From positions 45,046 through 109,045 of the forward strand of contig NCSJ02000135.1 of NCBI GenBank assembly GCA_002812745.2: 64,000 nt of DNA, written 5' to 3'. This stretch comes from Scytalidium lignicola. Its lineage: Eukaryota > Ascomycota > Leotiomycetes. Made by a program: the position numbers and the translations under genes. The notes under the pieces were generated by a model. That model saw nothing but the letters and a program-made list of their open reading frames with translations. It ran no database searches and was not told the origin of the DNA. Position 1 is the first letter of the stretch, and each line of letters begins with the position of its first letter. Shown in pieces: positions 1 to 64,000 of this stretch.

Positions 1-416
1 GACGCTCTCTACCGTCACCGATGTGCTACTTTATGTATGATATAGCTTCGTTGATTCTACAGCACTAAAAACTCATTCACACTGAAAAAANGACTTTAAG
101 AAAAGAAATTTTAAAGACAAGACAATCTCACAATAGCTTTCGAGTACATCTAACTTTAGTTGCGCGTCTTGCGTCTTACTTCACGGGCCTCTCTAGGCCT
201 AAAACAACTCTTGAGGATCGTAACCCAGTCACCAAAGACTGAGGACGCCTAACTTTTAACCTGCCTGGCCTAACGGCTTGCGCTGCGTGAGGTATGAATT
301 GGATATCTTATGGCAGGTACTTTGGTACTGACAATTAGCAAGTCTCGGAACATATAGGTTAGCTTAATTGCTGGACTTTTCAACGACAACTTTTCCGGAC
401 TCCTCGAGCATTCATA
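1..416. other. 5' flank of the C2H2 factor gene
   Basis: I see no gene here. It is probably the promoter and leader of the plus-strand transcription factor that starts at 417. One N sits after a six-A run at 91. An overlapping out-of-frame ATG ORF at 368-604 is not conserved-looking and I do not treat it as coding. Confidence 0.5.
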
Positions 417-2729
417 ATGCTGTCAAATTCCACCAGCAACCTTCAAACTCGACAACGACAACACAGACGACAACAATCGACGCCAACGGTATTCGAGACC
501 GTGAAGGTTCCCACCCTGCCCAACAAAACCCAGAAGCCTGGCATCCATCGCCGAGGTATGAGTCTGGATCAACGACGACAAACAACACCACCGCAGGAAA
601 ATAAGGTAAGTTCTACTAACAAAGGATATCAATCGACACCACAGCATATATTGCGAGAAACGCAGCAGCAAAGACTGGCATGCCAGGGCCCCCAGCCAGT
701 CTATACCGACAACGACGAGAATTATTTGAATACACCGCTCGTCACTCCACAACGACAATCTTTTGAATCAGGATGTGCAAGTTTTTACCAGAAGCAAGAG
801 CCAGCCTCTCCATACTTGCACTCCGGACCTTTCAATTTCGCAAACGGAATCGACACAAATAGCTTTCTTTCAAACCAGGACTTAAACGTATTCCCACTGG
901 ATCCGAGTTTAGCATTGTACAATTATTTTGAAGCCCCACTAAGCTATGGGAACTCCGGTTCCAACTATGGACAACGTACTGAACCCCCTGTAAGGAGATT
1001 ATCAGGAAAGAGAGTCAGTGGTGGTATCTTTGACAGGGTTGCTCAATTTGAGAACCTTGCCATAAAATCATCAACTAGACCCTTCACACCCCCAGACAGC
1101 AACATTCAAGGTAAGTTCTTCGTGGAAACTCTGAGACGATTGGTGCTAATGATGTAGGTTACTCGCTTCCTACACCTGAATCTACACCGTGCAATCGGAA
1201 GCTTCAGCAGAATCAGAGCCAGAGAAGATTCCTCGATGATTATGATACTTCAATGGAAGAGACAATCAAGCCCAAGAGTAATCAGCGGGCAAGAGGTATC
1301 TTTGAGGATATGAGAAAACTTGCTGAAGAATCTCAGACAACTCCTATCACGGTTACTAGTACCTTTGATACAGTGCCAATGCCAACGTCGACTTTCCTAG
1401 ATATGTCCTGCATGAACATGGAATTTTTGAAGACCGAACAAGGTCAGCCAGGCTCACAATTCTCACCTGTATCAACAGAACCCTCTCCAACCATGTCCTA
1501 TCCCTCCTCTCCGGAGATTTCCAACCGTCCCCTTTTTGGGCAAGCACCCTCGGGAAAGCTCGAAATGGAGGCAGACGGAATTCTGAACTATACACCCTCA
1601 TCTTTCGTCGATGAACCAGCAAAATCCCCAAGAAAAANGAACCACACATAGCCGATCTGAGTCGATTTCCAGCATACCTGAGGAGATAATCACGGAGACA
1701 GGTATTACCATCGATGATATCGCAGGTTTCATTTCAGGTCCAGACCCTGCAGACAATAAATGGATATGTTTATATCCTGAATGCAACAAACGTTTCGGAC
1801 GCAAAGAAAATATCAAATCACATGTACAAACCCATCTCGGAGACAGGCAATTTCAGTGCATATACTGCAAGAAGTGTTTTGTTCGTCAACATGACCTAAA
1901 ACGACATGCAAAAATCCACAGCGGAATTAAGCCATACCCATGCCGATGCGGCAACAGCTTTGCAAGGCATGACGCTCTCACTCGTCACAGACAACGTGGT
2001 ATGTGTATTGGGGCATTTGAAGGTGTCGTTAAGAAGGTCGTCAAGCGTGGTCGTCCTAAAAAGCATCGGCCAGACGACGAGGAACGCATCAACAAATCGG
2101 CGAAACAACGAAACAAGAACAAAGCAATGTCTTCAGCATCTTCAACTTCAGGTTATTCAGAGAGCTCCTCTAGCCAATCACCACGAGACGATCATGGTGT
2201 GCTTGATGACAAACCATTTGAGGACTATCGATATGGTCAAACAGTTCCATCCGTGGACACTAATAACTTCCAAGGCTCTTCAACGGAATCTTCAACACCA
2301 GTCGATTGTGTTTCCCCGCAAGAAGTACAAAATGCACACTCCCCATCTGCTTTCAGCACCCATTCAACATACTCTCAACAACCTGGCTCGGTAGTCGATA
2401 ATTTACCCTTGCACCCCACCTCACCTGCCAAAAGCGTATATAGTCAATATCACTCTCCTCCTGGGCTTTGTGAGTCATCGTCATCTCCAGCACCGAGTGC
2501 AACTTTCTACGATCTCGAAGAGAATGTTAATCATGGCCTTGATCTATCAAGCATCATGGCTAGTCAAAACGATGACATGTTCCTTGACGCGTTTGCTACG
2601 AGCAACGATATGACACAGCTAGAGAGAGACCCGAGTCTCTTGCTGGGGAAGTTCGATGATGGATTCGATCCAGCAGGATCAGATGAAATGTTTCGCAACG
2701 ACGCAGATGTTTTCTTTGGCAGTCCTTAA
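417..2729 (+). CDS. C2H2 zinc-finger transcription factor, Swi5/Ace1-like
   Basis: This is a nuclear DNA-binding regulator of about 754 residues. Exons are 417-1110 and 1158-2729; the 47-nt intron has donor GTAAGT, branch GCTAAT and acceptor TAG. The N at 1638, after an A run, breaks the frame; dropping it gives SPRKRTTHSRSES and a continuous protein (2265 nt, divisible by three). Three zinc fingers lie near residues 435-515. The first two are classical C2H2 (CLYPEC..H.H and CIYCKK..H.H). The third is degenerate, beginning CRCGNSFARHDALTRH and ending in Cys. An AT-hook-like GRPKKHRP follows. The N-terminal part is Gln/Ser/Thr-rich with the motif HRRGMSLDQRR, and the C-terminal part is acidic, as in an activation region. 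Similar fungal proteins are annotated Swi5- or Ace1-like; target genes cannot be read from sequence. Confidence 0.88.
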
Positions 2730-3677
2730 TCGTGGATATTGTCTTGCTCACTGAAGTTTTGGTGGTACCACTCAGGTATATTTTTAAAACGGTTAAACGA
2801 TTCAATTATGATATTTACCTTCTCTTTTTGGATCATTGTACGATATAGGGAAAATTCGGAACGGGAAGGCATTAATGACTGAACAAAGATAGGGAAGGAT
2901 ATGGGGATATGGGATTAGTTGGGAGACTTTTAATTTGGCGTTTGTTTAATGATGGGTTTTTCTTTATTATATGATTGCCCAAATAGATCCGCTCCCAGCT
3001 TTGATGCATAGGGTTGCTGGCAGTCCAGATCATGTTTATCTACGAGTCAACGATGAAATTGTGTCAAATACTTAGGTAGATGCATACGGTATATTACGGG
3101 TTTCAAATGGATTGGACTGTCATTACTTGGATACAATTGCTTTTTTATGAACATGTGAGACTTTGTTGATAATAACCGTTAGTCATATATTGTAGAATCT
3201 CAATTATTCAATCAAGATAAAATTATAAGAACCTAAATGCCAATGCAGTCTCACTGTCTCACAGTTCTTCGTTCTAANTTTTTTTTTTTTTCAAAATTCC
3301 GGACAGGCCTTCGGGTATTATATCTCGTAAATTATTTATTTTTAATTATCTTAAAATATGTATATTTTACAGGTCTATCATTTTACTGCACGAAAGGAAA
3401 GAGATTTGACTAGAAATATTAAATATAATTACTTCTTAGTATTTTCAAAAACGTATCCTAATATTATATGGAGTTCTACAAATAATATTTAAATTTTACG
3501 ACTTGACAAAGTGAGTTAGTTTATTAAAATATTTATTCATATGTAGAAATATATATATTTTAACGTCGTCAAATATACAGCCATCCCAACAACGCTTAAC
3601 TCCATAAGTAATACAGCCAACGCCAAAGCTCTGAAACTGCAAATGTAGAAGTTACAACACCTAATCACTCATTACAA
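2730..3677. other. AT-rich intergenic spacer between convergent genes
   Basis: This spacer separates the 3' ends of the C2H2 factor (+) and the membrane protein gene (-). Bases about 3280-3560 are strongly AT-rich and begin with an N followed by a run of twelve T at 3279-3290. I see no ORF or RNA gene. Confidence 0.5.
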
Positions 3678-4890
3678 TCAACTTCCTAGCTCGTGTCTCT
3701 CGTTACCTGTCCCAACTTCCGTCCGTCCATGATGTCTCTGGTCCTCTACTTCAAACATCCGAGACATCTCGTTCACTGCGGGACTGCGTGTCGGACTACG
3801 CGCCGGACTCGCAACAGGACTGACTATGTAATCCTGCGCTCCAGTTCCACCTGCACCTGTTCGCACAACATTCTCATCAGGATAAATAGGTCCCTGGCTA
3901 ATACCATCATACTGAGGCGGTTGGTCGGGATCATAGTTGTACTGTTCTCGTCGACCCCCTCCGAACCCATAGAAGTACCTATTACCCGGCGAGGGGTTGA
4001 AATATTGCATTGGTTCTCCAAATTTTGGCTTGTGTCGCTGGCGACACCATCCGCAGAGGGCGATTGAGGTGAATAACACAAAGGCTCCAACAGCTATCCC
4101 GATTATGGTTGGCGTGGTAAGATGAAAGGGAGTTGAGGAAGAGCTAGAGGAAGAGCTTGACGGGGGAGTAGAGGGGGATGGCGAAGCTGTCGGGTTTATT
4201 TGGATTGAATTGGTTACTGCGACAGAGGGGTTTAAAGATGCTGTATTGGTTGATGTTGTACTGGCTGATGTAGGGATAGCCGCTGTGTCTTGCTTTGTCT
4301 GGAAGGATGAAGTTAGTAGACTCTAGGGGGGAATGTGTTGGGTCAGAGAGTTGTACTTACAGCAGTAGCAAGCAATGAGGTCGGGACAACTTGTTCAGCA
4401 GGTACACACAATCCACCTATCCCAGTGATAGGTTTAACTGCTATCTTGGCTGGGTCACAGCAGAAGAAATAGTTCCCCTCATATATGAACATGGTCCATG
4501 AGGTGTTCGCACATACTGGGAAGTTAATAACGGCAGTGTTGCAGTCCTTGTCTAGCACATATTCAGCATCGCTGTATTCCACAGTCGATTAGGAAAGAAA
4601 GAGAAGTAGAGCTATTTACCAGTAGGACAACAATATGGGATATCTTCCCCAGCCATTGTGAAGCAGGACTGCCCGCTAGGACAACATGTTGGATTGTCGA
4701 AGGAATTCCCAGCCGTGCAGGCAACAGGTGTTTCTGGAGGACAAGTTGAACCTATTCCTGGCAGAGCAAGAGGCCAACCTCCGGAATAGATTGATCGTGA
4801 GTCAAGTCTTTGTCGAAATGGTTGTGCAATGTGGTAAGCACTGACGTGGAATGAAGCCAGGAGAATTATGGAGTAGAAAGAAGATAACAT
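3678..4890 (-). CDS. Cys-rich type I single-pass membrane protein
   Basis: Three exons, 4890-4620, 4551-4361 and 4298-3678, give 360 residues (1083 nt, in phase). A hydrophobic signal peptide (about residues 1-18, MLSSFYSIILLASFHVSA) is followed by an extracellular domain with many paired cysteines (CPPETPVACTAG, CCPSGQSC, CCPTG, FFCCDP). Next come a Ser/Thr/Pro-rich stalk with a poly-Ser run and one membrane segment (TIIGIAVGAFVLFTSIALCGW). The cytoplasmic tail is rich in Pro, Tyr and Arg. This layout is common among fungal surface proteins of unknown function; a wall-sensing or adhesion role is only inference. Intron 1 (4552-4619) uses acceptor CTAG, because the nearer-looking CAG puts the next codons out of frame. 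Intron 2 is 4299-4360. Confidence 0.8.
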
Positions 4891-6264
4891 TGAGATAATC
4901 GCAAAGATCGCTTCTTTGCAGTTAACTATGCTTTAAACCTAATGAGTAGCGAAGATATAAGAAAGAAGCAGCAAAACACACTAGAAGAGATATAGCCCTT
5001 ACGTTCTTGCTGCCCACTTGGGCTTTATGCACGCACAAGGGGAAAGACATATCCTATATCGGCCAGAAGGGTCATAACATCTTGGCATTTGCTTGTCGTT
5101 AGCATGTCTTGAAAGTGCCTTGCGATGGCACGAATTAAGTCTCTGTGTGGCTTTGTGGCTGCACCTGGTGATAGTGCTGGATTGCGGCTGATATGTACTA
5201 CTGTACCGCACTATTGGCAATTTTGGATTGCTTTGAAGGATTCATACAGGCGCAAACTGGGCCTCCACAATTGATGCGGGCTTATGCCATGTGTGTTGAA
5301 TTCAGCAATCACTGCCGATTTCACAATAGAATGGAACGTGATGTTGGCGCACATGAAATGAAGAAGAGGTACCGGTAAAGGAGAGGTAGTCGCTTAAACT
5401 TGCTTTTTCTGACCCTGTTCTGCCTCGGGTAAAGTTGACGGCAAGGCTTTCTCGTTCTCTCGTTTGCCTAATCAGATCAGCTAGTACACATGACTACAAA
5501 TACAAGGCTGAAGTAGTATGTGTGCCAGCATACTTGCACGTCCATCTGTGTAGTACGAAGGCACGAAAGCATAGTCGGTTAACGCTGCCAAATGATGATA
5601 TCACCTGCCTTCTCAAGTTTGTCCCGATCCAAGAAATTGAATGGAGAGGTTAAATAACAATCGACTCATATTAACAGTGGGCAGAGGAATCATCCGTTTG
5701 TTTGTGAGCTTTGAATAATGGCTCATTTACTGCCTGACAAGGCTGCAGCATTCCATGAGTCAGAGAACCTAGAACCAGTCGGTGGCTAGTGGCTAGTCGG
5801 TGGCTTGATCATTCAGTTTTGCGGGGAGCACCGCCTCATCACTCTCGACCACTCTTTCCTACGTAATCGCGACGTATCACAGGAGAAGCTGCCTGCGGGG
5901 AAGACTCCTTCGGTTACAACAGAATCATGGCAACAACAACGGATCTGGAGCATACAATGATGATTTCTCTTCGTTTCTCTATCCCTATTGCAACGGTAGG
6001 GAGTGCCATTTAGTTTCCATTCTTGTACCCTAGAAGAAAGTAGATTCATTTCTTTTCCTTAGGCGGGTTTGCTGTGGCGTACGGCGTCTATTACAGCTAG
6101 GCATCCGGATTCTCTCCTATCTACTTAAAGGACAGTCCTCGTCACTCTATCTGTAAAGAGTTTCTCATCCTTCAAAATAACTGCAGCTATACAACTGCAG
6201 AAGGAAATCTATTTCATAATATTTTCCTAACGCCTTCATTGTCTTATAATCAAACCATCTAAAA
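4891..6264. other. Intergenic, divergent promoter region
   Basis: This region lies between the divergent membrane protein gene (-) and VIT-VWA gene (+). Short ORFs occur on both strands, but none has family features or codon continuity. A small direct repeat of AGTCGGTGGCT sits near 5777-5804. CT/AT-rich sequence just before 6265 fits a fungal leader. Confidence 0.45.
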
Positions 6265-9246
6265 ATGAAACACTATCCATTATGTGGCTGCTTCTACGTG
6301 CTGCCTGGCCCAGCATCGGTCCTTATTACCCCAGTAACCAGGAGGCAGTACCTCCCCCTCGTTGAGAGCGAAGTCCACAGCACAATCCTCTCCACAATCT
6401 CCCGGACAACCCTGCAACAGAAATTCACAAACCCTTCCACAACCGAGGCAATCAAGCAATGTTTCTATCTCTTCCCCCTCTTCGATGGTGTCAGTGTGGT
6501 TGACTTCACGTGCCGGATAGATTCCAAGGTGATTCATGGAGTCGTCAAGGAAAAAGAAGAGGCTGAGGATGTTTTCAATCAAGCTCTAGCCAGCGATCAA
6601 ATGGCCGGGTATTTGGAACAATCAAACGAAGCTGGAGATGTTTTCCAAATCAAGCTCGGAAATATCCCTGCTGGTAAGACAATTCATGTCCAAATCACCT
6701 ACATTGGCGAGTTGAATCACCATGGCTCCGATGGAATCAAATTCACAATTCCAACCAGCATTGCTCCACGCTACGGATCCGGTCCAAGTGACGCGTATGA
6801 TTATAACAACCTTCCAGCCCATGATAACGACGGCATGAAAATTACCGTTGATATCAATCTACCTGATGACTCAATTATCAAAAGCATCCAGTCTCCATCG
6901 CATCCAATTGCAGTGTCCATGGGAACTTTACAAAACCAGGATGATGGGGAACCCAAGATGAGCAAAGGTTCGGCCACCTTATCTCAAGGAAGCACAGCTT
7001 TGGAGAAGGATTTTGTTCTGATAGTGGAATCTAAGGATATCGGGACGCCCAAAGCTCTGCTGGAGACTCATGATACAATTGCCAATCAACGAGCCTTGAT
7101 GGTCACTTTGGTGCCTAAATTCGTCTTGCCACAACAATCCAAACCAGAGATTGTATTCGTTACGGATCGAAGTGGAAGTATGCGTACTAATATGAGAATG
7201 TTGGTTTCCGCCATGCAAGTTTTTCTGAAATCTTTGCCTACCGGTGTCAACTTCAACATATGTTCCTTTGGGTCGAGCCACTCATTTCTCTGGCCAAGGA
7301 GCTTGCCATATAACAGAGAGAATCTCGACAAAGCCTTACACCACATTACAACCTTCCAGGCAGATATGGGCGGAACTGAAACTTTCCGAGCTATTCAGGC
7401 GACAATTGAAAGTCGGAACCCGAATTTACCACTGCAGATTATGCTGCTGACTGATGGCGACGTTTGGCAGCAAGAACAACTGTTTCATTATGTGAACGAG
7501 CAGGTCAAAAACACTAAAGGGAATATTCGTATTTTCCCACTTGGAATTGGATCGGGTGTTTCAAGTTCCTTAATTGAAGGACTTGCAAGGGCAGGAAATG
7601 GCTTCGCTCAGAGTGTCCAGTATGGAGAAAGGTTAGACAAACCGGTCGTTCGTATGGTTAAGGGAGCTTTATCTCCCCACATCACCGACTATACGATGGA
7701 GGTGAAATATAAGAAAAAGGAAGGTGATGATTTTGAAATGATCGAAAAGACCACTGATGGCATGATCGTCTTGCTCTCTGATAAGAAAGAGGAGCCTTTG
7801 ATCTCGGCAGAAAAATGCGAGGAAGAGCCAAAGCAGAAGCCCACTATTTCGCTGTTTAACCCGAACGTAGATGCCGAAAGGGAGCCTATCAACAACAAAT
7901 TTAGGAAGGTTGATCCTCTCCCAGTAATCCCCGCTCCAAATATCTTACAAGCGCCGCATAAAATCGGAAATCTTTTCGCATTCTCCCGGACAGTGGTATA
8001 TCTTTTAATGTCACCCAAGACTGCTGGAGATGAGCCAGCCTCAGTAACCCTGCGCGCCACCTCTTCCCACGGGCCGCTTGAGTTGGAGATCCCAGTTGAA
8101 GTTCTTCCAAGGCCAGGACAAACGATCCATCAACTTGCCGCTAAGAAAGCATTACAAGACCTAGAAGAGGGACGAGGATGGATCTTTGATGCGGAAGATC
8201 AAGATTGTATCCCTATCAAGGAGAAATTTGACTACTGCTTTCATGATTTGGTCCAGAGGGAGGCTGTACGTTTAGGCGTACAGTTCCAGATTACCGGGAG
8301 GTGGACTTCATTTGTTGCAGTGGCTGAGAAGACGGATATTGAAGAAGACAAGTTGAAGGGAAAAGCTAGAAAGGTGGCCGTCACACCTTCATCTTCCAAG
8401 AAAGACAAGTTGCAAACTCATAATGGAAGACCCCTTGCCCAGTCTGAGGATGATGATGATGATTGTGAAATTTACCTTGGTAACGGTACGGCATCTCATA
8501 CCCCGCCAGCTCCGATTTGTAGGACAGGTCCCCCTCATTATTATGTATCGCTGGCAGCACTAGCACCATCATTTGGCAAGTCTCTCAATCCATCCCCACA
8601 AGTATCTAGGGGATCATTCGGTAACGCCTCTCCATCCAAGTCATTTTCGGCTCCACTCTTTGGCAGTGCGATGCAAGCATCACAATTACAACAAAGTCTA
8701 TGTGGAACAGCAACAGTTCGGAGAGAAGCTCTGAACGCTTCAGCTACATTCCTCACACCTCCCGGAAATGGGGCGTATGGAATGCAACAGGCGCAAATGG
8801 TGAAAACCCCCGCCAATTTCCTCCCCAGAAAAAAGAAGGCAGTAGCTCGCAGGTCTAGTGTAAGAGACAGGGTTCAAGAATCCGAGGAAATCCCCAGTGA
8901 ACCGGTTTCTGGAAGTAAGACCAATGAAAAAAAGGTGTTGCGGTTAATCTCCCTGCAAGATTTTGAAGGGTATTGGGATGCCAAGAGTGAAGCGGAGCTT
9001 TCCAATATCATGGAGATTGGTGCTGACAATACTCTTCCCGCATCTCCTTCCGATGTTGCTGAGAACAGAGCTGTCTGGATTACCTTGCTTGTTATTGCTT
9101 TCCTAAGGGACAAGGTGGCTGATGAGATGGATATTTGGGAATTGGTGGTTGAGAAGGGAGTAAAATGGGTTAAGGGTGAAATTGGAGATGAGGAAGTGTT
9201 TGAGAGATTGGAGAAGGGAGCTAAGGGAATTGTGAATGGGAATTAG
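6265..9246 (+). CDS. VIT and von Willebrand factor A domain protein
   Basis: Single-exon gene of 993 residues. The N-terminus (about 1-140) matches the vault protein inter-alpha-trypsin (VIT) domain. A VWA domain follows at about 290-470. It has the metal-ion (MIDAS) motif DxSxS as DRSGS near residue 300, a downstream Thr in GGTETF and an Asp in LLTDGDVW, so divalent-metal-dependent ligand binding looks intact. The C-terminal third is low complexity, with acidic (DDDDD) and Ser/Pro stretches. It ends with a conserved helical segment resembling the C-terminal part of fungal and metazoan VIT-VWA proteins (WITLLVIAFLRDK). No signal peptide or membrane segment is seen, so an intracellular scaffold role is likely. 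The ATG at 6265 lies just before the conserved region. Confidence 0.9.
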   Translation: MKHYPLCGCFYVLPGPASVLITPVTRRQYLPLVESEVHSTILSTISRTTLQQKFTNPSTTEAIKQCFYLFPLFDGVSVVDFTCRIDSKVIHGVVKEKEEAEDVFNQALASDQMAGYLEQSNEAGDVFQIKLGNIPAGKTIHVQITYIGELNHHGSDGIKFTIPTSIAPRYGSGPSDAYDYNNLPAHDNDGMKITVDINLPDDSIIKSIQSPSHPIAVSMGTLQNQDDGEPKMSKGSATLSQGSTALEKDFVLIVESKDIGTPKALLETHDTIANQRALMVTLVPKFVLPQQSKPEIVFVTDRSGSMRTNMRMLVSAMQVFLKSLPTGVNFNICSFGSSHSFLWPRSLPYNRENLDKALHHITTFQADMGGTETFRAIQATIESRNPNLPLQIMLLTDGDVWQQEQLFHYVNEQVKNTKGNIRIFPLGIGSGVSSSLIEGLARAGNGFAQSVQYGERLDKPVVRMVKGALSPHITDYTMEVKYKKKEGDDFEMIEKTTDGMIVLLSDKKEEPLISAEKCEEEPKQKPTISLFNPNVDAEREPINNKFRKVDPLPVIPAPNILQAPHKIGNLFAFSRTVVYLLMSPKTAGDEPASVTLRATSSHGPLELEIPVEVLPRPGQTIHQLAAKKALQDLEEGRGWIFDAEDQDCIPIKEKFDYCFHDLVQREAVRLGVQFQITGRWTSFVAVAEKTDIEEDKLKGKARKVAVTPSSSKKDKLQTHNGRPLAQSEDDDDDCEIYLGNGTASHTPPAPICRTGPPHYYVSLAALAPSFGKSLNPSPQVSRGSFGNASPSKSFSAPLFGSAMQASQLQQSLCGTATVRREALNASATFLTPPGNGAYGMQQAQMVKTPANFLPRKKKAVARRSSVRDRVQESEEIPSEPVSGSKTNEKKVLRLISLQDFEGYWDAKSEAELSNIMEIGADNTLPASPSDVAENRAVWITLLVIAFLRDKVADEMDIWELVVEKGVKWVKGEIGDEEVFERLEKGAKGIVNGN

Positions 9247-9514
9247 TGAATTAGGTTCTGTCTGATATTGGTAAATTGGGCGGAGTATTGCTTTTTTGAC
9301 ATATGCTATGTTTTGAAGGTGTTTTTAGTGTGTACTTGGTAAGTATTACTGGATAACAAGGATGGCATATCGGTTTAGGTGGGATACGGGTATAGTAAGT
9401 CGCTATTTTTTACTTATTTTACATTGTAAGTTTTAGGATATTATGTCTTGCTGGACTAGAGTCAAATATTAAAAACTTCATTCAGTTATTCTTTGATCAC
9501 GACTCTTGATTCCC
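9247..9514. other. Short convergent 3' spacer
   Basis: These are the shared 3' flanks of the VIT-VWA gene (+) and the GFA-domain gene (-). The sequence is AT-rich with nothing else recognisable. Confidence 0.4.
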
Positions 9515-10804
9515 TCAAATTTTTTGACTCCACTCCCTAAGTCCCGCCTCTAACCCATCAGCCAACCTCCCATCATTCCCAATTTCCTTAAAGCTAACCC
9601 TCCCATTCCACCACTCCAACCAGCTTTCACATCTCGCCCCCTTAGCCGGGTCCAAAAGCCCAGTACTCACATCCATAACATCCGATCGCCACCCACAATG
9701 CCAGAAAACACTCGCACCGCACTTCGCGCAAAACTCACGACACGTGTCTTCTGTACTGGAAAACTGCACCAACTTTCCATCACGATGAAATTTGTCCAAA
9801 TTAAGCGCTGAGCCGTCCTCCATTAGGATGTTGCAGCGTGGGATGAATGCCCAGGATTGGATAGGCATGCCAAGTGCGTGGCGGCAGGTTGGACATGTGC
9901 AGAGGCCTGCGAGGTACTTTGTTTTGTTTGCGCGTAGGAACCAGGCGTCTTTGGATGGGTTTTCTGGGGGGCTGGAGGTGTGGTAAGGAATAATTAGGTC
10001 TGGATAAGGTGAGAAGGCTTGGATAGAGGCTGCGTTAGGCCGTGTGATAGTGAGACGGATTGATTTGCAGAGACAGGACGCGCTGAGGGTATCAGGTTCA
10101 TTTCCTTGCTCTGGCTCTGCCTTTGGAAGACTTGGATGCGGTTCCCAAGGAGGACTGGAGTCTTTATCGGCGCTTTGTCTCTCCATGTTCTTCCATTGCA
10201 CCTCCGTACCATCACTGCTACTGGTAGGAATCTGAGGAAGCCATAGTCCAATACCGCCATCAAGCGTGTCATCAACCCAATAGAAGCCTTTCCAATCAAC
10301 CACATCCTCGAGATGATTTACTACTCCAGTGGCAACAACCCATTCAGAGGGCTGGGCCTCTGGTATGGCAGGTTGCGAAACGCGACAGAAGATATGGCAA
10401 CCGCATTTTGTGCAGAAGTAGCGAGTTACTCCTGGCGAGGTATCATAGCCTTTCAACGTCTTAAATGATACAGTCGTATCAGCGCTAGGTTTTTCCGACT
10501 CGAACTGACTTTGACTGGAGTTCGAGACGAACTTTAAGTAAGATTCCTCGAGGGTTTTCCCTGTTGAGGATGGAACATCGATATAGGCTACTGCTGGACC
10601 TCCAGATATCAGGCGACAAGTTGTGCACAGGCAGAGCAATTGGGGCATCGGGAGAGTAGAATTTGGGTAAGTCATGGTTAAGGAGTGGGTTTTGCAGGAG
10701 CAGTGCGCCTTGCGAGTTGTTGTTTCCGGTTCACTAAGCGCCATTTTTTTTTGGCCTTCCTCCTTGAAAATCTTCCAGATATGGTATTGATAAGTTGCTT
10801 CCAC
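9515..10804 (-). CDS. Tandem GFA/CENP-V-type zinc-binding protein
   Basis: Intronless ORF of 429 residues holding two copies of the glutathione-dependent formaldehyde-activating (GFA, CENP-V/Mss4-like) fold. Copy one (about 33-180) carries CSCK, CLCTTC and FCTKCGCHIFC. Copy two (about 240-410) carries CLCK, CTCPTC and FCAKCGASVFWHC. These are the expected zinc-ligand Cys sets. Most family members have one domain of 120-190 residues, so the length is explained by duplication. The reaction is not settled for most fungal members; glutathione or S-hydroxymethylglutathione chemistry is family knowledge, not something shown here. A second Met (MALSEPE, 10743) just before the first domain could be the true start. 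Confidence 0.85.
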   Translation of the reverse strand: MEATYQYHIWKIFKEEGQKKMALSEPETTTRKAHCSCKTHSLTMTYPNSTLPMPQLLCLCTTCRLISGGPAVAYIDVPSSTGKTLEESYLKFVSNSSQSQFESEKPSADTTVSFKTLKGYDTSPGVTRYFCTKCGCHIFCRVSQPAIPEAQPSEWVVATGVVNHLEDVVDWKGFYWVDDTLDGGIGLWLPQIPTSSSDGTEVQWKNMERQSADKDSSPPWEPHPSLPKAEPEQGNEPDTLSASCLCKSIRLTITRPNAASIQAFSPYPDLIIPYHTSSPPENPSKDAWFLRANKTKYLAGLCTCPTCRHALGMPIQSWAFIPRCNILMEDGSALNLDKFHRDGKLVQFSSTEDTCREFCAKCGASVFWHCGWRSDVMDVSTGLLDPAKGARCESWLEWWNGRVSFKEIGNDGRLADGLEAGLREWSQKI

Positions 10805-11298
10805 CGTTGGTGTGTTTAATGAATATCCAGTTTAATAGAGACTCAACTTCAAGCGACCATTCTAGGAATGGAGTGGAGGGTAGGCAACCCCGCTGCCCCG
10901 CCGGATGATCCTGAACAAGGGCAGAGATTCTGGGTCAGCATCGGGGTGATATTGCTCCTATGAATCTAATACCTGATCTGGTTGGTTGAATATATGGTTT
11001 CCATTCTTCTCGGATGACACAGACAGCCGTGAATAAACTGGAGGTTCCAAAGCTCTCAATCAAATAAGGGGCTAAGACAAAAATAACTTAGCGCGAAAGT
11101 GGAGTTATCGCTCCCGGAAACCTTAAATTGTGGGGGTGCAATGACTAAACACCTCACAATGCAGATAGTTATATCGCTACCAGTAAGTCTACTCTTGTGA
11201 AGCAAAGAAATATGTAGATGATGCTATTAATATCGTCTTGATATGCTTCACCAGTCTAGGAATACTTTTAAACTTTACCGTTAGATTTAACATACTTC
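10805..11298. other. Intergenic: promoter of the GFA gene
   Basis: This stretch lies between the start of the GFA gene and the 3' end of the large ATPase-HET gene, both on minus. I recognise no RNA gene or motif. Confidence 0.4.
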
Positions 11299-14200
11299 CT
11301 AGTGCAACCGGATTTCCTCTTCATTGACGCCGTTATAATAATCTTTGCTGATACCATGGATATAGCAGTCTCCAATGAGTTTATGTGCGCCCACTCTATC
11401 ACTTTTNACGAAGTAAAAAGAGGATTTCACTACTTCCGAAGATGCTAACGGAGTCTCCTTCATTAACCAGTCGAGAAGCAATGCCAAAATAACCCTTCTT
11501 TGTGACTATAAATCTCCATCCAAGAAAAGATCCGTGAAGAGCATTGAGGTAGCCCTGGCACATAAGATCCTGAGATTGTAGTGCCGAATCTTCTGTTAAA
11601 TTTCGTGTGGCATCTGTAGGATTGTTTTGAAGAATATTCCCATCTTTTGCCGACTGGGTGCTATTAGGAGTAAACCCTCTTTCGAATAGTTCCATTAATG
11701 CAATATACGACCCTTTAAGGCGTGTATACCCGGAATTCGCTATCTGAGGAAATTTGGCATCAGCAATTGGAATTTTCCAGTGCAAATCAGTTCGTTCCAG
11801 AGCAGTATACTGCGAATTGAATCTCTTGATGGCCAAAATTATTTCCTTAAGATACTCATGTGTTCTGGAAGGTACATTGGCTTCAACGCTGACTGAAACA
11901 ACCTCATCTATAATAAGAGTTCCAATCACTAGCTCGTCGTCGATACCAGGCTCGAAGCGTGCATGTAGCTCAAGTCCTGCATCTGGCGCACGTGGTACAC
12001 CACGTCTGATCGATTCATATAGTCTCTCAGGTTTCTGGATGGTCCAGTCCGGTATCCAGGATGGGAAGCGATTTGAATCCTCAACAGAGCGTAAATCTTT
12101 CTTAGAACTCAAACCTGCATTGTACAACATCTTCAAAGTGCGGCCTTGTTCAACAAATGCTCTTCCATATCGAAGAACTATAACTTCAAATGGAGAATTA
12201 TAGTCTGGCGTGAAGCTAGCATGCTTATCCTTGTCAACTGCTAGATTGAGCAGAGCAAAGAAACGGTCACGTTGGATAGATGCTTCCGCATATCTGAAGA
12301 AGTCAAGAAGCCTCAACAACACCCATCCTTCATTGTTGGCTAATTCTTCACGCCGTTTGACCAAGATTCGGAAATGCGAAAACACGTCAACAAGAGACCG
12401 GAATTGTTCTCCGCTGCTCTTGATTTCTCTATCACAATTCTCCACTGCGTTGACAAGGTCATTCCAATCCACAGCCCAGCTGCCGCAAACTATCGTAATT
12501 CTGGCCGCAACTACGGCTTCTTGGATAATCCATACTCTTCGGAACCATGGCCGCGCAAAGAGCGCGACTATTGCCTTCCATATAGGATCGTTAGCAGGAG
12601 GAATGTATCCGTCTCCCCAAGATTTCGGGATTGGGGGCAGATAAGACGGCCAGCTCTTCGGGGCAGAAGCTTTTACCTTGATTTGAAGCAGTGTCTGCAA
12701 CGCGAGGCCACTGTCTTCTTCTTCTTCTCCTAGGTAAGCGGCTACCATGGTGGCTGAATTGAATATGTTCGCCATGAGATGAAGTTGATGGACCTTCTCT
12801 TCCGTATCAACTTGATTAATGCAAATCGCATCCACCCACACCATGACGTGGCGGTTCCTGTCCCGCAGTTTTATTAGGGCATAATGCAGAGTTGGTGTGA
12901 TATGTATTATGCCCTCTGGTGTCCTTATCGATCTATGGGCATGTGCATTTCCCCAGTGATATGAAAGCGCAATATATGGCTCGACAGAGTCTAGTCTACT
13001 GTGATGAACCAATGCTCGGAGTTTTGAGTGACTAGAGCCTGGAAGAATATTGAGAACCCGCATTTCGGTTGAAGCTTCTAGTTTTTTGTACTTGTATAAC
13101 TTAGAACTCCTGCTATCCTTTTTCTGGACGTCTTTGCTGCAATTGAGTTCAGTCAAATATTCTCCATCTTTATGTATCCCAAGCAAACTACGGAAGCCAT
13201 TCCTTGAATGATGAATGGGAGCGAGATGATCAGTTTCAAATTCTTTTCTTGTGATTTCTGCCTTAAGGAACAGCCCGCGAGATAAACGCATGTCATTAGA
13301 GAGATATAGTTGCCATGGGTTCACGTGTAATCGGAAATCGATACCAGAATTCATGTTCGATATCTTTACCAATACTGATACATGTCGAGGTATGGTATCT
13401 GAATCACTTGGAAGCATATATTTCCGAGCCTAAAATGGGGTTTTAGCATGAGATCTTGTCAAATAACAAGCAGATTGCTGCATTCGCGTTCATTCCTGTG
13501 GTTTGCATAAGCTTACCCTTTCAAGTTGCGAGGTACTTAGAGGAAACGCGGATGCTATGTCTTCTACTGTTGATGTTACTTCGAGATGATACTGAGGAGG
13601 TTCACGGCTCCACCGGCGAGCCTTTGAGTATCCATGCCGGATGAACAAGTCATTTACGTCTTGAGAGCCCTTTGCGAGAGTGAATGCTGAATACCTGCTG
13701 CGCTGATCATTGAATGAAGGATATCCCGCTTTTTCCCGTAAGGGGCTTGTCCAATGATACGCAGGATGGTAACTTTTCAGGCGTCTTCTGAGAAAATTTG
13801 AGGTCTGGTATATATTGCCCGGTTAATTCAATACTTTCTGAAGTTTTCTAAATATTTACGTACTATGAGCTCTCCGAGGAATGGAATACTGTCTGACTGC
13901 TCTTGCGTGTTCGAATCGTTAAATTTACGAAACGTTGATTGCAATTCAAACTTTTCCGTAGGAGCGACACCCTTCTCCCATTTAGGTCCTTGCTGTGGAA
14001 ATTCATCTACACTTTCTAATGATGATGTGGAGGATGATGACAGCCTCTGGTAAGCTTTATCGTCATTAGGCTTGGTAAGCTGTCTCTTTCCATCCTTAGA
14101 GCTGTCTCGAGAATGGGTTCCTCTTTCTCTGCTCCTACTTGCCCTTCTCGAGCCCTGTTGCGAGGACTCGCTTTCATTTTCAGAAAAAAAANGAATACTG

Positions 14201-17200
14201 CGTCTCAGAATAAGGCTTGGGGCTTAACTGAGAAAATGACTGTCCATGATGTCTCGTTCCATTAGTTCGAGAGTTATGCTTTCTTTTGCTCCTTCGACGA
14301 CTTTGTCTGTCAGTCTCGCTGTCACTTGTATCATCAGCCCGATTGAAGAATAGTGTACGCCTAGGTACAGTAATCTTCTGCCAGGGTATTTGCGGGCGAT
14401 CTTCATCTTGATCATGCTCTTTTCGAAGTGTCTTTCCTAGAACGCCTTGATGCTGGTTTGGACTCTGATCCGGCGTCTCTTTCACTTTTGACTGGCTCTC
14501 TTCCGAGGGAGGTTGTTTACTCAAAGTGTCTAGTATTTCATTTTCAGTATTTACCATGTCTCTAGGTGGCCGCCTTTGTGTGCTTGTGTTTCCTTAAGGT
14601 TGTTAGCCGCCATTCAAGAAAAGCTTCATTTATTGAAATAAGAGTTGTACCGCTTTTGTTTAGAAACTCGAGAAAATCTCTGGATTCAGGAACTCCTTGC
14701 CTAAGAAATAGATCGCGAATATCCCTTGGGTTCGGCATACTTAAGGCAGAGTGTAAAAGGCTTATATATTTTGGCCCCTCTATGCCGCAGACTTGGGCCA
14801 GTATTTCAACCAATTCATATGGTGGAGCGGTGGCTTTGATGTCCTCCTCAATCATAAAGATATATAGCCAACCTTCTTCTTGAGATTCTGCGACTCTAGC
14901 TGCACTCTCATATCCCCGAATTTCCAGCCCATTGGTGAGAAGAGTCCAAACTTGTTTAACTGTAGTGGCCTGGTACACCAAAATGTTACAAAGGAGAGAA
15001 TAAAGTTTCCCTCGAGATCGGGTTAACGGCGGTATTAATCTTTGTGTATCAGTCAGTCACGAACAAATCTTCAATAATGGCCGTCTAAATTGGAAAATTC
15101 AACCAATCTCAACTAGCACCACGTACCGAGCGATGAACTCTATCTTTCCCATCAAGTAATTAGTATAATCTTCATGTTGCCAGAAATTCCCTCTTGCTGT
15201 CGTCATCCTAGTTGCTAATGATGATAGTTTTCGCTGCCCTAGATGTAGTGTTTCAAGAAACTTGTTCATGTGATAAATCTCATCAGCATCGAATGCTAGC
15301 AGTGGGAGCTTGTTGTGAAAGCTTTGCCATAAGTCAATCCTATCGGCAATATACCAGTCTTTCATTTCCTCTGCACTGCTAAGATGGTGAAATCTGAGTC
15401 CATCTTCTTCAATTCGGATAGGAAAAATTTTGTCCTTCGAGAGGCTACAAACCAGATCTACTACTGCAGCAGAATCGTTCGAAAGTAAAACTTGGTTGAG
15501 ACCCACAAACAATGCAGATATATTAGCTGGCCGGGTCCATTCATTAATCCTTCTTATTTCAGGGATATATCTGTCTACTGCATCATCAGGGACACCAAGT
15601 ATTGCGCAAAAGAATTCTCTACATGATGGATATATTGCACTGATGGAGTGTGGGGACGTGTTTGAGTTATCGCTCTTATTCCAAATGCAATCCTTAGCCT
15701 TGACCCACTCAAATGTCAAATCCGCCGATGGTGGAATGTAAATAATGCTTTGTTCTTTGATCGATTCCCTTGTATCGGTAAGTTTTTAATGAGAAATATT
15801 TAGGAATGTTCTGGAGATCTAGATACCTCAGAAATAAATCCATGTCATTTTTCCTGATCTGAATTTGTTCGTAGACGTATTTTATAGCTTCGGTGGAAAC
15901 CTCTGGTGACATCATATTATGCAGACATTGAAGGTAAAAATCGATATTGGGCTCGACTGAAACCCCTAAGTGACGCAAAAAATTCCAGTCTGAATCCTCA
16001 ACATTAGGAACATCAAGAATGAAATTAGATGTAATGCTGTCAACCTCTGAATCGATATTCGGAAGGGATGTTTGCTTCAGGAGGTGACGTTTACCATCGA
16101 GGCATGAAACGGGTATGCAGGACAATGCAGCTTTCACCTTTTTCTTAGACTCGGTTATTGTTGGATTGGAATCATTGTATCTGTCCTCTTCTATCCAACG
16201 AGAATAATATTTCCATTTATGTCTCAGGAGAGCTAAAACCCTAGAAGACAGGTGATTCTCAAACAGAAATTTGAAGTCATCAGATAGGTCAAAGAAATCG
16301 TCGTATGGTTTTGAGACAAGTCTAGGAAAAGTAGAGAGCTTAAAATGCGTCATCAACCATGACTTCCAATTCTCCGTTCTGTCTGGATATTGCTGAATGT
16401 AATCATGGTGTAGAAACACAAACTTTTCTCTATTGTGCACAAAAAAACTAGTAGCAGATAGCTCGTCGTCCAGAGTCGTGTCTATGTAGAGCGTTGAGCC
16501 TGTGTGACGGCTTCCATTTTCAGCAACAAACCACATCTTTGCTGATTCTGGAGGGTTCCAATTGCAGTTGTAAATGAAGCTTACATGAGACAGTAGATCA
16601 GCTAAAGATAACCCTGAGATATTTGCTTCGTTTGAGTGGAGCTCCAGAATTAGTTGGCAGACATTCATAGTATCGAAGGATTTGACATCGAGAGCATTCA
16701 ACAGCCTTTTTCGATTAAAATCTGCCTCTGCGACAGAGTCAACCACCAATATGTTGAATCCTCCAGGAACACTCAAATTCCCGTCATTCTTAGAGAAGAA
16801 GATAGAATTTCCATTTGCGGCAACCCAGTCTCCTGTTCGCAAAGGAATGATTCTAAGTCGTTTCATCCTTTCAATAGACAACAATAAATTCACTTCAGAA
16901 GAAGAAAGCACGTCGGCTAGCTTGGAGTGCCAATTTTTATCCTTAGTCTGAAATGCATGTGTATCATTCTCGACTAGCCAAGTCAAATCGTCCAGAAATT
17001 CGCCGTGTGTTAGCTGCCTCACACCTAGCTTCTCCAGTGCTAAGAGAGCCTTTGTCCCATATCGTGATGAAAGATATTTAGACTCGGTATGCTTACTTAA
17101 CGTGAGTGGAATTTCATTAGCATCAACGTATTGCTCAGGAACATAGACAAGTGACACGGGCTTCGATAAAGATCTTGAATATGACTGTACGATAGGCTCT

Positions 17201-18452
17201 TTTGTAAGGCTCCTTAAGACACCTTCACGAAAAGAGCTAAAGTTATCTGGGAGATCATTCAGAGGTAGGTAGAGCGGCCAGTGATAATTAGTAAGCTGTA
17301 ATGCAATCGTCTTAATAGCGGCTAGATACGCTTTCTCTAGATCCCTAAGCAGTATATGGTTCCATACATCAGAATCGTCGATATCTTCCCGATTTGCTGT
17401 AAGCGTAAAATCTGCTTGTAGCAGAAACTAATTAATTGTCAGTGAGAGTAGATCAAATCAGTTAAACATTGAAATAATGGGTAAGCGAACAGTGAAGCCA
17501 TAACTCCGAATAGGAAGGAATGCATATGTTTGTTGAATCGACATCTCAGTCTGTGATTGATCGATAGGATTGGGAAACGCCAAGACAATTTCGTATGGGG
17601 GATGATCTGAGCTTTTTTTCTCTTTCAAAACGTGCTTCAGAACCATATACTTGATTAATGTACCATCTTCCTGTAGCACAATGGAGTTGTTATCATTTAT
17701 CGTTTCGTTGAATTTCCTGAGGCGCCTGTCCAGAATCTTTCCATCCTTTTGAACTACCTTCACATTCATGTGCTTTAGCTTTTTGAGGAATATCAGCAAT
17801 CTCGAGTCGATTGAACAAAGTTCTTTGATAAGTTCATCCTCTTTATATTCTTGGGATAGCTGTAAATAAAATGAGGTATGGCCCGGTACCGGTGTTCCAG
17901 GGAAATCATCCCAAATTGGGGTTATCATGCCAAGAGGTTGAGTTTTATCAAATTTGAATGAATATGGATCGGAGAAGATCCACACTTGGTCTGCTGCTTT
18001 GAACACTGACTTGAAGCCGATTCCCTTCTGTCCAATGTAACGACCTGCATGGCTCATTCCAAACTTTGAGCTTTCTGCCGCACTGCAGATAGCATCGACA
18101 TTCTCGGGCTGAAACCCCTTCTCATTGCAATCAACTTGGAGCGAACGATTTTTATACGTGAAGCTAAGAGTTGGCATTTTGGTGTCAAAATCATTGTCGT
18201 CAGCATTTTGGATTAATTCCAGGAGAAAATGAGTCGATTTTTGGTACATTTGTCTGGCAATACTAAACGTTCAGCCGAAGTATTAGCTAGACAGTACACA
18301 ACTTGGGTTTGTTATTCGCTGTCATACACTTCTAGTGTCCTTACTAAAATAGATGCATTACTACCTTTACTTCCAATATCTACAGCCCCCCTCAAACGCC
18401 TGATCCCATCGACGTGTCTCCGTGCTTGCGTAATGGCGTTATCGGTGTCCAT
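11299..18452 (-). CDS. HSP90-like ATPase (NO VEIN/sacsin type) - DUF3883-like - HET fusion protein
   Basis: Exons 18452-18345, 18286-17491, 17427-15827, 15768-15127, 15039-13864, 13804-13517 and 13429-11299 give about 2245 residues. The N-terminal GHKL ATPase (about 36-300) shows the Bergerat motifs ELIQNADDN and IGQKGIGFKS, as in NO VEIN and sacsin. A long helical middle with REDIDDSDVW and IYIPPSADLTFEW follows, then a charged low-complexity linker and a DUF3883/NOV_C-like segment (YHLEVTST, then RARKYMLPSD). The last 550 residues or so are a HET domain: YIALSYHWG, VWVDAICINQ and PWFRRVWIIQEA, ending LIGDCYIHGI. Phases match at all joins only after dropping the Ns at 11407 and 14192 and one base in each of the runs 14575-14577 and 18265-18267. 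HET domains trigger incompatibility cell death; the ATPase may act as sensor or switch (inference). The intron donor at 17490 (GTTCGC) is weak. A decaying gene cannot be excluded. Confidence 0.75.
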
Positions 18453-20099
18453 ATTGAAGTTATGAGGCAAGGTACAAGTGATGTAAACTTCTTATTAGAT
18501 AAAATGCAAGTTAATAGCCACCAAAGGCTCCCTCTACTATACTGTGGTATGTTTGGATCAATTCTCTTCAAACACAACTATCTTTCTATGCTAGGCTCAA
18601 TACTGTAGGTAATTCGGCGGTTACGATTGATACATGGAAGGAAAAAGGAGTTAACTCAATAACGAAATCTTTTGATTGAACTTGAAATTCGAAGGAGATT
18701 TACGCCTCAAGCTGTCTACTTATGCAAAAAGACAAAGAAAGAGCCTCAATTTCAGTGATTCTGCAATACATACTCGAGGTAAATGCCGATTGGTCCACGT
18801 GTTCGTTGTCCATGAGACTATACCATCCCCTCACAACCAATCTTGTAACCATGTACAAATCTTATCACAAATGGTGAATTGTGGACACTTTAAATATATT
18901 TTGTCTTTGATATTTTGGATTACTTAATTAAATTAAATTGTCTAATATTGAATACAATTTCGGGATCACTAATGCCTGAGGCATTAGTGAAATAATACAG
19001 AGAAGGTATAATCTGTATTCATCAACAGACTTAATTTCTATAAGTATAGAATTCCATTGTTGTACTTTCTATAACTATATGACTGAGAGGACGATTATAT
19101 AGCACGCTAAAAGGGGGTATGAGATGTTTCTATATTCCTAATTCTAATCCCGAATTAGCATGTATGGAGTGTCCTCAACTCAATACCAGGCACAATTTAT
19201 GCCAGTTGCCATTTGATAAGGTGCTAAACATCTCACACACCTCTCGCAGTAGGTTTTCTTTTTTNGGAAACAGCTCAACTCACAATGTAGATATGTAGAA
19301 CTTAGCTGTGTGGTCCTGTTGCTCCATTTCGGTGTAGTTTGAACTCCGTATTAAATCTCGTATTATATCGCCATAACAGATTATTAAACAAATAATATAA
19401 TTCACAGAATGTTACTAATCTGAAGGAGACGAACAAAAACACCGACCCCGGGCAATACATGACTTGTCTCCGTAGATACGATGGCGAATAATCACTGAAT
19501 TGAGCCTACGATTTTTAAATCTAATTTTGGTGAAACGAATCAGGTCACGAATAAAAACAGAAAAAGGTCATTGGATACCTAGCTAAAGGTCATTTAAATT
19601 CTATCTATAGGACGTTTTCGATCGTCGCTGACTACATGCCAACAGATATGTAACACTCATCCTATCCTGAAAGAAAGAAAAGAAATCCCTGAACACGCTA
19701 GCTTTACCTGCCAGTCCTTTCCTAACCCTCGTGAAAATAATAACGGAAAAAATAATTACAGAGAAGCTAAGATGAGTTGAGTTGGACACATATGCCGTCA
19801 CCCGTGGCATAATCCTCCCTTTTCCTTTGTGTAACTAGACAGGAAGAAAATTTTCGTGAACTCATTATTCCAATATTCCATTTTGAATCTTTGGGTACTC
19901 GCAAATACATACATCTGTCGAATTTAGGGGTATAATATATAAACAGGACTCATGCTGGCATTCAAAATAGCATAATGCTCGTCTCGACGAAAAATTAGAG
20001 ACGTCGCTCCAATTTTGGTTGATAGAAAGAATATGACCCTCCACAAATCATTAGTCAACTTGACAGGTTCTGATCTTCATCCATAGCCAATGATTGAGA
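18453..20099. other. AT-rich intergenic spacer
   Basis: This 1.6-kb stretch lies between the start of the ATPase-HET gene and the 3' end of WC-1. It is AT-rich, especially 18880-19100 and 19330-19420, has one N at 19265 after a T run, and contains a perfect 11-bp-arm inverted repeat at 18966-18990. No ORF is supported. Confidence 0.45.
18966..18990. repeat. Perfect inverted repeat, 11-bp arms
   Basis: The arms TCACTAATGCC and GGCATTAGTGA are exact reverse complements separated by TGA, so the strand could form a stable hairpin or the site could bind a dimeric factor. It lies about 0.5 kb upstream of the ATPase-HET start codon. Function is unknown. Confidence 0.6.
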
Positions 20100-23000
20100 T
20101 CATGTGCTAAGAGCATTCGAAGTTGCTGTGCTCTCAGCACTTGGTCTTACCCCTGAATTTTTCGCCGCCTCGCTCCCTGCGAAGCTCGAAGGGTCGAGTT
20201 TTGCAGTCGTTGTGGCAGAACCACTGATTATTGCTTGCGTTAGAGAACTTTCCTTTTGAGAAATGGAGTTTTGTCTCAAGGAGGTAGTTTTACCACCAGA
20301 ATCGCTAGTATTGTTGGAGTTGCGGGGCGATATTCGTCCCATCTAGAGGGATATGTCAGTCCTGATTGGTTTTGATGAAACTTGGCTGTATGCTTAATAA
20401 TCATTGTTTTACAGACAAGAAAGCAGAAAAGGCTAATGGATATCAAACAGCTGTTGCAAGCGCATGTAAAATGAAGTGTTGAGAATATAAAGAAAAGTGG
20501 CAGATTCAAAGTAACACCGAATGGTAGGAGACCAGATGATAATGGAATAAGGGAGGCAAGGTAAGGGAGAGGTGCCAGAGTAGGGCTATCAAAAGTTCAC
20601 ACAAAATCAGGTACGGGCATCTTGCCTCGGTATATTTCGACGATTGTAAATTCAGGTATGACCGGGTTCCTGAAACTGAGAAGGCAATCGTGCGATCATG
20701 ACCACTCGATATCGACTATACCTTTCTTTATGACGATGAATAATGAATCGGACTTTAAAAATGCTGTTGACTTCTGGGTTGTTGAGGTACGATTAGAGTT
20801 ATCTCGGCTTACCTGTTTGGCAAATCTGAGACCACAGCTATTGCAGAGGTCTCTTTGCCCAGTGGGGCCGCGTCGCCACTCTGGTGTGCTCATTGTGTGA
20901 CAGTTTGAACATTGGCGATGAATATTTCCTCCTCCTTTCCTCCTCTTCCGTTTCTTTTTGTTGGATATGAGACCAGCAAGTTCCTCAGCGAGGACTCTGT
21001 TATTTCTTTCCGTTTGACGGAGCTCAAATTGCCAGCTTGTGCTACGGGTGGCCTGTAGCTCCTCAAATAGACAATCGTCTGACGCTAGAGAAGCGTATCG
21101 AGACCCCTGCACAAGTCTAGAACTACCTGCTATCATTAAGCTAGGTACAGGATTTGTGGATACCGAGGAAGATATATCATGTTGAGATTCGGTATGTGAA
21201 GATGAGAATTGTGTGCTTGGACTTGAGCCTTGCGACTGCTGTTCCATCTTCCAAGGATTCGTAGCCTTGTTACCTTCTTGGGTAGCGTTAAGATTGCTGA
21301 TGGAGTTGCGAGATGATGCCTTCAGTAAACGCGTCTGGGCTACTAAGAAGGAAGGTTTCTGACCCGCGCTAGCATCACCAGGATACAGTGTAGTTTGGGC
21401 TTGTAGAACTAGGCCGCGTTTGTTATGGACCTCATGCTTGTGTGTCACGATCGTGCCTGCTCTAGCCTGCTTAAGAGCGCGTCCAAAGGATATTTTGGAG
21501 TCAGGGCGCATCAGAGCTTGAATGCTCGTCCCGATTAACTCTTCCGGTTGGCGGTCCAGGAGTGTTCTTATGTTCGACGAGATGAATAGGAACATGCCTG
21601 TAGTGGACAATTTAGTCCACATTTCATTTTCTCCAATCCCTCCAGCAGCATCAATATCGGTTCGAGCAAGTGCATATACTGGCCTTTCTCTTCCGACCAT
21701 CACAATATACTTTTGATCCTTTTCATGCTTGAAGGATCCATGGCTTTCAAACCATATATAGCCCTTCTTCTTCCGCCGTATTCGATACACAATATCTACT
21801 GCTGATTCACTTTCTGAATCCCCGAGTTCTCGAGTAACGGGTGCAATATCACTAGGATGACAAATAAAAGACAAGCTCTGTCCAACAAGCTCCGAAGAGT
21901 CATATCCTAAAACTCGTCTGCACGAGGGCGAAACGTATAAGAATAGCCCTTTCGGAGATAACACGTGAACCACGTCATCAGTGTTCTCCAGAAGCACCTT
22001 GTCCCGTATATTCTTAGTCAACTCTGACTCACTGCTATTTGTGAGTGAATTTAGGACGGTTGATAACTCATTACTAGTAAGTAGCTGTCTAGAATCTCCT
22101 TGCAAATTTGCNACAGTCGGGGGGCGCAAGACATATGCCGGCAAAAAAGGTTGAGAATAGTTGATAGTAAATGTGCCACCGCTAGTTGAATCCACAATAG
22201 CACCGGGTCGGTCAAGGATATCCACTTGGAAACCTATGTAATATTTGATCTCGTCGGTATCCCAAGGAATAGGTATCAAAGTCAATAAGTTCATGAAAGG
22301 CTGACCACCTTTACGGTAGTTGATAATACCTCGCTGAACTTCTTTCCTTGCATCAATCCTTCTCTTCAAATAACCAACAGTCTTGTGGTCACAATACATG
22401 CGCTTGACACCAGGTTCGACTTTGCCTTGTGGTGACTGGAGAAAGCGGCAGTTTTGACCGAGAACCTCATGCTTTTTGTATCCTGTTAAGCGCTCAAATA
22501 TTTCTGAAACGTAGATGACAGGGCTATCTGTACTCGTTACATCACAGACGACAAACGCGCAAGACATGTCCACAGTCGCAATGTTGATCTCTGAATCCTC
22601 TCTTGTATTCACCCTCATCAAGGCTCCTGAGACGTCAAGCTCACCAGATGTGGGGATGTTCTGATATTTTACTGGCCCTTCTAACTTTGGTTTCTTTGAA
22701 ACCTGGGTCGTCTGTATTGCTGGTGCCAGCGCAGTCGGAGTAGAGACAGCGTTCGGGGATTCCTGATAAGGAGTGTTTGCTGACATCGGAGAAACTGACC
22801 CAACAATATTCGGGGTTACACTTAAATTCGCCGGCGAATTTAATATTTCTCCTCCTGAGATTGTGATGTCAGGTAAAGGTTGTAGCATAGCAGTCTCCAT
22901 ACCACTAGTTGTCATATTTTCCTGGGTGGTGGGTATATTTTGGTTGTTCATGACATAGCTTGCTCCTAGAGGATCTATATTGCTAGTCTGGTAACTGAAC

Positions 23001-23575
23001 TGGCTGGTATACATGCCTAAAGGGGATTCCTCTGGAATTTGGTCCATGGCAAGTGGGTTATATGGCATCATCCGTTGCATCATCTCGGCCGGCATCTGGA
23101 AACTGCCAGTGTCTACTGACAAGTGACTAGTTGCTTGCATAGATGATGGAAACCCCGCAGATTCAGCTGATATACCCATTCCAGAGCCCATATTCATATA
23201 TGCTGTGTTCAAACCCAAGTCACTGCTAGAGTGGCGTCGTAACTCAGCAGCAACTGGCGGTGTTGGACTTCCGAACTGAAAGTCTTGAAGATTGCCTACG
23301 GATCCTCCAAAATCCATCATAGCTTGTCTGCCAGTGCCATCCTGCAACTGATATGTTTGTGGTAAACTTTGCTGCATCTGAATCTCCTTGTTATTTTGCA
23401 TAATAATATCATCGAGGGACTCGCCCCCAATGGAACTGCTATCGACCTGCATAGGTAACTGTCCGATCGGCGGACCGCCATCGCTCGCAGCACCGATTCC
23501 ATTTCGAAATCCCTGCTCGATCAGCTGCTGCTGCAAGTCGTCCTGGGAATACTGCGTCCCAAAGAACTGATTCAT
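20100..23575 (-). CDS. wc-1: White collar-1 blue-light receptor and GATA factor
   Basis: Nuclear flavin photoreceptor and transcription factor that pairs with WC-2 to drive light and clock genes in filamentous fungi. Exons are 23575-20813 and 20342-20100 (1001 residues). A Gln/Ser/Pro-rich N-terminus precedes the LOV domain at about 325-440, with the photoactive Cys in GQNCRFLQ. PAS-B (about 530-630) and PAS-C (about 650-760) follow. A basic stretch (KKKRKRRKGGG) then leads to one GATA finger, C-X2-C-X18-C-X2-C (CSNC...CNSC), at about 888-912. The 470-nt intron (20343-20812) follows CGLRFAKQ and joins MGRISPRN, the conserved continuation; reading through it would replace the 80-residue tail with a short different one. 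An upstream in-frame Met at 23689 would add 38 residues, but MNQFFGTQ looks the likelier start. The N at 22112 is a third-codon base (Val whatever it is). Confidence 0.95.
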
Positions 23576-24771
23576 GATCCCCGCATCGGCCCAGCCTCGC
23601 TCGTTCTTCCTCAATCTGCGGTGTCTGGAAACCGAGCTCGACTCGTGCAAGCATCGATCCAAGTCCCAGGTTCCACCGAGTTCAAACAATTATACTGTGC
23701 TGCTTGTACCAGCGCTCGACTCGCGCCTTTTTTCGGCTTCGTTATCGCGGCACTCGTCGAGGGATATGCTAGGCACTCGTCAACCTTGGCGCGTTGATGC
23801 GGGCGTTGCAAATGTATATTTCCCACGGCGATTGTAACAACTGAGTCGTCACTCCCGTGGCTTTCCCGGGAACTGAAATGAATGATAGATAGATCAAGTG
23901 ATAACGAGATTGGAGCTCGAGGATAACGAAGTAGCTGGATTGATTTAACAGTGGATAAGGAGTCAGCCTCGACCGTGTTTACGTGTTGTAGCTTGCCCGT
24001 GCCCACCTCCCAATTGCGAGATTACGGCGTGCGCTTGGTTTTTAGTGTCCGGGGAACCTAGATACCCGTAGCTGCGGACACCAAAGCTGCCAGGAGCGTG
24101 CTACCCGTAATCAATTTTGGCCAAGTACTGTAAGCTAGAGTAAAATACAAAGAGAGCAGCTTGGTTGAGGCAGAAAACTTATAGATTAGTGCGTAGAAAT
24201 TATAGATTCCTGCGCATTGCTAATCATGTACATCACCCCGCCACAAGTTGTACGTCCTCTCGGTACCTGTCATTCAACCGTCTGCACTTGCTGGGAATTA
24301 CCGGGGGCGCTAAACCGTTCTCGGACATGATGGCAATGGTGCTTCTGAGCTTATTCAGATGTTGATCTTGTCTTTTTACTGTCATGTTCATAGATCTATT
24401 TATCAACAGATGTGGAATTCATGGATGAGGAAAGAAAATAGCCCGTAGTATGAGCGGAATGATATAGAATTTTGTGCAAAAGACCAGTAACCCCTGTATA
24501 GAACTTGAGACGCCAAAAGGGTTGAACTCAACTACACTGTCATAAAGCCTAGACGATCCTGTTCATCGTTTTCCTTCCTTGTCCCCTAAATCTCTTTGCT
24601 ATGCAGATTAGAGTAGTGATAAAGACACCCTCCATTCCCAAAAAACAAAGGAGAAGTCATGCACGGATATGGTATCATTCTTTAGGGAGTATCTCCTGCT
24701 AGGTCGTCCCTCACTGACTCCTTTAGTCATGGGGAGATATCGTCATTCATCACTTGGCCGTGAATATCATC
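23576..24771. other. WC-1 promoter and leader; Pse1 3' flank
   Basis: This is 1.2 kb upstream of WC-1, moderately GC-rich near 23600-24110 and then AT-richer. It contains short ORFs on both strands, including one of 131 codons on minus that overlaps the WC-1 start region. Long leaders with uORFs are common in fungal regulators, but nothing here proves one. Confidence 0.4.
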
Positions 24772-27700
24772 TCAGCCAAAGTAAGCTCTTACTGTTTGTT
24801 GCGTCTCAGGTGTTAATTGCTGTAACACTTGTGCTGGGTCTAGACCGGCAATGGAGAGTAAGTTCTTTGCCGACGCCACGATTCGCGAAGCTGTCTGTCC
24901 TTGCAGAGTTTCCGCCTCTAAGGCTTGTGCAATGAGAACAAAGACTTTCCCCGCTTGTGAGAGAACAGTGGGGTTGTGCCTATGAAAAAGTCAGTCAGAC
25001 AATAATATATGCGGGGCAGTTTTTGACATACTGGTCAATAAGCTGAGCAAGATATGCATAAGCGTATGGTGCAGCTTCCTCATCGTAGATAATGGGTAAT
25101 GTCTCGATCCATTGGGCAATGACTTGATCCTGGTTCTGAACATGGGCTGAATTATAATGGAGAATTTTAGCAATGGCAGCACAAGCATTTTCTGTCGCGT
25201 AGACATCCTCTTCCCCTCTAGCATTGGGAAATTGAGTCACGCTGAATAGTAGTTCCAAAGCCATCCCCAAGAAAGGGGCCCACTGCAGACCACCCTTGTG
25301 GGCTGCTACGCCGATACCGTAGGCTGCTGCTTGACGATTCGCGGGTGCAGGATCTTTGCAACCCGCAGCTAGAGGCTCAGCAATAAAATTGAAATACTTG
25401 AAGCTTTGTTCACCGCAGAATTCTAGCACGTCGTCCATGATACATAGCCCCCATTGTCGCTGGGTGGGATCTTCACTCTTAAGGAACGCAGCGTAGGTTG
25501 TGTTCAGGCGTTCCCAAGCTGGTAGGAATGTGGTGCCATGGTTCTTGAAGACACAGTGGTAAGCCTTGTTCATATCTGATAGTAGCGTCTGATCATCTTC
25601 AATGGCGAAAAGTATATCCTCTGTCTCTTCTTCGCCATCGTCACCATTTTCCTTTTCTTCTGCTCTTGCCTTGACACGGTCTTTGTAATCTTCTAAAGTC
25701 GAAAAAGCGGCATCGATGAATGCCTCCATCTGCTGATGGTTGAGACAGTTCTTGCCCATAACCTCAACAGACTCATAGAAACATTGGTACATCTCTGCTA
25801 AAGTATCAATAGCGGGTTCTGCGCTGAGAACCTCGAGTAACTTTCCGATCGTTCCGTTCCAGAGAGCTTGCAATTCGTTCGATGGATTGCCGAATGCCTT
25901 CTTATATGAGTTGAGGAGCTGAGGAACACACTTTGCGGAGACAACTCGCACTGGATCGTGGAAAAAGAATGCTAATCCTGGAAGAGCAATCTTTTCCATG
26001 ATTTCAGAGACATATGGTGCAAATGCTCCCTCAAGTACTTGGGCATAAACAACGATAAGTTCAATCGCCATGTGCTTGTCATCGAGAGTACTAGTCTTAA
26101 TACCAATCACTTTACCCTTCAGAGGAACAAGCTCCCATCCTTCCTCTTGCTGAACTTGCTCAACTTGCTCTTCATCATCCAATAGCTGAATATCAGCCTT
26201 CGCGCTTGCTAGTTCCATCAGGGGTGGCATGACACTAGGTAAGAATGGTAGGAAGTCAGGACCTAGAACTCTGCACATCCGTCCCCAGCAATGCATAAGG
26301 TATTGGGCTTGAGGATCATCTGCATCGGTAATATTTTGCTGAATTGTCGCCAAGAGCTGCACCAAGGTCATAGCATCGTTTGCAAGTCTCTCTTTGCCAA
26401 CGGCCAAAGCAATAAGAGTAGCACATTCCATCGCTTTTGCTCTTAGAAGGCGCAGCTCTTTTGTGTTCTCCTGTTGTAGAACTGAGAATAATAGAGGCAT
26501 GAGTGTGTCGTAATATTTAGAGAAGGCAGCTTCTGCCGAATCTGCAATAGTGGCAATTGTTGAAAGGGCCTGTTCTTGAACATATCGCTTTGGGCTTTGT
26601 AGAAGTTGAAAGAGGTGAGTAAGAAGGTCATCAAGATATGGCTCCAGGACCGTCTTCTCAGCCTCCTCGCAGAAGTTCACGAGAGCTGCCGCCGCATGAG
26701 CCTGGACCCGAGGTTCTGGAGAATCTAAAACAGGAATTATCGCAGGCACAACAACTGCATGGTACTTCTCCTGCATCGTCCCAGCGAAATCAGTGCTCAT
26801 TTGGCCGAGAGCATTGCAACCTGCCCAACGAACTCGTGGGTGAGGATCACGTAGGGCAGGCACGACAAGTTCTAAAACTTTGTTCAATTCACCCACCATG
26901 AGGTCACGGCAACCTTCGGAAATAGCAGATATCGCCATAAGAGCCGCATGACGATCTCTCCATGCATCTGAAAGCATCATTCTAGGTAGCCAGCTGAATG
27001 TTGGTGCAAGGATTGTCTGTCCACCCAGTTTGTTCGCCAAGCGGTCCATGCATTGTTCTCCAGCAACGTGATTAAGATCGCTTTCCTCGGGTTCCATCTA
27101 GATAATGTTAGCTTGTCATGGTAAATAACTGTCAAGAAAATCCTCACGTCATCTGAAGCGTTCCACTCAGCAGCATCATCGTCATCAGCGCCAATATCGG
27201 TCATGAGACTCAGACACTGGGTAATCATATCTGTGGTGTAAGATTGATCTTTACGGCACATTGCTGGCGCGTAGTCCGCAAAAGTTGCCATAAGTTCAAG
27301 AGCATTCTGGCGTGCCTGATCGCTAAGCTCCTTGTCTTGGATGACTGATATGCTGAATGATACCAGGTTGTGGAAAAGAGGTTTAAACATCTTCGGTGCA
27401 ATTTCGGCAAGATCAATTAAAGCAGTAAGTGCTTTTGTGAGCTCCTCTGACTCCTGAGACTCTTTGATTGGAGGCAGGATATTGAGTACTTCGGGTATAA
27501 GGGCATAGTACTTGACTTGAGCCTTCTTGTTGATACTGCGAAAGAATGAAGCGAATGCCTCCATGGCAGCCAGCCGTACCTAACAACCTTATCAGCAAAT
27601 CCATTTTCATGGTGATGAGACGATTGATCGTACTGAAACTTCATCATCCTTGAATCCTTTTGTAAAGGCCGAGAGCACGGTATCCTCGTGTTGCTTCTCA

Positions 27701-28338
27701 ATAATCCCCGGTGTAGTAGCAAAGATTCTATACGCAATCTCTCGCTGACCAGAGTCCTTTGACATACTCAAAGTAAACAATATACCAAGGATTTCCGGCC
27801 ATTGTTCATCTACAATCAGAATGGTAAGTCACGATCCTAATAACTGGTCTTCTCAAACATACTATTATCCGAATACTCTCTGGCAATCTCTGCCACCGCG
27901 TCGCCAACCTTATTCCGGACGCTATTAGTTTGTTCAGCACTTAATGCTTCTAGGAGCTTTTGCCTAATGACATGTGCCTGCTCTTGAGCTATGGACAGAA
28001 AAGTCTCAACAGTTTCTCCGCTAGGTCTCTTTCGAGACTTAGATGCTATTCGCCGGAAAATAACAGAAGCAAAAGAACGCGTCTAGACATGCATATTAGT
28101 CTTAAACTCGAAAACTCTTCGGGAGAATTTCTTGGCATAGGGAATTGCTTCTTACCGTCGGATCATTGGAGCCATGAATTTGTTCCACCAGGCCCATCAA
28201 TAATATCTCGGGTTTAGGAATAGTCCAGTTTGTTGCCAGATGCTCCTCTGCTTGCGACCGAACACTGTTATCTGACGACTGTAACGCATCCAGGAGCTGC
28301 GCCAGCTCGGCGTGCACATCTGCCGGAAGCACCGACAT
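24772..28338 (-). CDS. pse1: Importin beta-family karyopherin, Pse1/Kap121 (importin-5)
   Basis: Nuclear import receptor that carries ribosomal proteins, transcription factors and histones through nuclear pores in a Ran-dependent way. Six exons (28338-28156, 28082-27863, 27809-27634, 27579-27148, 27097-25032, 24979-24772) sum to 3285 nt, giving 1094 residues, the usual length for the family. The N-terminus (LAQLLDALQSSDNSVRSQAEEHL) is the first HEAT/importin-beta N-terminal repeat. HEAT repeats continue throughout (PRVRWAGCNALGQMSTDF, PRVQAHAAAALVNFCEEAEK). Acidic insertions (IGADDDDAAEW, ENGDDGEEETED) are typical. The last exon encodes the conserved end GLDPAQVLQQLTPETQQTVR. All introns are 50-73 nt, with consensus donors except GTACGA at 27633. 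It is divergently transcribed from the Sds23 gene across 751 bp. Confidence 0.95.
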
Positions 28339-29089
28339 ATTAATTTGGGTTTGAATTATGCGATGGTGGTAGAGCTTTAATGAAGTGACACCTTGAAAGG
28401 CAGGTTAAACAGTATGGGCCGGCAGCAAAGGACAGCCAGTATCGACGCGCCTAACCGGATGGACGGTTTCTAAGCCAAAGGATTAAGTGGATCGAGAAGT
28501 GTAGAGGTTCAGCGATATCACCAGGTGCACAAATGTAGGCATTTGCTCATCCGGCGGTTGTTTGGTAAAACCGTTGATGGAAATCTTCTTGGTCGACGCG
28601 TGCGATGGTGGGGTTGCCAGCAATCCAACCGCCGCACTTTTTTTTTGAGACCTCGCCAAACCCCAATCGGGATTGGTTAGGAGGGACAACAATGCAACCG
28701 GGGGCCAGAACCTGCCCCATGACGACGGGAAATAGCTTTTTCCGTTCCCCTAGGCCAAACTTGGGTTTTGTTGGAGGAATAAAGTTAACCCTTTCCGACT
28801 TTGATTCATAGACACCGCCTTGTTGTTGAAAAACACCCCCTCCCATTCCGGGTGCACGAGCAGTGGAGTCCCGTCACTGACCGGCAGCCCGTTGGTAGAT
28901 CTCTAGGGTGTGACAGCGATGGACAGACAATACATCATATCTTCCAAGGGTATAGTTCTACGAGTGCAACCACGGGTTTGACTTTAGGATTTTGTCTACA
29001 GAGGCACAAGTACCGCATCAGATTGATGAAGCTGCGAGTTTAGTCATTGGTTTTAGCTCAGAATCGTCGGTCCTCAGACCACCTCGAAA
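28339..29089. promoter_or_regulatory. Divergent promoter between pse1 and sds23
   Basis: This 751-bp region holds the start sides of both genes. It includes an inverted CCAAT pair (CCAAT at 28663-28667 and ATTGG at 28672-28676), the binding core of the fungal HAP/CBC complex, next to a run of nine T. Several short ORFs on both strands look like chance. Regulatory function is inferred. Confidence 0.45.
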
Positions 29090-30632
29090 ATGGCGGACCC
29101 GGCGACACCAATCGATCCCTCCCATAGAAACAACAGCAGAGCTCCCAGTCCCGGCATCCTTACCCATAGCCATCGATCAAGCTTCGCTGAGAGCATCAGA
29201 CATTCTCCAAGATCTCAACGACATCCTTCCTTTACGCAGGCAGCGGTCCAAGAACTGCTCAACCATCCACAGACCACCAAGATGGGAGATCCACGATTTG
29301 TCGGTAGAGATTGGAGGAGTATACGGGTAGGGGAACTGGTGCAGTCCTCAGACGTCAGATTCTGTGAACTGGATACCACAGTTGAACAAGCCACCAAGGT
29401 CCTGATTGAGCCTGGACCTCCCAATGTGGTCTTGATACGAGAGACAGCCGCTGATGCCGTTGCCTGTGGTACATTCGACTATAACGACCTGAATAACTAC
29501 CTCCTTATTGTAGTTGGTCTAGCGAACCCCGAAGAAGATCAAGCTGAGGCATACTCCAAGGTAGCAAAAAATGCTCGACTTGGCACACCGATTCCATTAC
29601 GATATGTCTATACATTGGCAAAGAAGGCACCGATGGTTACGCTGTCCCAACTAGAAGACTTATCCAAGGCTGTGGAAATCTTTGGTAGTGGTGTGCATCG
29701 TATTCTCGTCTGCAAAGAAGGCACATCGGAGGTTGTTGGTATTTTAAGTCAAGTGAAGTTGGTCCAATTCTTGTGGGATAATGGCAGCAGCTTCCCTGCG
29801 ATTGATGCTCTGTATCCAGTAATTCTCCGCGATTTGGATATAGGGACACTTCAAACCATTGCAATCAAGTATGTAGACCTTTTCTCTCTTCCATAAAGCG
29901 CCACTAACGACTTTCACAGTGGTGATAAGCCTTTAACCGAAGCACTTCAGCTGATGAATAACGAAGGAGTAACAAGCGTTGCAGTGGTGGACAATGGACT
30001 GAATGTCATTGGAAACATATCCACCGCGGATGTCAGGCTTCTCACCAATTCCAGCAGCTTACCACTCCTCAAATCAACCTGTATTCATTTCATATCGGTT
30101 ATTCTCACCGAGCGAGGGGTAGAGAATGGCAAGGATTCGTTCCCAGGTAAGGGCTTCCTCCCCCTCAAGTGATCTTGAGTTGTCAATTCAGGCATATTCT
30201 AATTTAATCCCAGTCTTCTACGTCAACCCATATTCTACTCTTGCACATACTGTCGCTAAACTCATAGCCACAAAATCCCACCGCATGTGGCTTGTAGAAT
30301 CAGCATCACCATCGCCCTCCCAACCAGCAACCCCTTCACTTGCCCACGCAGTATTAGCTCCTCAGGCAGTATCAGGCCCTACCTCTCCATCAATATCTGG
30401 CGCCTTCCCAGCAGTATCTGCTGCCTCCCTACCTGGACAGCGAACTTCTGGCCGCTTGACCGGTGTCATCAGCCTGACAGACATTCTCAACCTCTTCGCC
30501 CGGCAATCTGGTCTAAATCCACTGAGTCCAGAAAGCCAACGTGCTAGACGACGACGTAGCTCTAGCAGCTCCGTCAGGCCTAGTTTTGACTCAGTAAGAG
30601 GCTCTGGTGTTAGCATTGAGCTCAAGCGATGA
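29090..30632 (+). CDS. sds23: CBS-domain regulator Sds23/Moc1-like
   Basis: Homologue of yeast Sds23 and fission yeast Sds23/Moc1, inhibitors of PP2A/PP6-type phosphatases that link nutrition with mitosis and septation. Exons 29090-29868, 29920-30146 and 30214-30632 give 474 residues (1425 nt, in phase). After a basic Ser-rich N-terminus ([16 protein letters not shown]), four CBS motifs are arranged as two Bateman pairs. Examples are [56 protein letters not shown] and [29 protein letters not shown]. The tail is Arg/Ser-rich ([11 protein letters not shown]). Intron 1 has a textbook CACTAAC branch site. CBS pairs bind adenine nucleotides in relatives; binding here is not shown. Cytosol and nucleus are expected, since no membrane segment is seen. 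Confidence 0.93.
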
Positions 30633-31559
30633 GAGCCGTTTAGTTTCCGTGGACCATTATACTACTTGCCTAAGCGTTATATTACCTAAAGTTACAACCG
30701 AGAATGTATAGACTTCCCTGCCCCAATCATTTCAAAGAAAAGCAAAAGCCACGAGTTGAAGATATGGGGGAGTAGGAAGCGAGAGAGATATAAGTAAAAC
30801 GGTCTCCAGGGTTTTGCGTGAATCAGAGCAGGCATTCCGAGTTATATCAATAAAGGGGAGGAGAATCTAATTCCTGACCCCGGTATATTAAAACCCTAAA
30901 AAAATAGGCTTCTTGAGATTGTGTGGGATTGTTTTGTTTCCTTTCTTTAGGCTCCAGTACATCTTTGATTTGGTGATGTGTCGAAGATCGGAAATATCTC
31001 ATGTTCATACGTAGGATTAACGCACCTGCTTCTGTTCCACTTAGTCTCATAGATAGCTAGCATACGGAGAATGCCAATTGACAGAATTCGGAATACATTC
31101 CTTAACCTGTGATATAAGAAGATAATTGTTCTGATGATATTTTTTTTATTTATTCTTATCGTATAAGTTGCATATCTTGATTCTTCTAACTCTGTAGATA
31201 CCAACATTATACGCTGCAAATCTTTCCGCAGCGTAACCTTGTCCAGACTACAGCCCTTTCCCATGTAGTAGTTTATTTCCCTGGGAACTTGCCCCTCTTA
31301 TTTCCAAAACTCCATAACACAAACCATCCATACTCCAAAACTTGCTCAAGAATCATATTTCCAAACACAAGTTCAAGTCTTCTTCTCCTTAGGAGTCTAT
31401 GTATATAAGCTACCCAAAAATCCGATAGAGTAATGACTCCAATATATGCAATTGCAAAATCGTGTAACCAGATCAGCCGGTGCTGATATTCTCAGAAAAC
31501 AACGCTGAAAACCGTCACAAACAAAATCCACCGGATAAAATTCGAGTAAAACCTCTAGA
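30633..31559. other. Convergent 3' spacer
   Basis: This lies between the 3' ends of the Sds23 gene (+) and the mannosidase gene (-). It is AT-rich with an eight-T run near 31140. Small ORFs on minus are not supported by any family feature. Confidence 0.4.
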
Positions 31560-33438
31560 TCAGCCGGTGGGTCGCCGCAGTGGATGAGCCTCGGTATTCA
31601 GCACAAATTCATCCAAACTAATGAGATCCGGCTCCGCAAAGATAAGATAGAAGTATTTGAGCGTCTCAGCAAGCCAGAACGATTCCATGCTGTCCATCAA
31701 TGGAGGCTTTGGCACCGTGCAGTCAGCCAGGGAAGCATGAGCGATGTCTGTTTTCGTATAGGTAATGATATTGTTAAACATTTTCCAGGCTCGATCTTGG
31801 AGGATTGGATCTCCAGTTATGCGGTAGAGAATAAAGATAGACTCTATTGCCTCTGGTCTGTCCATTATCAATCAGCATTTGTTTTTTTTGTCAGTGAATA
31901 TTGAGAGATTTGAATATCACTAACCGTAGAATATATCGAGTATCATCGACTTTAGTGACGCCTGGTCGTAACCCAAACTGGGCTATCTTGGTATCCACAT
32001 CTTCAATTCCTCCGTTCTCATCACTAACCTTGGCACGCCATATCTCCTCATCCCAAGGACAGTTCGATTTATCCTCACATCGTACTGTATGCATGATTTC
32101 CGGCATGATGCCCAAGGGCATAACTTCATAAGCCCACAAACAACCATTGACAAGCTTCTTAGCCAATTCAAGGTCATCATTTTCGAATGTCTTTGCAGCA
32201 ATAGCCACCATACCACCCGCAAAGCAGCCGAGATGTTGCGCTTGGGCTTCCGTCTTCAAGTTGTCAACAGGCGTCGCACCATTGCTGGTTACCAGCCCAG
32301 CAAATCGAATATCCTCGCCATTCGGAGTCATGGGACGATAGAAAATGTTTCGCCTCATAGCGATCATTGCTTGATCATAAAGCTTGCGATATTGCTCAGT
32401 TGCTCCTCCGAGCAGTATATGCTGCTTTGGAAGATACTCATAGAGTGAATCTTCCATCCCCCCAATAGTAAACCCACCATAGTCCGTGAAGTCGCTATTC
32501 TTTGCGTTCACGACTATCGGCCACATTCCAGGGAGCTTTGTCTTACTCTGTTGCTTTTCAAAGACGTTCATAACACGCTGTACAGCATCGTAATACTTCG
32601 GATCACCGGTGATTTGACTGAGCCGTGTGAATTCTAGTGTGAGCGATCCAAGTTCAGAAACAATCACAGAACTACCAGCCTCCTGCTTAGCTCCACCAGC
32701 CGCAGTTCTAAAATCCCAGCGGGTGATTGGAAGACGATTAGGTGTATCGAAGGCTTTATATAGCATATCCCCCACTTCCATGGCCTTCTCAAGAAGGATA
32801 GCATATTTCCCTTCAGTCAAATCATAAGCTGCAAGCAGACCTCCAAGGTGTCTGATCGTCGTCTCAAACACATTCAGTTTTTCTAAGGTGCAGGTGCTCA
32901 AATCAATATCCTTCAGCACTTCGAGCGCATCGTGGAATTCGTCTTGCAGGCCCATTATCCAGAGTGTATCTGTAATGAGTAGTATTGTTAGCCATAGAAG
33001 TAGTATTGTAGGTCTCAGGAGCTCCGTACCAAGGGAATCAACCAGGGTTGCAGCCCATCCCCCAAAGGGATTGCTAGCACCACCCGACAATGGCTTCACC
33101 TCATCTTGTCGCCAGGCGTGTTGTTTGTATCCATTCCATGCGTGCGTAAAATTCCCCTTTACGGCAGCTAGCCTAGAGAGTCTTGTCTCTTTCTCTTCTG
33201 CTGTTTCGTCTGCAAATGTATGTTGAATCCGTGGTAATATTTTTGATTCTCCAGCAGGAAGAGGTTTCATCGATGTGACAGGGTAATGCTGGGGAATATT
33301 GATCCAGGAAAACTTGTCGGGAGTGTGGCCCAGTTGTACTCCTGGGTTGACTCTTATTGGCGTGTGCTGTTTAATCAATATGATGATTGTGACCGCAACG
33401 AGCACCAAAAAGGCCGTTTTCGACAACCGTCTTGACAT
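31560..33438 (-). CDS. Class I alpha-1,2-mannosidase (GH47)
   Basis: Secretory-pathway enzyme that trims alpha-1,2-mannose from N-glycans, using Ca2+. Exons 33438-33030, 32969-31925 and 31857-31560 give 583 residues (1752 nt). The Met at 33438 (MSRRLSKTAF) precedes one uncleaved membrane segment (about residues 9-23), giving the type II topology typical of ER/Golgi members. An upstream in-frame Met at 33501 is less likely. The catalytic (alpha/alpha)7 domain runs from about residue 105. Family motifs are GWAATLVDSLDTLWIMGL (split by the first intron), GGLLAAYDLT, HLGCFAGGM, TRYILRPEAIES (split by the second intron) and SFWLAETLKYFYLIF. NTEAHP near the end includes the Thr that contacts calcium in this family. 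It could be the ER or a Golgi paralogue; sequence alone does not decide. Confidence 0.94.
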
Positions 33439-35833
33439 GGTGCCTGCTGTTAGAGAGTCAGAAGCCTCTCTAAATGTGGAATACCAATTATTCAGAATCA
33501 CATCAAGTCATGTAAAACTGCGCAATGCTTTAAACCAGGCAGGCAAAAGAGAGGCTCACCAACATAGCACTGCCTGCACGCGTTAGATGCTGTGAGAGCG
33601 CGTCATTGACATGGAGCCCCTAAGACCCATCCTAACGGCACTTGCTGACGGTCCCCTTTTTTCCAAGGGTTCATTGGTCCCTAAAAAGCTTAATTGCCCC
33701 CCTGCAACACGTGATTAGTTACTAATCAAATTATTAAATCGAGGTTGTCCCATCCACACAGCGCCAATCCACCAATAGTTTGCTTAGATTAAGTAATTAC
33801 TGTACAATTCTAAGGAGACTCTTAATTTCACTGCATCTGAGGTATGTATTCCTAAAATTATATTATATTTATTATAGTATTTCAAAACAAACGATTGCTA
33901 CAATACGATAACATGTGTGAAATCATTTAGATATAAATTAAAAAAAAGTCGTGAAAAAGAAGCAAAAATTCTGGCAAAAATCTGAGGAATTGGCACAAGT
34001 GACTACACGTGTAGAACGTATATAATTACTGCACAAATCTGCGAACAAACCTTTTATCTAACATGACCACCCTTTCCCTAGCCCGTCTCCAAACCACAAG
34101 ATCCAATCAAACACATCGGATACTTTTTGATCAACTATTGCCATGATATGTTTACTAGTAAGCACCGTTATTTATGAATAGGTTAATCCCACCGGAACAG
34201 GGCATTTATGCATGCACCGGAACATAGTCATCCACGTCCTCATTCCGAGTGCAAAAATACACCATCCTGCAAGTCATAGGTCACGATACCCGTTTGATGG
34301 TGCCGCACATCCATATTTGGCGTTCTTCAGCCATCACAAGGTCGGTCCAAATACCGGCCTAGCAGCCGAAACCGGGAGCTCAGCGCCTCGGGTATATACA
34401 CGTTCTACGCTAATAAGTGAAAGCAAAGAAGTAATCCTGTTCCGGCCCTACTTAAACCGCTAATAATATGGGCCATGGGTTTGTTAGTGGTTTGAGGCGG
34501 GAAATTTTCCCTTGCGCTAAAATCTTAAAATGGCTGCATTCTCTACTCTCATATTCCTGTCTAATGGATAACTAAGCTTCACGCAGATAAGCAAACAGAT
34601 TATATTTTGTGCAGGGCAACACTGGCAGTCAGTATTAGCATGCCACTGCTTATTTCTATTGGTGCAAAGTGGAAGTCGTGAAAATTAACGGTTTAACGGT
34701 AAAGATACTCGAGATACAGTCCCCCCCTGGATGTTTGTGTGGTGGATCTGTTGCAGCTTTGTTTCTACATTCGGGCCACAACAGGTGCACAGTCAATCAA
34801 CGTCAACTATTCTAGGCAGAATTTCTATATACAGTATTTTTATGGAATGCTGTATTGGGGAAAGTGGTAACTGTAGATATGGTTGGAAAAGAAAGGTAAC
34901 AATTTGACCCACCATACAAACATTCAAGGGGGAGAACTGTGTTGGCCAATGTTCAGAAACGGGTAAATCGGATAGATAAACCTCTAACAACCATTTCTAC
35001 ACCTGCCAAGATGATTTGAGTTTTTTTGTTTTACAATAGCTGAGTAGAAGACAAGGGGGGAAATGGAAAGGGACATCCATGCCCATGTGATGCTCCACTG
35101 CTGCCAATGGAACACGGCTAGATGCCCGGGATTCCTACAATTGGCGTAGATAGGATGAGAGCAAACGTGTTGATTCCAGCTTACGGACCCAATCAGTTCA
35201 ATGGCACGAATCATGAGGTGATGTGTCCTGCATAGATCGTAGTCTTTTCGAAGTCAATACTTCAGCCAAACAGCCTAGTCTAACTGACCCCCACCCACCT
35301 ACCCCCCTATTCACACCCCCTGACGGGATGAGGCATTATCTGTGTTCTTATTTTGCCCAAGATTAAAATTGCCTCATCCCAAGCAAAATGAGATATTACA
35401 GTACACGTGAAGAAAAANGAAAAAATTGTAGATACTCTCAACGATGTATAGAGATTTTTCCTTTGATTAAAATTTTATTAATTCCTTATCTCTAAATATA
35501 TACATGTAAAAAGCACCCCTGGAAAGATAAATATCTAACCAAACAAGGGTAAATAAAGGTAAATGAAAGGTATATCCCATCTAAATAAAACGCCATGCTA
35601 TGTAGATTCAGATGTATATCGGGGTTTTCAAACACGAAGGGATGCCCCCAAAAGCTTCCCCAAGACCATTTTATCTAGACCTTCTTATTACCCCCCCCCC
35701 CCTTCCGTAACCATTCTATTTGGTAAATATCTTGAATTCTAAGGAGATAAACTCTGTTGAGGATTTCCATCCAATATTCTTTTGAAAGATAGTGTGAAAT
35801 TGCCTCAAAGAGAATTGGATGTATTAATTCCAA
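33439..35833. other. Long AT-rich intergenic region
   Basis: This region runs from the mannosidase start to the 3' end of the MFS gene (2.4 kb). Very AT-rich stretches occur at 33720-34030 and 35400-35560. There is an N at 35418 after five A and a run of twelve C at 35691-35702. No ORF above about 80 codons has recognisable features, and I see no tRNA-like cloverleaf. Confidence 0.45.
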
Positions 35834-37709
35834 TTAAGGAACACTAACGTAGCTGACTGCTCTGACAAGATCCTCTTCTGTTGCTTGTGGGTTGGTCTTC
35901 AATGTCTCCTCATCGTCTCCGCTATAAGCGTATTTGCTGTAAGAACGGATCCTAGCGCCGAAGAAGTAGAAGCCAAATGGAATAGCGCAGCATGCCAAAG
36001 AAATGAAGGCAAGTAGTGAGCTAGCCCATTGGTAGTCTAGTCGATGATACATCTGGGTGGTAAAAAGCACCACACCGGCACCCCAGAAGGATCGGATACA
36101 TGTCTTGGCTGCGAGAGCTGAGGCTGCTTGGTGCTGGTAAGAGTCAACGAGGTAGTTGTTTGCGCTGTTGTATAAGAAGATGAAGCCGAAGCCGACAGGG
36201 AAGCCGCCACCAATCGAAGGACCAGCCCAGCTGAGATGCGGGTATGAGGACCAGGCGAAGATGAAGAGACCGATGGGAATGAACCAGCAGGAAACCATCA
36301 TGGGAATCAATCTGACCTCCGGTGGTGGATTGCCGTTGTACTTCTTGCACATATAAAGGTAGTGCCTGTTTACGAAAGGAGCGCAGGTTGCGGAGAGTAG
36401 GACACCGATGGCAATAGGGATGAACATTAGACCAGTTATGCCGGCGGTGTATCCCTTACCCTCCTGGTAGATGATAGGAAAGGCGACGAAGAACATATAG
36501 AGAAGACCGTAGAGGACGGACATGTAGAGCGAGATTAAGAAGACTATCATTTCGCCGAAGAGGAGCTGGAATGGTCTAATCAGGAATACCATTAACCGCT
36601 CACTGAACGGACGCATATCAAGCTCAGTTTCCGTGACATGCTCGGCGCAGCCAGTTTCCTTTCGAAGTTTCTTTGCGCGTTTGGCGAGGATGGTGGGTGC
36701 ATACGTTTCTGGGACGGTAAAAGTGATCACAAACCAGACGACACCGGCGAGGATAAGTTGGATCCAGTAGAGCCAGCGCCATCCAGCGGCATCAGACAAG
36801 AAACCACCGACGAGAGGACCAATAGCAGGACCAATGAATGGAGCTGCAGAAAAGGCGGCCATGGGGACACCTCGTTCCTCCGTTTTCCAGAGATCAGCGA
36901 GGGTGCCTCCTACAAGAGTCATCGGGGCAGAGAAGGCGATTCCATCAATGGCACGACAGACAATGAGAGTACCAATATTCTTTGAAACAGCACAAGGGAT
37001 GACGAAGATGGTCGCAAGTAAGAGGGTTGAACCATAGATGAGACGACGACCGATGACTTCAGACAGAGGCGCAAATACCATAGGGCCTACACCAAATCCG
37101 ACGACGAAGACAGTGATAGTTAACAAACCAACTTCTTCCGAGACGTGGAACTCCTCTTGAACACCGACGATATCGGCTGTGATGACTGCAGAGCAGAAGG
37201 CGACCTAATCGACATGTCAGTTATGAGAGTCATTTGCGAAAAGGAATACAGCTATTATATGGAATCTGAACACATACCACAAAGCAAGTGATTGCCACGA
37301 CCATGGTACAATACCATTTGTACGCCTTACTCCAATTTTTGGGATTCTCTGGGTCATTGGGTAAGAAGGTAACAAGCTGGTACCGCTTCTTGCCCTCTGC
37401 ATCCATAGGAGGACCGGGTATTTCACCTCTTGGATCCTCATGCGTATATTCTCGCATATTGGCGGTTGCGCTGAGCGTGAGATAGGGAAGGTTGGGATCC
37501 AGCTCTGGATCCCGGTAAGTCTCCTTGTGGGAGACATGAGAGCTTCGAGTATTGCTCCGTTGCATACGGGAGCCATGGCTGGGATGTCGGTCCAACTGTG
37601 ATGAATTTCGATGTGGCCGCTCTGCGGCCTTATGGGTAATGGATTGGTAGAGTGATGGATCTTCGTTGGCCGGTCCTAGGTCGTTGGGTTCATGTTCTGG
37701 GTTCGACAT
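35834..37709 (-). CDS. MFS transporter, DHA1 drug:H+ antiporter type
   Basis: Twelve-helix plasma-membrane transporter of 600 residues; exons 37709-37278 and 37204-35834, with a 73-nt intron inside helix 1 (TCFV/VAFCSAV). The long hydrophilic N-terminus (about 130 residues) ends in [15 protein letters not shown], a signature start for fungal DHA1 proteins such as the FLU1, TPO and CAF5 groups. Motif A follows helix 2 ([11 protein letters not shown]). The antiporter motif C in helix 5 is [18 protein letters not shown] substrate such as a fungicide, polyamine or secondary metabolite is likely, but cannot be told from sequence. No biosynthetic genes lie next to it, so I do not place it in a metabolite cluster. 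Confidence 0.93.
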
Positions 37710-39466
37710 GGTGAACGTGCTTATATTTCTTTAAACTATTTGGAACGTAAGTGTGTCCAATATTGTGGCATGCCCGAAAAAAGATCTTGCCATGGTGGGT
37801 GTGCCACCCAGTATTTATATCTCCCGGCCATGAGTCCATTATCGGAGACGCCTTCCTCATAGGTCCTCCATGCCTGTAACGAGTTTTCATATTGAGCTCG
37901 TGAAACCACAAAGTCCACTAGGTGCACAGCCATTCAAATGTCAAGTTGATAAGGAGATCGCTCGGTGTCGCTGCGAGAGTCAGGTATCAGGCACTTGCAC
38001 GTGACTTAGCGCAGCGTCGAGGAGCTTCTAGGCTGGTCGGGCTGCGCCCATGGTGCTCTAGCGGCCACTAGTGCGCTTGGCGCGGCACAAACCCTCGGTA
38101 TCGATGCTCGGTTGGCACGGTTGGGCGGCTCCTTGGTGGAGCTTTGGCGCACTGCAGCTTTCTTTCACAGCTGTTCGGTGATCGTCAACGGCACATGGAA
38201 GACCTCTGCTATCATTCAACGTCAGAACATCAGGTCGATGATCGTTCTCCTCCTAACATAATATATCGTCACTCGTATGTCATATAGTATTCATCGGTCG
38301 TGGAATAAGAAGGTGATAAATCGATCTGCAGACACTTCTTCATTCTTGCATCACCTCCTATTGAAGAGGAAGCGCCAAGGAAGGGAATTTCAAAGTTTCA
38401 AAGAGAAAGAACAGGGGAACGTGATAGCAAAGTTGACGCATTCCGAGAGCTAAGCAGTACCTTACTCGTGCACGCTCAACAGTCACGGTAGAATGATGTC
38501 ATGCCGGTACCAGAGCACACTCCATTTGCGGCATTTTTCCGCCCTAACAGGTTGCCCAAACCGGAGCTGCAACCTCAGGTCTTAACCTCGGAAGCCACTC
38601 ATCCCAAGCACAGTAATACAGTAGTAAGCCTAGATCGGACCGAGGAAAACACGCTGCGATCATGCTAAGATAAGATGAGATAAGATAAGATTACTCTCCG
38701 GCATCAGCCCCGGCAGATTGGCGTCTAATGGTATTTTTCCATGAAAATTTTAAGCCACTTTTTTTNAATAAGATGGAATCCTAATTAGTTATATTGCCAA
38801 CGCTTGCGTTTGCTAGAGCATTTAGCAATGAAGAGATAGATCTTGAGCAGATTCCCATCTAATAGACGATGGTCACTGTACTTACGTACCTTATTGACAG
38901 CACTACTACGAGTGGATGTGGAATATGGGCCTTAGTTCCTAAAAAAAAAAAAAATCAGGGTGCATCCACTTAGAGCGTCACTTCAACCTGATTTTTGTTG
39001 TCGACGTACTTTTATTGGTCTATGATGAGGATCCATCACAAGGTATTACAGGCGCTTTTATATAAGAAAGGCTTAGAATTTTAAAATTCTCTTTTTTTTC
39101 CTGCAAACTACTATAAAACGAGTGTAAAGAGTTGTTTGTGCCCACCCATCCAGCCTAAACACTTCCGGAAACGCATATTAATTCTCAGTAAGAAGTAAGA
39201 GGAGAACAAGATCAATAAAGAGATCAGGTCCTAAGAATGAAAGATACAAGCCTGAAGCAGTTCGTTAATCACAAGACCATTTGGGTCTAAAGACTTGGAA
39301 TGCTCAAGAAGGCAAGGATCCGAAGATCAAATAATTCAATAAAAAGGGATGAGCAAGAACGGTAGTAGGACGATTAGAGACAAGGGCCAGAAATCGGTTT
39401 GATGGTTCCAGATCCATGAGTAGTGTAAGAGCTGACTCATGGATGGAAAACTGAAAGCTTGGTTGC
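37710..39466. promoter_or_regulatory. MFS promoter region and Argonaute 3' flank
   Basis: This holds the upstream region of the MFS gene. A local GC-rich patch lies at about 37960-38160. A GATA-type cluster (three AGATAAG units within 38667-38692) lies about 0.96 kb upstream of the start codon. An A-run of fourteen begins near 38941. There is an N at 38766 after a T run. No ORF is supported. Confidence 0.4.
38667..38692 (+). promoter_or_regulatory. Cluster of GATA-factor motifs
   Basis: Three copies of AGATAAG lie in about 26 bases, with a related AGATGAG between them. HGATAR is the binding core for fungal GATA factors (AreA/NIT2, SreA and WC-type). A chance microsatellite of the AGATA unit is an equal possibility. 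Confidence 0.4.
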
Positions 39467-42400
39467 TTAAATATACCACATTGTATGGCGAATCGCAGCA
39501 ATACGATCTGGATGGAGAGTCGGATCAGACGGATTTCCCATTGGTAGCAACGGTTTGACATCAATAGAACGAATGGTTCCACTCTCGCTGGAAGTAACCT
39601 GGCCCATCGCTGTTTTGTATTGCTTTGTGTAGGCATCGTCTTGTTCTTTCTCCGTAAACTTCTGACCACCACGAGCACCATCACTGGCCCTATGGTCTTC
39701 TTGGCAACGTGCACGATTTGAAGCTAAATGTGCGTAATAGACTGCAGGATCTGTGAACTTTTGTTAGCGGGCTACACCGAATTACGGAGATCTTGGATAC
39801 TCACGTAAAGAGACAGGCGTTGTTGAACGCATATACTGATAACAGCTATTATAGATCATCTTTTGAAGGTCGTTTGGATGGACTTTGGCTTCATCTAGAA
39901 TGACTTGGTAATGAACTGGGCGAGCCGTGCCTTGAATGGCGGAGTGGGAGCTGAGATCTGGTACCAGTTAATCCCCAAACCCTAGGTATGATGAAATTTA
40001 CTTACAAAAGTCATACCCGAAAGGATGAGTGACATCACGCTCAACTAAAGTTCCTGGTAAGGCATTTCCATTCCTATCACTGCTCTGCATATCACCTTCC
40101 TTGGGGAAAAAGCGAATGTGATGGCGTTTGGTACAGACTACAACTGTCCATTTAACCTAAATCGAAGTTAAGGTAGCTATTCGGAATTAGTTGAGAAGTA
40201 AAAACTTACTGTGGCAGCTGGGGTGCCGAACTTCTCTTTTAAGATCTCTTTCATATCTTTGACCTCCTGCTGAAGCACATGTGCAAATTGGCCTTCGGAG
40301 ACACCATCACGGAAATAGTAGATATGGCTGGGACCTTTACCATTGCCCACTCGTTGAACCCATGCCTCGAATAACGGAAGCATCATCTGTTTTAGATTTC
40401 TGGTTGTAATCATCTCAACACGGTGGCCATTAGTCTGAACGGTGGCTGCATATCGACAGGTATTGAGATCAAATGACATAGTCAACGCGGCCATGGATCC
40501 TTGTGGACTACCGGGTGAAGGATGGGATACATCTGCGCCTGCCGAGAGTCAGTTATGGGCCCAGAAATGTCCAAAAATGTGGTACTTACCAATGATCATA
40601 GTGTTTCCTTTGAAAGGAAGTGTGGTAGCCTTTTCCTTCACATCGAGAGCCTTGCAGGTGGTTCCACCAAGCTTGGCGTTGACTTTCATACAGACATTTG
40701 AACAATACTGAGGGTTTGCCTTTGAGACGTGCGCTCCTTGCATCACTGCACCTAGAGTTAGCTCATGTCTGCTTCTGTACTTTCTGTGATAACTTACTTT
40801 GTGAAACAACGGCAAATCTACAGTCGTTCCCTTTCTTAAGGCGCTCATAATGGAAAGAATTTCTGTCCGGAAGTACATAAAATATGATCTGTGGAGCCAT
40901 TTTTGCTGTTTCACGTTAGCTCGTTCCTAAGAGATTGAACTTATAATCTACCTTGATTACCAATTGCTCTGTGAGCTTGAGCTACCTGTTCACCATAGTT
41001 GTCCTCGGTCCATCGAGTGCCGGATCCATCCCAAATAAGAGGCTCCTTGTTGGCAATGACACCACCGTGGCCAATATACACCTGCATGAACACCTTGATG
41101 AAATTTTGAAGAACTGGGCGGGAAACACTGTTACCGATTATGGCAAATCCCCATGACTTCAACGGCCCCAAGGCACCTTTGGCGGTGTTGTTGAGCAAAA
41201 ACTTCTTTCCGCGCAGATCCCAGCGGCCGGACGTTCCCGGATTGACTTCTGCTTTTTCGAAATGAACTTTCGGATTTTGAAGGAGTCGTGCATTCGTCTT
41301 TGAAATTTTGAGTTACAGATAATCATGATGGAGATTATTAACTTACCACCGACATCTGGGGCTCTACATTGATCCCATAATAATTTAAATAAGGATCTTC
41401 ATGCCATTTAAGCATATTGATGCCGAAATTTATGTGTGCCATTCTATCTCTAGGGCGTGTGACAGCAAATTTGATCATTTTGGCAGTCTAGTAATATATC
41501 AGAACTGTAGTCGAGAAGAAACTCGCTCAATAAGTCTCTTACCTGCTCTTGATCAAGCTTAAAATTATATCTCTGATTGGGAAGCAAAACACAAACTTCC
41601 ATTGGAAACTTTCCACTTTTTTCGGTTTCAATGAGTGGAAGGAACCAGTAATTGAGATGAATGTCGTATTTCATTTGGAAATACTCATAGATACTAATGT
41701 TCATCTCACGATTAGTAGCCCTGTCTGTGTAGTTGAATTTCACAGCTTTGGCATGAGCCCCTTCCGGTCCATACTTAGGATCAAACAAGAACCGCTTGAT
41801 AGTGTATGTCTTTGAATCTATTCAAAACTGTCAATTAACGTCGTATTTGGAGATAAAGCGTACTTACCATCGGTCTTGCCACGATGCTTGACTCGGAACT
41901 TCAGTTTGACCATCTTTCGGAGAGTTTTAAAAGTATCGGATCGGAAGACTTCACCGTTTTTTCGCACCGGACACAAAGCTGTACGAAACTTTTGATAGTC
42001 CGCTGATCAAGTGTTAGTTTGAAAGCAAATTGTTAGATTTTGGGTTAAGACAAACCATTTGGCATGCATAAGTTGCGTGCTGCCTGATGAACATCCTGGA
42101 CAATCCAGAATGTACCGTTCGCAGCATCGACATTAATGGCCAAGCCTGTTCCTTTAACACCATTGGATGCATTTGGCTAGATTCTGTTAGTAGGATGAGC
42201 GTACTTCTGGACCAAACAGGAAGTCTCACATCACATAGCCGAATTGAGGAGTATACTCCTCGCTGTGCCTCGACAACGCTGTCTAAAGCCCTGATTTCAT
42301 TGCCGCGACTAAAAAAGGACCTTTTAACAGAAGTATAATTTTCGGATGGCCATTGACGAATGCAATGGTCGAGAAAGTCTGGTATCTACTTAGCATTGGA

Positions 42401-43878
42401 TTTGGTAAGCGGAAATTGAAACTTACTGATAGCTTCCAAGACAGTAGAATCAAATGCCATCTGTCTTGTCAGATAACCCCTAATAACGGCCATCTTGATG
42501 ACCTTGGTTTGTTTTATGGTAACATAGATAATGTCAGGCGGGTTTCGAGGAGGACGACCCTTCTCCTCATCAAGATTGACGAGGATACGAATCTCATTTT
42601 TGCCCTTCGGGCCTGGTTTATCACACCTGATGAAGGTTAACGGAGAGTAGATTTAGCAGCAGTGGTTGACTTACCAAGCAATCTTGTTCCCATCCCAAAG
42701 CCAACGAGGGCTCACGATCTTCAATTTAGACTGGACTCCCTTTGAGTTCCAGACGGCCATGAGCTTTCCCTTCTTTTCGGCACCATTTCCAATAAGGATC
42801 TGGCACTGCGTTAATTCCATGGAGGATTAGGAAGACATAAAAAAANCTTACATCATATTGATAAATATCTTTTTCGGGCCAAGCTGTAACCTTGTATTGG
42901 TTTACACGGAGTGCAATCGGTTTGCCAACTGTGTTGGTGGCCGGGCGTAGTGGAAGGTCTGATGGGAAGTTTGCCTTCGAAGTTTTAGTATTAGGATCAT
43001 ATGTATAAGTGATCTCCATTTTGAAAGATTACTGGAGCGAAGTTGAATAAAACAGGAGAATGAAGAATAAGGAGTAATGTGGTCAGATAATAGTAGATAA
43101 TAGGGAGTAATGTTTTTGAAGTTGAATATTATGCTAATTTAGTATGGTGGTTCTTGTTGTAGAGAGAGTGCAAGGATGGAAAATCGGGTTGTATGCTTAT
43201 GGAGAGAAAGAAAGAAGTTGATCAGGGGAAGGAATGGGGGTTTATATAGGCAAGTCCAGGTTCGAGTGAATATAGTGTCTGCAGGCAAAGTTTTGGAAAA
43301 GAAGAGAGACTAGGCTTTTCTGAAGTGAATAGACTCCAAAATTCACCGGAAAAGAGAGCAATTGAATATTATAGTCGATGATATGAGCTATGCAGATGAA
43401 CGCATTGACATTTGAAATGTAATAGTGGGGGAATGAGATTCAATATCTCCGCACAAGCAAATACTATGATCAACACAGTCTAAGAGACGCGACTTACGGG
43501 ATTATCGAGACGATAGGCTGCAGATGGCAATTCCATCCGAGTATTCGTAATTATGGACTCTTTCTTGATGGGCTTGGCGGGATCGTATCCGAGTCCAGGA
43601 CCGAAAGGATTGCCAGGAGCGTTGGCACCTCCCTGACTTGAGACCGATAGTCGACCCTGCCTAGATCCTTGACTCGGATTGCGAGTCTGGCCATGAGGGC
43701 TAGTTTGGGACGTAGCTGGGCTGCGGCCTCGACTTGAACCGCTGTCATTAGGTCCATCAAATTTCGCAGGGTAATGTTGGTCCTGTGTTGGAGTATGGTT
43801 GCCAGGTTGATTAGGCTGGTTCTGGTTATCATCAGCCTGGCCCCGCTGCCGATTGCGGTTTTTGCCTACACCTCCCAT
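39467..43878 (-). CDS. qde-2: Argonaute (QDE-2 type) RNA-silencing slicer
   Basis: Small-RNA-guided endonuclease of quelling/RNAi. I resolve sixteen exons totalling 3189 nt (1062 residues), in phase throughout: 43878-43498, 42974-42852, 42805-42675, 42626-42427, 42378-42230, 42176-42056, 42002-41868, 41817-41543, 41487-41347, 41297-40952, 40905-40798, 40751-40590, 40538-40210, 40156-40006, 39957-39805 and 39750-39467. A Gln/Gly-rich N-terminus is followed by the N domain (LRPATNTVGKPIALRVNQYKV), linker, PAZ (about 340-480), MID and PIWI. PIWI keeps the slicer triad: Asp in GADVSHPSPGS, Asp in YYFRDGVSEGQ and His in LSSHSAIQGTARP. The first intron is long (523 nt) and its acceptor is the least certain join. 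A start at 43019 (MEITYTYDP) would lack the conserved NTRMELPSAAY segment. The N at 42846 lies inside an intron. Confidence 0.94.
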
Positions 43879-45557
43879 GTTGAATAACTTGTAACTAGAA
43901 AGTGAAATGATTAGTAAAGAACTAAAGATTGTGCCTAAGTTGCAACGCGTAACACGCGTAACACGTGTGAATTAGATGGTTAATCGAATGAAAGTCAAGT
44001 GCAAACGTAGAAGTAAAAGTGTTGAAAGGGATCAGGTTAACTCACAAATCTACTGTTGTGGAGCAGCTTGAGATTTTTGGTTAGATCTGTCTAGTGGAAT
44101 GGAAGAGTAGAGAGTAGGACTGCGTTCCTGTAAGTTGAAGATTTGTTGTAATGTGTGGGGTGGAGAAATGGGGTCTAGTAAGTTGATAAAATGGTATGTT
44201 TGTGATGAGGTTGAATTGGAATGTGGAAGGGATATTGATAAGGAAGGAAGTTTGCTTCAAACACGTCTTCGTGGTTGAAATGGAAATGGAAAACAAGCAA
44301 GGAGAGGTTCCTTTGAAAGTATTTGAATTACATACCTGTATGTAACAATTGTTTACTAGGTGCAGGAAGGTGATGTGAAGTGTATCAGGAAGATGTTGGA
44401 GTGATGTGTAGATTTGAGAAAGAAAGGTTTGTAAAACGAGGGAGAAGACCGTGATGTGATATATGGTCGGCAAGTCAACAACAGTCGACCGAAAGTGCGT
44501 AGCGACGTTTGTTCCTGCTTGATTTGATTTGGAACTAAGAACGCCTAGAACCTGAGGTTACAGGATTAGTTGATACGAAATGGATTAACCACAGTAGAAA
44601 GATGAAAGATGACGTATTGACGAGAGCTAAGTAGCTACATCTACGTGGTTAAAAAAGAAGTGGCCCGGACCTGATTCTTCTTATTCCATGTAAGGCCGCT
44701 TACTATAGAAGCTAAGCCCTTGAAAGTATCCCTAGCTTTGATTGCATGAGAGGATTCGTGCGTGAAGAAGTATGTTTCATCAAACTTCTGTTCTACTGAC
44801 TAGCAGTTTGATGCAGAACTATGTTAGAATGGAAATACAGAAATCATATTTGAATATACACGATCAATGCTTCGCAGAAGTGAAAGCCTATGCATGCTCT
44901 GTCCAAACAAACAAAGAAGAGAATCATCATGAATTGAAATATAATACACATTTGTAGTTTTGTTTGTCTCCCGGAGTTCAGAAAACGAACGACATTCAGA
45001 GCAACACACTGCCCATGTGTGGTTTGTGGGTTGTTGAGCTGGGGATCGTATGTATCCGACACTGGTAAGATGTGAGAGCACAGCCATATAAAATGATGTT
45101 CTTCCAATATAAGCAGGATAGCAACTTCCTATCAGCTAGACAGGCAATAGAAAAGTAATGGGATACAGCGTATTAAGAAATGTATTTCGAGAGAAGTTAT
45201 GGTGAATTGCACCCAATCACAGCAGAAACAATATCAATAAAACACGAAGAGTAATCCAAGCACAAAGGCTCAAGGATAATTGCATTACCTATGGTGCCCT
45301 AATATACAACCTCTCTGCAGGAGAAGCAGCTTTTCCCGCCAAAATTATCCGCCCGAACGCCATGCTATGAAGTAAGATTGGGTGATGTACATCTCGTAGA
45401 AAAAGATCGAACCACCCTGCTTCCATTCCCAGCTTAAACATCAAGGATTTAGAAAGGGAGCAGGGCATAAGAGAGGGACATGGAGCCATATCTTCACTCC
45501 ATCCCCGCCCTAACCTCACATATGTCTGCCGTTTATTAGTCTCCGAACGTACTCCGC
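43879..45557. other. Argonaute upstream region and Rna14 3' flank
   Basis: This is 1.7 kb, AT-rich. It holds the Argonaute promoter and leader (near 43879-44500) and the 3' flank of the next gene. A tandem TAACACGCGTAACACGTG sits near 43950. Short ORFs are chance-like. Confidence 0.4.
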
Positions 45558-48500
45558 TTATCTGTTGTAACCGTACCCTAAGTCATCTAGATTAGTATTA
45601 TAATTCTTACATTATCTGCTGTGCATGTTCTAAAGCAACTGAATGGAAAGGGGTCCAATTGGAAGGAATCGCATTATATAAAGATTACATACCATCATAT
45701 GTGCCACGAGCTGCAGGTTGTGACTGGCCTTGACGGGCCTTCCAAACAGTATAATCTGGTACTGGAGTGTGTGCCAATAACCTAACTAATGCATCTGCCT
45801 TGAATCTCGCAGCATTATAAAACTCTGCTCTTGGAATAATACTAAGTAAGAATGTAATATCCCTAGGAATCACGAAAGGAGGAGGCCCATTTGATTGCCA
45901 CGTTGGTGTGGCCGCCTGCATTCGTTTTTGTTGATCTAGTCTCCGACCAGCTGCGCCCTTCAATGGCGATTCACCGCGAGCAAGTTTACGGGGTCGGTTC
46001 ATGTCGGACTCTATATCCTCAATAGGGAAGGGACGCTTCGGGGAGTTTGTGATCTGGGGAACATAGGGACGAGGGCTAGCCTCTTGGAGGAATTGCGGTC
46101 TAGGACTATTCTGAACGGATGTAGGTTGCTCGATGGATTGCATGACTGTCTTTAATTTCATTTGCGCTTTCGGTGAAACAATGAGCCGCACTGCAGTTGG
46201 GTCGAAGCCTTCTACACTGTATCGCTGAGAGAAGCGAAGAAGTTTGGGGTCATCCGGATACAGCTCCGCCATTCGAGATTCAAGCTTTTTGATTTGGGAA
46301 AGCTCGCCATATTGCGATTCGTACTTGTGGAAGTATGAGTATAATACCTTCGCTTTGGGTAATAATTCTGGCTTTGCAGTCAGCCGACTGACTGCTGTCT
46401 CAAAGGTCACGCGAGCGTCTATAGTATATTAGCTTAAAATCAAACGTAGAGTTCAGATACATACTTGTAGTGTCCCCAATAGAAAGTAAATGCTTCAAAT
46501 ACTCCAAGATGAAGTTCTCATCTTCAGGAAACAACTTTGCACCCCTTTCAAAGATCTTTGTCCCCGCTGGATCTTTGTAAACATGATGCTCAATTAAAGC
46601 ATTAGCAACATAGACATCACTTGTCAGCTTGCCCCTTGCCCGAGCATCACTCAAGATCTTTCTCGAGCCACCATCCTTTATAGATCCCTTCCCTTGAATA
46701 CGACGCATAGCGCGCATCAATGCAATCCAGACAAATGAAATCGTCTTCTGCAGAAGTTTAGTCTGCATAGCATATCCATCTTGAATGGCTTTCCGTTGGT
46801 TGGCTTTTGCTTCCTCTCGAGCTACCTTATCAGAAGCCTCACTCTCTTCATCATCATCTTCTGCCGCTTTGCTAATAATTGCACTGATTGAATCATCAAT
46901 TGCAGATGACTCCTCAAGTCTAACAAGATCCCGTTCTTCTCGGACTTTCAGTTGTTTAATCAGATCATACAAGGAATCCAGAAGCTTGTCGTGTGGGGCA
47001 CGTACAATGGCGCCCTTCTCTGTAGGGCCACCATCACTCTCGGAAAGATTGCTCTCTAGTCGATCCGCCTTCTTGAAAGAGAGGAGACAGCTTTCGGGAT
47101 TTGCAGCTATACCGTCATCTAGGAATGTATCGCCTTCCTTATCCATTCCATTGGCGAAACACCACTCTGCCGAGTCAACCCACATCTCTGGCCAGAATCT
47201 TAGGGCCATAATGGCCTGCTTATACACATATAAGATGCGTTGTTTGTAGACATCGAGTTCATCGGCCTTCAAGACCAGAGGGTCTTCCTGTTCCCACTGG
47301 ATCCATCGCTTCCAAAGCTCTACCTGATGAAGATAGTCCTGGTCACCTTCAAATCCTAATGCAGGTGGTAGTCGCGGTAAAGTGGTACGAGCAAGCCCTT
47401 GTGTTTGATTCTCGATTGCTGTATTAGCGCTTCTCGCTGACATATAGGCTGGTGACTTTTCCTGCAAAAATTTACGGCCCTTTGACGCATTAGCACTACC
47501 ATGAAGGTGCTACGGCTATAACTTACAGTTAACTTGTTGAGACTCATTTCAAACTGATCATACTCTTTCCACAGAGCATTTACACTGGACATCGGGACAC
47601 AAATTGCGCGCTGATATGCTTTGCGTAACTGATCCATTTTTTGCTGATCTTGCCAACTGCTGCCACCAATGTGACCTGGGGCACTCCGTATGAATTGTAT
47701 ATAGTCTTGCCATATCTTACCAGAATCTCTGTCAACACCAATATTTGAAAGCACAAAGTCATATGCTTGAGACACAGTTGCACGTGCTTGTCCACTAGCA
47801 TCAATAGTCAAGTCATTTCTGCGCCTGATATAGTCGAGATAGACAGACCAAAGCTGCACGTTGGGCACAGTCAGTAATGACTTGCCAAAAATTTGTTCAG
47901 CGGCACTGAAATTATCATTTTCTAGTTCCATTTCGAGATAAGCAACCCATATCTCAGCCTAGATGATGTGAGCAGATCATACCAGCAAGGCAAATTAGGA
48001 CCAAACTTACAGCAGTCGGAAACACTTTGAAAAACCGCTCATAGACGGCTCTGGCATCATCAAGCTTGTTACGCTTGCGGTGTTCACTAATGAGAGAAAG
48101 CCATGCATCCATATCTCCACGAGGGTCCTCCTTAATTCGATCCTCGAGAGCACCAATTCTATCATGTGGCAAACGCGCCTTGGGAGCAGCAGAAGTATGA
48201 ACAACAGAGGCAGCAGGTGTCACACTGTGCGAAGTAAGAACCTCTCGCAACGGAGAAGGTCGGGCAGTTGCTCCACTAGAAGCTAAGCCGGCAGACATAA
48301 GATTAGACATCTGAGTCCCAGTTTGACTCTGTGAATCGATCTGAGAAACGGGATTCTGCAAAGGGGAATGGGAAAGCGATCGATTAGGGGTGTTTGCAGC
48401 AGGGGCCTGTAGATGGCTGCCAATTGGCAGCGAGACAGGCGTCGACAGATCATATTCTTCATCGGAATCATCTGCTATAAACCCTCCCACCGTCTTAGGT

Positions 48501-48823
48501 TTCCTACCCGAGGCTACAGAAGAGGACCTTGACGGCTCCTCCTGCATAACGGAAGAAGGAATTGCTGATGGAAGAAGAGTAACAGAAAGCGGGTCATATT
48601 CGCCACCATCAGAAACAGCACCAGCGTCTGAAGAGGGAGAAAAGGCACGAGGAACTTGTTCATCTGTATGGGTTTCTTTGTTGTCTTCTTGGTTGTTATG
48701 ATCTGTATTTGAAGGAATTCCACCCTCTGCTGTGGTCCCATCTGCACCATCTTCCCACGCTAGACTCTCTTGCTTTGCTTGCATCTGATGTAAGAGAGCT
48801 ATCTCTGCATCCTCCTCCGCCAT
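45558..48823 (-). CDS. rna14: mRNA 3'-end-processing protein Rna14 (CstF-77)
   Basis: Scaffold of cleavage factor IA that couples cleavage and polyadenylation of pre-mRNA in the nucleus. Five exons, 48823-48011, 47958-47527, 47479-46465, 46418-45693 and a 20-nt last exon 45577-45558, give 1001 residues (3006 nt). The start MAEEDAEIALLHQMQ is conserved-looking. An acidic and Ser-rich N-terminal region precedes the HAT repeats (DMDAWLSLISEHRKRNKLDDAR, AEIWVAYLEMELEND, LWSVYLDYIRRR, ALWKEYDQFEMSLNKL). These are the Suf domain through which the protein dimerises and binds partners. The C-terminal part has Pro-rich and basic stretches and ends DGYGYNR, a join found only by using the GTATGT donor at 45692. 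The N at 48888 is in the leader. Confidence 0.93.
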
Positions 48824-49418
48824 ATTGTCGAGCTCTACCAGGTCAAAGACGATGAAGTCTAGAGAAAATGTGCGCAACTGTTTTTTTNATCTAGGAAACA
48901 CCTAGCTCGTGTGAGCAACAAGAATTGAATCAAAGTCTTGCAGGGACCGAGGCACCTATCCAGAAACAAAAGTCCTCCTCAAACTGCAATCGATTCGGCG
49001 ATCGAAAGTTCTGCCGTCGAGATTGTGTAGAGTATTAAATCGAATGCGGATGAATCATGTTGACGTTGATAATCTCAAAGAAACTGTGAAGTTCAAGGTC
49101 GGACGGAGGCACCAAGAGAAGCTTCAAGACTAACCGAGTATGGTCTAGTTCGGCCCGATAGCTCTTTAGTTGTCTAGGGTTTCATTGACATGGCAATCGC
49201 GCTCAACAACGCGACGATATCCCACGCGTCTGGATCAAAGAGGCCACACAGACCGCCCATCAAGCAACAAGGCCTGAGCAACCTAATTACGATTCTTCCA
49301 CAAAGCCTTTTCCCTCCCCAACATCACCAGCTCTTGAGATTGACCAAAATTTTTTTCCCAAGCAGTTCACGCACCCTTTTCGATCAGCCTTATCAAAAGT
49401 TTCACCGCCTTGCCCAAG
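48824..49418. promoter_or_regulatory. Divergent promoter of rna14 and asf1
   Basis: This 595-bp region separates the two start codons. It has an N at 48888 after seven T, and CT/AT-rich leader sequence before the Asf1 ATG. I pick out no specific motif. Confidence 0.4.
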
Positions 49419-50532
49419 ATGTCGGTGGTATCACTCTTAGGTGTCAACGTCCTCAAGAACCCCGCTAAATTCACGGATTCTTACGAATTCGAAATCACCT
49501 TTGAGTGTCTAGAATCACTCCAAAAAGGCAAGTGGCGATTCCGATCTACGGCTTCTTTTCCCATACCGCTAACACTAAACTCTGCCACAGACCTCGAATG
49601 GAAGCTAATCTACGTCGGCTCCGCTACCTCGTTCGTGCCCCTCTCACCCAAAAAAATTAAAATAAACTACAGCTAAAGCTAAAAACTAACACTTTCTAAC
49701 CAAAACTAGGTCTGAGCACGACCAAGAGCTCGACTCCCTCCTCGTCGGCCCCATCCCCATTGGAGTCAACAAATTCATATTCGAGGCCGACCCGCCTGAC
49801 ACAAAGCGAATCCCCGACGCTGAGATCCTAGGCGTGACGGTGATCCTCCTAACATGTGCCTATGACGGACGCGAGTTCGTGCGAGTGGGCTATTACGTGA
49901 ACAATGAGTATGACAGCGACGAGTTGAACGCGGATCCGCCAGCGAAGCCGATCCTGGAACGAGTGAAGCGCAATGTTCTTGCTGAGAAGCCCCGTGTGAC
50001 GCGGTTTGCTATTAAATGGTATGTTTACACATTGTCAATTTTTTTTAATTTTAGTCAAGCATTTTTTCCCTATCTATGCAAAGGGGAACGCAATGAGTAG
50101 ATGTTGGAGATTGTGACTAATTTGCTTTTGTTAAACAGGGACTCCGATGCCTCAGCTCCCCCTGAATATCCTCCTGACCAACCCGAGGCCGACCTCGTTG
50201 CCGACGGCGACGAATATGGTGCTGAAGAAGTAGAAATCGAGGAGGAGGAAGAGGAAGCAGAGGGCGTCGTAGATCAAGATGCTATGGTTGATGACGCTCC
50301 CATGGCAGGTGTCGGAAGTGCCGCCGTTGCAGAGGAAGAGGACGATAACGCAAGTGAAGACTTAGAAGCCGAGAGCAGCGGCAGCGATGAGGAAGATATC
50401 GAGGAGGAGGAAGGAGAGGAAGGAGAAGGTGGTGCTGATGGAGACGAGGATATGGAGATGGATGGAGTCGAGAAGGCTGAAGGTGCAAATGGCGGAGCCG
50501 AGCACCACGCGGATGCAGTTATGGCCCATTGA
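49419..50532 (+). CDS. asf1: Histone chaperone Asf1
   Basis: Nuclear chaperone that binds the H3-H4 dimer and hands it to CAF-1 or HIRA for nucleosome assembly. Four exons, 49419-49527, 49591-49630, 49710-50018 and 50139-50532, give 283 residues. The immunoglobulin-like core (about 1-155) is well conserved: [77 protein letters not shown]. It is followed by a long Glu/Asp tail, as in fungal Asf1. Intron 1 (49528-49590) must start with GC (GCAAGT), because no GT donor restores the conserved QKDLEWKL. Intron 2 has donor GTTCGT. The ATG at 49419 matches the family start MSVVSLLGV. Confidence 0.95.
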
Positions 50533-51030
50533 GTTCATTAACCTCGCACTTAACACTACCTGCTCTAGCTTTGCCTGTCGCAGATAGATATACCCCCTCG
50601 TTTGAGCTTTCATCGCGTTCTTTTCAGAGAGCCGTACCTACCTATTTAGAAACAGCCGCTGCGCGTGCTACTTGTTGAGTTCAGAGCTTGGGCCATAGGG
50701 GTTCACAGAGTAAACCATTAAATAGAGAATAAACCCCCTCCCCCTCAAAATAACCACAAAATGAAAGTTTTTCTACTTATTTTCTACGGTGAAACTGATT
50801 AGTTGAATAACGCTAGAAATTAGGCAACTGATGATTATAGTAAAAAAAAATTAAATTATTTACGTATATATGTATCAGGTTAATTCTAATTCTATATACC
50901 CAAGATGTTAAAAACCAATATCCTCATATAAACAGATGATATAATCCCTCTTTTACTGCACCCACATATATGCCGTCGTAAATATCATAAAAATCGTTAA
51001 AAATGGTCGTTTATATCCCGAGCAGTCTTT
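50533..51030. other. Convergent 3' spacer
   Basis: This lies between the Asf1 gene (+) and the CorA-like gene (-). It is AT-rich with an A9 run near 50843. I see nothing else in it. Confidence 0.4.
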
Positions 51031-53882
51031 CTAAACATTATGCTCATCGTTATTCTTAGCCCCGTTTTTTCTCATTCCTAGCATCTTTTGCACCCATCTC
51101 CAGTCTCGGTTCTTACTTTCCCTAGCCCCACCGGTTGTTATGCTTCCCTGAGTGGTGACTCGGTCCTGTGCGACAATTCCATTTTGTTTATTGGTGTCAA
51201 AACTAGTCACCCGCTTCGTTTCCGTGTTTAAGGTCTTCTCTGATGAGGAATTACTCGGAGCTTGTTGCTCTATATTTGAGATCTCCTGGATAGTGATGTT
51301 TGTGCCGGTGGAACCCGAGTTCTGGACTGGTGGCTCTGGAGGCGGCGAGCTGAGTTGAAAGCTTGGTGTTTCACTGTGCACCGTAGAGGATCGGCTCATG
51401 GAAGGTTGACGCAGCTGAGCCATTCGTATGGCGCGGGCTTCGGAATGGGATGGTGTTCGGTTCGCAGTTGCTATTCCTGGTAGAACGGTCAGTAACAAAG
51501 CCCGGAAGTTCTTCAGCCAAGTCTCTGCTGGTGATAGACATATACAAAATCTACCGTTTGACTTACTATTTTGTGGTTTGGGTACGCCCCAAGCCTCCCT
51601 TTCCGCTTCATCCTCGTCGTCTTCTTCGTCATCGTGGGATTTTGGACTAGGTTTGCGCGTGATCCAGTTGATAACCATCAATGTCTTCATCCTCCAGAAC
51701 TCCATACCCCGAATGGTATTCAAGGAGCCAATAAGGAGGAAGAACGGGACGCATACTGTGGTCATGACAATGGCGAAAGAGAGAAATTGATGCTCTGTTG
51801 GCATGTTGGACATGCCGAAGACGGAAGTAACGAATGTCAAAGGGAGGAAGAAGATGGAAACCTGGCTGTGTGTTAGCAACCTTATGACATCAACCATATA
51901 GTTTGAAAATATTACCAAAGTGAGTAACTTGATATTATGGCCCTGCTGGACAGTAATCTGGCTCATCTCTACGCTCTTCCGGCTCTCTAGCACACTAGTT
52001 CCACTGAACAACTGGTCTCTAAGGGTCCGAATTTCTTTTCTCCTCTCGTCGTTTTCAGCAGCTACCCGTTCCAAGCCCTTGATTTCCTTTTCGAACTCTA
52101 ATCTGAGATTACGCATTCTCTTCTTGAAATACATGCTCCTTGAAGAATTGCCATCGGCCATAGGCCAAATGGATTTATGTTGCCCTTCCCAAACGTCATC
52201 GGTGAAGGAGGTATGGTAAGAGTCAATAATAGATTTTATGCCCTGGTTCATGATTCCGAGAGTTTGATAGGCCCAGAAATAGCGCCGGCTATAAGTGAAT
52301 GAAGCATCTTCGAAGAGCAGTTTGTCACGAAGTTTGCTATTGAACATAAAATCCGCCTTTTTGCGCCGTTAGTTTTTCTATTACTACGTTTTGAGAAGAG
52401 TGTGGATATATGGTCCATAGGGCAAGTTCGAGAAGAGAAGTTCGAGGCGACCTACCGATGGTGTGATCAACTTTGTAATCCTGTGATAAATTTCCTCATA
52501 CCTCTTCTGTGCATCCTTGAACTCAGCAAGCAGAGTATACATAAATGCCTCAGGCCCATTCACATAATGCTTAGTGCTATCATGAGTGTCCATTGTGTGC
52601 TTGTGATCCGGGTAGCATTGAATACTGAGGACCTGCCAAGCGGCCCAGGGGTCATGGACAAACCCGTGTAGAGTCTTCGCGTTTCGTGAAGGATTACGAA
52701 TCTTGCGAATTGGGGCACCAGACAGAGAAAGGGCAACAATAGCACCACAGCGTGAGATTGGAATGTGGTGTGGTGAAACGGTAAGGTCACGGTCTGCTAG
52801 CTGCCAGGGCATCGGCTGGCATTCTGGTCCGACACACGTGTAGTATTCAAAGCTGAAAAAGAAAGATCTCTGCTGCAAAGTTGAGGGGGAGAAAGCACGA
52901 TGCATGTGAGCCTATATTGAGATGGGGTTAGACGGGTGTGGCAGCAATGAGGATGGAGAGGGCTGAGGATTGAGAGCATACAGTAGTCATTTCTTGGCAG
53001 ACAAGGTGGGAATAAAGTTCATCCATGTCGAAGTGATCCTTCATTGTGAGATGGAGGGCACCAAAAATGATTGGGGACGGTTCTCGGACGATACTACCTC
53101 CAGTATATATAAGCTAAACAATATCTATGCAAAGTGATAATAGAAGGGAAAGCAAAACTCACGTTATGCGTCCGACTGCCTTTGTTTCCCGCGCTGGATT
53201 CGCATTCACCTCCTTTCGACATTGTTAGTTAAGAGATAAAAGAGAAAAGGGTCCAAATTTTGAATTATGAAGATATGGCTCATACCCGGATCGCCCTCCA
53301 AATCAGCATGTCAATAGAGCCGTTCCCAGGCTGATGCCGGTCAACGGGTGCACCATCAGCACCGACATCATAAACACTATAATGGCTATTATGAGAAAGT
53401 TCATCCTTGGAGTACTCCGGGAAGAGAACTGGATTCACAAGGCGACCATTTTCGGCGATTACAGACTCCAAGAGCTTCAGAGAAGCCTCGCCAAATTTGA
53501 AGTTCTTCAGGTGCGATCGCAAATGAATCTCGTGATCAAATTGCGACGGTGGTAGAGGAGTTTGTACGTAAAGATCTCCATCGTCTTCGTCATCTGAGGT
53601 CTCATCGCCTGTGATGATGGAGGACTGCAGCGTTAAGGAGCGGACAGGGCTGAGGCGCTCGGCGTCGAAGTCGAGCGTTTCGCGGCGGAGACGCTTGATG
53701 GTGGGTGGAATTGGGGGCGGTGAGGATGTAGGAGCGAGCGACGGGCTTCTGGGCGCTGTTGCTGTTGGAGCAGCTTGGGTTTGTGCCAACGACTCGTGGA
53801 CGAGCCGGAAGGTTTCGAGATAGGCCTGGTGTTGCTCATCCAGACGTTTGAGCAGTTCCTCAGTGGCAGGGCTGGTGGTCAT
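51031..53882 (-). CDS. CorA-like divalent-cation transporter family protein
   Basis: Exons 53882-53286, 53209-53163, 53093-52982, 52911-52456, 52356-51916 and 51861-51031 give 827 residues (2484 nt, phases consistent). The N-terminal part is cytosolic: coiled N-terminus, Pro/Thr-rich linker, DPWAAWQVL, and a central helical region with SFTYSRRYFWAYQTL. It ends in two membrane segments. The first (LLTLVSIFFLPLTFVTSVFGM) spans the fifth intron join. The second is FAIVMTTVCVPFFLLIGSL. The pore-end signature of CorA, GMN, is replaced by GMS in FGMSNMP, as often seen in this expanded fungal branch, so Mg2+ transport should not be assumed. The C-terminal tail of about 160 residues is Ser/Thr-rich and soluble. 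A further in-frame intron at 51528-51566 (or 51525-51566) is possible. Confidence 0.85.
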
Positions 53883-56069
53883 GCTGAGAAAAAGCCGAGA
53901 TTTACGCTGTATACGGAGGTACAATCACCATGTGCGGACAAACGACAAGCAGAAGGAAATGGCAAGAGAGGACAAGATGCTAGGATTTGGAATTTCTATC
54001 GAAAAAGAAGAAAAGAAGAGCAGAATGCAATGAAGAAAAAAACCCCTCCAGAAAATAAGAACAAGCAAGTGGATGATGTCGTGGCCAGCACTACCAAGAG
54101 TCCAAAAGTACCCCAAAAGAGTGGCTAGCAGTGGTAATCTTTTGGCCCTGGCCGCCTTGCCTTGCCCTGCTGCCAGTGCCTCGGTCACGCCCCGCATCGC
54201 CTCTCGTCGTGCGGCTCCTTCTCTTCTTCTCTTCTCTTGCCGATCGACGTCAGTCAAAACATTGCTGGGCTGCCACGCTGCTACTGCCATGAGCTATTGG
54301 CTGTTTTGGGACCTCCCTGCGGTATTTCCTCTAGATTCATTCATCCCGATTATTAATTGTTGCCAGTTCGTCCACTCAAATCAACCTCAAGTGTTTTCTC
54401 GCTGTCCTCTTCCGGCATTATTCTCCGCCACTGTGCCGCAAGCACTTGCTGCACCTGACCCTGACAAGGCCACTACCTAATAGAGCAATGGCAGATTACT
54501 CGACCGGTGCCGATTGGGCTCCTCAGCAATATGATCCGCAATATTGCGCACTGCTAAGCTGGATCCAACGGCTTTGAGGTTGCTGGGGCTTGAGGCCCAT
54601 TTCCATCATTGAGCGCCGTTCGATGGCCGGGTTTACGACGCACGATCGCTTCAGTAAGCACAGTCAAAATTGGCCTAGCAGCATGGTGTAAACTGTTATA
54701 TGTTCAGAAGGTGTATTGAAGATGCGCAGTTGAGATGTAATGATACGCATGGTAATCTAAAGAATACTCTACTGTCATGTGAGAGATCACTTCCTCTCAC
54801 ACACTTTGGTACCGCGCATCTAATCTTGCAGTAAAATTCGTCGTCGCTTTCCTTGCTTTCCAGATAATGTAGGTGAGTTGACTAACTAGCTACCTACCCA
54901 AAAAATTCAAATCTAAACAGGAATCTGTAATGTTATATTTGATTATTACCGCATGTTGCCGCAGACAAGAAAGTGAGCAGTGATATGCGCACAGTACACG
55001 TGTAGTAATTCACATGCAGCTGCAAGTTGAATTATATCCGAACAAACGGCTAGATCGTTTCCGGTAAATTATGGTCTACTACCTCAGTTGCGTATTTTAT
55101 ATGATAACTGGGAATCATATTGAGAGAAGCCACAGGCACAAGAGGAATTAATCACATTCATGTGATAGGAATATCATAATGATGAAGGCAAGATTTCCAG
55201 CTGAATGACTGATCTTGAACATCTTAGCTAAAAAGGAATAATATGCCTTCGTACAAAGCAATTCCGTTGAAATCGAGCTCTTACTAGGTCAACTTACATT
55301 GTTTATAACTAAGAATAAACATTATATCAAATAATTCTAATAATAGAAATTAACTGATAATTGCATAATAGAATCTTGGAATGAAGTTTTAAGTAGAAAT
55401 TTTATGGTAGAATCTAAATGAGATAGTAGTAGAGCGTAGCATCAGTAGAACTTATAGAATAACTCAACATCTAACATCTTCTGTAGTGGAAAAATGTGCT
55501 CTCAAAAACAGTATTCTGTTCTCAGACAGTAAGTTGTCAGTATAATCCTTTAGAACCAGAATATAAAATACAAATCGATGCCTGTAGTTTTAAGTTTGAA
55601 GGGACTAAACACTTCTGTGGTAGTTGCTATCCATAACCTAGCTACAGGGTGGTATTAGCTTAGCTTAGTTCCCTCTCACACAGTTTTGTTGAGTATTTAG
55701 TTGGTGATGATGTTTACCTTCATTTAACAATTTTGACCTACTAAAAAGCTTTATACTACACTTTAAAAATAATTTCTAAGTGAGCAACAAGTGCTGACAG
55801 CAGACTACAGCTGTCGTACTCAGTAACCTAAATTCGGTATGATAATCGGCCAAAATAGCCCAAAACGTAAATGCTACTTTAGTCTTGTGGACGAGTCTTT
55901 AGGTTTACTGTCACTGGTGTAAATGATATTCCTCCTACCACAACTCTTTACCTGTCGCCGAAGCAGCCCATACCGGACAAGACGATTCAAGGATCAACAT
56001 GACTAGATTACCGAAGGGATAGAAATGGTACATGGCACACGATTGTCGATTCGAAATTCCGTCATATTT
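53883..56069. other. Long AT-rich intergenic region
   Basis: This holds the CorA-like promoter (53883-54500), then 1.5 kb of AT-rich sequence without recognisable genes. An open frame at 54073-54480 lacks family features. It marks the start of the accessory-looking right part of the window. Confidence 0.45.
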
Positions 56070-57453
56070 CTATACTTTCTGCCCTGCACCGTTTTGGCGG
56101 AACCAAGGATGCTCAAGAGCCTCCCGTGCAGTGATTCTCCTACCCGGATCTAAGTTGGTCATCTTTACAATTAAATCCCTGAGTTCTACGTCCACGTAAT
56201 TCCACATCATGAATGGGCTTCTACGCCTCTCTGCATCAAAATCACCAGCGAGAGCGATGAGGCGTTCGAAAAAAATATTCTCCTCCCCAATATGCTGAAG
56301 GAGACCCTTGAAACCATCCTCGTCGGCGAAAAATGAGATATGTCTCCGGAGGATATACCACCAGGAATCGTCCCCAGACAGCTCTTCATCACTTGCGCGA
56401 AAGATCATTTCGTCGAGCATCACGTAGATGATTACCACACCGAAGGAGAATATATCAGAAGGTGTGTTCTGCTTGGCACGGGCCCAAGACTCCGGGCTTC
56501 GCCACAGCTGGTTTCCACACAGACAATCCTTAAGGTTCTTGCTAGGTGGGAGAAGCACTGCATCCTCTAAGTCTGAGATCTGAACACTTTGGATGATAAG
56601 ATCGTCGTCTGCCACCTTTTCATAGTCAAGAAGGATATTGTTAGGTTTAATATCTGTTAGGTCTTCAGCTCCTCATTATCCTTAGGGTGCCCCAATAACA
56701 CATAACCAAAGTGGAACTCACCTGTATGGATGATTCCTCTCTCATGAAGCTCAGCCAGCCCAGTGAGAGCACTTCTAAGGATACTTCTCCTCGTCTCCTG
56801 CGATAAGGGCTTCCGGCTAATTCGAAGGAGATCACCAGCTAAGAAGCGATAGACGAATAGTTCGAAGTCTGGGACAGTGTCGATCACTGTCCGTATGTTG
56901 GGACTCGAAGTTAAAGAGTTTTGTAGATCTTGCTGATACTGAAATTCGCCCGGTATCGTGTTCTTGAGGATGAAGTTTTCTCCTTCAGCACTTGAAGCAG
57001 GTATTTAGCATGGTGTCCGGGTCAAGGATATCGCTCCCAATAAGCCAAATAAACTAAATAAGAGTTGATATCTGGCTTGGTTTATGAAATTCCTTTCGAT
57101 TATATCGAAGGTTTTCCTGTCATCATATACTCCAGCCTGGTGAAAAGGGGCATTTTACGAAAATATGCAAAGTTACGCGTATGTTAATACGGCTTGCAAA
57201 CTAGACCGCAATTTAACAATCTAAATATCTTAAAATAACCCAAAGAAATCAAACCAAGGGGTCATTTTTGGCTTATTTGGCTTGTTGGGAGCGCTGGAAT
57301 TCTAGAAAGCACACACCTCGCCCGGTAAACACACAATAGCGGATGTCGTCGCTCAGCGAGAATCTCCTGGATGTAGTATATTCGCCCTGAATAGCCGAGA
57401 AGAGCTGCTCCAATTGAAAAGGGCTCGGACTTTGTTTGCGACAGAGATGACAT
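56070..57453 (-). CDS. Divergent serine/threonine protein-kinase-like protein
   Basis: Exons 57453-57317, 56990-56722 and 56653-56070 give 329 residues (990 nt). The N-lobe is reduced: no clear Gly-rich loop (ILAERRHPLLCVYRA) and a candidate ATP-anchoring Lys in ENFILKN. The catalytic loop reads HTDIKPNNILLDYE, with HRD changed to HTD but Asp, Lys and Asn kept. The DFG position reads DLE. WRSPESWARAKQNTPSDIFSFGVVIIYVMLDE matches the APE and helix F region. It ends RRITAREALEHPWFRQ, the usual kinase finish. Phosphotransfer may survive, but substrates are unknown. The first intron is long for this window (326 nt, AT-rich). It belongs to a type of small kinase-like gene common in accessory parts of fungal genomes; that placement is inference. 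Confidence 0.78.
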
Positions 57454-58032
57454 CGTCCCATGACAACGGTGGAGGCACTATCTGATACAGAAAGTTCGGG
57501 TGTGTAGTCTCTATTTACCCGGCGCTTATCCGCAATAACCTACCAGCCTCATGCACCCCTTGTCCTCAATGCATTTTAGTATTTTAATGACTTCAACGCG
57601 CTTGTCTAAGTAATTTGACAAGTTTCAAGTAGACGCCTGGTGGAACTCCGGGGTTGATTCTAGCAAGTACCCTTTGTCTCATTCATCCATAATGACACGC
57701 TAGGCCATAGAGTTGGTTGCAATAGTTTCGAATTGCTTGGGAAAGTTAACTTCGAGGCTGACCAAGACGTTGTCGCAGATGTGTGATGGTACGATTTATC
57801 CTGCAGCCAGCCTACAGACCCAGCGGCAAGTGGTTCTTGGATGGCTTTTTAACATTGTATTCTGTGGAGTTTCACATCCCAGCAAGTAAAGGATCAGTAA
57901 CTACTAAGTATAAAGTTCAGATGCTTTACGTCAAGATTTGACATGAATTAATTAACCACATCTTCGCCTTCAAGACTTTGTATATTCAAAATATTTATTC
58001 TTATTATCACTACTCTGTTCATAATTGGAAAA
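57454..58032. other. Divergent spacer
   Basis: This lies between the kinase-like gene (-) and the small ORF (+). AT-rich sequence precedes 58033. I see no other feature. Confidence 0.35.
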
Positions 58033-58367
58033 ATGTCCAACTCCGACGTTATGTTAACTGAACTCGTAAGCAAAGGCAATCGAGTGGTTCAAGTCGGCTT
58101 CCTGGAATGGAGAGATATTTCGAGCAGGACATTCCTCAATGACGAAATTCAGCAGAAGTTTACGAAAGTGGCAGAAGGAAGAATCGGCACTCTTCATGCG
58201 GACTCGAAAATAGTCGCTCTCCAGTATGTCCACTTTGTGGTTCCTCAAATATAGTTATCACCTGAGATCTAGCTAGTGTTCTAACCTCGAAACTTTGCAG
58301 AGATACCACTATGGAATCAGATGGGTCTGGTAAAGTGACAGCTAAGCGTCACTTTATAGTCAATTGA
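58033..58367 (+). CDS. Small hypothetical protein, two exons
   Basis: I do not recognise this. Exons 58033-58223 and 58301-58367 join to 85 codons (258 nt). The intron has donor GTATGT, branch CTAAC and acceptor GCAG, and it changes ALQ to ALQDTTMESDG before the stop. The protein is soluble, with no signal peptide, and reads MSNSDVMLTELVSKG... to ...AKRHFIVN. The good splice signals are the main support; without the intron the frame ends at 58254. It is convergent with the methyltransferase gene. Confidence 0.45.
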
Positions 58368-58564
58368 GAGTATATTATGAACGAGTGAAGGAGTATTTAT
58401 TTAACAAATTAGATTTAGACAAAGAAATACTAAATGAAACCAGCTCTCCCTTTATTTGTATCCATAACTCGTAGTTCCACTCTGAGTTCCAAAGACTACG
58501 TACAGTTCTTTCACTAGTGCTAAGTCCTCGACGGAATTTGACGTGTAGAGTTTTAAATGCTTAA

Positions 58565-59626
58565 TCACAGGGGCTTCCGTGCTACTATAACGTTTGCCAC
58601 CGACTCCATTATATACGGATTATCTTGGGTGTATGTGTCCTCCATATATTTGATTATTCTTGGCATTAACTTTGGACCATATTTCTGTCTCTGCTCCTCT
58701 GTCCAAAAACGAGACATTATCATTGTCATTGGAGGCGTCGTAGCTAGGCCAATCTCTTGTGCACTTGCTTCAATCTTTTTCGAGACGACTTTGATTTCTA
58801 TATCTGTAAGTTGGCGACTTTTAAGTTGGAGTTCAAGCCATGAGGGATCTTGCCAATCCCCTTTTTGGAATGCACCCAGAAACTCCTCGCATGACACTTG
58901 TGGGAGGTCATCTGATAATAAAGCAACTGTTGCATTGGCTATGTCAACCCAGGCAACTATAATAAATGGTTAGTCTTTTGATTTCATTTACTCTCCGAAC
59001 TCTTTCAGCTGAGAGTGCTCACATTGCTGCCAGGTGGTAAAGGCAATTGTACCACCTGGCTTCAATATTCGGAGACAATCTTTATTACAACATTATCAGT
59101 ATGCGTATTATGATTAATAATAATGTTGAGTGGGCCTTACCATCAAGTGCAGCTTGAGATTCAGGGAGCATCATCAAAACTTTAGGATTATCATTATTAG
59201 GCTTTATTGAAATTGTAAGTGGTGCTATTTGCACTTACCAAAAGATGCAAATACATGACTATAATGTGAACTAGGCAAGCCTGACTTCTGCATATCAGCG
59301 TGTATGACCTCGGTGTTTTGCCATCCTTCTGTTTGTATCTTGTTCTGGAGTGTCTCCATCATTGGCTTTGATATGTCGGCGCAAGTCAAGTGCCATTCCT
59401 TTTCCGGTGTTTTGTCAAGTGCCTCATGCAAAGCAGTTGCAACGGCACCAAGGCCACTGCCTTGATCAAGAAGGACAAGAGGTTGCTCCTTTGTAGTTGT
59501 TACGCCTGATTGTTCAATCATAATTTTGGCAAAGGCGCCGGTTACTTTTTCCGCAGCACGGTAAAGTGACGTTATATCTGGGCTGTTAAAGATATCTCTA
59601 GGGTCCATTTGAGTGGTGGAAGACAT
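58565..59626 (-). CDS. Class I SAM-dependent methyltransferase
   Basis: Exons 59626-59239, 59179-59141, 59079-59023 and 58956-58565 give 291 residues (876 nt, in phase). The Rossmann SAM site is LLDQGSGLGAVATAL (motif I, about residues 50-65) with an acidic residue in HLTCADISKPM (motif II). FASFGVLMML (motif IV, across intron 1) and CLRILKPGGTIAFTTWQQ (post-motif) follow. The C-terminal cap is a helical region rich in Glu and Lys. The Met at 59626 (MSSTTQMDPRD) is chosen over an upstream one at 59677, which adds a Thr/His-rich stretch. Such small fungal methyltransferases act on secondary metabolites or toxins in several cases; the substrate here is unknown. The introns are 59, 61 and 65 nt and the locus is AT-rich. 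Confidence 0.88.
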
Positions 59627-59964
59627 TTTAGTATAATAATTGGTAGTATGTATTATCGTATGGAATGAATTTGTCAATACTATGACACTACTGACACGGT
59701 AAGAGTTACCACAATATATATTCCTTGTGCGAGATGCTTGTTACGATATTATGTTTTTATCAGTAGTTAACCGATGCTTCTGTAAGAAATTGCTCACTAC
59801 TGGCCATTTTATTTACGTGGAAGTATATGTACGTAAAGATGTTTGGTGATGTTAGAAATGTGTCCGAAATGTGTCCGACAGGTATGTATGATTACTTTTC
59901 TAATAGCTGATCTCTTTTGTAGCACCTAAAAAAGTAACCTCGAAACTAACACTGAGTATTGTAG

Positions 59965-60646
59965 CGCCGACACGCTTATGACTTTTGAGAGCAGCTACGA
60001 GGCGTACACCAGCCCTGACTACACCCCAAACCCTTGGACCGCGAGCAACTCACGCAAGATCTGGCACATCATTTTCAATGTGCCAGCAGATAAAGCATCC
60101 GAAGTTGCTGAACTATCCCTAAATCAAGGAGCTGGCTTTATTCATATCACCGACGACAATCTGCCTAATCCATACGACACAATTCCTGACGATGGCTATA
60201 TGCAAACCCTCATCAACGTTGTCTCTGGTGGCGAGCCGGCTATTTCAGACCCTCTCCCGTTCCTCAATGACGGAAGTCCTGCATCCCAGCCGACCGGATT
60301 GATTATTACTGCCTTTGACTATTCCTCGGTGAGCCTCAGCTGGTCATTGGGTTCAAGTACTCCACTTGCCTTGGCGATATATCTTAACGGAAAGGAAATT
60401 GTTCGTCTTCCGGGTACGATGACACATGCTACCATTGGTAACCGTAACCCTGGATCTTCAGGTTTGACCTTCACAGAAAAGACAATTGAAAGCCATATTG
60501 CGGCACAGCCTCAGGAGGCCACTTCGAGATTGTATCCCCGTGTCGGTTCCCAGGAGCTAAGAAAATGTCACAAGTCGCTCGCAGCTAAACGGTGGGAGAA
60601 AGGCTTCAGTGTACGCCACACCAATGTTTTGATATCACCGTCCTGA
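59965..60646 (+). pseudogene. Spherulin-4 family gene fragment with a fibronectin III-like segment
   Basis: The open frame resembles the C-terminal half of spherulation-specific family 4 proteins (TFESSYEAYTSPDY, KIWHIIFNVPADKASEVAELSLNQGAGFIHITDDN, PYDTIPDDGYMQTLINVVSGG). It then runs into a fibronectin type III-like stretch (QPTGLIITAFDYSSVSLSWSL). A good intron acceptor (TATTGTAG, ending at 59964) precedes it, yet I find no upstream exon with the family's N-terminal half or a signal peptide. After about codon 165 the frame loses resemblance, and the fragment ends at a stop, with related-looking residues in another frame to 60777. I read it as a 5'-truncated, 3'-frameshifted remnant of a secreted or surface protein gene. 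Confidence 0.55.
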
Positions 60647-60983
60647 TCGTCCCATCTTCACGGAGTTCAAGCAAAATTGTACCAACAAACGGCCTTGTAT
60701 TACGGCAGATATTGGTGGCGCGGTCTGGTGCGAGAGTTGAGTTCAACGTCCCTCGGGATCTCATTTACACGGTGTAGAAGAAGTACTTCTGTACAGGATT
60801 GTGCAGCCAAGAAGCTCGCCTGAAGCTTGACTAAAGTGGCACCCCCAACTTCACATCGCAACACATCCACATCACCAGCCCACATCATCACCAGCTCACA
60901 GCTTGCTCCAGATTCCCCAAAACAGCAACACTTTCAAAAAAAAAAAAAAAAACCTTGGGTACGCACCGGCTTTACATTACAGT

Positions 60984-62091
60984 ATGGAAACCTTTAAGGG
61001 ATACATTAGACTCTCCCTGATGTTCATTATCTTCACACTTCGCGGCCGTAGACCCCGGCGGCCACCGCCCGAACCATATATTCACCGTCCTCTTCCACAT
61101 CTCAATTTTGTGTACGATGCGGAATGACTTCCACTGACACGAGCACCATCGCTCGAACAGATTTCAGCCATCGAAAAACATCCTACGCTGCCGCCCCAGG
61201 CTTCCCTTGTTACTCTTCCCTTCGAGGTCAGAGAGATGATCTGGAAATATGCGCTTGGAGATCATACAATTCATCTAGGGTTTTGCAGGAATTATCTAGA
61301 AGATCTTGATATGTGGAAGCTTCATCTCATAAGCAATGTATGTTTGGCATCAGATTCAACTATTTGCAGAAAATATTGGGGTGGGTGTAATCCATTATTA
61401 CGCCCGCCCGCCGGACTTCCTATATCATCCTTTGTTGTCAGTGGACTATTGCCTCTGTTAGTAGTTTGTAAACAGATGTAAGTGACAAATAAAATTCCTA
61501 GATATTACATGATTTATATTAAAAATTATATTATTATGTTATCTACAAAATATTCATAATACAACTCTTATATTTGATTATAGATACGGAGAAGCTATTG
61601 ATATTTTATATTCGTCCAATATCTTTACTGCAACAACTCGCCATGAAGGAGGGGAATTACTCTTACTTCCATTTGTGCTTCTCCCACATCGGTTAAATAC
61701 CATCCGCTCACTCCGGCTTTATTTTGATTTAAATGCTCATCCTCCGTTTCCGCCACATTTTATATATGATGAAAGCGGACATATAGACCTCGACAATAAC
61801 CAGATTAAATGGAAAACAATGTGGCGTATTGTTTCTGAGATGGAAGGCTTGCAAGATCTTGAGGTAGAGCTTTTTGTCACTAAGCTTTGGGGTATGTTGA
61901 ACTGAGAAAGTGCAGAAATATTATTAGCTCCGATCAAGCAGGTAACAAGGCCAAAAAGGTTTGTTCTCAGCCTTCCTTTTCCTGAAATGCTGGAGGAAAT
62001 GACACCTGTTAATTGGCCGAGTTATGGGCCTACAAAAGGATGGAGGGCTCAGATCCTTGGAATGATCTTAGTTGTACAGTTCGAAGGGTAG
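60984..62091 (+). pseudogene. Decayed DUF7730-type gene
   Basis: A candidate N-terminus (METFKGYIRLSL, then RGRRPRRPPPEP) is followed in another frame by the typical family start, TLPFEVREMIWKYALGDHTIHL. An intron at 61478-61583 (GTAAGT...TATAG) joins VCKQ to IYGEAIDILYSSNIFT, another family hallmark. The frame then runs to WGMLN and hits TGA at 61903. It stays open for 62 further codons (ESAEILLAPIKQ... RPKRFVLSLPFPEM) to TAG at 62089. At least one frameshift and one in-frame stop make a pseudogene the best reading. Members of this fungal family have no settled function. Confidence 0.55.
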
Positions 62092-62850
62092 AATACAAGC
62101 CGTTTTAAAAAAAATTTGTTTTGTTATAACTTCAAATTCATCATCATTCAGAAATAATTCAAAATATTTATATAATATTGGTCAAAGGTTCTTTTCTGTG
62201 ATATCAATTATATTGCATGATCTTGATTATTGTAGCTGCTCTTTCTTGATTTTTTGCCCTTTAAGCCGCAACAAAAGATCCATCTGCATTAATATCAGTT
62301 ATTCTGTTAGTTTCAAGCTGCCAGGCAATACTCGCAAGCAAGGCCCAAGTATCTAACGAGGAGCTCTCAGTCAGAAAAATCCTAATAGAGTCCGGCTATA
62401 ATAGTTTCATCGAATTCAGTACAAATTTGCATAGAAAATAATGTATGACTATGCTTAGGGCATAATTTGGAATTAGTAAGAATTAGTGGCTTGGCAATAT
62501 AGTTATAACTCTTTACCACGACCTCCGTATTACTGAAGGGTGGTGGGTGAAATAATGTGGCTTTTGCCAAGTGCGGCTGGGTAAGCTTCAAAATCAAGTT
62601 GTTAGTTGGGTTAAGCCAACGATTTCACGATAGCCGTCTATAGGTTAACATATTTACATAAAGAAACTAATTCAGCAATAGTCAAGACATGCAAGACAAA
62701 TTGTGTAATAACAGTGCTGTACAATTCAACGTTAACCATGGTTCGACTTTATTGTTTTTGGAAAGATTGAAAACCCTTAGCTGAACTACCCTAGATGTGT
62801 GACGGGTCTAGCCTTGGCTTAGTGGAATATATTCATTCAGCCTCAATAAG
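62092..62850. other. AT-rich spacer before the retroelement
   Basis: I find no supported gene. The sequence is AT-rich, as expected next to decayed genes and transposon debris. Confidence 0.4.
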
Positions 62851-64000
62851 CCACAATCTCCACAGCCAGAATCATGGCCAGTCCAATATACAAAACACTG
62901 ATAACCAAGAAGATTGTCCGTCAAGCTGGCATACACCCACTGTCCAAGAGACAATCCACTCTCCAAAGATTGGAAGTGAAACTGGAGGGCAAGCTCAAGT
63001 CAAAGATCGGCCCACTGGAGCCATTTACACACCATGCAGTCCCCCCCTGGTGGCAACCACCAATTGTATGGATTGCAAAGAACGATGAAGTGGCTGCAGA
63101 AGTACACGACAGGCTACGCAAGAACGAGAATCCAGACCAGATGTGGATATACACCGATGGGAGTGGCAAGGGAGGACAGATAGGGGCAGCGGCCTGGTGT
63201 GAGGAAAGGGAGTGGATGGTGAAAGCCTACCTTGGACCAGATAGCCACAGCAATGTCTACGCAGCATCTCTCATGGGCATCTCTGAAGCCCTAGGGCTAG
63301 CTTTGAGGGCAAGATCCGCCACCAAACAAGTCAACATATTCACAGCTAATCAAGCTGCAATTTTATCAATCCAGAGGCCACAACTACAGTCAGGGCAATA
63401 CATTTTGAGAGAAATTGCCGGGAAAATCGATCAGCTGCACCAGAGCAATATCAGAGTGTTTCTACACTGGATACCAGCATGGGCTGGAGGCTCAGGGGCA
63501 GAAAAAGCAGATACACTGGCCAAGGAGGCCACAGGGGAGTCAGCGGGAATCCATGTAGCTGAGCCAGCTACACCAGCAGTAGCTAGGCCAGTAGCTAGGC
63601 CGACAAGAGCCGAACCTACCACACCTACAGTAGCCAGAACACAGGATGCACTACAAGCTGGAGTAAGACTGATCTGGACAACTCCCCAGACCACAACTAC
63701 AGTACAGGCCGCACAGGCAGTACCAGCACAAACCACAGTACAGGAGACACAGGCTACTCCTGTACAAGCCGCACTAAGGGCCGCACTAGGACCTGCCCTG
63801 GCACGTCCAATATACAGATTACAGTCCGTAATCAAGAGAATCATCAAAAAGGAATGTCTCTTAGATTGGAGGAAAGAATGGTCTACGGCCAAATCAGCCG
63901 CACAATACAGACAATACTGGGGAAATGAGTTACAAAAGAGAATCGGAGACCTGTACACAAGGATGCAGAAGGCCATGAGCTCTGTCCTGATCCAAATGAG
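62851..64000 (+). mobile_element. Tad1-like non-LTR retrotransposon, RNase H end (runs off the window)
   Basis: An open frame from about 62851 to the window edge matches the tail of ORF2 of Tad1-clade LINE elements. It includes a Pro/Trp-rich pre-RNase H segment (HHAVPPWWQPPIVWIA), RNase H (MWIYTDGSGKGGQIGAAAW, SGQYILREIAGKIDQL, FLHWIPAWAG, EKADTLAKEA) and the region leading to SSVLIQM. A TAA just before 62851 closes the frame upstream and no reverse-transcriptase motifs are seen, so the 5' side looks truncated. Between RNase H and the terminal segment is an Ala/Thr/Val/Gln-rich low-complexity linker (about 63545-63790). Two RNase H positions are altered (see findings). Confidence 0.78.

What the first reader, a model, noticed from the sequence alone, without database searches (positions are those of the whole stretch)
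11299..18452. HSP90-like ATPase / NO VEIN protein fused to a HET cell-death domain
What look like separate genes join into one. The exon ending STSQLER at 13517 splices at GTAAGC (intron 13430-13516) in phase 0 into ARKYMLPSD, which is the start of the HET-bearing exon. The join restores a DUF3883-like C-terminal segment of NOV proteins (residues before and after match its style), and the HET domain then follows. The result is an N-terminal GHKL ATPase with intact Bergerat motifs, a long middle region and a C-terminal effector, an arrangement like an NLR-type immune receptor. HET domains are known triggers of incompatibility death; sacsin/NOV ATPases are chaperone-like. I know of no described system with this fusion.
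Basis: partly seen in the sequence, partly recalled or inferred. Interest (0 to 1): 0.87.

Follow-up and report, generated by a model that had tools for sequence, protein, structure and literature searches.

The report
Fungal immune-type ATPase with death domain
This fungal gene joins an ATPase related to a bacterial anti-virus protein to a fungal cell-suicide domain; the same join recurs in many ascomycetes, and the old DNA-cutting part beside it has lost its active site, which suggests that fungi exchanged one weapon for another.

Summary
The fusion is real. A paralogue in this genome (contig C90) carries the NOV_C-like segment and HET in one open 766-aa exon, so no splice is needed to prove it. 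In the window, the splice at 13516/13430 restores NOV_C homology that continues through the join in relatives. Public databases hold 61 further such proteins, from at least five ascomycete classes. The fused HETs form one clade, and HET and ATPase trees agree (r 0.89): probably one old fusion with some HET losses.

Beyond the finding: the ATPase region matches TmtA (Tiamat), a bacterial anti-phage protein. NOV_C has a PD-(D/E)XK nuclease-like fold; its catalytic D-(E/D)-K set is intact in 71 of 92 readable HET-free relatives and 0 of 62 fused ones, though on the tree this is about one event. Prokaryotic relatives carry other nucleases in the same C-terminal slot.

Best reading, inferred: an ATP-driven immune switch whose nuclease effector decayed while a TIR-like HET death effector took its place. 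No function was tested. The window copy changes frame at two single Ns, probably assembly uncertainty. My literature searches found no description of this fusion.

The parts
11299..18452 (-). whole gene model, start codon to stop, 2225 residues with X at two Ns
   Evidence: length and domain order match most fused relatives, 2000-2700 aa
18193..18219 (-). ATPase box I, ELIQNADDN
   Evidence: E, Q, N, D invariant in alignment A2 of 14 rows
18112..18126 (-). ATPase box II, NEKGF (NOV-type)
18001..18033 (-). ATPase box III, GQKGIGFKSVF
17491..18262 (-). exon 2: sacsin/NOV/TmtA-type ATPase domain
   Evidence: PF25794 E 3.5e-9; PADLOC TmtA E 2.1e-46
15827..17427 (-). exon 3: middle (SRR-like) region, TmtA-related in its first 360 aa
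   Evidence: PADLOC TmtA E 6.9e-14, profile 304-668/1302
14651..15768 (-). exons 4-5 (15768-15127, 15039-14651): rest of middle region
13891..14592 (-). low-complexity S/R/E-rich linker; frame change at N 14192
   Evidence: the least alike ungapped stretch in most close pairs
13250..13890 (-). NOV_C-like segment with decayed D-(E/D)-K set (here A, E, T), split by introns 13863-13805 and 13516-13430
13430..13516 (-). intron whose removal joins STSQLER to ARKYMLPSD
   Evidence: GTAAGC..TTTTAG; homology continuous across it
12518..12976 (-). HET domain
   Evidence: PF06985 E 5.5e-30; G000:C39:57563-58021
11299..12517 (-). C-terminal region after HET; frame change at N 11407
   Evidence: aligned with other HET proteins

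Best explanation
The gene encodes a single-protein intracellular defence or danger switch. Shown by sequence: an N-terminal GHKL ATPase plus middle region of the bacterial TmtA (Tiamat)/sacsin/NO VEIN family, a linker, a NOV_C domain of a family with a PD-(D/E)XK nuclease-like fold whose catalytic residues are lost here, and a C-terminal HET domain. Inferred: a viral, foreign or stress signal is sensed by the ATPase/middle clamp (directly or through a partner); ATP binding or hydrolysis changes its dimeric state; this unmasks or clusters the HET domain, a proposed TIR relative, which then kills or arrests the hyphal compartment. The ancestral C-terminal effector was the NOV_C nuclease; in this clade HET took over and NOV_C remains as a structural adaptor.
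For: One-exon fusion in paralogue C90. 61 further fused proteins from at least five ascomycete classes. Fused HETs form one clade against 24 other HETs of this genome (SH-aLRT 93); ATPase and HET trees agree (Mantel r 0.886, 0 of 2000 permutations as high; 18 of 27 bipartitions shared, maximum 2 in 200 label shuffles). The ATPase matches anti-phage TmtA. Complete prokaryotic relatives end in NOV_C (29 of 59), HNH_2 (4), Mrr_cat (2) or other domains at E<=0.01, and six scanned whole all match TmtA, so the C-terminal slot is exchangeable. NOV_C models resemble PD-(D/E)XK nucleases; PMC3710099 calls DUF3883 'a novel REase domain' (passage). Catalytic set intact in 0 of 62 readable fused rows and 71 of 92 readable HET-free rows, while both ATPase boxes tested persist in 56 of 61 fused proteins. 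VcSduA, GHKL ATPase plus PD-(D/E)xK, needs both sites for defence (PMC12137116, passage). The HET domain is reported as sufficient to induce cell death when overexpressed (PMC12881547, passage).
Against: No function, trigger or expression was measured. Catalytic decay is essentially one event on the tree (2 changes), so the HET-decay link has no independent replicates, and HET-free relatives of the same clade have also lost the D. On the ATPase tree the HET rows are not one clade (5 changes; p-AU 0.003), so HET is lost in places or the fusion history is more complex; transfer between fungi was not tested. Outside gapped stretches the middle region is not hypervariable in close pairs, unlike many recognition receptors. 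The window copy has two unresolved frame changes. The HET part gave no TIR match in the fold searches, although these barely tested it.
Confidence: 0.6

Rival explanations
1. A NOV/sacsin-type chaperone or quality-control ATPase in which HET is a proteotoxic-stress death trigger, not an anti-parasite device.
For: Sacsin is described as a chaperone, and sacsin-DEATH proteins were suggested to serve a suicidal response to overwhelming unfolded protein (PMC3710099, passages). An HSP90-family NCBIfam model matches weakly (E 0.0022, far under its cut-off).
Against: The best-matching family with a described role is anti-phage TmtA, and complete prokaryotic relatives often end in nuclease-type domains; the patchy presence of HET fits defence better than housekeeping (inference).
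Confidence: 0.2
2. A heterokaryon-incompatibility (het/vic) gene acting in allorecognition between strains.
For: HET domains occur in many known incompatibility genes (PMC10197012, PMC12881547, passages).
Against: PMC10197012 gives a ratio of 5 of 125 HET genes acting so in Podospora (passage); no hypervariable region in close pairs. No population data were available here, so this is weakly tested.
Confidence: 0.12
3. Two neighbouring genes wrongly joined, here and in database models.
For: The window join needs an unproved intron; gene predictors do fuse neighbours. DNA of the 61 database proteins was not seen.
Against: C90 has NOV_C and HET in one open exon; in the window about 60 residues of NOV_C share one exon with HET; one HET clade and congruent trees.
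Confidence: 0.03
4. The window copy is a decaying pseudogene of a real fused family.
For: Frame changes at N 14192 and N 11407.
Against: Both lie at single Ns beside runs of 8 A and 4 T; 10 of 11 Ns in the window lie beside A or T runs. The HET exon (2.0 kb) and exon 3 (1.6 kb) are open, and ATPase and HET motifs are intact.
Confidence: 0.1

Closest known systems
Anti-phage protein TmtA (PADLOC models PDLC03972 and others; that TmtA is the Tiamat system is recalled)
   Same: ATPase and middle region homologous (E 2.1e-46 and 6.9e-14); prokaryotic relatives have the same order ATPase-middle-C-terminal effector
   Different: Intact-looking NOV_C or another domain at the C-terminus in prokaryotic relatives; here NOV_C is catalytically decayed and HET is added; eukaryotic
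NO VEIN-type proteins without HET (SACS + NOV_C), fungal and animal
   Same: Same ATPase boxes and NOV_C position
   Different: No HET domain; D-(E/D)-K kept in 71 of 92 readable rows
Sacsin-DEATH and sacsin-TRADD-N fusions of animals (PMC3710099, PMC8195603; passages)
   Same: Sacsin-type ATPase joined to a death adaptor
   Different: Another death domain, animals, independent fusion (inferred)
VcSduA, Shedu type I-D (PMC12137116; passages)
   Same: N-terminal GHKL ATPase proposed to control a C-terminal PD-(D/E)xK effector
   Different: Another nuclease family (DUF4263), no HET, bacterial; its authors infer direct restriction that spares the host cell
HET-NACHT-WD40 proteins (HET-E/D/R) of Podospora (PMC12881547; passages)
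   Same: Nucleotide-binding switch with a HET effector
   Different: NACHT instead of GHKL, HET at the N-terminus, WD40 repeats

Membership tests
HET domain family (PF06985) | Match over the curated cut-off | tested here: met
   105.1 bits vs 22.5
HET domain family (PF06985) | Conserved motifs A-SY-WG, D-CINQ, RxWFxRxWxxQE (motifs recalled) | tested here: met
   YIALSYHWG, WVDAICINQ, RPWFRRVWIIQE
HET domain family (PF06985) | Induces cell death | not testable with these tools
   needs expression
Sacsin/NO VEIN ATPases | SACS domain over cut-off and three nucleotide-binding boxes | tested here: met
   37.3 vs 32.8 bits; NCBIfam sacsin N-terminal 60.8 vs 50; boxes
Sacsin/NO VEIN ATPases | NOV_C by Pfam PF13020 | tested here: not met
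   no hit in the joined 451-aa piece at E<=1
Sacsin/NO VEIN ATPases | NOV_C by homology to NOV-type proteins | tested here: met
Tiamat (TmtA) | ATPase/middle homology to PADLOC TmtA models | tested here: met
   E 2.1e-46 over profile 33-302 and 6.9e-14 over 304-668 of 1302
Tiamat (TmtA) | C-terminal nuclease with intact D-(E/D)xK, as in about half of the complete prokaryotic relatives | tested here: not met
   residues A, E, T in the window protein
Tiamat (TmtA) | Anti-virus activity | not testable with these tools
   needs infection assays
NLR/STAND receptors | NACHT or NB-ARC domain | tested here: not met
   no such Pfam hit in 8 exon translations at E<=1
NLR/STAND receptors | WD40/ANK/TPR/LRR repeats | tested here: not met
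   none in the Pfam scan of the exons
PD-(D/E)XK nucleases (NOV_C family) | Fold, in an intact-type prokaryotic relative (L037) | tested here: met
PD-(D/E)XK nucleases (NOV_C family) | Fold, in the HET-fused type (C90; the window's own segment was not folded) | tested here: inconclusive
PD-(D/E)XK nucleases (NOV_C family) | Catalytic D and K in the window protein | tested here: not met

The most novel reading that the evidence does not exclude
Ascomycetes hold a fungal branch of the bacterial Tiamat immune family. Once, before the classes of Pezizomycotina diverged, its PD-(D/E)XK nuclease was retired and a TIR-like HET suicide domain took its place, turning a nucleic-acid-cutting anti-virus protein into a cell-death receptor. 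It would be an NLR-independent, GHKL-based innate immune receptor class with an exchangeable effector slot shared by prokaryotes and fungi.
Probability: 0.45. Interest if true: 0.88.

Novelty: new variant of a known kind. Interest (0 to 1): 0.76.

Why it matters
Some fungi carry more than a hundred HET genes with few clearly assigned architectures; [quoted passage not shown] This architecture gives one HET group a defined ATP-driven partner with an anti-phage relative, and makes a clear prediction: ATPase site and HET needed, NOV_C catalysis not. It would add fungi to the cases where bacterial defence ATPases were rewired to eukaryotic death domains, and suggests a general rule of effector exchange on one ATPase chassis.

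Tried and rejected
Two-gene reading: rejected. Chance neighbourhood of a common domain: rejected (expected about 0.01 per locus). NLR membership: rejected. 'HET replaced the nuclease in independent lineages': not supported; decay needs 2 changes only and the paired tests had 2 pairs. 'HET fusion arose several times': the ATPase tree alone needs 5 changes and rejects one HET clade, but one HET-domain clade and congruent trees favour one gain with losses; truncated gene models among HET-free rows are not excluded. All trees are quick searches without mixture model. A hypervariable sensor region: not seen in 7 close pairs, one of them HET-free; P0003/P0004 and P0024/P0041 have long gapped stretches that could hide one or reflect gene models. 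TIR-like fold of HET: no TIR among the listed PDB matches of the 766-aa model, which is no evidence against it because one domain filled the list. P0069 was dropped from the alignment after because its row came from a wrong region. P0066-P0078 were not used in the ATPase tree (71 of 84 rows used). The HET tree used 25 further HETs of the 150 scored in this genome (L002, L003, L008 fetched but not used), and 24 aligned. The NOV_C profile was built from 65 rows that include 28 of the 61 fused proteins, so their matching it is partly by construction. Sequence search of the PDB with P0053 gave nothing below E 0.08. PF13020 in the own genome rang at one place only, C177. The species of the window was not identified.
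Full report
1. The gene. The window lies in an unnamed fungal assembly of 46.85 Mb. On the minus strand, 18452 to 11299, a multi-exon gene encodes about 2225 residues. Introns (plus coordinates): 18327-18263, 17490-17428, 15826-15769, 15126-15040, 14650-14593, 13863-13805, 13516-13430, all GT..AG. The donor of 17490-17428 (GTTCGC) is unusual, but its removal gives YGFTFLLQADF where the family consensus is YGFKFLxQADF. Intron 14650-14593 is the weakest. The frame changes at two single Ns (14192 in the linker, 11407 near the end). I kept these as X and mended nothing.

2. One gene or two? Three tests say one. (a) Paralogue C90 has NOV_C and HET in one open exon of 766 aa. (b) The window's NOV_C query aligns through the join in relatives that end right after NOV_C (P0009, P0011-P0014) and in relatives that go on to HET; about 60 residues of NOV_C lie in the same exon as HET in the window. 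In C90 the alignment to the window falls into two pieces at an insertion near the join. (c) Database proteins labelled with HET plus SACS and/or PF27504 number 28 among the 78 hits, 25 more among the 39 hits, and 8 more among the 120 listed of 571 hits: 61 in all, of which 56 bear the SACS label. PF27504 is not in the local Pfam copy, so its meaning is unknown to me. All 61 match a NOV_C profile at E 1e-3, for 28 of them partly by construction. Lineages looked up for five of them: Leotiomycetes, Dothideomycetes, Eurotiomycetes, Sordariomycetes, Geoglossomycetes, the last from a metagenome-assembled genome. Basidiomycete relatives P0049 (lineage) and P0050 (assignment recalled) lack HET.

3. 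In this genome six ATPase loci were found. C39 (window) and C90 are HET-fused; C170 is cut by the contig end; C501, C28 and C177 have a NOV_C segment and no HET match close by. 150 HET matches were scored of 228 candidates, so the true number is higher or equal.

4. History. A tree of 71 ATPase regions places HET-bearing proteins in a few clusters (HET label: 5 changes against 23 for shuffled labels). Forcing all HET rows, with C170, into one clade is rejected (p-AU 0.003). Yet the HET parts of all 30 fused rows (28 database proteins, C39, C90) lie on one side of a branch (SH-aLRT 93) apart from 24 other HETs of the same genome, and the two trees agree: Mantel r 0.886, 0 of 2000 permutations; 18 of 27 bipartitions shared, shuffled mean 0.19 and maximum 2. 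The simplest account is one fusion, long co-inheritance, and some HET losses (or truncated gene models); transfer between fungi was not tested. The nearest free HET in the sample is L004; none of the 25 free HET ORFs has a NOV_C match.

5. What the ATPase is. PADLOC's TmtA models match the ATPase exon at 2.1e-46 and the next exon at 6.9e-14; fused P0004 matches at 2.6e-75. A pattern scan of prokaryotic species genomes gave 119 relatives, of which the best 80 were kept. Of these 80, 59 are complete by my criterion (at least 1000 aa, not cut) and 21 are not. The last 350 residues of the 59 hold NOV_C in 29, HNH_2 in 4, Mrr_cat in 2, and NucS_C or a helicase in 1 each, at E<=0.01 without regard to curated cut-offs; by regular expression 32 have a D..(E/D)xK pattern, 13 a CxxC..CxxC pattern, 14 neither. 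Six of the 59 were scanned whole: all match TmtA; the three with ExK ends match a TmtA model into the C-terminus, the three with Zn-cluster ends stop before it. So the C-terminal part is an exchangeable slot.

7. Decay. In the first set of 66 rows the D was present in 0 of 29 readable fused rows, and K in 2 of 30. In the enlarged set the full D, (E/D), K combination stands in 0 of 62 readable fused rows (63 aligned) and in 71 of 92 readable HET-free rows (100 aligned); 45 of 203 database proteins had no NOV_C match and were not counted. In contrast 56 of 61 fused proteins keep both ATPase boxes tested, and three HET motifs are found in 54, 58 and 38 of 61 by the patterns. Against over-reading: on the tree this is about one loss plus P0050, and 21 HET-free rows also lack the full set, mostly by the D with K kept.

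8. How it probably works. VcSduA shows that a GHKL ATPase joined to a PD-(D/E)xK nuclease can be a defence system in which both sites are needed; its authors propose that the ATPase controls the nuclease (PMC12137116, passages). HET domains are reported to induce cell death when overexpressed and are proposed TIR relatives (PMC12881547, PMC10197012; passages). Sacsin-DEATH and sacsin-TRADD-N fusions in animals are a parallel (passages). I therefore infer an ATP-gated receptor with HET as executioner and NOV_C as a leftover scaffold. The trigger is unknown; virus, non-self and proteotoxic stress remain open. Tiamat itself is listed among systems of unknown mechanism (PMC10482375, passage).

9. 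Literature. Searches of the open-access library: searches returned no paper; one search returned one paper, in which sacsin and heterokaryon incompatibility stand apart (passages); the listings (18 papers; 7; 4; 25 of 61) show none on this fusion by title and start of abstract. Subscription papers and preprints are not covered. By term search, the main texts of PMC10197012 and PMC12881547 do not hold 'sacsin' or 'HSP90', nor the former 'DUF3883' or 'HATPase'. No paper was read whole.

Noticed in passing
window 91, 1638, 3278, 11407, 14192, 19265, 22112, 35418, 38766, 42846, 48888: Eleven single Ns, 10 of them beside A or T runs, several inside coding exons; looks like an assembly habit, so frames near them are unsure.
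   Followed up: partly
window 20696-23689 (-): Large ORF with PAS-like stretches and a C-terminal GATA-type zinc finger, resembling the blue-light regulator White Collar-1, next to the finding (label recalled, not searched).
   Followed up: no
L099, L096, L053, L090 C-termini: Prokaryotic TmtA relatives with Zn-cluster (HNH-like) ends instead of NOV_C: 13 of 59 by a CxxC..CxxC pattern, 4 of 59 by Pfam HNH_2. Effector exchange within the family.
   Followed up: partly
P0195, P0203 (Verticillium albo-atrum): HET-free, D-less NOV-type proteins labelled with PF00293 (NUDIX, name recalled): possibly another C-terminal effector, or a gene-model artefact.
   Followed up: no
P0074-P0076: Sacsin-type proteins from unnamed sources with PF01841 (transglutaminase-like, name recalled).
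   Followed up: no
G000 contigs: 150 HET-domain matches scored of 228 candidates in this genome, a large expansion.
   Followed up: partly
G000:C170:1-6500 (L017): Third paralogue close to C90 but cut by the contig end before NOV_C, so whether it carries HET is unknown.
   Followed up: partly
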